Source: Candidatus Tumulicola scandinaviensis (GTDB lineage: Bacteria; Vulcanimicrobiota; Vulcanimicrobiia; Vulcanimicrobiales; Vulcanimicrobiaceae). From it: DNA of 34,735 nt. The translations under genes were made by a program, and so were the position numbers. Numbering within the stretch: the stretch's first letter is position 1; each line of letters begins with the position of its first letter. This document shows positions 1-34,735 of this stretch, in pieces. The stretch is from positions 42,999-77,733 of the forward strand of contig PLLA01000036.1 of the NCBI GenBank assembly GCA_003140835.1. Reading direction: 5' to 3'. The notes under the pieces were generated by a model. That model was given only the letters and a program-made list of their open reading frames with translations, made no database searches and was not told the DNA's origin.

Positions 1-2
1 TC

Positions 3-530
3 GATCCGCTCGACGGCACGACCAACTTCGCGCACGGCTACCCGCTGTTTTGCGTGTCGATTGCCTACGAACGGGCCGGCGAGTTGATCGCCGGCGTCAT
101 TTACGCACCGGCGATGCAGGAACGATTCACAGTGCAGCGCGGAGGCGGCGCGCACCTCAACGATCGCGCTATCGCCGTCTCGGCGGTCGGTCGAGTTGCC
201 AATGCGATGACGTGTACCGGCTTCCACCCGGCCGACTTCGAAAGAAACGCTGCCTGTTTTCGCGCCGTCTCGCACCGGGCGCAGGCGGTTCGTCGCGACG
301 GTTCGGCGGCGCTCGACCTCGCGTATCTGGCGTGCGGCCGCTTCGACGGCTTTTGGGAGTTCGATTTGAATCCGTGGGACGTGGCTGCCGGCACGCTGCT
401 CGTGCGCGAAGCCGGCGGGAACGTCACGCGCGTCGACGGCTCGCCGGCGATGCTCGACGCCCGCTCTATTTTGGCAACCAACGGCCGCATCCACCACGAG
501 CTCGCCCAGATATTGGCATTGTCATCCTGA
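3..530 (+). CDS. Inositol monophosphatase family protein (5' end outside window)
   Basis: The first codons read DPLDGTTNFAHG, the metal-binding motif of the Mg-dependent inositol monophosphatase/FBPase superfamily, so the gene is open at the left edge and lacks its N-terminal part. The second family motif, WDVAAGTLLVREAGG, lies near residues 125-140 of the visible 175 residues; its Asp completes the metal site. The enzyme hydrolyses a sugar or inositol phosphate in the cytoplasm; whether the substrate is inositol phosphate, histidinol phosphate or PAP cannot be decided from this half. It converges on the MATE gene with 27 bp between the two stop codons, which lie in mirrored arms of an inverted repeat. 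Family assignment is firm; substrate is open. Confidence 0.88.
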   Translation, partial: DPLDGTTNFAHGYPLFCVSIAYERAGELIAGVIYAPAMQERFTVQRGGGAHLNDRAIAVSAVGRVANAMTCTGFHPADFERNAACFRAVSHRAQAVRRDGSAALDLAYLACGRFDGFWEFDLNPWDVAAGTLLVREAGGNVTRVDGSPAMLDARSILATNGRIHHELAQILALSS

Positions 531-571
531 CCGGCGGCGCATCAAAGCTCGCTCCGATCAGGATGACGATG
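517..571. terminator. Inverted repeat spanning two convergent stop codons
   Basis: The arms at 517-530 and 558-571 pair over 14 positions, with one G-U wobble in + strand RNA, around a 27-nt loop. The core arm is GTCATCCTGA. Each arm contains the last codons and the TGA of one convergent gene, so both proteins end in Ser-Ser. There is no T-run on either side, so if it terminates transcription it is not a textbook intrinsic terminator. It could also be one copy of a dispersed repeat; I see no second copy in the window. Confidence 0.45.
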
Positions 572-1904
572 GTGCGAGGGCTGCGCGTCGAGTCCACTCG
601 CCTTCGCGCAATTTCCATTGCGTGAGGAGCGCGCGCGCGCTCCACGCTGCGACCCAGCCGAGCGGGACGCTGTAGAGTCCGATGTGGAGTTTTTCGATGC
701 CGAGCCAGGCGAACGGAATCACCAGCGCGCTGGAGATCAAGCCGACGATCATCGAGAAGCGGGTATCGCCCGAGGCGCGAATCGGCGCCAGCGAGACCAT
801 CGCCCAGCCCTTAATCGGCAACGTCACCATGTGCAGCGCGAGCGGCAGCGCAGCCATGCCGGCAACGGTTGCGTTCAACGTAAAGACGTAGGCGAGCGGC
901 CAGGCCAAAACGGCCGCCAGGGCGCCTGCGCCGAGGCCGATGAACGTCGCGACGCGTTGCGCGCGGCCGAGGAACCAGCGCGCGCCCTCGACGTCACGCG
1001 CCCCGAGGCGTTGACCGATAATCGTCTGCGCCGCGCTTTGCAGCGGACTCGGAACGACGAACGTCAAATCCGAAACGACGTTGAGCGCACGGAAAGCCGC
1101 GACGACCATCGCACCGAGCGGCGCGAGCATTCCGACGATCACGATGTCGGGAAGCATAACGCCGGTGAGAAAAACGGCTTCAGGAATACCCAGTCGCGTG
1201 CACTCGCGCGCGGTTGCCCATGAAATCCTCCAGCTCGAAAAGACCCTGTACGCCGGCTTGAAGCTGACGTATGCGACCGCACAGATCGCGCCGAACGTTT
1301 CCGACAGCAGTGAAGAGAGGCCGGCGCCCGCGATGCCGAGCGGATGATGCGTCCACCAGCCAAGCGCCAACATCAGGAGCAGCGGAATGTGCACGAGATT
1401 GATTGCCACCAGTACCAGCACGCCCACGATCCGGTTTCCGGCCGCGCCGAGCCCGACGATGAGCGTGCCGGAGATGACGATGGGCAACGCCGATGCCAAT
1501 CGAAGGATCAGGTACCGCGAACTTGCGTCGGCGCTGGGTAAGTTGCCGACCAGCGCGTGAACGGCCGGGCCGCTCGCGTAAATGCCGGCGACGAATGCGA
1601 TGACGCCGACGGCAAACGGTACGATCGCACCTGCGCGCACCGTGCTCGCGAAGCCGTCGAGATCGTGCGCGCCGATGCGCTGCGCGGCGATGATCGACGT
1701 CCCGGTTAACAAACCGAAGATCGCAAAGAGGACGGCGGTAAGGATTGCGCTCGCGGCGGTAGCGCCGGCGAGCGCGACCGCACCCAGGCTGCCGATCGCG
1801 ATCGTATCGACGACGCCCAAAATCTGATCGCCGAGCAACTGTGCGGCAACCGGAAGTGAAAGGCGCCGGAATGCGGCGCCTACGTTGCGATGATCGACGA
1901 TCAC
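558..1904 (-). CDS. MATE family efflux transporter
   Basis: The 448-residue protein is hydrophobic throughout with about twelve membrane segments, the size expected of MATE (multidrug and toxic compound extrusion) carriers. The N-terminal region with LPVAAQLLGDQILGVVDT and GSLGAVALAGATAAS matches the conserved first repeat, in which a carrier-type flip between helices 1 and 2 occurs; the second half (LTGVMLPDIVIVGML, FRALNVVSDL) repeats the fold. It probably exports small organic compounds using an ion gradient. The start is GTG at 1904, with AGGAG four bases upstream. It is the last gene of the leftward run after the tryptophan dioxygenase and kynureninase-like genes, 33 bp from the latter, which makes export of a tryptophan catabolite conceivable; that link is inference. 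Confidence 0.88.
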   Translation of the reverse strand: MIVDHRNVGAAFRRLSLPVAAQLLGDQILGVVDTIAIGSLGAVALAGATAASAILTAVLFAIFGLLTGTSIIAAQRIGAHDLDGFASTVRAGAIVPFAVGVIAFVAGIYASGPAVHALVGNLPSADASSRYLILRLASALPIVISGTLIVGLGAAGNRIVGVLVLVAINLVHIPLLLMLALGWWTHHPLGIAGAGLSSLLSETFGAICAVAYVSFKPAYRVFSSWRISWATARECTRLGIPEAVFLTGVMLPDIVIVGMLAPLGAMVVAAFRALNVVSDLTFVVPSPLQSAAQTIIGQRLGARDVEGARWFLGRAQRVATFIGLGAGALAAVLAWPLAYVFTLNATVAGMAALPLALHMVTLPIKGWAMVSLAPIRASGDTRFSMIVGLISSALVIPFAWLGIEKLHIGLYSVPLGWVAAWSARALLTQWKLREGEWTRRAALAPSSS

Positions 1905-1937
1905 GTAGCTCCTGACCCGGCCGCCCCGGGGGCGGTT

Positions 1938-3098
1938 TCAGCGCAAGCTGTCTAGTGTGGCAAAGAACGCGTCGACTTCGTCGTCGGTCGTGTAAAAGTG
2001 CGGGCTCACGCGAATGCCGCACCCCGGACGGTAGTCGAGAAACACGCGGCGCGCGATGAGTTCGCGGCAGACTCGATCGGAACCGTCGAAATCGATGCCG
2101 ATCCAACCGGTTCGCCGGTGCGGTTCCAGCGGCGTGTTGACGCGCAGACCGCGTTCGAGTGCCATTGCCGCGATCTTCGATGTAAGGCGCACGTTGTGTT
2201 CGCGAATGCGCGCCACGCCGATCGAGCGAATCAGATCGTGTCCGGGTTTGGCCACCACGTAGCCGGGAATCGTCGGCGTGCCGTGGCCCCAGCGGTACAT
2301 CGAGTCGGAGAATTCGGTCGGAGCCGCTTCGAAAGCGAACGGACGGGCGTGTGCCATCCAGCCGGTTACCGCCGGCCGAAAGCGTTGCAGCAGCGACGGT
2401 TTCACGTAGATCCAACCGCAGCCGGGACCGCCGCATAGCCACTTGTGCGATCCACCCGTCACCAGGTCGAGATCCCAGTCGGTGACGTCGTACGGATAGA
2501 TACCGGTCGTCTGATACGCGTCCACGCACAACAGGGCGCCGACGTTGCGGCAGTGCGCTTGGATCGTACGAATGTCGGCGACGGCGCCGGAAACGTAATA
2601 GGCGTGCGACAGCACGGCGATGGCCGTCTTTTCGGTGATCGACTCCACGATACGTTCGGTCGGAATCGTGCGCCCGTCGTCGGACGGAACGACGCGCACG
2701 GCGGCGCCGTAGCGCTCCCACTCGCGCCACACATACGTGAGCGACGGAAACTGGAGCGACTCGTAAACCACCTCGTTGCGCTCGCCGGCAAAATCGATAC
2801 AGGTTGCGAGCGCGGCCTGCAACACCGACACGTTCGGACCGAGAAAGACGCTGCCCGGCGAAGCGCCGACGATCGCGCCGATCCCGTCGGCGATTTCGCC
2901 GATGCTCGGTAACCAATTCTCCCACGCTTCGGGACCGTCGGCTGCCCACTGCTCCCAATATCGGTCGAGCGCCGACTTCGCGGCGAGCGGCGCGGCGCCC
3001 ATTGAATGGCTCACCAAGTACGTCGAATTCGCCAGAATCGGAAACTCGTCGCGCCGCACGGCGTGCGTCGTAGTCACCGGACGAAGATCTTCAAGCAT
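1938..3098 (-). CDS. Kynureninase-like PLP-dependent enzyme (aminotransferase class V fold)
   Basis: This 386-residue fold-type I PLP enzyme has Asp193 in CVDAYQTTG (pairs with the pyridine nitrogen) and the Schiff-base lysine Lys219 in GGSHKWLCGGPGCGW. The N-terminal YLVSHSMGAAP corresponds to the YLDGNSLG region of kynureninases. With tryptophan 2,3-dioxygenase directly upstream, the likely reaction is cleavage of kynurenine to anthranilate and alanine. No formamidase gene is seen, so the pathway is incomplete here. I use the ATG at 3098, which overlaps the dioxygenase stop by eight bases with GGGAAGAG upstream, rather than a TTG at 3116. Function is supported by family and neighbour; another class-V activity is possible. 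Confidence 0.78.
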   Translation of the reverse strand: MLEDLRPVTTTHAVRRDEFPILANSTYLVSHSMGAAPLAAKSALDRYWEQWAADGPEAWENWLPSIGEIADGIGAIVGASPGSVFLGPNVSVLQAALATCIDFAGERNEVVYESLQFPSLTYVWREWERYGAAVRVVPSDDGRTIPTERIVESITEKTAIAVLSHAYYVSGAVADIRTIQAHCRNVGALLCVDAYQTTGIYPYDVTDWDLDLVTGGSHKWLCGGPGCGWIYVKPSLLQRFRPAVTGWMAHARPFAFEAAPTEFSDSMYRWGHGTPTIPGYVVAKPGHDLIRSIGVARIREHNVRLTSKIAAMALERGLRVNTPLEPHRRTGWIGIDFDGSDRVCRELIARRVFLDYRPGCGIRVSPHFYTTDDEVDAFFATLDSLR

Positions 3099-3870
3099 AG
3101 CTCGTGCTCTTCCCAAGGTACGTGCGCACGTTCCACAGCTCCGGAAAAATCCGATTGTCGAGCGTGCGCGCGAGATAGTTCACACCCGCCGAACCTCCGG
3201 TGCCTATTTTGTGCCCGATCATTCGTTCGACCATGCGGATGTGGCGTCCGCGCCAAAGCAGCAGACGCTCGTCGAACTCGATCAAGTCTTCTAGCAACAG
3301 GTGGAGGTCGTAGTAGGTATTCTCGTCGGTGTAGATTCGGCGAAAGCTTTCGAGCACGTCGTCGCTGGAATCGACCGCGAACCCGCGCCGGCGCAAGAGA
3401 TCTTTAACGTGGTCGTAGAGCGATGGCGCGTTCAAGCGGCCCTCGAGGCGCGCGCGCGCCGCGGCGTCGAGCTCGATGTGTTTCATCACCTCGGCGTTGC
3501 GTAAGCCGCAGGCGAACTCGAGCTCTCGGAATTGCACGGACTGAAAGCCGCTGGCCGGGTTGAGATTATCGCGGAACTGGTTGAACTCTTGCGGCGACAT
3601 GGTCTCCAACACGTCGATTTGCTGCTCCAGGAGCCGCTGGATCGTGTGAATGCGGCGAAAATACTTGGCGACCCGCAGCAGCTCGTCGCGGTCGATCGCG
3701 CCCACGGCCGCATCGAGTTCGTGCAAGAGCTGCTTGAACCATAGCTCGTACACTTGGTGAATGACGATGAACAGCATCTCGTCGTGATGCTGCGGTTGCG
3801 AAAGCGGACGTTGGAGGGCCAGTAGCCCGTCGACGTTCAGGTAGGAGCCGTACGAGAGACGTTCGCTCAG
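3091..3870 (-). CDS. kynA: Tryptophan 2,3-dioxygenase
   Basis: This haem enzyme opens the indole ring of L-tryptophan to N-formylkynurenine. The N-terminal LSYGSYLNVDGLL, the distal-His segment FIVIHQVYELWFKQ, the proximal-His segment WRGRHIRMVERMIG and the substrate loop GTGGSAG all match the family, as does FPELWNVRTYLG at the C terminus. The first ATG (3777) would cut off the conserved N-terminal SYGSYL segment. Upstream in frame there is no ATG, GTG or TTG, but a CTG at 3870 lies seven bases after a perfect AGGAG that itself overlaps the stop of the upstream inhibitor gene. I therefore propose a CTG start (259 aa, normal for short bacterial enzymes). The kynureninase-like gene overlaps its 3' end by eight bases. 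Confidence 0.9.
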   Translation of the reverse strand: MSERLSYGSYLNVDGLLALQRPLSQPQHHDEMLFIVIHQVYELWFKQLLHELDAAVGAIDRDELLRVAKYFRRIHTIQRLLEQQIDVLETMSPQEFNQFRDNLNPASGFQSVQFRELEFACGLRNAEVMKHIELDAAARARLEGRLNAPSLYDHVKDLLRRRGFAVDSSDDVLESFRRIYTDENTYYDLHLLLEDLIEFDERLLLWRGRHIRMVERMIGHKIGTGGSAGVNYLARTLDNRIFPELWNVRTYLGKSTSYA

Positions 3871-3880
3871 AGCCGCACTC

Positions 3881-4279
3881 CTACTGAACGGTGACGCTGA
3901 ACGTCAGCGATTTCGCCGGCGCTGCGTTGGGTTCGAAGGGTCGCGCGTACGCGAACGAAATCGCCGTGGTCCCGCTGCGATTGGCGTGGTAGATGAAGAT
4001 TTGCTGGCCGCCCGCGCCGATTAAGCCGTTCGACGGGACCTGATAGACATTGCCCTCGTACGCCAGAACCTTTCCGTCGCCGATCGATTGCGTCCAGGTG
4101 TAGCCGGTCGTCGGGTTCGATGCCAGCGCGATGAAGAAGTCGTCGCCGGCTTGCACGGCAACGACTTGGGCCGCATCGGTGAAAACCGGCGTATGAGGCT
4201 GCAGGGCGCGCGCCGGCGACGGCAGGACGAGTGGCGATACGGCTAGGGCAAGCGTCGCCGCGAGGGTGCGTAAGGTCAT
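3881..4279 (-). CDS. Secreted chagasin-family (I42) cysteine protease inhibitor
   Basis: The 132-residue protein has a signal peptide (about residues 1-26, ending PSPARA) followed by a domain with NPTTGYTW, the BC-loop signature of chagasin inhibitors, which insert this loop into the active site of papain-like proteases. Later segments (GAGGQQIFIYHANRSGTTAISFAYARPFEP) match the DE and FG loop regions. It is probably periplasmic or secreted. It is the first gene of the leftward operon, and the Shine-Dalgarno of the dioxygenase overlaps its TAG stop, so the two are translationally linked although no functional link is obvious. Family identity is well supported; the target protease is unknown. 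Confidence 0.82.
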   Translation of the reverse strand: MTLRTLAATLALAVSPLVLPSPARALQPHTPVFTDAAQVVAVQAGDDFFIALASNPTTGYTWTQSIGDGKVLAYEGNVYQVPSNGLIGAGGQQIFIYHANRSGTTAISFAYARPFEPNAAPAKSLTFSVTVQ

Positions 4280-4330
4280 GCCACCGTGGCTTACGGGGGC
4301 GCCGGAGCATCTCCTCGAAAGCGCGCGGTA

Positions 4331-5026
4331 ATGAAGCTCAGGGTTTTGGGGTGGATCGCGGCGGCGGTCTTATTGGCTGCGGCCGGATGTTCCGGCGGTA
4401 ATCGCGGCGGAGGTTCCAGCGGCGGACCGTCGCCCAGCGCCACCGATCCGGTCGACTTCCCCCTGTTCGCGGGCGCCTCGGTGCTATCGGCGCGCGCGTG
4501 GCAGCAAACCATATCCGCGCGTCCCGGTGTCGGCGACAACGCGCTGCTCACGCAAGGTGCCGGAACGTACGACGGCCACGACGTCGTCGCCGGCACGCAG
4601 GCCCTCATGCCGGCCCTCGAAGCGTGGTTGGACGATCTCGACGCGCATCCGCCGCAAGGATACGCCTCGGTCGTTCACGGCGGCGGCGTCGATGCCGTGC
4701 GCTCGCATACGCGCGATCTCGGCGTCGACTTTGCGGTGTTCGAACGGATCGAAAGCGGGAAGCGCCACGATGTCGTCGTGCTCGCGGTCGACCCGCAAAC
4801 GCTCGACGCGAAAGCCGGGCCGATGATCGGTGTAGTCGGCAAATTTAGATTGCTGCCGCAATCGCTGCGCGACTCCATCGACGCCCAAGCAAAAAAGCAA
4901 ACCGGATTTACGATCTCCGAAGCGACGAACCCCGACACGCCGATCGGCGCCGCCGTCGGCGCGCTGGCGCAGCTGCGCGATTTCGGCGGGCGCGGGGTCG
5001 TGCTCATCGACGCCGTTAAACGGTAG
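4331..5026 (+). CDS. Lipoprotein of unknown function
   Basis: From the ATG at 4331 the protein begins MKLRVLGWIAAAVLLAAAGC, a clear lipoprotein signal with lipobox LAAAGC, followed by a Gly/Ser-rich linker. A GTG at 4286 would add 15 residues before the signal and is rejected. The mature part (about 205 residues) has no motif I recognise. It contains an acidic, His-containing central region and a C-terminal segment resembling a small alpha/beta domain (VGALAQLRDFGGRGVVLID). It is divergent from the inhibitor operon and ends two bases before the TTG start of the permease-acyltransferase gene, suggesting one transcript with that gene. Confidence 0.7.
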   Translation: MKLRVLGWIAAAVLLAAAGCSGGNRGGGSSGGPSPSATDPVDFPLFAGASVLSARAWQQTISARPGVGDNALLTQGAGTYDGHDVVAGTQALMPALEAWLDDLDAHPPQGYASVVHGGGVDAVRSHTRDLGVDFAVFERIESGKRHDVVVLAVDPQTLDAKAGPMIGVVGKFRLLPQSLRDSIDAQAKKQTGFTISEATNPDTPIGAAVGALAQLRDFGGRGVVLIDAVKR

Positions 5027-5028
5027 CG

Positions 5029-7389
5029 TTGCCCGTCGGATCGAACCGGCTCCGCGAGATCGGCTCGTGGATCGTCCTCAACGCGCTCTGGATTCCGCTG
5101 ACGTTTCAAGATGCCGCATTGATGACCATCGCCGTGCCGGCGGCGCTATTGGAATTGGCACCGGCGTCGCACGTGATCGTGCTGTCAGGGCTGGCCAGTA
5201 TCGCGGCGCTCGGGGCCATGGTGGTTCCTCCGCTCGCAGGGTGGCTCTCGGATCGCATTCGCCGCGGCGGGGGCGGCCGCCGCGGATTCGTGGCGATTGG
5301 ATTGGCGATGGACGTGGCGGCGCTTATAGCGCTGGCATTTTCGCATACGCTCGTCTCCTTTGCCGCTTGTTTGGTGCTTGCGATCGTCGGTTCGAACGTA
5401 GCGTTGGCGGCCTATCAAGTTTTACTACCCGAGTTGGTGCCGCGCGCGAAGTGGGGTGCGGTTTCGGGAATCCGCGGCGCCGCCAGCCTGGTTGGAACGA
5501 TCTTGGGCCTGGGCGTCGCGGGCGTCGTTCCGGCCCCTAGCTACACGTTCGTCGCTACCGCCGTCGTCATCGTCGTCTGCGCGCTGTCACTGTTTTGGGT
5601 CCACGAAACGCAGTGGGAAGAACCCGATCGGGCGCACGTTCGCGATTGGCACGACTTCGCGATCGTCTTCGCCGCTCGGGTGCTGGTCTTCTTCGGCTTG
5701 GTCTTACTGCAAACGTTCGTGCTGTACTATTTTCGCGACATTCAGGGGCTGCCCAATGCCTCGCTAGGCACGGCGATTGCCGCCTTCTGTACCATGATCG
5801 GCGCAACTGCATCGTCGGTGTACTTGGGAATTCTTTCGGATCGGGCGCCGCGTAAGATCGTTACGGCGTTGGCATGCGTGCCGATGGCTATTGCCGCTAT
5901 CGGATTCGCCGTCGCACCCGCTCCGCAGTGGATCTTTCTCTACGCATTCCTGTTCGGAATTGGATTCGGCGGCATATTTTCGAGCGGATGGGCGCTCGCT
6001 ATGGATAGCATCCCGGCGATGCGCGACGTCGCGCGCGATTTAGGCTTATGGGGCGTCGCCTCGCACTTGCCCAACGTCTTCGCGCCGCTGATCGGCGGCT
6101 GGCTCATCGCCGCATTTCACGGAGCGCGCTCCGGATATCAAGCCGTCTTCGCCTTAGCCGGTTTGAGCTTCGCGCTGGCCGCCCTCACCGTGTTGCGCGT
6201 CGGCCGGACGCCGGTCTCGTCGTTGTGGGGATGGCCTGTCAGAGTGGCCGCGAACGTGGCCAACTACCTTTGGGTCCACGTCGCGTATCGCGTGCGGCAC
6301 TGGGGAAACTTTCCGCGTCGCCGCGGCCCAACCGTAATCGTCGCCAACCATATGCACGATCTCGAGTCGATGACGATCGTCAGTACGATGTTCGTAACGC
6401 GCAGCTCGTGGCGCCATCCGATCTTTACGGCGGCCTCGCGCCGCATGTACGAACCCGGCTTCCTGGCAGCGCGGCTGCCGTGGTTGCGATTCTTGCTGCG
6501 GCGCGTCAACGCCGGGCCGCTCTTCTTGGTGCTGGGGCTGCTGCCGCTGGAAAACGAACTCAGCTCGCGGCTAATCTCAGGGCTGGCATGGTCGCTGCAG
6601 CGCGTACACGGCCCGCTGCTGATGAGCGACGTTTTCGACGATCGCGTTTCCGGCCAATTCCCACCCGGTACCAAAACCACCGACCTCTTACGTTCGGACC
6701 TTTTCGGCAAGGCGAACGCCACCGTAAGAGTTGCGGCGCTGCGCGAGCCGTATCGTCGCGAGATACTCGATGAGACGCGACGGTTTATCGAGGCCGACTT
6801 AGCGCGGATGGAGAGCGTGGTCCGGCGGGGCGCGACGTTTTATGTTACGCCGGAAGGCCGCTACTCGATCGACGGCAAGATCGGACCGATGCGCGGGGCG
6901 ATCGATCGCCTGGCGCCGCGCGCGACGATCTATTTAGCGGGTGTGAGCTACGATCCGTTCGTGGCGAAGCGGCTCTCGATGCTGTTTCGCATCGTGCGGC
7001 TCGACGATCGGGCGCGTATGGTGAGTGCGCTGGCGGCGATTCGTCCGGTCACCACCAGTCACGTACTGTCAGCATGGTTGGATGGCCGGACTGCGGAGTT
7101 TACGCAGGCAGACGCGCTTGCCGGCGTCGAGCAGCGGCTATGCGCGTTGCCCGCCGAACTGTTTGTGGATCCCGAGCTTCAAAGGAATGCCGCGCGCTTG
7201 GTTCGCGCCGCGCTCGCGCACATGCTCGAGTGGAAGATCCTCGAGCCGGCGGGGCGAGGGTATCGATTGGCTTCCGAGCGGCATCATCCGCAGTTTCCGC
7301 AGGTCGCCGATATCGTGGCCTTCAACGCGCGCTTTCTCGAAGAAACGATCGCGAACGCCGAGGCCGTTAACGCCGTGTCGGAATTATGA
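5029..7389 (+). CDS. MFS-type permease fused to PlsC-like acyltransferase
   Basis: The 786-residue protein has two parts. Residues about 15-395 form a 12-helix major-facilitator permease with the loop-2 motif GWLSDRIRRGGGGRRG. Residues about 425-650 resemble glycerolipid acyltransferases: NHMHDLES near 438 corresponds to the catalytic NHxxxxD block, but the acidic residue is Glu, and PEGRYSIDGKIGPMRGA near 606 is the phosphate-binding EGTRS-type block. About 130 C-terminal residues resemble a helical or winged-helix tail. The order recalls LplT-Aas fusions, which flip lysophospholipid inward and reacylate it at the inner membrane; that role is inference. The start is TTG at 5029, two bases after the lipoprotein stop. 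Its end overlaps the convergent alkyltransferase-like gene by six bases. Confidence 0.8.
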   Translation: MPVGSNRLREIGSWIVLNALWIPLTFQDAALMTIAVPAALLELAPASHVIVLSGLASIAALGAMVVPPLAGWLSDRIRRGGGGRRGFVAIGLAMDVAALIALAFSHTLVSFAACLVLAIVGSNVALAAYQVLLPELVPRAKWGAVSGIRGAASLVGTILGLGVAGVVPAPSYTFVATAVVIVVCALSLFWVHETQWEEPDRAHVRDWHDFAIVFAARVLVFFGLVLLQTFVLYYFRDIQGLPNASLGTAIAAFCTMIGATASSVYLGILSDRAPRKIVTALACVPMAIAAIGFAVAPAPQWIFLYAFLFGIGFGGIFSSGWALAMDSIPAMRDVARDLGLWGVASHLPNVFAPLIGGWLIAAFHGARSGYQAVFALAGLSFALAALTVLRVGRTPVSSLWGWPVRVAANVANYLWVHVAYRVRHWGNFPRRRGPTVIVANHMHDLESMTIVSTMFVTRSSWRHPIFTAASRRMYEPGFLAARLPWLRFLLRRVNAGPLFLVLGLLPLENELSSRLISGLAWSLQRVHGPLLMSDVFDDRVSGQFPPGTKTTDLLRSDLFGKANATVRVAALREPYRREILDETRRFIEADLARMESVVRRGATFYVTPEGRYSIDGKIGPMRGAIDRLAPRATIYLAGVSYDPFVAKRLSMLFRIVRLDDRARMVSALAAIRPVTTSHVLSAWLDGRTAEFTQADALAGVEQRLCALPAELFVDPELQRNAARLVRAALAHMLEWKILEPAGRGYRLASERHHPQFPQVADIVAFNARFLEETIANAEAVNAVSEL

Positions 7390-7917
7390 CTTCCGTTTAT
7401 TTTTCGAAATTCGTTCGAAGGCGACCAGGCGCGCGCGCATCGATCCCGGCTTCGCTCCCTTAACGCGACCGTCGCTTCCGACCACGCGGTGGGCCGGGAC
7501 GAACAGGTCGATCGGCGTGCGTCCCATTGCGGCCGCAACGCCGCGGTGTGCCAACGGATGCCCGATCGCGCGCGCGACGTCGCCGTAGGACACGAATTCC
7601 CCGAACGAAAGCCCCGCGACCAGGTCCCAAACGGCGCGCTGAAACGGCGTTCCGGGCGGGGCAAGCGGAAGATCGAAGCGGCTGAGCCGGCGAGCGAAAT
7701 AGGCTCGCACTTGTTCGGCCGCCGCAGCAAGCAGCGCATCGTCAGGTTCGCGATAGGCCTTCCCGCACGGCGCGAAGGCGCTCGAAACGATTCGATTTCC
7801 GTCGGTCACGACGACGAGATCGCGCGCCCACGCCGCTGGAAGCCGCAGGCGGATAGGTGCCGGGGCGGCCGATAGGCAAGTTCCGGAGGCTTCAAATCGG
7901 GAACGCCGGCGTGTCAT
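7384..7917 (-). CDS. Alkyltransferase-like protein (O6-methylguanine methyltransferase fold, catalytic Cys replaced by Ala)
   Basis: The 177-residue protein has the N-terminal ribonuclease-like half and C-terminal DNA-binding half of AGT/Ogt repair proteins. FQRAVWDLVAGLSFGEFVSYGDVA and the arginine-finger segment HRGVAAAMGRTP match well. The catalytic motif PCHRV reads PAHRV at residues 141-145, so it cannot accept an alkyl group. Proteins of this kind (ATLs) bind O6-alkylguanine and hand it to nucleotide excision repair. The ATG at 7917 is chosen because extending upstream would run antisense through the peptidase gene. No strong ribosome site is visible. A sequencing error at this codon would need two changed bases (TGC/TGT versus the observed Ala codon GCG/GCC type). 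Confidence 0.82.
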   Translation of the reverse strand: MTRRRSRFEASGTCLSAAPAPIRLRLPAAWARDLVVVTDGNRIVSSAFAPCGKAYREPDDALLAAAAEQVRAYFARRLSRFDLPLAPPGTPFQRAVWDLVAGLSFGEFVSYGDVARAIGHPLAHRGVAAAMGRTPIDLFVPAHRVVGSDGRVKGAKPGSMRARLVAFERISKNKRKS

Positions 7918-7974
7918 CGTCCGTTTACCGTTTGAGAAACTCGCCGACGTCGTTCGACGACCTGGAGGAATCCT

Positions 7975-9312
7975 TTGAGCCGCAATTTCATACGCGCGAC
8001 CGCCTTGTTCGCCATCGCTTCGCTGGCCGCTTGTCACGGCGGAAACGTCGGAAGCAGCGTGGTGCCGTCGGTCGCCGGAAGTTCGGTGCAGCCGGCCGCG
8101 GCGCAATCCGCACTCGCACGGCCTTTGCTTGCGAGCGCCGACGGAGAGATTCCGCTGACGGATGCCAACTCCGTGCACCAGGTTTGCCCGCGCCCGGTGC
8201 AGTCCGGGGAAATGCAGTGTTTTGCGCTCGAACGCGCCGACCTTCGCGCGAACGTTGACGACGTGAACGCGACGCATTTTGGTTACGGTCCATCCGATCT
8301 GCAAAGTGCGTACAAGCTGCAAGGAGGAACCGGTACCAAGGTAGCCATCGTCGACGCGTACGGGTATCCCAAAGCGTCGAGCGACCTCGCGGCGTATCGT
8401 TCGTTCTACCATCTGTCGGTTTGCACCACCGGGAACGGTTGTCTCACGATTCGCAACCAAACCGGCGGCACGCAGCCGCCTCCTTCGAACACGGGCTGGG
8501 ACCAAGAGCAGGCTCTCGATCTCGACATGGTTTCCGCAACGTGTCCCAAGTGTCACATCGTGCTGGTTCAAGCGAACTCGAATGGCGGCGCCGACCTGTA
8601 CGCATCGGTCAAAGAAGCCGTCAAGCTGGGAGCAATCGTCATCAGCAACTCGTACGGCGCGAGCGAATACAAACAGTGTGGTGGTCCGGGCGAAGCCTCC
8701 GACCCGGCCTTCTCCGCTACCGGGCACGTGTACGTCGCCAGTTCCGGCGACAACGGCGGTGGACTACTGGACTGCGGCGGCCCGCAGCAGCCGTGCTCGT
8801 TGGCCCCGGTCGTTTGCGCCGGTGGTACGCACTTGGTGAAAGCCAGCAACGCGCGCGGTTGGTCGGAAAGCGTTTGGAACGAGTTGGCGTCGCAGCAATG
8901 CAGCGGTATCTGCGGCGGGGCCGGCAGCGGCTGCAGCATCGACGTCAAGAAGCCGTCCTGGCAGACCGATCCCAGCTGTAAATCGCGTTCGGAATCGGAC
9001 ATTTCGGCAGAGGCCTCCGTCCTGACGCCGGTCGCCGTGTACTTCAGCGGCTGGACGGCGTTCGGAGGGACGAGCGTTTCCGCGCCGTTGATCGCCGGGA
9101 TCTTCGGCCGCGCCGGCAACGGAGCGTCGATCGTCGGCCCGCAGCACATTTGGGCTAATCGCTTCAAACTTTTCGACGTGACGGTCGGCAGCAATATCTA
9201 CACGCCGGTTAGCGGGCCGTGTGCTTCGGCGGTGCACTACATTTGCTACGCTCAGAAGTTCTTCGACGGTCCGACCGGGCTAGGAACGCCCAACGGGCTC
9301 GGCGCGTTCTAG
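7975..9312 (+). CDS. S53 family (sedolisin/kumamolisin-type) serine-carboxyl peptidase, lipoprotein
   Basis: The 445-residue protein starts at TTG, supported by GGAGGA at a good distance. It has a lipoprotein signal (SLAAC, Cys20), so it is probably anchored outside the cytoplasm. Catalytic residues are visible: Glu178 and Asp182 in DQEQALDLD, the oxyanion Asp259 in SSGDNGGG, and the nucleophile Ser367 in FGGTSVSAP. DGPTGLGTPNG near the end matches the C-terminal calcium-site region. The pro-part is short (about 90 residues before RADLRANV). Many cysteines suggest disulphides. These enzymes cut proteins at acid pH. The following secreted-protein gene begins 12 bp downstream and may be cotranscribed. 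Confidence 0.9.
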   Translation: MSRNFIRATALFAIASLAACHGGNVGSSVVPSVAGSSVQPAAAQSALARPLLASADGEIPLTDANSVHQVCPRPVQSGEMQCFALERADLRANVDDVNATHFGYGPSDLQSAYKLQGGTGTKVAIVDAYGYPKASSDLAAYRSFYHLSVCTTGNGCLTIRNQTGGTQPPPSNTGWDQEQALDLDMVSATCPKCHIVLVQANSNGGADLYASVKEAVKLGAIVISNSYGASEYKQCGGPGEASDPAFSATGHVYVASSGDNGGGLLDCGGPQQPCSLAPVVCAGGTHLVKASNARGWSESVWNELASQQCSGICGGAGSGCSIDVKKPSWQTDPSCKSRSESDISAEASVLTPVAVYFSGWTAFGGTSVSAPLIAGIFGRAGNGASIVGPQHIWANRFKLFDVTVGSNIYTPVSGPCASAVHYICYAQKFFDGPTGLGTPNGLGAF

Positions 9313-9324
9313 GCAGTTGCTCGA

Positions 9325-9855
9325 ATGTTTCGTTTCGCGATCTTCGCCCTCGTTCTCTCGGCCGCGATGGCCCAGGTAGCGAACGTGAACGCCGCGGCGC
9401 GCGACGGTGCGACGATCGTCGATTCCGGCTCGACGAACACGGCCGGTTACCGAATCGAAGTTTGGTCGGACGGCACCGCGAGCATCGTGATGCAAAATCG
9501 CGCCGGCGTCGCGCAAAACGCCGCCCGGCCGTTTTCGGTCGCAACTCGCGTGACCGCGCGCTTCTTTGCCGATCTCAAAGGCGCCAAAGCGGCGAACGTC
9601 ACCGGGTCGCCGTGCATGAAGAGCGCATCGTTCGGAACGACCACCCGCGTGAGCTGGCACGGCTGGACCTCGCCCGACTTGGATTGCCCGTCTGAGAACG
9701 CCCTGCTCAGTGCCGTAATTCGCGACGTGAACCTCATTCGTGCGGCGTCGGGAATCGACAGCATGCCGGGCGTGCATCGCGGGGCCGGCAGTGGCGGTCC
9801 GATTCGCGCGGAACCGCCGTCGCCGTCGCCGGCAGCCTCCCCGCCGAAGCGCTAG
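9325..9855 (+). CDS. Secreted protein of unknown function
   Basis: The 176-residue product starts with a signal peptide (MFRFAIFALVLSAAMAQVANVNA). The mature part has two cysteines near the middle (GSPCMKSAS, LDCPSEN) that could form a disulphide, and ends in a Pro/Ser-rich tail. No family is recognised. It lies 12 bp after the S53 peptidase and six bp before the polyphosphate kinase, in the same direction, so it sits in a compact transcript. A role with the peptidase is possible but not shown. Confidence 0.6.
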   Translation: MFRFAIFALVLSAAMAQVANVNAAARDGATIVDSGSTNTAGYRIEVWSDGTASIVMQNRAGVAQNAARPFSVATRVTARFFADLKGAKAANVTGSPCMKSASFGTTTRVSWHGWTSPDLDCPSENALLSAVIRDVNLIRAASGIDSMPGVHRGAGSGGPIRAEPPSPSPAASPPKR

Positions 9856-9860
9856 CTCAC

Positions 9861-10718
9861 GTGGACGCTCGCATCGTTCCCTTCAGTCCAACGAGCGTCA
9901 GCCTTTCCGACTACGACCCGGCTTCGAAGGCCGGTTTCGAAAGCAAACGCGATTCGGCGAAAGCCCTGCTCGGCGATATCGAGAGCATGGTGGGGTTGGA
10001 CGACATGTTCTCGGCCCAGAAGAATCGCGCGATGCTGATCGTGCTGCAGGGCATGGACGCGGCCGGCAAGGACGGCATCATCAAGCACGTGATGACCGGG
10101 ATCGATCCGCAAAATATCAGCGTGCACGGCTTTCGACAACCGAGCGACGAGGAATTGCGCCACGACTATCTTTGGCGGGCATACAAGGCCTTGCCGGAAC
10201 GCGGCCGCGTGGCGATCTTCAATCGTTCGTACTACGAAGAGGTGCTCGTCGTGCGCGTGATGCCGGGCCTGCTCCGAAGCGAGGCGGCGTTACCCAGCGA
10301 TGACGAGTGGACGGATCGCTACGTCGACATCAATGCCTTCGAGCGGCATCTCACGCGCTGCGGCACGATCGTCTTGAAGTTCTTTCTTCACCTCTCGAAG
10401 GACAAGCAACGAAAGCGGTTGTGCAAGCGGCTCGAGACGCCGACGAAGATGTGGAAAGCGTCGGATGCGGATCTCGAAGCACACGACCGATGGGATGCCT
10501 ATACGCACGCCTACGAGCAGATGCTCGGCAACACGAGCACGCCGTGGGCGCCGTGGTACGTCGTTCCGGCCGACCGTAAATGGGCCGCCCGGGTCACGGT
10601 CGGCGGCGTTATCGTCGAGACGCTCGAGAAGCTCGACCTGCGCTACCCCGAACCCACGCGACGCCGCCGCGAGTTGTTCGCAAGGCTCGCTAAGAAACTC
10701 GGCGAGGAAACCACATAG
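9861..10718 (+). CDS. Polyphosphate kinase 2 family protein
   Basis: The 285-residue single-domain protein carries the PPK2 Walker A motif LQGMDAAGKDGIIKHV near residue 65, the FRQPSDEELRHDYLWR segment, and the Walker B-like FNRSYYEEVLVVRV. PPK2 enzymes transfer phosphate between polyphosphate and nucleotides, usually making ATP or GTP from the diphosphate, or ADP from AMP; the subclass cannot be fixed by eye. It is cytoplasmic. The start is GTG at 9861, six bases after the previous stop. The length is normal for the family. Confidence 0.9.
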   Translation: MDARIVPFSPTSVSLSDYDPASKAGFESKRDSAKALLGDIESMVGLDDMFSAQKNRAMLIVLQGMDAAGKDGIIKHVMTGIDPQNISVHGFRQPSDEELRHDYLWRAYKALPERGRVAIFNRSYYEEVLVVRVMPGLLRSEAALPSDDEWTDRYVDINAFERHLTRCGTIVLKFFLHLSKDKQRKRLCKRLETPTKMWKASDADLEAHDRWDAYTHAYEQMLGNTSTPWAPWYVVPADRKWAARVTVGGVIVETLEKLDLRYPEPTRRRRELFARLAKKLGEETT

Positions 10719-10754
10719 CGGGAGCCGCCCGACGCTCTTGCCGAACTACACCGC

Positions 10755-11009
10755 ATGAAGCTCTTCGATAGTATCGATCGAGAGACGCTCGACGGCGCGC
10801 GGCTCGTAGCCGAGTCGAACGAATTTGCGATTTACGACGTCGGTAGCGACTCGTACACGCTCGTGCACCGGCACGAAGGCGTGAAATGGCAGGGCGTGAC
10901 GATATCCGGAGACGCGCTCTTCCGCATCGCCGAATTGCTCGCGATCGCAACCCGTTCGCTCTATCGAGACGTCGCCGGCGACCTCTCGCGGCGCCGTTCG
11001 CAGCCGTAA
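10755..11009 (+). CDS. Small protein of unknown function
   Basis: An 84-residue acidic-then-basic protein (MKLFDSIDRETLDGARLVAE...) follows the polyphosphate kinase by 36 bp and precedes the DUF202 gene by nine. It has no signal peptide or membrane segment. Codon third positions are GC-rich like those of its neighbours, which supports a real gene. No family is recognised. Confidence 0.55.
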   Translation: MKLFDSIDRETLDGARLVAESNEFAIYDVGSDSYTLVHRHEGVKWQGVTISGDALFRIAELLAIATRSLYRDVAGDLSRRRSQP

Positions 11010-11018
11010 CCCATCGCG

Positions 11019-11363
11019 GTGGCGTTCGTTCCGGATCCCGCCCTCGATACGCTGCGTCTCGCGTACGAACGCACCGCACTGGCCTGGACGCGGACCGCAC
11101 TGTCGCTTATCGGTTTTGGTTTCACGATCGACAAATTCTTCGAAAGCTTGCAAAGCCGGTCCACCCCGCCGTTCGTCATAAATCCTCGCTCGATCGGCAT
11201 CACGATGATCGGATTCGGGCTTCTTTCGCTGCTGCTGTCGATCTACGAACTCCGGCAGTACCGAAAAACGTATCCGCAGGCGCCACGCTCGCTCGCCGGG
11301 TTCGTCGCCGCGATGATTGCCATCCTGGGCGTCATGGCGTTGATCGCAGCCGTCGTCAGTTAG
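11019..11363 (+). CDS. DUF202 (YidH-like) small membrane protein
   Basis: The 114-residue protein has the DUF202 signature LAYERTALAWTRTALSLIGFGFTI at its first membrane segment, then a second (IGITMIGFGLLSLLLSIY) and third (AAMIAILGVMALIAAVV). Such proteins sit in the inner membrane; their function is unknown. The start is GTG at 11019, nine bases after the preceding stop. It converges on the leftward secreted-protein gene three bp away. Confidence 0.83.
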   Translation: MAFVPDPALDTLRLAYERTALAWTRTALSLIGFGFTIDKFFESLQSRSTPPFVINPRSIGITMIGFGLLSLLLSIYELRQYRKTYPQAPRSLAGFVAAMIAILGVMALIAAVVS

Positions 11364-11366
11364 CTC

Positions 11367-12116
11367 TCAGACGCCCGCAGCCAACGCCTTTAGGCCGTCG
11401 TCGCGCGAAGCGAACCGGCGATAGTTGCTAAACGTCGTGGTGATGTCGGCGCCTCCGCGAACGAAGAGAACGTGTCCGCTGTAATGCTGACGCATCTCGA
11501 CGACGTCCCAGAGGTCGGGCAAGACCTGGCCGAACGTCATCGTGACGCTGGCCTTATCGACGTACTTGGGAAAGGCGCTCGGCACGAAATCGACACGCAC
11601 GATGTGATGGGAGGCGTCGATCACGACCGTACCGTCGCCGTGGCTCTCGTCGCGCTTGAGGCTGGTGAACCGGAACGCCACGGTTCCGGGCGCGCAGCCG
11701 TCGCACGACCCGTTTTCGATACGATAGCCGGCGATTTGATCTTCGCGCAGCGGTAGCCAATACGCATCGCTGGAGAGCGTTTTGTCAGCGTCGGCCTGCG
11801 CCTTGGCGAGGTCGCCGGCGCTCGCGGGTGCGCCGTTGGCCATTTGACTGTATATCCGCACCGCGACGACGCGGTCGCCGTCGCGCAGCAACCCCGACTG
11901 GACGTCGAGCGAAGCGTCGTGACCGGGAGCGCGCTGTTCGGAGTCGGCGTGGCGGTGCAACGCGGTGACGCCTTGGCGCTCGTTTGCGAGCGTCCGAACC
12001 GCGTCGCGGAGTTCGCTCGCCGCGTCCGGGACGGGCGTTGCCGTTTTGGCACCCGACGGCAGCCCAGCTAGGAAGACGGCGACTCCGATGGCGGCGAACG
12101 ATCGAGCGGCTCGCAC
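11367..12116 (-). CDS. Exported protein of unknown function
   Basis: The reading frame is open to 12230, but the sequence before VRAARSFAAIGVAVFLAGLP looks non-coding. I place the start at GTG 12116 (249 aa), giving a typical signal peptide; no good ribosome site supports any choice. The mature part has a CDGC pair (GSCDGCAPGTVAF) and alternating beta-like segments (VVIDASHHIVRVDF, SVTMTFGQVL), reminiscent of periplasmic lipid-carrier-like folds, which is only an impression. The upstream region is shared with the divergent lipoprotein gene. Confidence 0.55.
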   Translation of the reverse strand: MRAARSFAAIGVAVFLAGLPSGAKTATPVPDAASELRDAVRTLANERQGVTALHRHADSEQRAPGHDASLDVQSGLLRDGDRVVAVRIYSQMANGAPASAGDLAKAQADADKTLSSDAYWLPLREDQIAGYRIENGSCDGCAPGTVAFRFTSLKRDESHGDGTVVIDASHHIVRVDFVPSAFPKYVDKASVTMTFGQVLPDLWDVVEMRQHYSGHVLFVRGGADITTTFSNYRRFASRDDGLKALAAGV

Positions 12117-12229
12117 GGGCAGCCGATTTTTTTCGTACGATGGAATTCCTCCCGGGCGACGCTGCGCTCGGTCCCCGCGGTCCTCGACAGCAAGGAGATT
12201 GATTTTCGAAAGGTGTAGCTTCCGGCCCA

Positions 12230-12655
12230 ATGAAGCTCGGCCAACTCGTGGGAAAGGCGCTCCTAGCAGCTGCCTTCATCAGTACGTTCGCGGCCTGCGC
12301 GACCAGTCAAGAACCAGACAAGTGGACGCTCTGGTACATCCCGAACGAACCCAAGCCGGGTCTGAGGCTCGCTCAAACCTGCAATACGTACGTGTTTGCA
12401 AGCGCGCCGGTACCGGTCGCGTACGACGTGGCCGTGGTCAAAGGCTGGACGGGCTCCCGCAAGCCCCAAGGAAACACCGCCACCATGCATAGCGGCGAAA
12501 ACTTCTCGGGCCGCCTCGACCTCGGCACGAACACGATTCACGACGAATCCAACGGATACGACCTGGCCGTCACCGTGGTCTACAGAATCGGCACCTATCT
12601 CGCCGCAAAGGCGCGCGCCGACGCCGATTGCCCGCCTCCAGCCGGTCGCCGCTAG
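12230..12655 (+). CDS. Small lipoprotein of unknown function
   Basis: The 141-residue product has a lipoprotein signal, MKLGQLVGKALLAAAFISTF, then AAC as lipobox. The mature domain has three further features: a second Cys (QTCNTYVF), a short beta-rich stretch, and a last Cys before a Pro-rich end (DADCPPPAGRR). The function is unknown. It is divergent from the exported protein at 11367-12116 and convergent with the phosphatase gene, whose stop is 16 bp away. Confidence 0.62.
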   Translation: MKLGQLVGKALLAAAFISTFAACATSQEPDKWTLWYIPNEPKPGLRLAQTCNTYVFASAPVPVAYDVAVVKGWTGSRKPQGNTATMHSGENFSGRLDLGTNTIHDESNGYDLAVTVVYRIGTYLAAKARADADCPPPAGRR

Positions 12656-12670
12656 CGGTTATATCGCGCG

Positions 12671-13846
12671 TTAGCGTCTGGCCGGTAGAACGATCCTCAT
12701 CGTCGTCCCCAATTCCGGCTGCGTCTCGATGTGCACGTCCAGGGCCAGCGATCCAATCAAGAACAGTCCCCGTCCGTTTTCGTTCAAAGCGTCGACCGGT
12801 AGCGCCGGCGTGACGCGCGACAGGCCCGGACCGGCATCGCTGACGGTGACCACTGGGTGAGTCTCGGTCCAGTCGATGTCGACGCGTACGGCGCCCGGCG
12901 CGTGCTCGACGGTATTGGCAAGCAGTTCGCCGACGACGAGCTCGGCGCGGAAGAGCTCCTCTTCGGTCGGGGAAAAGGAGCGGATGAAGTGCGCGATTTC
13001 GTGCCGAAGCGCGTGCGCGTCGTGCGAGTTCCTCGAATCGTAGCTCCAGGATCGTTGAAGCACCACGCCGACCTGCGCGATCAAGAGCACCGTATCGTCG
13101 GCCGGCCGTTCGGCTCCCATGACGCTGCGCTGAACGTATCTCGCCGGCCGTTCGATGCTGGGGTCGGCGACCAGTTGCGCGACCGCTCGCAGGACGGCCG
13201 CCTCCGCGCGGTCGATGTCCCGATTGAACTCGGTGAGCCCGTCGGTGTAGAAAAGAACCACGGAGTTATGCGCCAACGCGGCCGAATGCGACTGGGTTAC
13301 GAGCGGAACGCCGACGCCGAAGGGCACGCCGCCGTACGCAAGCACGTGCGCAGGCGTGCCGGGTGCCGCGAGGATTGGTGGCGGATGACCGGCGCTCGCG
13401 TAGCTCAACGTCGATAGATCCCGGCTGAGGATGGCCACCAACGCGGTCGCCGGAGTATTTGGTTGCGACTGTAACATCCGGTCCGCCTTGATGAGGATCT
13501 CGGCAGGGTCTTTGGCATCGAAGGCCGCGGCAAAGATTCCTTGGCGCAGGCGGGCGGCGGTAACGGCAGCCTCGAGGCCGTGCCCGGTGACGTCACCGAT
13601 TGAAAAGACGACCCGGCCGTCGGGCAGATCGAATGCGTCGTACCAGTCGCCGCCGATCAGCGCCTCGCGCTCCGCGGCGATATAAAGCGCGTCGCATCGT
13701 AAACCCGGCCGTTGTGGGAGTCTTTCGGGAAGAAACGCGCCCTGGAGAATATCGGCCGATCGTTTCGTTTGATCCAATAGCGCTTGTAGCTCGATGCGCG
13801 CCAGGCGCCGTTCGGCAACCGTTGCTGGTTGGCCCGAGGAGGGCAA
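12671..13846 (-). CDS. SpoIIE/PP2C-type phosphatase with C-terminal HATPase domain, N terminus probably lost
   Basis: A short coiled coil (AERRLARIELQALLDQTKR) leads into an RsbU/SpoIIE phosphatase domain (GGDWYDAFDLPDGRVVFSIGDVTGHG, later FYTDGLTEF and DDTVLLIAQ). A serine-kinase-type HATPase domain follows (VVGELLANTVEHAPG, VSDAGPGL, NGRGLFLIG). Such proteins switch anti-sigma/anti-anti-sigma partners. Family members usually carry a sensor (PAS, GAF or receiver) in front of the coil; here none exists. Homology starts at about 13819, exactly where the frame changes from a nitroreductase fragment. The start given (TTG 13846) is tentative; an ATG at 13939 would add residues that are an out-of-frame reading of that fragment. 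It may be a truncated remnant. Confidence 0.72.
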   Translation of the reverse strand: MPSSGQPATVAERRLARIELQALLDQTKRSADILQGAFLPERLPQRPGLRCDALYIAAEREALIGGDWYDAFDLPDGRVVFSIGDVTGHGLEAAVTAARLRQGIFAAAFDAKDPAEILIKADRMLQSQPNTPATALVAILSRDLSTLSYASAGHPPPILAAPGTPAHVLAYGGVPFGVGVPLVTQSHSAALAHNSVVLFYTDGLTEFNRDIDRAEAAVLRAVAQLVADPSIERPARYVQRSVMGAERPADDTVLLIAQVGVVLQRSWSYDSRNSHDAHALRHEIAHFIRSFSPTEEELFRAELVVGELLANTVEHAPGAVRVDIDWTETHPVVTVSDAGPGLSRVTPALPVDALNENGRGLFLIGSLALDVHIETQPELGTTMRIVLPARR

Positions 13847-14213
13847 GCTCCACTGCGCGTGCGAGCAGCTCGCGATGCACCGGGTAATCAAGGAAGCCGT
13901 TTGCCGTTCGGGCCTCGAGAAAGATCGTGCGTAGCGCACGCTCGTCGAGTTCTCGGGATGCCTTGAGGTCGACGATCTCGTCCGTCGTCTGGATCATGGT
14001 CGCGTCGTAGATGCCGCTGGCGGCGTCGGCGCCGGGGGATGTCTCGGTTTCGTGCGAGAGCACCTGGTGAGGAAGGCGATGTTTGGCGAGGTCCCGGTTG
14101 GTGACCGTCGGGTCAGGTGAGGCTTCGCTGAGCCGGTCGACAACCCGAGCGGGCAGCCGGCGGCTTAGCGCTTCGTCTCTGGCAGTACTCGCGTCGATGT
14201 GAAGTGCGTTCAT
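13818..14213 (-). pseudogene. Chimeric remnant: azoreductase N terminus joined in frame to RutE-type nitroreductase N terminus
   Basis: One frame starts at ATG 14213 with AAAGGA upstream. Residues 1 to about 85 resemble the N terminus of FMN-dependent NADH-azoreductases: LHIDASTARDEALSRRLPAR, then NRDLAKHRLPH, then TTDEIVDL. Residues about 86-132 match the start of RutE-like nitroreductases: LDERALRTIF, ARTANGFLDYPV and LALLGPTSNG (E. coli RutE has ARTHNGW and GPTSAN at these places). Both enzymes normally exceed 190 residues, so each is a front-end piece. At about 13818 the homology stops and, in another frame, the phosphatase begins. Either deletions fused three genes or the assembly is chimeric. 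The divergent TetR gene would suit regulation of such reductases. Confidence 0.7.
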
Positions 14214-14255
14214 GGGGGAGTCCTTTCCTAGGCCGGGGTTACTAGACTACGGATG

Positions 14256-14284
14256 TTGCCTAAACCGCTGGTGTTGTGTATACT
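14256..14284 (+). promoter_or_regulatory. Sigma-70-type promoter of the tetR gene
   Basis: TTGCCT (14256-14261) and TATACT (14279-14284) are separated by 17 bp, matching consensus at four and five of six positions. Transcription would start near 14291, at the edge of the inverted repeat described next. Confidence 0.6.
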
Positions 14285-14290
14285 ACTTGC

Positions 14291-14313
14291 GTCGGTCGGC
14301 CAAGTCAACCGAC
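14291..14313. promoter_or_regulatory. Probable TetR operator
   Basis: GTCGGT and ACCGAC form a perfect inverted repeat with an 11-bp spacer, just downstream of the predicted -10 box and 43 bp before the tetR ATG. The position suits repression of the gene itself and of the divergent azoreductase remnant. Confidence 0.5.
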
Positions 14314-14356
14314 AAACCTGCGAACTTGTTGCTTAGCCGACACTAACGGAAAACTG

Positions 14357-14905
14357 ATGACAACCAAGACCTTAGAAGAGCCTCGCGTCGATCCGCGAGT
14401 TATTCGCACGCAAAATCTGATTCGCGACGCATTGACGTCGCTGTTATCGGAGAAGAGTTTCGAGTCGACTAGCGTGCAAGACATCGCCGAACGCGCGACG
14501 GTGAACCGCGCGACGTTTTACGCCCACTTTCAGGATAAGTTCGCGTTGCTGGATGCGGTCATCCGCGGCGCTCTACGCCAGTACCTGTCGAAGGACGAGC
14601 CGATGGCATCTGACGTGCGCTCACTGCTTTCTGCCCTTGGGAAAAGCATATTCGGCTTTGTCACGGCGCATGGTAAGTGCAAGGTGGATCGCGATTTCGA
14701 GCCGCAGTTCGAGCGAGCGATGGAGGCCGAACTTGGCGAATTCCTAGCGCCAAGATTCAGCGCTTGCACCGCCCACGTGATCGCTACGGCCATGGTGGGC
14801 TCGGCCATGCGGTGGCGCGCCGGCGGGCGCAAGGAACCCGCGGATCAGCTCGTGCGTCAAATCGTCGACATTCTCTCTGATGGGGTCGCCAAGTCTCCGG
14901 CGTAA
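14357..14905 (+). CDS. TetR/AcrR family transcriptional regulator
   Basis: The 182-residue protein has an N-terminal helix-turn-helix domain (residues about 18-65). IRDALTSLLSEKSFESTSVQDIAERATVNRATFYAHFQDKFALLDAV is described here only by its key parts: VQDIAERATVNRATFYAHF is the recognition motif. The C-terminal half is the usual divergent ligand pocket. The ATG at 14357 is preferred to an upstream ATG at 14276 that would place the -10 box inside the gene. It diverges from the azoreductase remnant, consistent with control of a flavin-reductase or stress operon, probably with autoregulation through the inverted repeat at its transcription start. Confidence 0.88.
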   Translation: MTTKTLEEPRVDPRVIRTQNLIRDALTSLLSEKSFESTSVQDIAERATVNRATFYAHFQDKFALLDAVIRGALRQYLSKDEPMASDVRSLLSALGKSIFGFVTAHGKCKVDRDFEPQFERAMEAELGEFLAPRFSACTAHVIATAMVGSAMRWRAGGRKEPADQLVRQIVDILSDGVAKSPA

Positions 14906-15196
14906 GCTTGGGGCGCGCGCATCTCAGGCATCAATTTCGGCCCCTTGTACCGTTACGCAACAATTCGCGCTTTCTATCGGTTGACGGCGCTTACCGACGG
15001 ACGTATCCTAAGCAGCACGAGTGTAGAAAGATAACAGATGTTGCAAAGTGGAAACAGGTTTTCTTAGCCTTTGTACCGGTGCCGTCGTGGTCCGAGCCGC
15101 CTTAGCGGTATGGTCGGCGCTGGGTTCCGGTAACGAAGCCATCGAGCGCCGGTCCTCGGTCGATGCCAGGGGCGGCTTCCTTCGGACCCTTCGATA

Positions 15197-15334
15197 ATGT
15201 TTGGTATCACGACAAGCCCGTCGCACGAATGGGATACGTTCGCCTTCGGCCTCGCGACTATTCCCGCGATCGTGACGCTGCTTCTCGTCGCCGCCGCTTG
15301 GTGGGAGCAGTTGGGTCGCGTTCGTTTTCGATGA
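15197..15334 (+). CDS. Possible 45-residue single-span membrane peptide
   Basis: This frame gives MFGITTSPSHEW followed by one strong hydrophobic segment (TIPAIVTLLLVAAAWW) and a short basic tail. There is no clear ribosome site. Otherwise the 690-base stretch from 14906 to 15596 holds no gene I can support, no tRNA and no repeat; it is the boundary between the chromosome-like left part and the accessory region. Low confidence. Confidence 0.3.
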   Translation: MFGITTSPSHEWDTFAFGLATIPAIVTLLLVAAAWWEQLGRVRFR

Positions 15335-15611
15335 CGTTTGGTTCGAGTTGAGCCGCGTGGCGCGTTAGCACGTTATAGGAGGGCTCGAACGGGGAAATCG
15401 CATGCACAGCAGACTTGAACTTTGTGGTCACTCCTGGGCAGTACGCCTCGCTCCGGCACTCCGAGCATCAGGATCAAAACCTTGGTTAACGCTGAGGCCA
15501 AAAAGCAACGAACACGTCCAAGGAGCCCCTGCGCCGGTCACGGCAGCGCCCGTAGGCGCCCCGTAACACGAGTTTCGGGTCAACTGCGACTTTTATAGCA
15601 GGCTTAGAAAG

Positions 15612-15635
15612 TGTCCGAAATGTACATTTGGGACA
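15612..15635. promoter_or_regulatory. Palindromic operator of the toxin-antitoxin operon
   Basis: A 24-bp near-perfect palindrome: TGTCC and GGACA arms around AAATGTACATTT, with only one symmetric pair mismatched. It ends two bases before the antitoxin ATG. The centre TGTACA is the core of the known yefM-yoeB operator, to which the antitoxin binds. Its position fixes the antitoxin start at 15638 rather than the GTG at 15611. Confidence 0.72.
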
Positions 15636-15637
15636 TT

Positions 15638-15904
15638 ATGGCTCTGGCCCCTACGATGGTCGCCGCGACCAAGCTCCGTGAGCACGGCAGTGAAATCATC
15701 AACAAAGTCGCTTATGGCGACGACGAAGTCATCCTGACCCGTCGCGGCAAACCCGTCGCGGCAGTGGTGTCGTTGAAGGCACTGGAAGCCCTCCATGCTT
15801 TTGAAGACGCACGTGATATTGCTGAGGCCGCTCGCGCCCGCCGGGAGATCAAGAAGCACGGGACCGTCTCTCATGACGAAGTGAAGGCGCGCCTCGGCTT
15901 ATAG
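15638..15904 (+). CDS. Phd/YefM-type antitoxin
   Basis: The 88-residue protein begins MALAPTMVAATKLREHGSEI and has the family core: INKVAYGDDEVILTRRGKPVAAVVSL, seen at residues 22-47 in overlapping parts (DDEVILTRRGKP, AAVVSLKALEAL). The N-terminal half binds operator DNA; the C-terminal helix (DIAEAARARREIKKHG) would wrap and neutralise the toxin. ATG 15638 follows GGGA and the palindrome. A frame for the RelE-type toxin follows after one base. Autoregulation with the toxin as co-repressor is expected from the family. Confidence 0.85.
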   Translation: MALAPTMVAATKLREHGSEIINKVAYGDDEVILTRRGKPVAAVVSLKALEALHAFEDARDIAEAARARREIKKHGTVSHDEVKARLGL

Positions 15905-15905
15905 G

Positions 15906-16160
15906 ATTGAGTTCGCGCCTACTGCAGCCAAGGCGCTAGAAAAGCTACCCGTTGCCGCCAGTAAGCGCATCTTTGCTAGAATCGATGCGTTGAGTTTAGA
16001 CCCGCGGCCGAACGGTGCAATAAGGCTCGCCGGCGGTACAGGTGAGTTGCGAGTGCGAGTTGGCCCTTATCGAATCATCTACGAGGTCAACGATGACGTC
16101 TTGCTCGTGTTGGTCTTGGTGATCGGCGACCGCAAGCAGGTCTATCGGCGACGAGGATAG
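15906..16160 (+). CDS. RelE/ParE-superfamily toxin lacking a canonical start codon
   Basis: Translation gives IEFAPTAAKALEKLPVAA, RIDALSLDPRPNG, RLAGGTGELRVRVGPYRII, YEVNDDVLLVLVLVIGDRK and a basic end QVYRRRG. This is a complete RelE-like toxin of about 84 residues with the Arg-rich, Tyr-containing C terminus used for mRNA cleavage. There is no ATG, GTG, TTG or CTG between the in-frame TGA at 15882 and the homology. Family members typically begin M-Y-R-I-E-F; here the Met position is GCT (15897) followed by TAT AGG ATT. Translation could start at ATT 15906, coupled to the antitoxin stop one base upstream, or the start has been lost and the toxin is silent. Confidence 0.78.
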   Translation: MEFAPTAAKALEKLPVAASKRIFARIDALSLDPRPNGAIRLAGGTGELRVRVGPYRIIYEVNDDVLLVLVLVIGDRKQVYRRRG

Positions 16161-16166
16161 TGCCCC

Positions 16167-16784
16167 ATGTCACGCAGCCCAATGTCTGATACGCCAAATA
16201 ATCAAGAAGTTCCAGCCAGGAAAGCCAGCATCGTATGGCGCCTGACAATCAGGCTCACCGGCGTCATGCCGATCGTGTGGCGCACGATCCTCGTGCGCCC
16301 TGACACGAAGCTCGCGATGCTGCACCGGTACTTGCAGGCCGCCATGGGCTGGCGTGAATGCCATCAGTACATGTTCAAGATCGACGGCAAAGAGTACGGC
16401 ATTCCCAACCGCGATTACGCCAATCGGAAGGTCTACGACGCGCGCCGCTACAACCTCGCGCGGCTCTTTCCAAATCATCCTTCACGTTTTGAGTACGTCT
16501 ACGACTTTGGGGACTGGTGGGAGCATACCATCGAGATCGAGGGCGAGGAAGCGGCTGAGTATCGCAAACAGTATCCGGTTTGCGTCGACGGCGCCGAACC
16601 GTGCCCTCCCGAAGACGCTGGTGGTCCGCCAGGCTATCGAGAGCTGCTCCTCGTGCTACGAGATCCGAGTCATCCACAACACGACGATTTTAGTAAGTGG
16701 GCAGAGTCGCAGTTCTACTCGGGCCGTTTCTGGGTTCAGGACGCGACATGGCGTATGCGCGACGTACGGCGCGGCCTGATTTAG
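16167..16784 (+). CDS. Plasmid pRiA4b ORF-3-like family protein
   Basis: The 205-residue protein shows the family pattern: WRLTIRLTGVMPIVWRTILV at the start, LHRYLQAAMGWRECHQYMF, YVYDFGDWWEHTIEIE, and a Cys/Pro-rich CPPEDAGGPPGYRELL near residue 150. The family is common on plasmids and islands; its biochemical role is unknown. It starts at ATG 16167, six bases after the toxin stop, so it may be carried on the toxin-antitoxin transcript. It converges on the NHL-like lipoprotein gene with four bases between stops. Confidence 0.83.
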   Translation: MSRSPMSDTPNNQEVPARKASIVWRLTIRLTGVMPIVWRTILVRPDTKLAMLHRYLQAAMGWRECHQYMFKIDGKEYGIPNRDYANRKVYDARRYNLARLFPNHPSRFEYVYDFGDWWEHTIEIEGEEAAEYRKQYPVCVDGAEPCPPEDAGGPPGYRELLLVLRDPSHPQHDDFSKWAESQFYSGRFWVQDATWRMRDVRRGLI

Positions 16785-16788
16785 GAAA

Positions 16789-17775
16789 TCAATCCGTCTG
16801 GTTTACGACGTCGATCTCTCCAGTACGGTCAATCGTGAGGCCGTACGGCCGTAACCGAGTCGCGCTTCCTGCAATCGAGTAGAGCGGCGCGACGTTGCCG
16901 TTGGCGTCCTTCGCATAGACGCGAACGGCTCCGGCGTTGCCGCTTCCCCCGTGGTCGGGGACGAAGATGGCCCCGTGCGGGTCGACGGCGACGCCGCTCG
17001 GAGTCTCCATCTTCGTCGCTGAACCGGCAATTACGCGAATCGGCGCGACGTCACCGTTGGTACGCGGGCCAAAGACGAGCACGCCTGAGATGCTCTTGTC
17101 GTCGGAGTTCACAACGTAAACGTTCCCACCTGGACCGACGGCGATCGCGAAGGCCGCCGTCAGCCCCGTCCGTTTACCGCGAATGATGCGAACCGGCGCA
17201 ACGTCGCCGCTCGCGCCCCGCGCGAACGACGTGACGCTGCGGCCGGCGAGATTCGTGACGTAGACCCTCTGCTCGGCGTCGACGGCGATGCTGGTCGGCT
17301 CGTTCAGATCGGTCATCGATCCCTCGATCGTGCGAATCGGCGCCGCGTTTCCATTGGCAGTGGGCGCGTAAACGGTGATCGTGTTTCCCGATCGGTTTAC
17401 GACGTACACGTCGCCTCGACCATCGAGCGCGAGACCGGTCGGAAGGTTCAGGCCCGTGCGCGCCCCGACGATTGTCCGGAGCGGCGCGGCATTGCCGCTA
17501 GCGTCACTGCTATAGACGGTGACGCTGTTGGCGGCGCGGTTCGCGACAGACAGTTGGCCACGCGCATCGACCGCGGCGGCGCTCGGGAACCGCAATCCGG
17601 TATGAGGCCCCAGGATGGTGCGCACCGGAGCAACGTCGCCCATCGCACCCTTTGCGAAGATTGTTACGCTCGCCGCCGCCGTTGGCTCAGCCGCGTCACT
17701 GACCGTGCTCAAACCGGCACACCCCGCCGACAATACCAAGGGAGCGAACGCTACAAGAGCTCGAAACGATCTCAT
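16789..17775 (-). CDS. NHL-like beta-propeller lipoprotein
   Basis: From ATG 17775 the protein (328 aa) has a lipoprotein signal (VLSAGC), then six tandem units of about 45-50 residues. Each opens with G(D/N)(V/A)AP-x-RxI-x-G and continues with a GLxxPxxxAVDxxGxxYVxN-like strand, the pattern of NHL/SMP-30-type propeller blades. It is probably an extracytoplasmic binding or scaffold domain of one closed six-blade propeller. The open frame extends to 17883, but the extra residues precede the signal and are rejected. The ligand is unknown. Confidence 0.8.
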   Translation of the reverse strand: MRSFRALVAFAPLVLSAGCAGLSTVSDAAEPTAAASVTIFAKGAMGDVAPVRTILGPHTGLRFPSAAAVDARGQLSVANRAANSVTVYSSDASGNAAPLRTIVGARTGLNLPTGLALDGRGDVYVVNRSGNTITVYAPTANGNAAPIRTIEGSMTDLNEPTSIAVDAEQRVYVTNLAGRSVTSFARGASGDVAPVRIIRGKRTGLTAAFAIAVGPGGNVYVVNSDDKSISGVLVFGPRTNGDVAPIRVIAGSATKMETPSGVAVDPHGAIFVPDHGGSGNAGAVRVYAKDANGNVAPLYSIAGSATRLRPYGLTIDRTGEIDVVNQTD

Positions 17776-18192
17776 GACGGTCCGAGGGATGCCAGTTCGG
17801 CATCGTTTGAAGGCTCTGCCTTGGGGGGCATTCGCGTTTCTCGCATCAGGCTCCGACGGCCCCCCGGAGCGTGCCCGAACCAAGCCTTCATTTTCAAACG
17901 TTTCAGATCGACCTCTGTCCTGCCGATGAACTGACGTTAGACCTTGTCGCGCCGGCGATCAGCGGCGTGGCAACGATTCGGCATTTCGGCGGGCATCAAG
18001 AACAGCGGAAACCCCGCCACGGCTTCAATACCTGTTCGAAGTGTGCAGCGCGAATGTCCAAGCGGGTGCGGACGATGGCGTTGGGGTTCGGCAACGGCAA
18101 GAGGGTTCGACCTCCCAACTATACCAAGGGTCGCGGCGCCATTCCCGATGTGACGTGATCCCGACCGAAGCAGATATTCACTCACAGTTTGG
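17776..18192. other. Intergenic stretch without a supported gene
   Basis: Open frames exist on both strands but none shows a family, signal or ribosome site. A run of G (from about 17825) and a run of C (about 17860-17868) could pair over seven bases, without a T-tract. I see no tRNA or repeat. Confidence 0.4.
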
Positions 18193-18684
18193 TTAGAAGG
18201 TATGACAAACTTTCTTATTGCCACCTCCGCGAGCGCACAGTGACCGATGATAAGTTTTCTCGTCGAATCGGAACTCCACGTGAAAGTGCGCGCTGGGATC
18301 AAAGTTTATCGCGTGGAAACTAACGGTTCTCGGAAGCTTACCAAACGCTTGGCAAGAACGTATCACGTCAAACTTTATTTGGGGTCCTTCTTTGATGTGA
18401 TTGTAGACGACCTGTGTGTCAAACCTATCGCCGACCCGAACACATTTTTCCAATTCCAAATGCCAAAATGGATTCGCGGCATACGACCACTGAACAGCAA
18501 AGAGCGAAGGCTCGAGGTCCTCATTCTTGTACTCCACGTAGGCGTGCACGGGTTCGGCCGGTTTTGCCGCGATCGCTCCAACGTTCTGCATCATCGGTTG
18601 CGAGCCAGTTTCGGCGATTGGCGTTACATGTTGGGCACAGCCAACCATCGCGAGGGCTAGAAGTAAACAAACAAGGCGGGACAT
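18193..18684 (-). CDS. Small lipoprotein of unknown function
   Basis: The 163-residue protein starts at ATG 18684, five bases after a perfect AGGAGGTG. It has a lipoprotein signal, MSRLVCLLLALAMVGC. The mature part is beta-rich (HAYVEYKNEDLEPSLFAVQW, VVYNHIKEGPQIKF, HFHVEFRFDEKTYHR) with Cys residues that could pair. The open frame continues upstream to 19029, but the strong ribosome site decides the start. Its base composition is clearly less GC-rich than that of the left region, suggesting transfer. No family is recognised. Confidence 0.7.
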   Translation of the reverse strand: MSRLVCLLLALAMVGCAQHVTPIAETGSQPMMQNVGAIAAKPAEPVHAYVEYKNEDLEPSLFAVQWSYAANPFWHLELEKCVRVGDRFDTQVVYNHIKEGPQIKFDVIRSCQAFGKLPRTVSFHAINFDPSAHFHVEFRFDEKTYHRSLCARGGGNKKVCHTF

Positions 18685-18972
18685 GAAAGCACCTCCTAGG
18701 CAGTGATTCTCCGACCGCGCCCAGGGAAATCCTCCCAGAATTAGAGCGAGCGTGGAGCGACCCCGCCCAAAACTACACATCGCACTTTGAAGCATTCGGA
18801 CATGGGCACACCTCCAAATTATTCTCGCGACGCCGCTCGCCGGTGTCAGTGCCGATCTGCCGGAAACGGGAACGTTGAGCGTCGTAAAACTGTCGTAGAC
18901 GCCGCTTGCGCGATCCTCGCGCCATCGAGACGAAAACGCCGCATCACTAGAAATGACGCGGGTTTTCAAATG

Positions 18973-19019
18973 TGGAGATGCGGAGACTCGAACCCCGGAC
19001 CCCTTACATGCGAAGCAAG
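18973..19019 (-). tRNA. 3' half of tRNA-Ala(CGC), probable attachment-site remnant
   Basis: Read on the - strand: anticodon stem CTTGC / GTAAG (one G-U pair) around loop TTCGCAT with anticodon CGC; variable loop GGGTC; T-stem CGGGG / CTCCG around TTCGAGT; and acceptor strand CATCTCC plus A. No D-arm or 5' acceptor strand (expected GGAGATG) occurs at higher coordinates, so this is a fragment from the anticodon stem to the 3' end. Integrases that target tRNA genes leave exactly such a piece at one end of the element. By orientation the chromosome would lie to the left and the inserted DNA to the right. Confidence 0.72.
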
Positions 19020-19258
19020 AAGCCAGCAAGTCCTGACCGACGCAAGAACCCGAAGAAGTAGGCGGTTTTCCTTGTAAAATCGTAGCTGTTTGAGCGTAAT
19101 TCGGCTCCGCTGGCGTTCGCGTTTTCCGCCCGTTTCCGCCTCAATTGTCGTACGATCGTCGTAAGGTTCTACCCAAGCCCCGTTTCGCCGAATCCTTCGG
19201 CTAGTACACAACCGCACGGGGGTGTACAGATGGGGCTTCTGGCTCGCCAACCGGGCTA

Positions 19259-19621
19259 GTGTTTGAAGCGCCGAGCCCTGTCCTCCGTAAGGTCCAAGTA
19301 TTCCGAGCGCGGCGTCGCGTGCTCGAGTTGAAGTGTTCTAAATGGCCAGTTACTAAGTCGACGCACCGATGCGTTAGCACGGGCTCGCGGAATCGGATTA
19401 CCGAGTTCGTGGACTTCGTCGACGAGGAGATTGGTGACGGCACTCGGGCCAAGATCGATCGGTTCGCGCCCGATCGCGATTTCCTCGAGTCGGCGCGTTT
19501 CGTACGTGGAATGCGCAAACCTTGGCTTCAAGAGAAGCCCGTATGGTCCACAGGGCCGTCCCGACATCAGTTATCGACGAGCCGCGATCCGACGACTGTC
19601 TTAAAAAGTTTTCCGCAATGA
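19259..19621 (+). CDS. Possible degraded gene fragment of unknown function
   Basis: The middle of this frame (ITEFVDFVDEEIGDGTRAK, IDRFAPDRDFLESARFVRGM) has GC-rich third positions and a soluble, acidic composition, so it may be or have been coding. The start (GTG 19259) has no ribosome site and the first and last thirds look random. A competing frame on the - strand is less protein-like. Apart from this and the tRNA fragment, 18685-19648 holds nothing I can support. Confidence 0.27.
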   Translation: MFEAPSPVLRKVQVFRARRRVLELKCSKWPVTKSTHRCVSTGSRNRITEFVDFVDEEIGDGTRAKIDRFAPDRDFLESARFVRGMRKPWLQEKPVWSTGPSRHQLSTSRDPTTVLKSFPQ

Positions 19622-19648
19622 AAAATCGCGACAACCTACAGGATTGCG

Positions 19649-20458
19649 GTGAGGCCGCCAGTACCCAAGCCTTTCATGTATATGCGGTCGCTCTGGCCAG
19701 ATCGAGCGAGGTTAGAAGGCGCAGTTGTCAGGTCGTTACTCGAACTCCTCGGGCTAAAAGACTACACTAACCACGCACAGACCCCACCTAGCCCCGACCA
19801 ACTCGTCCTCGATCCTACTGGGAAATCGTATCGAGAAATTGAGGCCGTCGGCCCTGGGTCCCAACACGCATGGGCGGAGATGGACCGTGTGATTGAGCGC
19901 ATAAAGGGTGATCTGCTAAGTAATCCGCGCCGACACTTGTCCGGCTATACCCTAGAGGTTCATTGCGAAGAACGACAGCTATCCAGGCGGGAGGCAGAAC
20001 GAACTGCTCGCAATGTCCTCGACGCGCTTGCGGACCCACACTGCGTCGAGTTTTCTGAGGATCAGTCCTCTGCCAACATACGGCTTCAGGCATCCAGCAG
20101 AGACTTCATTCGATCCATGGGCCTTAAGAAACACTCTCCGAACCCCGATGGCTCCGCCCGCGCTGGCGTTAGCCTGGAGGTGGCAGCCTACCTGGGAGCC
20201 GCTCTACCGCGCGACGAGGCGATCGCGCTGATCTTGAGCAATATTTACGAAAAGGTGAGCAACACGTACACCCGGGTCGAAAACGTACCATTGGACTTGC
20301 TGATACATAACACGGGATTCTCGGACGTCCGATGGGAACCGCACTCCGACTTTTTAAATCAGCTGGAGCGACGCGTGCGCAGCCTGAAGCCACAATGGCA
20401 GACCCAGTTCAATGAGATTTATCTGCTCACCGAGAACGACTATCGCGAAGTCAAGTGA
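19649..20458 (+). CDS. Protein of unknown function (269 aa)
   Basis: It starts at GTG 19649, five bases after AGGA. It is soluble, with no signal or membrane segment. A charged helical middle (DRVIERIKGDLL, CEERQLSRREAERTARNVLDALA) is followed by a mixed region ending LNQLERRVRSLKPQWQTQFNEIYLL. No family is recognised. A 26-base perfect-looking hairpin lies 31 bases after the stop and an intrinsic terminator about 140 bases after it, suggesting a single-gene transcript. It lies inside the presumed island to the right of the tRNA-Ala fragment. Confidence 0.6.
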   Translation: MRPPVPKPFMYMRSLWPDRARLEGAVVRSLLELLGLKDYTNHAQTPPSPDQLVLDPTGKSYREIEAVGPGSQHAWAEMDRVIERIKGDLLSNPRRHLSGYTLEVHCEERQLSRREAERTARNVLDALADPHCVEFSEDQSSANIRLQASSRDFIRSMGLKKHSPNPDGSARAGVSLEVAAYLGAALPRDEAIALILSNIYEKVSNTYTRVENVPLDLLIHNTGFSDVRWEPHSDFLNQLERRVRSLKPQWQTQFNEIYLLTENDYREVK

Positions 20459-20488
20459 AGTTGGGGCGTGTGGAATCGCTGCGTCTGG

Positions 20489-20514
20489 ACGTTTGCCGTC
20501 AAGACGGCAGACGT
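20489..20514. other. Long hairpin downstream of the 269-aa gene
   Basis: ACGTTTGCCGTC and GACGGCAGACGT pair over 12 positions with one T-G pair and two central bases. No T-run follows, so it may be an mRNA-stabilising structure or a protein-binding palindrome rather than a terminator. Confidence 0.5.
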
Positions 20515-20598
20515 TACGCCGCTGTTCATCGCTGCATTGAGCGTCCCGGGGTAAACCGTGCTCGACGCACTCTGCTTCTAATCTAGATCCAAGAAGAA

Positions 20599-20630
20599 GA
20601 CCGCCTCGGCTGAACCAGGGCGGCCTTTTC
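20599..20630. terminator. Intrinsic terminator, possibly bidirectional
   Basis: GACCGCCT and GGGCGGCC form a GC-rich stem with one mismatch, followed by TTTTC on the + strand. On the other strand the stem is followed by TCTTCTTCTT. It lies between the convergent 269-aa gene and hicB and could serve both. Confidence 0.6.
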
Positions 20631-20777
20631 GTATCTTTTGGCGGAGGTCTAGAGGTTGAGATTCTTTCTTAATTTAGCCAACAGAGAACGCTCTTGCGCG
20701 TACGCCGCATTGGCGACAAGGCAAATCGCTCCTATTATGCCGATAGTAGTTATCGCTCGTTTCATAAGCACTCCGTT

Positions 20778-21152
20778 TTAGCAGGCTCCGACGCACCGCG
20801 ACAGTGCAACAAGAGCATATTGGTTTAGGCTGACACCTTCGAGGTCGGCGCGACGCGCGAGCTCCCGATGCAGTGTCTTTGGCACACGCATCAGGAACTT
20901 GCCGCTGTATTGATCCGAGGTGAGAGGGGGCGGAATCGGATCTCCGTCTTCAAGATGAACTTCAACCCATGCCACCATGGCGTCGTCGAGACTTTCGATT
21001 GCTTCCTCGGATGTGTTACCTTCAGTCATACATCCAGCGAACTCAACGACTCTGGCGAACCAGGTCCCGTCTTCATTTTTAATCAATTCCCGCGTGTAGG
21101 GGCGCGCGAGTATCGCCTTAACTTCCTCCTTCATTGCGAGTGCGGTCGTCAT
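20778..21152 (-). CDS. hicB: HicB-type antitoxin
   Basis: The 124-residue protein has the N-terminal HicB fold (YTRELIKNEDGTWFARVVEF, then GCMTEGNTSEEAIESLDDAM), a degenerate RNase-H-like domain that blocks the toxin. Its C-terminal ribbon-helix-helix DNA-binding part (KFLMRVPKTLHRELARRADL, VSLNQYALVALSR) would bind the operators upstream of hicA. ATG 21152 with AAGGGA upstream is chosen over a TTG at 21176. It is 35 bp downstream of hicA in the usual toxin-first order. Confidence 0.85.
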   Translation of the reverse strand: MTTALAMKEEVKAILARPYTRELIKNEDGTWFARVVEFAGCMTEGNTSEEAIESLDDAMVAWVEVHLEDGDPIPPPLTSDQYSGKFLMRVPKTLHRELARRADLEGVSLNQYALVALSRCVGAC

Positions 21153-21187
21153 TGGTTGTTGTCCCTTTTCTTTCAAGAGTGTGAGAG

Positions 21188-21433
21188 CTACACCCCGAGT
21201 TCTTGGATGATGGCCAGTACTTGGTCAACATAGTTCTCCTTTACGGGGCGTCGCTGAGGTATGGAGATGGCGAGTCGCCCGAGCTTGAAGATGCGGTGAG
21301 ACCCGGAGGCTCTGCGTTCGGTGAACACGACGGCTAGGAGTAGACGTTCGAGGTCTTCGAACGTGCAGTTCTTGCGGGTGCGTAGCACCTGGTCGTAGAG
21401 CCTCTGGACTCGCTTGGATTCGACCATCCCCAT
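21188..21433 (-). CDS. hicA: HicA-type mRNA interferase toxin (divergent)
   Basis: The 81-residue protein has the dsRNA-binding-like HicA pattern: FEDLERLLLAVVF, SGSHRIFKLG with the catalytic His, and a C-terminal VKENYVDQVLAIIQELG like the family's usual end. It would cleave mRNA when freed from HicB. ATG 21433 is tentative; ATGs at 21451 (inside an operator palindrome) and 21427 are alternatives and none has a good ribosome site. Two tandem palindromes lie immediately upstream. Confidence 0.75.
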   Translation of the reverse strand: MGMVESKRVQRLYDQVLRTRKNCTFEDLERLLLAVVFTERRASGSHRIFKLGRLAISIPQRRPVKENYVDQVLAIIQELGV

Positions 21434-21440
21434 CGAGTAA

Positions 21441-21484
21441 TGATACCGCATCTGGTATCAACTACGCAATACTGCCTATAGTAT
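21441..21484. promoter_or_regulatory. Two tandem operator palindromes upstream of hicA
   Basis: TGATACC and GGTATCA (21441-21460) and ATACT and AGTAT (21469-21484) each enclose a six-base spacer; their centres are 26 bp apart. The half-sites agree as GATAC(C/T). On the - strand TTGACT lies just upstream, a fair -35 box, so HicB bound here would cover the promoter and start. Confidence 0.6.
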
Positions 21485-21659
21485 CAGTTTTAGTCAACTC
21501 CCCAAGCTGGCTGGTGGTGGCGGGCCCCTGCACTTGCTTCGCATGCGGAGGCCTTCGGCCGGTCCACCTGCCGGCTACTGTGCCGACCGCGCCGTCTAAG
21601 GTAAAGCGGCGCGCAGGCGGCGGAGGTCGCCTGAGCCGTCGCTGGCCCGTAGACGCTCC

Positions 21660-22124
21660 TTCTTATTGAAGCTGCGTTACTCTGCCCTGGGGTATCGACG
21701 CTAAGCACAAGCCGATTCTGCTCGAAATAGATGCCTTCAACCACGACGGCGATCAGCCGCGCAATCTCTTTCTGGCCCTCCCACGATGCGGCGCTCCATC
21801 GCTCCGCTCCTCGGAGAGAATCTCTTGGGCATCGGTCACGATCGCGCTCTCGGCGATGGCCACGGTGAGCTCGCGTTCGGTGTCGACGATGCGCGCGGCG
21901 ACGTCATCGTGCGCATGTCTGAGCTCAGCGAGCCGCTGCCCGAGCTCGGCGGCGGCGATCCGGCCATCGGCCCGCAGTCCCCACGCGATCTGTCGCTGAT
22001 GGTCGAGATCGGTAATCTCCGCACGTGCGGCGGCGAGTGCCTCCCTGAGGCCGTCGACCGTTCCCCGGGCTCACTCCCGTGCGCGTCGACAACAAGTTCG
22101 GGCTCGGCCACCAACCCGCGCATC
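21660..22124 (-). pseudogene. Serine recombinase C-terminal remnant with frameshifts
   Basis: Three consecutive frames together spell the coiled-coil end of a large serine recombinase. The pieces are GLVAEPELVVDAHGSEPGE (from 22124), then VDGLREALAAARAEITDLD to AQEILSEER (22058 to about 21795), then WEGQKEIARLIAVVVEGIYF to RLVLSVD (from 21783). Frame changes near 22060 and 21790 disrupt it, and the catalytic and zinc domains are absent. It is cut off at about 22130, where the muramidase remnant begins on the other strand. Both ends are approximate. Confidence 0.65.
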
Positions 22125-22131
22125 CAGGCAA

Positions 22132-22727
22132 TTGTCCGAAAAGATGAACGGGGAATCTGCTGGACACTTTAACTTCGGGTTCATTGAGTGCGCGAGCGAG
22201 CTGAAGCCTAGTATCCCGTTTAAGAGCATATGGAATGACGCTGCCCGCTCGATACCGTGCGGCCCTTATCAGCGAATATCGACGGCCAATGTCGGGAAAC
22301 ATATGCTTCGGCGTTCATAGACTACTTCATGTCAGCTGCCGCTCTAAAAGATACGGACCTTCCTCCGGTCCTCGACGTGGAAGCTGACACTGACGGACAT
22401 ATTGGAACACCGGAATTCTATTTGAAGTCCATGGATGATTGGATTGAGATGATTGAAGCTCGCTTCAAACGGCGCCCGATCATTTATACGGGACCATCAT
22501 TTTGGAGGCACGTCGAAAGCCCGACGAAATATGGAAATCACCCGCTATGGATTGCCAACTACTGTGTTCCTAGGCCTGACGTTCCAGCGCCTTGGCAAGG
22601 ATATCACTTTTGGCAATACGCTCAAAATATGAGCTCTGCTGGATTCGGGCGCAAAGCTGTAGATGTAGATTTCTTTGGTGGTGACGGGGACCAGTTGAAA
22701 AAGCTAATTGATGATTCGAAGCTGTAA
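22132..22727 (+). pseudogene. GH25 muramidase remnant, N-terminally truncated and frameshifted
   Basis: The first frame (to about 22280) reads FGFIECASELKPSIPFKSIW then GPYQRIS, the FAFIKATEG...GAYHF part of glycosyl hydrolase family 25. A second frame continues with ALKDTDLPPVLDVEADTDGH (catalytic Asp and Glu region), RRPIIYTGPSFW, HPLWIANY, GYHFWQYAQ and VDVDFF to the stop. The N-terminal Asp-containing strand of the barrel is missing. Phage endolysins often belong to this family, so this is probably prophage debris. The less GC-rich composition supports foreign origin. Confidence 0.72.
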
Positions 22728-23254
22728 TCGCGGAAGCCCCTGCTCCCTCTTTACATGCGAAATAAGGCCAGGAGAAACTTCCATTTGGAAAAATCAATAA
22801 AACTGGTCATTACTGTCCATTGGAGATCACCAAAGTTTAGACAATAGGTTGTAAATAGGCTGTGCTAACGATGTACTCTTGTACAGTACCAAACGGTGAT
22901 GAGCAGGAGTGTGCCGTGAGGAGGAGCGGCAAGAGTACAACGAATCCGGCCGGACGTTAACTGCGCTCCCGTTTCTTCTGACAACCAGCCGACGGACGGG
23001 ATCCACTCGTTGCCCAAAAAGGCGAGAATGGGCTCGCATTGCAGGTGAAGGGTTGGAGCGCACACTGTGAGGTCATTCGGGATGCTGGAGCGCACCAAGG
23101 TGCTGCAACGCCCTGGAATTGCCATGTCCATCGAGAGCCGGAATGCGGCGGTCTTGAAATCCATCTAAGCAGGGTTCACAGTGGTTATGAAAGGCCAGTT
23201 CGTGCTCAACTAGAGACTACAAAGGCCGAGAAAAGCCAGCAACAGTTGTCATCG

Positions 23255-23279
23255 ACGGCAACCGCTTGGCAACCGCCCG
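23255..23279 (+). repeat. Left copy of 25-bp direct repeat
   Basis: ACGGCAACCG, then CT, then TGGCAACCGCCCG. It matches 34620-34644 except for the two central bases (AA there). Each copy contains GGCAACCG twice, 11 bp apart, as arm-type integrase sites often do. Confidence 0.65.
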
Positions 23280-23467
23280 GGGATGGCTAACCAACGGCTC
23301 GCGTCGTACCTCGCTCGCAAAATATCCGAAACCGTCGGGTCGGGTAGCGCCCAGAAAATTTGTAATAAAAGATCAATAGTCGCGGACTGGTCTACAAATC
23401 GTATCCGCGTGCTGTTGCTGTTCTTTTCGGTATGCCGGCATCGACGTCCCCGCGGCCGCAGCTGCAA

Positions 23468-23495
23468 GAATCGCCCACCCGAATGGGTGGGATTC
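23468..23495. other. Bulged hairpin
   Basis: CCCACCC and GGGTGGG pair around GAAT, and the stem extends through GAATC / GATTC with a two-base bulge. No T-run follows. It lies 326 bp before the AlbA_2 start; its role is unknown. Confidence 0.4.
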
Positions 23496-23820
23496 AGAAC
23501 CGGAACCCGCGGCCCTGGTTGCGGAGAACGTGACCGAAGAGTGGCAGGATTTTCGACTAGTTCGGGCGCGATATACGCGAAGGGCGATTGTAGAGAGGGG
23601 CGCAATGACACATCGGCTGTTTCCTTCACTGGCCTTGCGGAAAGGGGCCGGCGCCACTTGTCGTTGACGCAGTGCCGATGATGGCGCAGGCTTCGGTCCA
23701 AGCTGCCACTGCGCAGAGTCTCCGGCTGTTGGCTCACAGTCAGAAGCGGCGCGCGGAGGCGAATCCCCGCTCCACAGCTCGTCTCGCAGCGATGCAGTCC
23801 GTAGCGCAGCTGCCTTGCGA

Positions 23821-25188
23821 ATGAACGACGGCACATTTGACGCGATTGTGCGTCGTACGTCTGAAACTCGGAACATCGAGTTTAAAGCGCCGATGGCTTG
23901 GCGCGGTGAGACCCGGTGCGCGCGACTGGAGATCGTTTTGGATATCGCGGGGTTGGCCAACACCGGCGGCGGGCATCTCGTCATCGGGCGTCATGAACCC
24001 GACTATAAGACGGGGACTCTAACTGACGAGCAGCTGCGTTCGTTCGACCCTACGGAGGTAAACGCATTCGTTCGCAGGGTCCTCACGCCTCCGATCGAGT
24101 GCCAACTCCACGAGTATGCGGTCGGCGACGACGTGGTTATGATCGTCGAGGTGCCCGGGTTTGAATCGGTGCCTTTGCTGTTCTACAAAAGTGGAGACTG
24201 TGGAAGGGCAGACTGCAAAAAGCAGCCGCACTTTCTTCCAGGCGATGTCTTTATCCGATCGAAAGCGATGGAATCGCGGCGGGTGGTTGATGTCGAGGAG
24301 ATGCGTGAGATTATCGATCGTGCCGTGCGCAAGCGCGAAGCCGAACTATTTGATGGCTTCCACCGCATTTTGCGAGCGCCGCAGGATATCGAGACGCCTC
24401 AGCTCGCCAGCTCATACGACGCAGAGCTGGCGCAGGAGGGCGACGACTTCTTCCGGCCGGTCTTTTCGCCGTGGGTCGCACAGCTCGGGCATTTCGATCT
24501 CACTATTCGGCCGACCGCATATCGGGAAGATCGCATCGAACTAGCTCGTACTCCGCGTGATATTCGAGAGTTTTCGTTTGTCGTTCTGCGAAACGGGATA
24601 CCCGAGGGGATCCCCTACGAGCACAATACGAACGGGGAAAACGCACCTCTGGGCGCGCGCCTGCTTTTGCAGAAGCCGCAATGGCGCCAAATCGAGGCGG
24701 CTTCCCTGAGCACGAGCGCGTTGTACCGAATCGTTCGCGCCTTTCCAGAGGACTACCAGCCTGACGCCGATGGGACGCGCGCTGAAGTCGCTTTGGGTGC
24801 GCGCGTGCTGTGGGTAGACCACTTCGTCAATCAAATGACGATGTTCCACTTGCTCGCGCGAAACGTCGCCCTACGAGTCACGGAGGACGAAGACGAGGAA
24901 GTTCAATTCGACCTCCGTGTCGACGGGCTGGAAGGCCGCGCCACTGCCCTAAATATGCCCGATCCTCTTGTGGAATTTCGCATCGGCATTGGTCAACAGA
25001 CCGGAACAAAGAATGTCTTCGATTTCACGCTTCGGACAACGCCTCGAGAGCTGAAAGCTAACGCGATGAGCCTTGCGCGCGAGCACTGTAAGCGGATCCT
25101 TTGGACGTTCGGGATTTCCGAAGCGGCGATTATCGGCTTTCAGCGTCGACTGTTTGGAGGCATTAAAGATGTGTGGCCCTCCGAATGA
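23821..25188 (+). CDS. Schlafen-type AlbA_2 domain protein, putative defence component
   Basis: The 455-residue protein (ATG 23821; a TTG six bases upstream is possible) has an AlbA_2 domain at about residues 12-160. It contains ETRNIEFKAP (Glu and Lys of the family's first strand), IVLDIAGLANTGGGHLVIG (the hallmark of this domain), a CGRADCKK insertion and GDVFIRSKAMES. The C-terminal 290 residues are unlike the usual AlbA_2 regulators with ATPase tails and match nothing I know. AlbA_2 domains bind nucleic acid and some Schlafen-like bacterial proteins act in phage defence, possibly as tRNA- or RNA-directed nucleases. The SIR2 gene follows 61 bp downstream in the same direction, which suggests a joint system. 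Confidence 0.78.
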   Translation: MNDGTFDAIVRRTSETRNIEFKAPMAWRGETRCARLEIVLDIAGLANTGGGHLVIGRHEPDYKTGTLTDEQLRSFDPTEVNAFVRRVLTPPIECQLHEYAVGDDVVMIVEVPGFESVPLLFYKSGDCGRADCKKQPHFLPGDVFIRSKAMESRRVVDVEEMREIIDRAVRKREAELFDGFHRILRAPQDIETPQLASSYDAELAQEGDDFFRPVFSPWVAQLGHFDLTIRPTAYREDRIELARTPRDIREFSFVVLRNGIPEGIPYEHNTNGENAPLGARLLLQKPQWRQIEAASLSTSALYRIVRAFPEDYQPDADGTRAEVALGARVLWVDHFVNQMTMFHLLARNVALRVTEDEDEEVQFDLRVDGLEGRATALNMPDPLVEFRIGIGQQTGTKNVFDFTLRTTPRELKANAMSLAREHCKRILWTFGISEAAIIGFQRRLFGGIKDVWPSE

Positions 25189-25249
25189 CGACGCCCGGCG
25201 ATAGAGCGACTGGAAACGGCCAGGAGTCTAGTAAAGTTCTGACGTCCCG

Positions 25250-26494
25250 ATGAGCCTAGATGATCTTGCGCCGTCGATCGCGTTGCTAGGGAACTCCGAG
25301 CGCGGGCCAGAGGGCTTTCCCAATCCTCCTGCGTTCAGGCTGACCGTTCTCTTAGGAGCAGGGTCTTCGCTCTACGCAAAGGCGCCATCAACGGAAGATC
25401 TTACGCGCATGGTTGAACGGCGGCAGGTCGGCGGGGCGATTCTGCGCGCACTTAGGAGCCGATTCGAGTCTCAAAGCGCCAATTTCGAGGACGTCTTGCA
25501 TGTCTTGGAAGAGCTGGACTCACTGGCAACGTCTTCGGATCGTGCTCCGACGATGCTGCGAGGCTTTGTACGCCCAATACTCAGCGAGGTTGGCGCCAGT
25601 CATGGGGAGATTCGGAACGAACGCTTTGAGCTAATGGAAGCTATCGCTGAAGAGTTCGATATGATCAATTACGACTCAAGCTGGAGGCCGCTTTACAACC
25701 TGCTTAAACCACGGCTTGACATTTTTGATCTCGATATATTCACGCTGAACTATGATCTCGTGTCCGATGTCGCCACTTACGCGCTCTCAATGTTGTCCGG
25801 CAAGAAATGGTTCGATGGTTTTGGTCAAATGGTTTACATGAGAGATGCCAGCGGTTTTCGAGCAGACCAGTACGCGAACTGGCGTCCCGGCTGGGGGCAC
25901 GTTTATCTAACTCACGCGCATCTTCACGGAGCCCTATCGTATGCGTATTATGGATCCGACATGCGCATGGCGCACTCCGCGCCATTAGAACTAGTGTACA
26001 CTGCGAACCTAGCCGCTGCGCGAGAAACGTGGGCGTGGGCACGGAGAGTCGCTTTAGCCGACCCCAAAGCAGATTTCCGTGGCGTCATACCGATTGTATC
26101 AGGATTGCGCAAGATGGAGAAGCTTAGCGCCCAGCCATTCGCTAACTACTACGCAGGCCTTGCGCAAGCACTCTCAAAATCGCCGTATCTCATGATCGTT
26201 GGTTACGGAGCCGGCGACGAGCATATTAACTATTGGCTGCGTGAGTTTACCCACATCCACAACGAAAATGCGCGAGTTGTGGAGATTCGGAAATCGGCTG
26301 ATTCCGAGCAGTTCACCATGCAGCGCGCGGCCGCAGCATACGATTTAAAATGGCACAAGTATAAACGGCTTAACGATGCGTACATAAGCGATGCTGGTAT
26401 ACGGTGTTTAACGATCACTGGCGGCCTGACGGCCGATCGCGAGTTCAACCAAAGGCTAATCAACGCACAATTTACAGGCGCGTTACGTTATTGA
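25250..26494 (+). CDS. SIR2-like domain protein, putative NAD-depleting defence effector
   Basis: The 414-residue protein has the SIR2 Rossmann signatures in order: LLGAGSS (residues 35-40), FTLNYD (164-169, NAD-binding Asn), HLHGAL (224-229, catalytic His) and MIVGYGAGDEHINYWL (315-330). Such SIR2 domains in Thoeris, DSR, pAgo-associated and HerA-associated systems hydrolyse NAD+ on infection and stop growth. The rest is helical insertions and a C-terminal tail (about 335-414) with no second domain recognised, so it needs a partner; the AlbA_2 gene upstream is the obvious one. Moderate codon bias and lower GC than the left region suggest transfer. An XRE gene converges 70 bp downstream. Confidence 0.85.
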   Translation: MSLDDLAPSIALLGNSERGPEGFPNPPAFRLTVLLGAGSSLYAKAPSTEDLTRMVERRQVGGAILRALRSRFESQSANFEDVLHVLEELDSLATSSDRAPTMLRGFVRPILSEVGASHGEIRNERFELMEAIAEEFDMINYDSSWRPLYNLLKPRLDIFDLDIFTLNYDLVSDVATYALSMLSGKKWFDGFGQMVYMRDASGFRADQYANWRPGWGHVYLTHAHLHGALSYAYYGSDMRMAHSAPLELVYTANLAAARETWAWARRVALADPKADFRGVIPIVSGLRKMEKLSAQPFANYYAGLAQALSKSPYLMIVGYGAGDEHINYWLREFTHIHNENARVVEIRKSADSEQFTMQRAAAAYDLKWHKYKRLNDAYISDAGIRCLTITGGLTADREFNQRLINAQFTGALRY

Positions 26495-26563
26495 TTCGGG
26501 TGGTACCATTCTCGTGACTGTGTCGCGCCACTCGGACGGTAACGCCGGCGATATTGGATAGAT

Positions 26564-26785
26564 TTAGCGGCGCAGGAGATCCGAGGGCTCCGCGCCGAGT
26601 GCAGCTGCCGCAGCGACAAGCGTCCGAAGTGTAATCGGGGAGCCGTTTTCGACGCGCTGCCATTGCCGAACGGCCAGGCCCGCCCGGTGGGCGGCCTCCT
26701 CTTGGGATATTCCGCGCCGGAGTCGAGCCGATCGCACGTTGCGGGCAATGGCTCGGAGAATCTGATCGTAGACCGTGGCGCGCAC
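26564..26785 (-). CDS. XRE-family helix-turn-helix regulator
   Basis: The 73-residue protein is essentially one HTH domain: NVRSARLRRGISQEEAAHRA, then RQWQRVENGSPITLRTLVAA and LGAEPSDLLRR. It starts at GTG 26785 with no ribosome site, so it may be leaderless. It lies between the convergent SIR2 gene and the divergent secreted-protein operon. A palindrome in the divergent promoter is its most likely binding site. It could control the operon, the defence pair, or both. Confidence 0.82.
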   Translation of the reverse strand: MRATVYDQILRAIARNVRSARLRRGISQEEAAHRAGLAVRQWQRVENGSPITLRTLVAAAAALGAEPSDLLRR

Positions 26786-26814
26786 GATCTGAGCGTACTG
26801 GGGCTGGGCTCCCC

Positions 26815-26841
26815 TTTACCACGACAGTATTGTCGTATAAA
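26815..26841 (+). promoter_or_regulatory. Promoter with embedded palindromic operator
   Basis: TTTACC (26815-26820) and TATAAA (26836-26841) are 15 bp apart. Between them, ACGACA-GTAT-TGTCGT (26821-26836) is a 16-bp inverted repeat. A regulator bound there, plausibly the XRE protein encoded 35 bp away, would block polymerase. The downstream ATG is at 26914. Confidence 0.55.
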
Positions 26842-26913
26842 ATCGGAGTCGTAGGAGTCTTTCAGGTTTCCTCTCCTATCCCGGAATTATGGTCACGAGC
26901 CCAGGAGCGAATA

Positions 26914-27411
26914 ATGAACTACGCCTCCGTTCTTGCAAAAAGTGCGTCTTGGATTCTTATAGTTCTTCTCGGCGCGACAAGCTCGGCGGAGGCGGCGCCT
27001 ATTTCATGCATTGCGGAGGGCGCGGATCTCAGCGACACTGCGGTTGTGCGTCCCACTCATGACCAAAGGCGAGCCGCACTAGCAGCCTATGCTTTGCCTA
27101 GCGTGGTTAGCCTTTGGCAAGGCTTACAAGCGGAGCGCCTACAGGTTGCCGACCGCGAGACTGCCACCTCAATCGCTGGAATCGATCGTTCGCGGCTTTC
27201 AGATTCCTTTTCGATCCTCTCGTCGGAAGAGAACCCGATGGGCGGAGCGATCCTTGTCGTGATATTCAGTCATTATCAAGACGCGATCTATCGCGTTTGG
27301 ATGTATAAGCTCGCTAGTGGCTCGTGGGTTGTGCGCAGTTTCGGGCGCGAAGCGTGTTCCGAGCAGCAAATACGTTGGATAACCAATCGCTATAGCGACT
27401 TCGACCGGTGA
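26914..27411 (+). CDS. Secreted protein of unknown function
   Basis: The 165-residue product starts at ATG 26914, six bases after AGGAG. It has a signal peptide (ILIVLLGATSSAEA) and a mature domain with two Cys (ISCIAEGA, REACSEQQ) and a strand-rich end (AILVVIFSHYQDAIYRVWMY, GSWVVRSFG). No family is recognised. The next gene starts at GTGA overlapping its TGA, so the two are translationally coupled. It opens the operon that continues with two zinc-ribbon membrane proteins. Confidence 0.65.
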   Translation: MNYASVLAKSASWILIVLLGATSSAEAAPISCIAEGADLSDTAVVRPTHDQRRAALAAYALPSVVSLWQGLQAERLQVADRETATSIAGIDRSRLSDSFSILSSEENPMGGAILVVIFSHYQDAIYRVWMYKLASGSWVVRSFGREACSEQQIRWITNRYSDFDR

Positions 27412-27907
27412 CTCTGGTCAAGGCGCTGCCCAAAAGAAGCACCGCCGCTATGCGCGTGCAATGGAGCACGTTTTTTGCCCTCATCGTCCTGGGTGTTATG
27501 CAAGCGCCAGCATTTGGCAGCAGTATGACCTTATCTGAGCTTTCGCTAACGAAACGCTGCATTGTTGATGGCGTCTCGGCAGGCTGGCATACGGTATACG
27601 AGGACTGCTTCGCGGCCTCACAAATCGCCTATCACCATTCACTTACGGCTTCATCGGAAACGGAGCGTCAAAAATACCTGAATAACGAAGCCGTCGCCGA
27701 CCTATATGCTGCGAGCGCTGCTCAGGCCCTTAGACGGGCGATGCACAGGCGGTGTTCCACAGAGCGCTGCAGCTCTTGACGTACCTTGACAATCATGGGT
27801 TTGACGAGCAGATGCGTTCAAACGCGCGCCGCCTTGAAGAGTGCTTCCTACTCGATGCGCCCGCACATTTGGAATGTAAGACCAAGCCGCGAATTTGGGA
27901 GCCTTAA
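27408..27907 (+). pseudogene. Secreted helical protein with a frameshift
   Basis: The first frame starts at GTG 27408 (or ATG 27450). It has a signal peptide (FFALIVLGVMQAPAFGSS) and a helical, Cys-containing domain (CIVDGVSAGWHTVYEDC) and stops at 27779. From about 27740 another frame, preceded by a TAG, continues in the same style: DAQAVFHRALQLLTYLDNHG, QMRSNARRLEECFLLDAP, and ends at 27907. Joined by one inserted base they would give a single protein of about 167 residues, ending eight bases before the next gene. It is either a real mutation or a sequencing error. The function is unknown. Confidence 0.6.
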
Positions 27908-27915
27908 AGGTAACG

Positions 27916-28404
27916 ATGCCATTTTGCTTAGAATGCGGTGCCGAAACTGTCGGTAAGTTCTGCCACACGTGTGGAACCGCGGTGCTGATATGCTGCCCAA
28001 AGTGCGGCGCCCACGCGCCGGAACGGGCCGCGTTTTGCCCGAAATGTGGAGTCCGCCTGAAGGCTGCTCCGCTGCCGTCCAACGCGCCCGCATCTAATGC
28101 ACACATAAACGTAGAAAGTTCGGCCCATTACTATTCGAGCAGTTCGGCGGATACGCCGCCAGCCGCCGCGGTGACAACTTTACAAAGTTCCCCAGATGAG
28201 CCTCATAGCAAAGCGGGCTTCAGTGTGTGGTGGGTCCTGCTCGCGGTTTTCCTCACGTTCATAATCTACTACATTTTGGAGGGTCTCATATTCGCTCTTG
28301 GTGCGGCGCCTCCCATCATCGCGCTCAGAGTGGTCCTCCTTCCGATGGTTGGGTTTGTCATATTCTATTGCTTTTGGTCCCTCATCCGAGGGGAAGCTCC
28401 GTAG
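27916..28404 (+). CDS. Double zinc-ribbon membrane protein
   Basis: The 162-residue protein begins with four CxxC knuckles (CLEC, CHTC, CPKC, CPKC) within residues 4-45, a double zinc ribbon. A Ser/Ala-rich linker and two membrane segments (VWWVLLAVFLTFIIYYIL, IIALRVVLLPMVGFVIFYCF) follow. ATG 27916 has AAAGG six bases upstream. Such ribbon-plus-membrane proteins are widespread and poorly understood; the ribbon is probably cytoplasmic. It is nine bases from the next zinc-ribbon gene, with which it forms a pair. Confidence 0.75.
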   Translation: MPFCLECGAETVGKFCHTCGTAVLICCPKCGAHAPERAAFCPKCGVRLKAAPLPSNAPASNAHINVESSAHYYSSSSADTPPAAAVTTLQSSPDEPHSKAGFSVWWVLLAVFLTFIIYYILEGLIFALGAAPPIIALRVVLLPMVGFVIFYCFWSLIRGEAP

Positions 28405-28413
28405 GCGGTTGAC

Positions 28414-29259
28414 GTGCATTGTAGGACCTGCGATGCGGCTATGCCTCAATCCGCCGAGTTTTGCCCAAACTGCGGAGCGCGAGCGTTCCAAACTCTTCCA
28501 GACTCGACGCAGACCACGGCCGCGCGAACGACAGCGATGACGGTTACTGCATCCGATCCGACAGCCGCACCGAGCGATGGCGCGAATGATGGAAGGTCCG
28601 GCATCGGCAGAGCGACATGGTACGTTGTCGGCGGTATCGTGCTTGCAGCGATCGTCTTCCAATTCTTCCTGCGCTACAACTACGTCCATTTGCGCGGCGG
28701 CTATGTCATGCGAGTGGATCGCCTTACCGCGTCCTCGTGCTACATGCCGTGCCTTCCGAAACCGCCCACGCCAACTCCGGTCCCATACGACCGAAAAGCG
28801 GCTGTCGATCGATTCTTGCAGACGATTGAGGTTCAGAATCAACGCGCAGTAAATCTAGCAAAGGGTACGACGGCAGCCCGCTATATCGTCGCGGCTCATG
28901 GCGAAGGGTACTCCTGGAGCGCGATCTTAGGCAATCGCGACGCAGTCTCGTACTATACTGCGCTTACGCCAACTCTGTGGGACTTTGGGACCCCGCGTGC
29001 GAACGTGGAGGACCCTTGGGCGAGCCCCCGTCCTACCGGTGCGGCATGGACGCCTGACCCTGGCATCGTCGGCTACCGTATCCGTGATCCGAACACCCCA
29101 GGATTTGAAACAAAGCTGGTTTCCTATCGCGACTCAAAGGGCACCGGCTGGTCTTGGGAAGTCCATGTCGACACTGGTGAAGTTTTTTATGTAAACGACA
29201 ACGCCGACTTGATGCGCAAGTACGGCTTTACTCTCTCTAAACGGAGCGCGACCCCGTAA
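28414..29259 (+). CDS. Zinc-ribbon single-span membrane protein with large extracytoplasmic domain
   Basis: The 281-residue protein has one zinc ribbon (CRTC, CPNC; residues 3-20), a disordered Thr/Ala linker and one membrane span (ATWYVVGGIVLAAIVFQFFL, about 67-86). A 190-residue domain on the far side has a Cys pair (SSCYMPC), a helix (RKAAVDRFLQTIEVQNQRAVNLA) and a beta-rich end (SWEVHVDTGEVFYVNDNADL) that resembles PepSY-like or DUF domains only loosely. The start is GTG 28414. An intrinsic terminator follows at 29385-29407. Confidence 0.72.
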   Translation: MHCRTCDAAMPQSAEFCPNCGARAFQTLPDSTQTTAARTTAMTVTASDPTAAPSDGANDGRSGIGRATWYVVGGIVLAAIVFQFFLRYNYVHLRGGYVMRVDRLTASSCYMPCLPKPPTPTPVPYDRKAAVDRFLQTIEVQNQRAVNLAKGTTAARYIVAAHGEGYSWSAILGNRDAVSYYTALTPTLWDFGTPRANVEDPWASPRPTGAAWTPDPGIVGYRIRDPNTPGFETKLVSYRDSKGTGWSWEVHVDTGEVFYVNDNADLMRKYGFTLSKRSATP

Positions 29260-29384
29260 TGAGGTTAGGGCCATAATTTCGTTGCAAAGCGTTCGAGCTA
29301 ATGAATCGCTCGACCCGTTGCAATTCCCGCACGAAACGTACCCCAAGTGACCTTGCGGAACGGTGCAGTCCCGCAACGCAATCG

Positions 29385-29407
29385 GCTGTGCAGGGGCACA
29401 GCTTTTT
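29385..29407 (+). terminator. Intrinsic terminator of the zinc-ribbon operon
   Basis: GCTGTGC and GCACAGC form a seven-bp stem with a four-base loop, followed directly by TTTTT. It lies 126 bases after the last + strand gene and 39 before the convergent gene. Confidence 0.75.
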
Positions 29408-29445
29408 GCAACGAGAGAACTAGGTTTACAGCTGCGTAGCTTTCA

Positions 29446-30048
29446 CTAATCCACGATCGGTAGACCCTCTCTCCCAACGTATCGCCGGTTGCGAAAGAGG
29501 CGCTCCGTCCGCTCCAAAAGACGCTGGCTCCGCAGGAGCTTTTCCACCAAACGTTCGCCGTACGTTTTACGAGGCTTACGATCAAACCGCGGGATTATCG
29601 GTGATATTCGCAGTCGCTGCCAGCCCAGTTCGGTTATCATCCATCGAGCGCGCCAAGGCTTGACATACCCGTAGCGTACCAATATACGCAGGTCGCGCCA
29701 CGTGGTCCAGCGCGAACCGCGCCCCATGGCGGCAGCAAGCTCGGTGGCGGAAGGCAGCCAGTCGAACTTCCCAACGAAATCGGAGAGCTTGCCAAGCACG
29801 TGCCGGCGACGGCCGTTGGGTTTTGCTGGCTTGCGGGTTGCCCTGCGGTCGGTACCCACAACGGGAGCTTCACGGCGCGGCTTCGACCGATGGGTCCTTG
29901 GCTCAGGGTGCGACCGCTTTGCACTCTCCGTGATCTGAGGGGTGGCCATCACGGAAGCCACAGCCCTAGTCGCAATCGCCCGAATCGTTTCCGCTTCTAT
30001 GGGGGAGGACGATTCGGACGATTCCGGAGAACACCGGCCGTCGATCAT
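29446..30048 (-). CDS. Possible winged-helix DNA-binding protein of the element
   Basis: The 200-residue protein starts at ATG 30048, overlapping the stop of the preceding 67-aa gene as ATGA (a GTG nine bases earlier is less likely). Residues 1-85 are basic and disordered. Then comes a helix-turn-helix-like part (WLPSATELAAAMGRGSRWTT, WRDLRILVRYGYVKPW, MITELGWQRL), where a wing would be expected, and a basic helical tail (RLVEKLLRSQRLLERTERLF). It is the last gene of the leftward replication operon. Confidence 0.55.
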   Translation of the reverse strand: MIDGRCSPESSESSSPIEAETIRAIATRAVASVMATPQITESAKRSHPEPRTHRSKPRREAPVVGTDRRATRKPAKPNGRRRHVLGKLSDFVGKFDWLPSATELAAAMGRGSRWTTWRDLRILVRYGYVKPWRARWMITELGWQRLRISPIIPRFDRKPRKTYGERLVEKLLRSQRLLERTERLFRNRRYVGREGLPIVD

Positions 30049-30248
30049 TGACGGCACCCCCGGAGCACCCTTTGGTACGCGATTGCTGTAGCGGCCAGCT
30101 CTGCTATTGAGGCCAGAACGTGGCGCAGGTACGCCGAAAATCGTTCCTTTGCGCGCGCAAGGTCAGAGATGCGACCCGGGCTCCGTACCGGTCCGGCGCT
30201 TTCGCGGCCAGTCTTCTCTGAGCGCGCAGCCGGGTTACGCTGTTTCAT
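30045..30248 (-). CDS. Small basic protein of unknown function
   Basis: A 67-residue protein whose second half is one long helix (DLARAKERFSAYLRHVLASI, AELAATAIAYQRVL). Its ATG overlaps the end of the previous gene by 14 bases and its TGA overlaps the next ATG. This coupling on both sides supports translation. No family is recognised. Confidence 0.5.
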   Translation of the reverse strand: MKQRNPAARSEKTGRESAGPVRSPGRISDLARAKERFSAYLRHVLASIAELAATAIAYQRVLRGCRQ

Positions 30249-30582
30249 TCCAGTCCTGCGAAGAACTCGCGTCTTTACGTTGCGTAGCCAGCCGCTCCGC
30301 CTCGGCTAGGACGCAGAAAGTGCATGTAATCTCGCCGCCGATAACAGCGACGCGGGCGATCCTCTTGCAGCGTCGGCAGAGATAGCCGTGATCCGTAAAG
30401 TCGCGTCCGGCAAGCGAATCGCGCTCGTGCAGCAAAGCAATAATCTCGAGTTTGTGTGCCGCGATCTCCGGCTTGAGGGCCCCGATCGCCTCCTCTTGGC
30501 CGCGAGCGAGAATGCTACCGCCTTGAACCGAGAGCGTCACGCCGCGTTCGTTGGCACGGTAGAGCAGCTCCGCGGCGGTCAA
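30235..30582 (-). CDS. TubC-N-like domain plus zinc-knuckle protein
   Basis: The 115-residue protein starts at TTG 30582, overlapping the primase stop as TTGA. Residues 1-53 (AAELLYRANERGVTLSVQGG, LKPEIAAHKLEIIALLHERD) resemble the TubC N-terminal docking fold often found in small proteins next to phage and plasmid primases. Residues 65-92 have CRRC and CTFC pairs, a likely zinc ribbon. It may be an accessory of the primase-helicase; this is inferred from position. Confidence 0.6.
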   Translation of the reverse strand: MTAAELLYRANERGVTLSVQGGSILARGQEEAIGALKPEIAAHKLEIIALLHERDSLAGRDFTDHGYLCRRCKRIARVAVIGGEITCTFCVLAEAERLATQRKDASSSQDWNETA

Positions 30583-32327
30583 ATCACCACCTCGACATAT
30601 GGAGCATCGTCCTCACTCTTTCGCATTGAAGCGCACTCATTTGCACCTTGCAATGTGCGAATCTGTGGCTCTTCTTGCGAATCTATGGCGGCTAATCGCC
30701 AGCGGACAGGACCAGTGACGCCTCCTCCGAGGCGCTCAATGACTCCAGCTGTGCGCATCTTGGGACGTACGCGATTGAATGTGGCTGGCGACACTCCGTC
30801 CGCGCGTACCCGCCGAGAAAACTCGTTTGCCAAGAGTTCTCCAGCTCGAAGGCAATCCACGATGGCGTCATAAGCCTCTTCGCTCGCCGAGCGGTCCTGT
30901 GCGGTGGCAGGAACCGCGAAGAGATCCCCAGGATCGATCGCTGTCGTCTCGTCGCCCCACGCGAATGTGCCCGTTTCGGGGTCGATCGAATAGGTAACGA
31001 CGGGGACGCCCTGCGTCGGACCGTAATTACTCTTGAGCAAGCCGACGCCGCATCGGCCATTTTCGTCGCGGCCAGCGGCCAGCACAAATCGCGCCCTGCC
31101 GACGAAACCTCCGAGTGATCCCTCAATCTTCATCATCGCGTGCCCGTCGCGGCTTTTCGTCACGTGGGCTACCGCAAGGACCGAAACACCGCGCGAGGAG
31201 GCGCGCGCTATAAATGGATCGAGAACGCTTCGGACCTCGTTGCTGCGCCATGTGTCAACTCCCGAAAGCCGCGACGCTATTGGATCGATAATGACCAAAG
31301 CCGTCCCCGGTATTTCATCGAGCAGCCTATCCATCAGGGTGACGTGCGCGAAACTGAATGGCTCGATCTCATCGCCACGTCGAACCCCTTCCACGACGTG
31401 AATGCGGTTCAGCTCCGCGCCGAGCCGCTCGAATCGTGGACGCAGAACGCTGGCTGGATCATCTTCGAGCGATAGGATAATCGTGTCGGCAGGCTCGACT
31501 CGGCCAGCACCTCCCGGAAGCGCCAGGCCACGTGATATTGCAGTCGCGATCGCGGCGCAAAGATACGATTTCCCTACGCCCGGTAGTCCGGCAACGATTC
31601 CGAACTCTCCACTCACGATGCGGCGGTCCCATAACCACATGACCTCGCGAGGTTCAACCGCAGCGAGGGGCTTTGTCACGATGCGCTCGGTCATCCAGTC
31701 ATTCGCGGCCTGGATCGTTGCTGAGCCAGCCACCGGAGAGTGCGTGACACGCTGAGCCGCTTCGATCAGCGAGTCTAGCTCCGCAATCGTGTGATCGTCG
31801 CCTAACCACTCCGCTACGTCGCTGCCGTCGTCTCGGTCGGGGTAAAGGTCGATTACCCGCACGTCACAACCCATGTGAGCGTCTGCGATGCGCTGTGCCC
31901 GCGAACGCGCCGCAAGCCGACCCGGCGCGTCAGAGTCCGCGAGCACGACAACCCCTTCGGCCCCAGCAAGTGCTTCGACATGGTCGTCCCTGAATGGCGC
32001 ATTCGCGCCACCGTGAATTGTTGTCACCGCGGCGATCGAATCGGCTGCGCGTAGAACGTCGCGGAGGCGATCGCCCTTGCCTTCTCCTTCGACAACGAAA
32101 ATGGTCTGACGCCCTGCGATCGCGGCTCTAACCTCGTGCGCGCGGTAGAGCGGCAGATTCGTGCCCTTCAGGCCGGCGCTTCGAGAGTAGTTGCCCTCCG
32201 ATGCGTCCCAGAGGTACGGCAGAAACGATTTGGAGGCGCCGTTAAGCCCCGGCTCGATGCGATCGACTCGCGCAATTGGCGTTAAGGTCGGGTCGCTGTA
32301 GAAGTACGATGCGACGACGTTCCTCAT
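30579..32327 (-). CDS. Toprim-containing primase / RecA-like replicative helicase
   Basis: The 582-residue protein has a Toprim domain (FVVEGEGKGDRL with Glu80; VVVLADSDAPGR with Asp131 and Asp133). A RepA/DnaB-type RecA-fold ATPase follows (Walker A GLPGVGKSYL, residues 247-256; IILSLEDDP; Walker B ALVIIDPIASRL; AVAHVTKSRDG). A winged-helix-like tail ends it (LANEFSRRVRADGVSPATFN). It would replicate the element. No CHC2 zinc finger is present. I choose ATG 32327, which overlaps the stop of a 29-aa ORF as ATGA, over a GTG at 32357; the protein then starts MRNVVASYFYSDP, a usual second segment of such primases. Confidence 0.85.
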   Translation of the reverse strand: MRNVVASYFYSDPTLTPIARVDRIEPGLNGASKSFLPYLWDASEGNYSRSAGLKGTNLPLYRAHEVRAAIAGRQTIFVVEGEGKGDRLRDVLRAADSIAAVTTIHGGANAPFRDDHVEALAGAEGVVVLADSDAPGRLAARSRAQRIADAHMGCDVRVIDLYPDRDDGSDVAEWLGDDHTIAELDSLIEAAQRVTHSPVAGSATIQAANDWMTERIVTKPLAAVEPREVMWLWDRRIVSGEFGIVAGLPGVGKSYLCAAIATAISRGLALPGGAGRVEPADTIILSLEDDPASVLRPRFERLGAELNRIHVVEGVRRGDEIEPFSFAHVTLMDRLLDEIPGTALVIIDPIASRLSGVDTWRSNEVRSVLDPFIARASSRGVSVLAVAHVTKSRDGHAMMKIEGSLGGFVGRARFVLAAGRDENGRCGVGLLKSNYGPTQGVPVVTYSIDPETGTFAWGDETTAIDPGDLFAVPATAQDRSASEEAYDAIVDCLRAGELLANEFSRRVRADGVSPATFNRVRPKMRTAGVIERLGGGVTGPVRWRLAAIDSQEEPQIRTLQGANECASMRKSEDDAPYVEVVI

Positions 32328-32413
32328 GATGGCGAGGTCGGGGCATTGGCGATCCACTTATCATTGCCAAATGCGCGCGTGTGAACCCCGGCCGCAATCT
32401 CGTGTGTAGTCAT
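32324..32413 (-). CDS. 29-residue coupled ORF between excisionase and primase
   Basis: The frame reads MTTHEIAAGVHTRAFGNDKW then IANAPTSPS. Its ATG overlaps the excisionase TGA and its TGA overlaps the primase ATG 32327, both as ATGA, which supports translation. The sequence loosely recalls the first residues of CHC2 primases (G-x-x-W-x-A-x-C-P) without the cysteine. It may be a separated, degenerate N terminus or simply a coupling peptide. Confidence 0.45.
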   Translation of the reverse strand: MTTHEIAAGVHTRAFGNDKWIANAPTSPS

Positions 32414-32616
32414 CGTGTACCCTCCGACGCTTGGGAGAGCCGCTCAGCGACGATTCGTTCGACCTCAGAGACGGGAATCAGAGAACGCCTCCCGATTCGC
32501 ACGTCGCGAAGTTCACCCCGACCAAGTAGTAGCTTGATCGAGGATAGGGACACCCCCAGCGTTTCGCACACCGCGCGACGCGAGAGTAGCTTGGTTGGAG
32601 TGGCGGTAGATATCAT
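32410..32616 (-). CDS. Excisionase-family (HTH_17) DNA-binding protein
   Basis: The 68-residue protein has the MerR-like winged helix of Xis/AlpA proteins: LSRRAVCETLGVSLSSIKLL, then GRGELRDVRIGRRSLIPVSE and a final helix. Such proteins direct excision or activate the element's genes. It is the first gene of the leftward operon, divergent from the 237-aa gene across an 80-bp region that must hold both promoters (an AT-rich TTAATTAGTATTTAG lies at its right side). Confidence 0.82.
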   Translation of the reverse strand: MISTATPTKLLSRRAVCETLGVSLSSIKLLLGRGELRDVRIGRRSLIPVSEVERIVAERLSQASEGTR

Positions 32617-32696
32617 GGGCCAATCTTAGCCATGGAGGGTTGCGCTTGTCGCCCTGCTAGCGTATGCTGGATAACGGGGTTAATTAGTATTTAGAT

Positions 32697-33410
32697 ATGT
32701 CTCCACCAATCCAGCCCAAACTCAGTCCGCCCCAAGCCGCGCGTTTTCGCGCAGCGTTCCGAGAAGCCCGGCGTTCGCTGCGCTTACACAATGAGGATAT
32801 CGGCAACAAGCTCGACGCCCACCCGGAACTTCGGGGCGCGTGGTCCGAGAAAGGCGGTTCGAAAGCGGTCGCCAACGCCTTGCTTGAGGATCAGCCACTT
32901 ACGCACCGCACGGCGAGGCGCGTCGTGGTTGGTTTGGCACTGTGCGTAAGTGCACACGTGCCGCAACACGTCGTTGCAACCAGCCTTGCGAGATTGGCTC
33001 GCGTTCTGATCCACAGCGGCGCGGTACGATTGGACCATCGCTCCCCGGGACCTCCGGCTTTCATTCCGCCTGTCGCGATCAGGGCGATCGCTGCTATGCA
33101 GGCTCGTTACCTCGCGTCGCGCGGCATTGCTCGAGAGCAACACGATGCCGTGGCAGCCGCGCTAGACAAGTGTCTGCGTGAATCTGCGCCGGTCATGGCG
33201 CGTGCGTTTTGTGATGCCGTAAAGGCAGTACCCGTTGTGAAGGCGCGCCACATTCCCCGTCCCGTCATAAGTTCAAAGTCTATCGAACGCATGTACGCTG
33301 TCCATTTTGGCGACGACTACATCGGGCCCGGAGGCCTCCCCAGGGAGCTACATCTCCTCGAACGCGAGCGACCCGATCTAGCCTCGGCGCTTGGGATTCG
33401 AGTGCATTAA
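32697..33410 (+). CDS. Possible element repressor (unknown family)
   Basis: The 237-residue protein has a basic N-terminal helical region that could hold a DNA-binding motif (FREARRSLRLHNEDIGNKLD, GGSKAVANALLEDQPLTHRT). Helical repeats follow, and a C-terminal region contains SIERMYAVHFGDDYIGPGGL. No family is recognised. Its position, divergent from the excisionase operon and 11 bp before the integrase, is that of the master repressor in satellites and of CI-like genes in phages. The role is inference from layout only. Confidence 0.55.
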   Translation: MSPPIQPKLSPPQAARFRAAFREARRSLRLHNEDIGNKLDAHPELRGAWSEKGGSKAVANALLEDQPLTHRTARRVVVGLALCVSAHVPQHVVATSLARLARVLIHSGAVRLDHRSPGPPAFIPPVAIRAIAAMQARYLASRGIAREQHDAVAAALDKCLRESAPVMARAFCDAVKAVPVVKARHIPRPVISSKSIERMYAVHFGDDYIGPGGLPRELHLLERERPDLASALGIRVH

Positions 33411-33421
33411 GGAGCGCAACC

Positions 33422-34588
33422 ATGAGCATTTATCGTCGCAAGAGCGGCCGCTACGCCGTCCTCATCGATCTTGAAGCAACCGCAACCGGCCTCCGCCGTC
33501 GCAAGAGCATAGGCACTTATCGCACACGCAAGGAAGCCGAACACTCCGAGCGGCAGGCCTTAGAAGCGCGTGATCGCGGCGTTGATCTTTCACCTCGTAG
33601 CGTCACGCTGTCGGACGTTGTCGAACGCTTCCTGCGCGACGCTGAAACGCGGCTGACGCCGAATACAGCGCATCGTTATGCAGAGCTTTGGCGCGTCCAC
33701 GCCGCCCCAACGCTTGGTGCTATTCCGCTCGGGAAGCTCCGCGCAGGTCACCTGCAAGAACTGTATGCAAAGCTTTCGCGCACGACGAACCATCGCGGGG
33801 GAATGCTGAGTGGACGCAGCGTGCATCACGTTCATCGGATGCTTCATCGTGTACTATCGTGGAGCGAGCGCCTGGGCTTGGTAGAAGCTAACGTAGCGCG
33901 CCGGGTCGAGCCACCACGTCCGAACCCGTCGCCTGCGCGAGCGCTTACGACCGACGAAGCGGCAGCAATACTCGCCGAAACGGAAGACACTCGTTGGCAC
34001 CCGTTCTTCGTCCTCGCGCTCTCGACAGGAATGCGCCGTGGTGAACTCGCGGCCCTAACCTGGCCAGCGGTCGATCCTGAGCGCGGAACCGTCGTCGTGC
34101 GCCAATCAATCGGAACCGACCGACGCGGCGGCTTCTTCGTAAAATCGACCAAGACCGGGCGCGAGCGAGTCGTCCCGTTGGCTCCGGCGGCCGCGGAGGC
34201 ATTGCGCCTTGTGCGGGTGCGTCAAGCGCGCGAAAAGCTCGCTGCCGGTGCCGTTTACGACGATCGCGGGCTCGTCTTTGCCGATGCGTTCGGGCGCCCC
34301 ATGAAGCTCGACGCGCCCACTAAAGCATTCGTGGCTGCCGCGCGCCGCGTTGGGATCACCGGCGTGACGCTGCACTCCTGCCGTCATGCCGTTGCAACCT
34401 GGGCGCTCTTCGAGGGAAGCGATGTTCGTAGCGTCGCGGCGCTTCTCGGGCATAGTGCCGCTTCAACGACGCTCAATGTGTACGGCCATGTCGTCGCAGG
34501 CTCTCAGGAACGCGCCGTTACTGCAGTATCGAATGCGCTGGAAGCGGCCCAGGCTCGGCGGACGAGTGAGGCGAACGGACGGCGCTAA
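33422..34588 (+). CDS. Tyrosine recombinase / integrase
   Basis: The 388-residue protein has an arm-binding N terminus (SIYRRKSGRYAVLIDLE, GTYRTRKEAE), a SAM-like core-binding domain (residues about 62-160) and a catalytic domain. The active-site residues are Arg205 (TGMRRGEL), Lys244 (KSTKTGR), His318 and Arg321 (HSCRH), His344 (LLGHS) and Tyr354 (LNVYGHV). All are present, so it should be active. AAGGAG precedes ATG 33422. Its 3' end faces a direct-repeat copy and, further on, a tRNA-Ser, the usual int-attachment arrangement. Confidence 0.93.
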   Translation: MSIYRRKSGRYAVLIDLEATATGLRRRKSIGTYRTRKEAEHSERQALEARDRGVDLSPRSVTLSDVVERFLRDAETRLTPNTAHRYAELWRVHAAPTLGAIPLGKLRAGHLQELYAKLSRTTNHRGGMLSGRSVHHVHRMLHRVLSWSERLGLVEANVARRVEPPRPNPSPARALTTDEAAAILAETEDTRWHPFFVLALSTGMRRGELAALTWPAVDPERGTVVVRQSIGTDRRGGFFVKSTKTGRERVVPLAPAAAEALRLVRVRQAREKLAAGAVYDDRGLVFADAFGRPMKLDAPTKAFVAAARRVGITGVTLHSCRHAVATWALFEGSDVRSVAALLGHSAASTTLNVYGHVVAGSQERAVTAVSNALEAAQARRTSEANGRR

Positions 34589-34619
34589 CGCGCTCGCCGA
34601 AAGCTCGGGTTTGTGCGGC

Positions 34620-34644
34620 ACGGCAACCGAATGGCAACCGCCCG
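34620..34644 (+). repeat. Right copy of 25-bp direct repeat
   Basis: ACGGCAACCG, then AA, then TGGCAACCGCCCG, 31 bases after the integrase stop. See the left copy at 23255-23279. This copy sits where arm-type binding sites of an integrase are expected. Confidence 0.65.
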
Positions 34645-34714
34645 CGGTTTGAGAGGTCCGGCGTAAGCGGCCATGCGCGCGCAAAACCGCATGAAATAAG
34701 GCGATGCGCAACAT

Positions 34715-34735
34715 GGAGAGGTGGCAGAGCGGTTG
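34715..34735 (+). tRNA. tRNA-Ser, 5' end only (cut by window)
   Basis: The last 21 bases begin GGAGAGGTGGCAGAGCGG and end TTG: a seven-base acceptor strand, T8, and the D-arm start typical of bacterial tRNA-Ser. The anticodon lies outside the window. Only the 5' part is seen, so it could also be a fragment. Confidence 0.75.

Follow-up and report, generated by a model that had tools for sequence, protein, structure and literature searches.

The apparent fusion of three gene pieces in a 34,735-nucleotide stretch of the Candidatus Tumulicola scandinaviensis genome (hereafter the window, by which we mean that whole stretch) very probably records two events: an inherited capture of an azoreductase-like leader by a rutE gene and, in the window genome only, a reciprocal exchange that cut both rutE and the gene for a MASE1-SpoIIE-HATPase phosphatase, with loss of both parents. 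The missing halves of the two genes adjoin each other on a second contig of the same genome, C11, and the composite therefore goes back to a single rearrangement of the chromosome; it is no gene of a new kind. What took place is of an ordinary sort, namely a leader capture that was inherited plus a single gene-breaking reciprocal rearrangement.

Layout of the composite

Runs of two Ns (C59:42997-42998 and 77734-77735) bound the window, which itself is a single stretch of scaffold C59 without gaps. The AzoR-like leader on its minus strand continues in frame into a RutE N terminus, behind which SpoIIE and HATPase domains follow out of frame (+1). The features are given below in window coordinates.

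14357..14905, plus strand: TetR-family regulator gene, divergent from leader::rutE (PF00440, E 4e-13)
14291..14313, overlapping the -35 box: candidate TetR operator, an imperfect dyad of 23 bp, GTCGGTTGAC-TTG-GCCGACCGAC, from a four-genome alignment
14280..14308, minus strand: sigma-70-like promoter TTGACT-17-TAGTAT, directed into the leader and conserved in palsa_1485 and G101
14221..14229, minus strand: Shine-Dalgarno-like AGGAAAGGA ahead of the leader ATG, read from the sequence
13998..14213, minus strand: AzoR-derived leader of 72 codons, with AzoR homology over about residues 1-57
13824..13997, minus strand: N-terminal 58 codons of a RutE-type nitroreductase gene, ending exactly at position 5276 of locus L032
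13823..13824, minus strand: rutE/phosphatase breakpoint; the reciprocal breakpoint lies between C11:29686 and 29687 in the same genome
12671..13823, minus strand: SpoIIE (PP2C-type) and HATPase half of a MASE1-SpoIIE-HATPase phosphatase gene, +1 relative to the rutE frame
13593..14213, minus strand: open reading frame from the leader ATG, continuing for 231 bases beyond the breakpoint in the wrong frame

A strong ribosome-binding site precedes the ATG at which the reading frame 14213-13593 opens. An Rfam search of the window gave no match, and when the window genome was searched at the DNA level with the whole composite, only the composite itself and paralogous phosphatases were matched. At 15611-16160, in the lower-GC part of the contig (54-58%), there is a small ORF pair resembling a Phd/YefM-RelE toxin-antitoxin module.

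The AzoR-like leader and its cassette

The leader matches the Flavodoxin_2 profile (E 5e-6) over positions 1-54 of 198, a complete flavodoxin-like domain being absent from it, and its residues 3-50 match an FMN-dependent azoreductase (PDB 7awv, E 4e-5). Compared with FMN-dependent NADH azoreductases of the AzoR type, it keeps the first quarter only and lacks the flavin-binding and catalytic parts. AzoR homology stops near residue 50-57, and RutE homology extends back to residue 62-73, which gives a RutE piece of about 58 residues (13997-13824) and places the first junction near 14000. Three gene pieces are indeed fused on the minus strand, as an earlier note on this DNA had claimed, but the boundaries given there had to be moved: the AzoR part is shorter than the suggested 85 or so residues, the RutE part is longer than the suggested 47 or so, and the junction does not lie at 13959.

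A search of 85,000 genomes with the leader and RutE piece found one locus, L032, in the metagenome-assembled genome palsa_1485 (Eremiobacterota), which belongs to another genus of the same family. This locus has the divergent TetR gene as well as intergenic region and leader, and one ORF of 245 amino acids (5001-5738) begins like AzoR and goes on to encode the whole of RutE. In a third genus (genome G101, locus L095), TetR gene and promoter region are likewise found, and RutE is intact after a leader of 19 residues. The leader thus comprises 72 codons in the window, 35 in L032 and 19 in L095, with RutE in frame in all three. An intact rutE, for which the earlier note had suggested looking in relatives, accordingly exists as a single complete ORF in both L032 and L095. 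The first junction was inherited in a mobile cassette and is no scar of the window genome. It recurs in a relative within an intact gene, which the second junction does not, and the claim that each donor gene is truncated at its junction holds for the second junction.

In a fourth genome (G073, contig C111, locus L022), a TetR gene diverges from an azoR-like gene across a related intergenic region. The azoR-like ORF of this locus is 171 amino acids long, with internal stretches apparently lost in frame, and doxX-like and wrbA-like genes come next; azoR seems to decay repeatedly at this place. The simplest history would be that rutE captured the start and the promoter of azoR. In this older event, a gene for a RutE-type nitroreductase would have acquired the 5' end of an azoR-like gene as an in-frame start, together with its promoter and ribosome-binding site, within a TetR-regulated locus that moves among genera of the Eremiobacterota. 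The leader would then serve as the translated start of RutE and be expendable, shortened as it is in the relatives.

The window TetR gene shares 92.5% DNA identity with that of palsa_1485 and 88.3% with that of G101, and the TetR and RutE pieces taken together (L032:4296-5738, L095 and window 13824-14905) are 84-95% identical among the three genera. Phosphatase identity between genera is 71-74%, and the DNA background outside the cassette lies at about 66-76%. In the same vein, dS amounts to 0.08-0.33 for the cassette and to 1.2-1.4 for the phosphatase. Since the cassette is more alike than phosphatase and background, it points to horizontal transfer between genera, and these comparisons indicate that transfer of the TetR and RutE cassette was recent. 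An IS110-like transposase ORF (2074-3168) is located about 1.1 kb from the cassette in L032.

Complementary junctions on two contigs

The 3' part of the composite encodes SpoIIE (E 2e-34) and HATPase_c_2 (E 4e-15) domains, both complete and open, with intact motifs. The domain order is that of the Rv1364c-type SpoIIE/RsbU PP2C phosphatases with an RsbW-type HATPase, and the phosphatase part matches the structure 3ke6 (E 4e-22). The intact parent departs from this type by a membrane MASE1 sensor preceding these domains. The copy in the window is without this sensor and without a start of its own, both having been lost. The parent is represented by locus L035 in palsa_1485, where MASE1, SpoIIE and HATPase are directly joined in one open frame of 691 amino acids. 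The earlier description of the phosphatase as being without its sensor is therefore correct, because the intact orthologue of the same SpoIIE half carries MASE1, and the full-length phosphatase sought in relatives is at hand. Unlike in L035, the domains never share an ORF in the window genome: SpoIIE-HATPase resides in the window, and MASE1 (PF05231, E 2e-40) is found on C11 directly upstream of the RutE remainder, joined to it out of frame. The window genome contains neither an intact copy of the MASE1-phosphatase gene nor other relatives of the MASE1 sensor beyond the C11 copy. Our literature search yielded no paper in which both MASE1 and SpoIIE are named.

RutE is likewise spread over both contigs. 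Residues 85-133 in the window match the NCBIfam model for malonic semialdehyde reductase (RutE-like, NF003768) with an E-value of 6e-8. When the window genome was searched with a full-length RutE (L018), the N-terminal part was found in the window only and residues 77-229 were found once, at C11:29684-30142 (75% identity over these residues), the RutE remainder itself occupying C11:29687-30148; an intact rutE copy was not detected. Against NF003768, the N-terminal part in the window scores 32 bits and the C-terminal part on C11 193 bits (profile positions 51-199 only), while the intact RutE of L032 reaches 244 bits at a cut-off of 152 bits and L095 likewise has a complete RutE in a single frame. 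As neither half is a complete nitroreductase, RutE is lost. Both halves match the model of the RutE-type nitroreductases/malonic semialdehyde reductases (nearest solved relative IstO, PDB 7vqk). The relatives differ from this family by the extra leader, AzoR-derived in L032, and by the adjoining TetR gene, and the window-genome gene differs by being split.

The two contigs complement each other at the level of single bases. Window DNA matches L032 up to position 5276 and C11 matches it from 5277 onwards. C11 in turn matches L035 up to position 2324, the end of MASE1, and from the next residues the protein alignment resumes in the window with SpoIIE-HATPase. In the rutE parent, CCAACCAGC is directly followed by GCCAACGGG; at the window junction CCAACCAGC is followed by AACGGTTGCC, and at the C11 junction GGCGCAT is followed by GCCAACGGG. 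The rutE gene was cut without loss of any base, and the phosphatase gene is apparently about 1 base short, as judged by the 71-74% identical orthologue. The hybrid junctions of window and C11 thus jointly hold both parents, which stand unrearranged in relatives (L032 and L035 in one metagenome-assembled genome, and L095 for rutE). Comparison with these intact parents places the breakpoint between 13824 and 13823. The frame does change where phosphatase homology begins, as noted before, but not at 13819.

For the phosphatase, dS is 1.23 for MASE1 and 1.39 for SpoIIE-HATPase, and for rutE it is 0.08 for the C-terminal part and 0.17 for leader plus N-terminal part; the two halves of each parent share a level of divergence. 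All four gene pieces are free of stops, and in relation to the cassette transfer the break therefore looks recent. In this recent event, leader::rutE would have been cut after codon 58 of rutE and the MASE1-SpoIIE-HATPase gene between its sensor and its catalytic half. Crosswise rejoining of the ends would have yielded leader and RutE-N followed by out-of-frame SpoIIE-HATPase as the product in the window, and MASE1 followed by out-of-frame RutE-C as the product on C11. This is a case from an uncultured lineage in which base-level resolution extends to the two products of a single reciprocal break and the intact parents are known as well, and what appeared as a three-gene fusion resolves into an old, inherited capture of promoter and leader and a recent rearrangement. 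Annotations of 'orphan' SpoIIE-type phosphatases or 'orphan' MASE1 proteins in such genomes may stand for the halves of one broken gene.

Origin of the exchange and fate of its products

In principle, the junctions could stem from the assembly or from DNA loss, and the earlier note had offered mis-assembly and two deletions as its readings. Neither accounts for two matching products that lack a shared repeat. The junctions come from one draft genome, in whose 130 contigs N gaps of 2 bases occur elsewhere, and an assembly or library chimera, in which the assembler or an amplification step joined two unrelated loci, could be suspected. However, the two contigs would each have to contain a false join, made independently of the other and yet exactly complementary to it in position, and both joins would have to fall within gap-free stretches of more than 30 kb with no Ns nearby. 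Furthermore, no word longer than 8 bases is shared within 150 bases on either strand, so that a repeat of assembler word length is lacking, and the genome holds no intact copy of either parent. We thus regard a chimera as very unlikely. Two successive deletions fusing azoR, rutE and a neighbouring phosphatase gene deserve hardly any credence. The in-frame azoR-rutE fusion does resemble an old deletion or a promoter capture, and G073 retains TetR-azoR in the same setting, but the RutE remainder survives on C11, where the phosphatase's sensor half is joined to it, and the second junction is an exchange whose reciprocal product was kept there.

No sequence homology would have guided this double-strand exchange. 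Its simplest form would be end joining that inverted a segment, as crosswise rejoining within one circular chromosome would give an inversion. Ku is encoded in the window genome (E 4e-51). From the crosswise rejoining of distant breaks without homology and the presence of Ku, we infer end-joining inversion as the likely mechanism. Identical junctions would result if a large circular replicon with rutE on it had been integrated into the phosphatase gene by a single cross-over; C59 has a GC content of 54-58% beyond the TetR gene and of 63-64% on the phosphatase side, and a toxin-antitoxin-like pair lies beyond TetR, both of which would suit such an element. Yet C11 continues for 243 kb and C59 for 49 kb, so that the integrated circle would have to span about 290 kb or more, and GC is higher on C11 beyond the junction, so that the ends of the presumed island differ. 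We consider integration rather unlikely and favour inversion by end joining. In Helicobacter pylori, inversions by illegitimate recombination break or create genes (PMC3046158). The rearrangement described here is similar in that it proceeded without long homology and changed the genes at its borders, and it differs in that both borders are intragenic in the window genome and readable to the base.

Note that flanking gene order is little conserved in comparison with the congener G001, palsa_1485 and other relatives, and that GC skew is near zero throughout. A programmed site-specific inversion was rejected for want of inverted repeats: within 150 bases of the junctions, the inverted words that the two sites share are no longer than 8 bases. 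A cross-over in the AACGG shared just downstream of both junctions is not preferred either, because the reading frame of the phosphatase parent would then be broken.

A promoter scan found two promoter-like sites compared with 0.3 expected. The dyad at 14291-14313, partly conserved overall and well conserved in palsa_1485, is a candidate TetR operator on the basis of its sequence. The catalytic half of the phosphatase now lies downstream of a TetR-type promoter, and to be made it would have to be started internally, where ribosome-binding signals are weak. None of the start codons in the phosphatase frame (GTG 13939, TTG 13777 and others) has a good ribosome-binding site. The reductase-leader-driven phosphatase envisaged in the earlier note cannot be one protein unless a +1 frameshift occurs. 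A transcriptional fusion of leader and phosphatase is possible, and a low level of the sensor-less phosphatase is conceivable. The expected outcome is loss of RutE and of the sensor-coupled phosphatase.

A working new regulator, that is, a sensor-less SpoIIE-HATPase made from an internal start under TetR control, would draw on complete and open SpoIIE and HATPase domains and on the conserved sigma-70-like promoter with its candidate operator upstream. We nevertheless judge it improbable, because no start in the phosphatase frame comes with a good ribosome-binding site, the upstream ORF overlaps the phosphatase for 231 bases in a different frame, and the arrangement is absent from any second genome. 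It is highly improbable that a soluble sensor-less SpoIIE-HATPase operates as a working circuit under a ligand-controlled TetR-type promoter; if it did, a chemical signal formerly meant for a flavin reductase would now drive sigma-factor partner switching. STAS proteins are the partners from which SpoIIE removes phosphate in the control of sigma factors (PMC8256260). In L032, a small STAS-like ORF (5739-6062) sits directly behind the intact leader::rutE gene, STAS proteins being the kind of partner on which SpoIIE-type phosphatases act.
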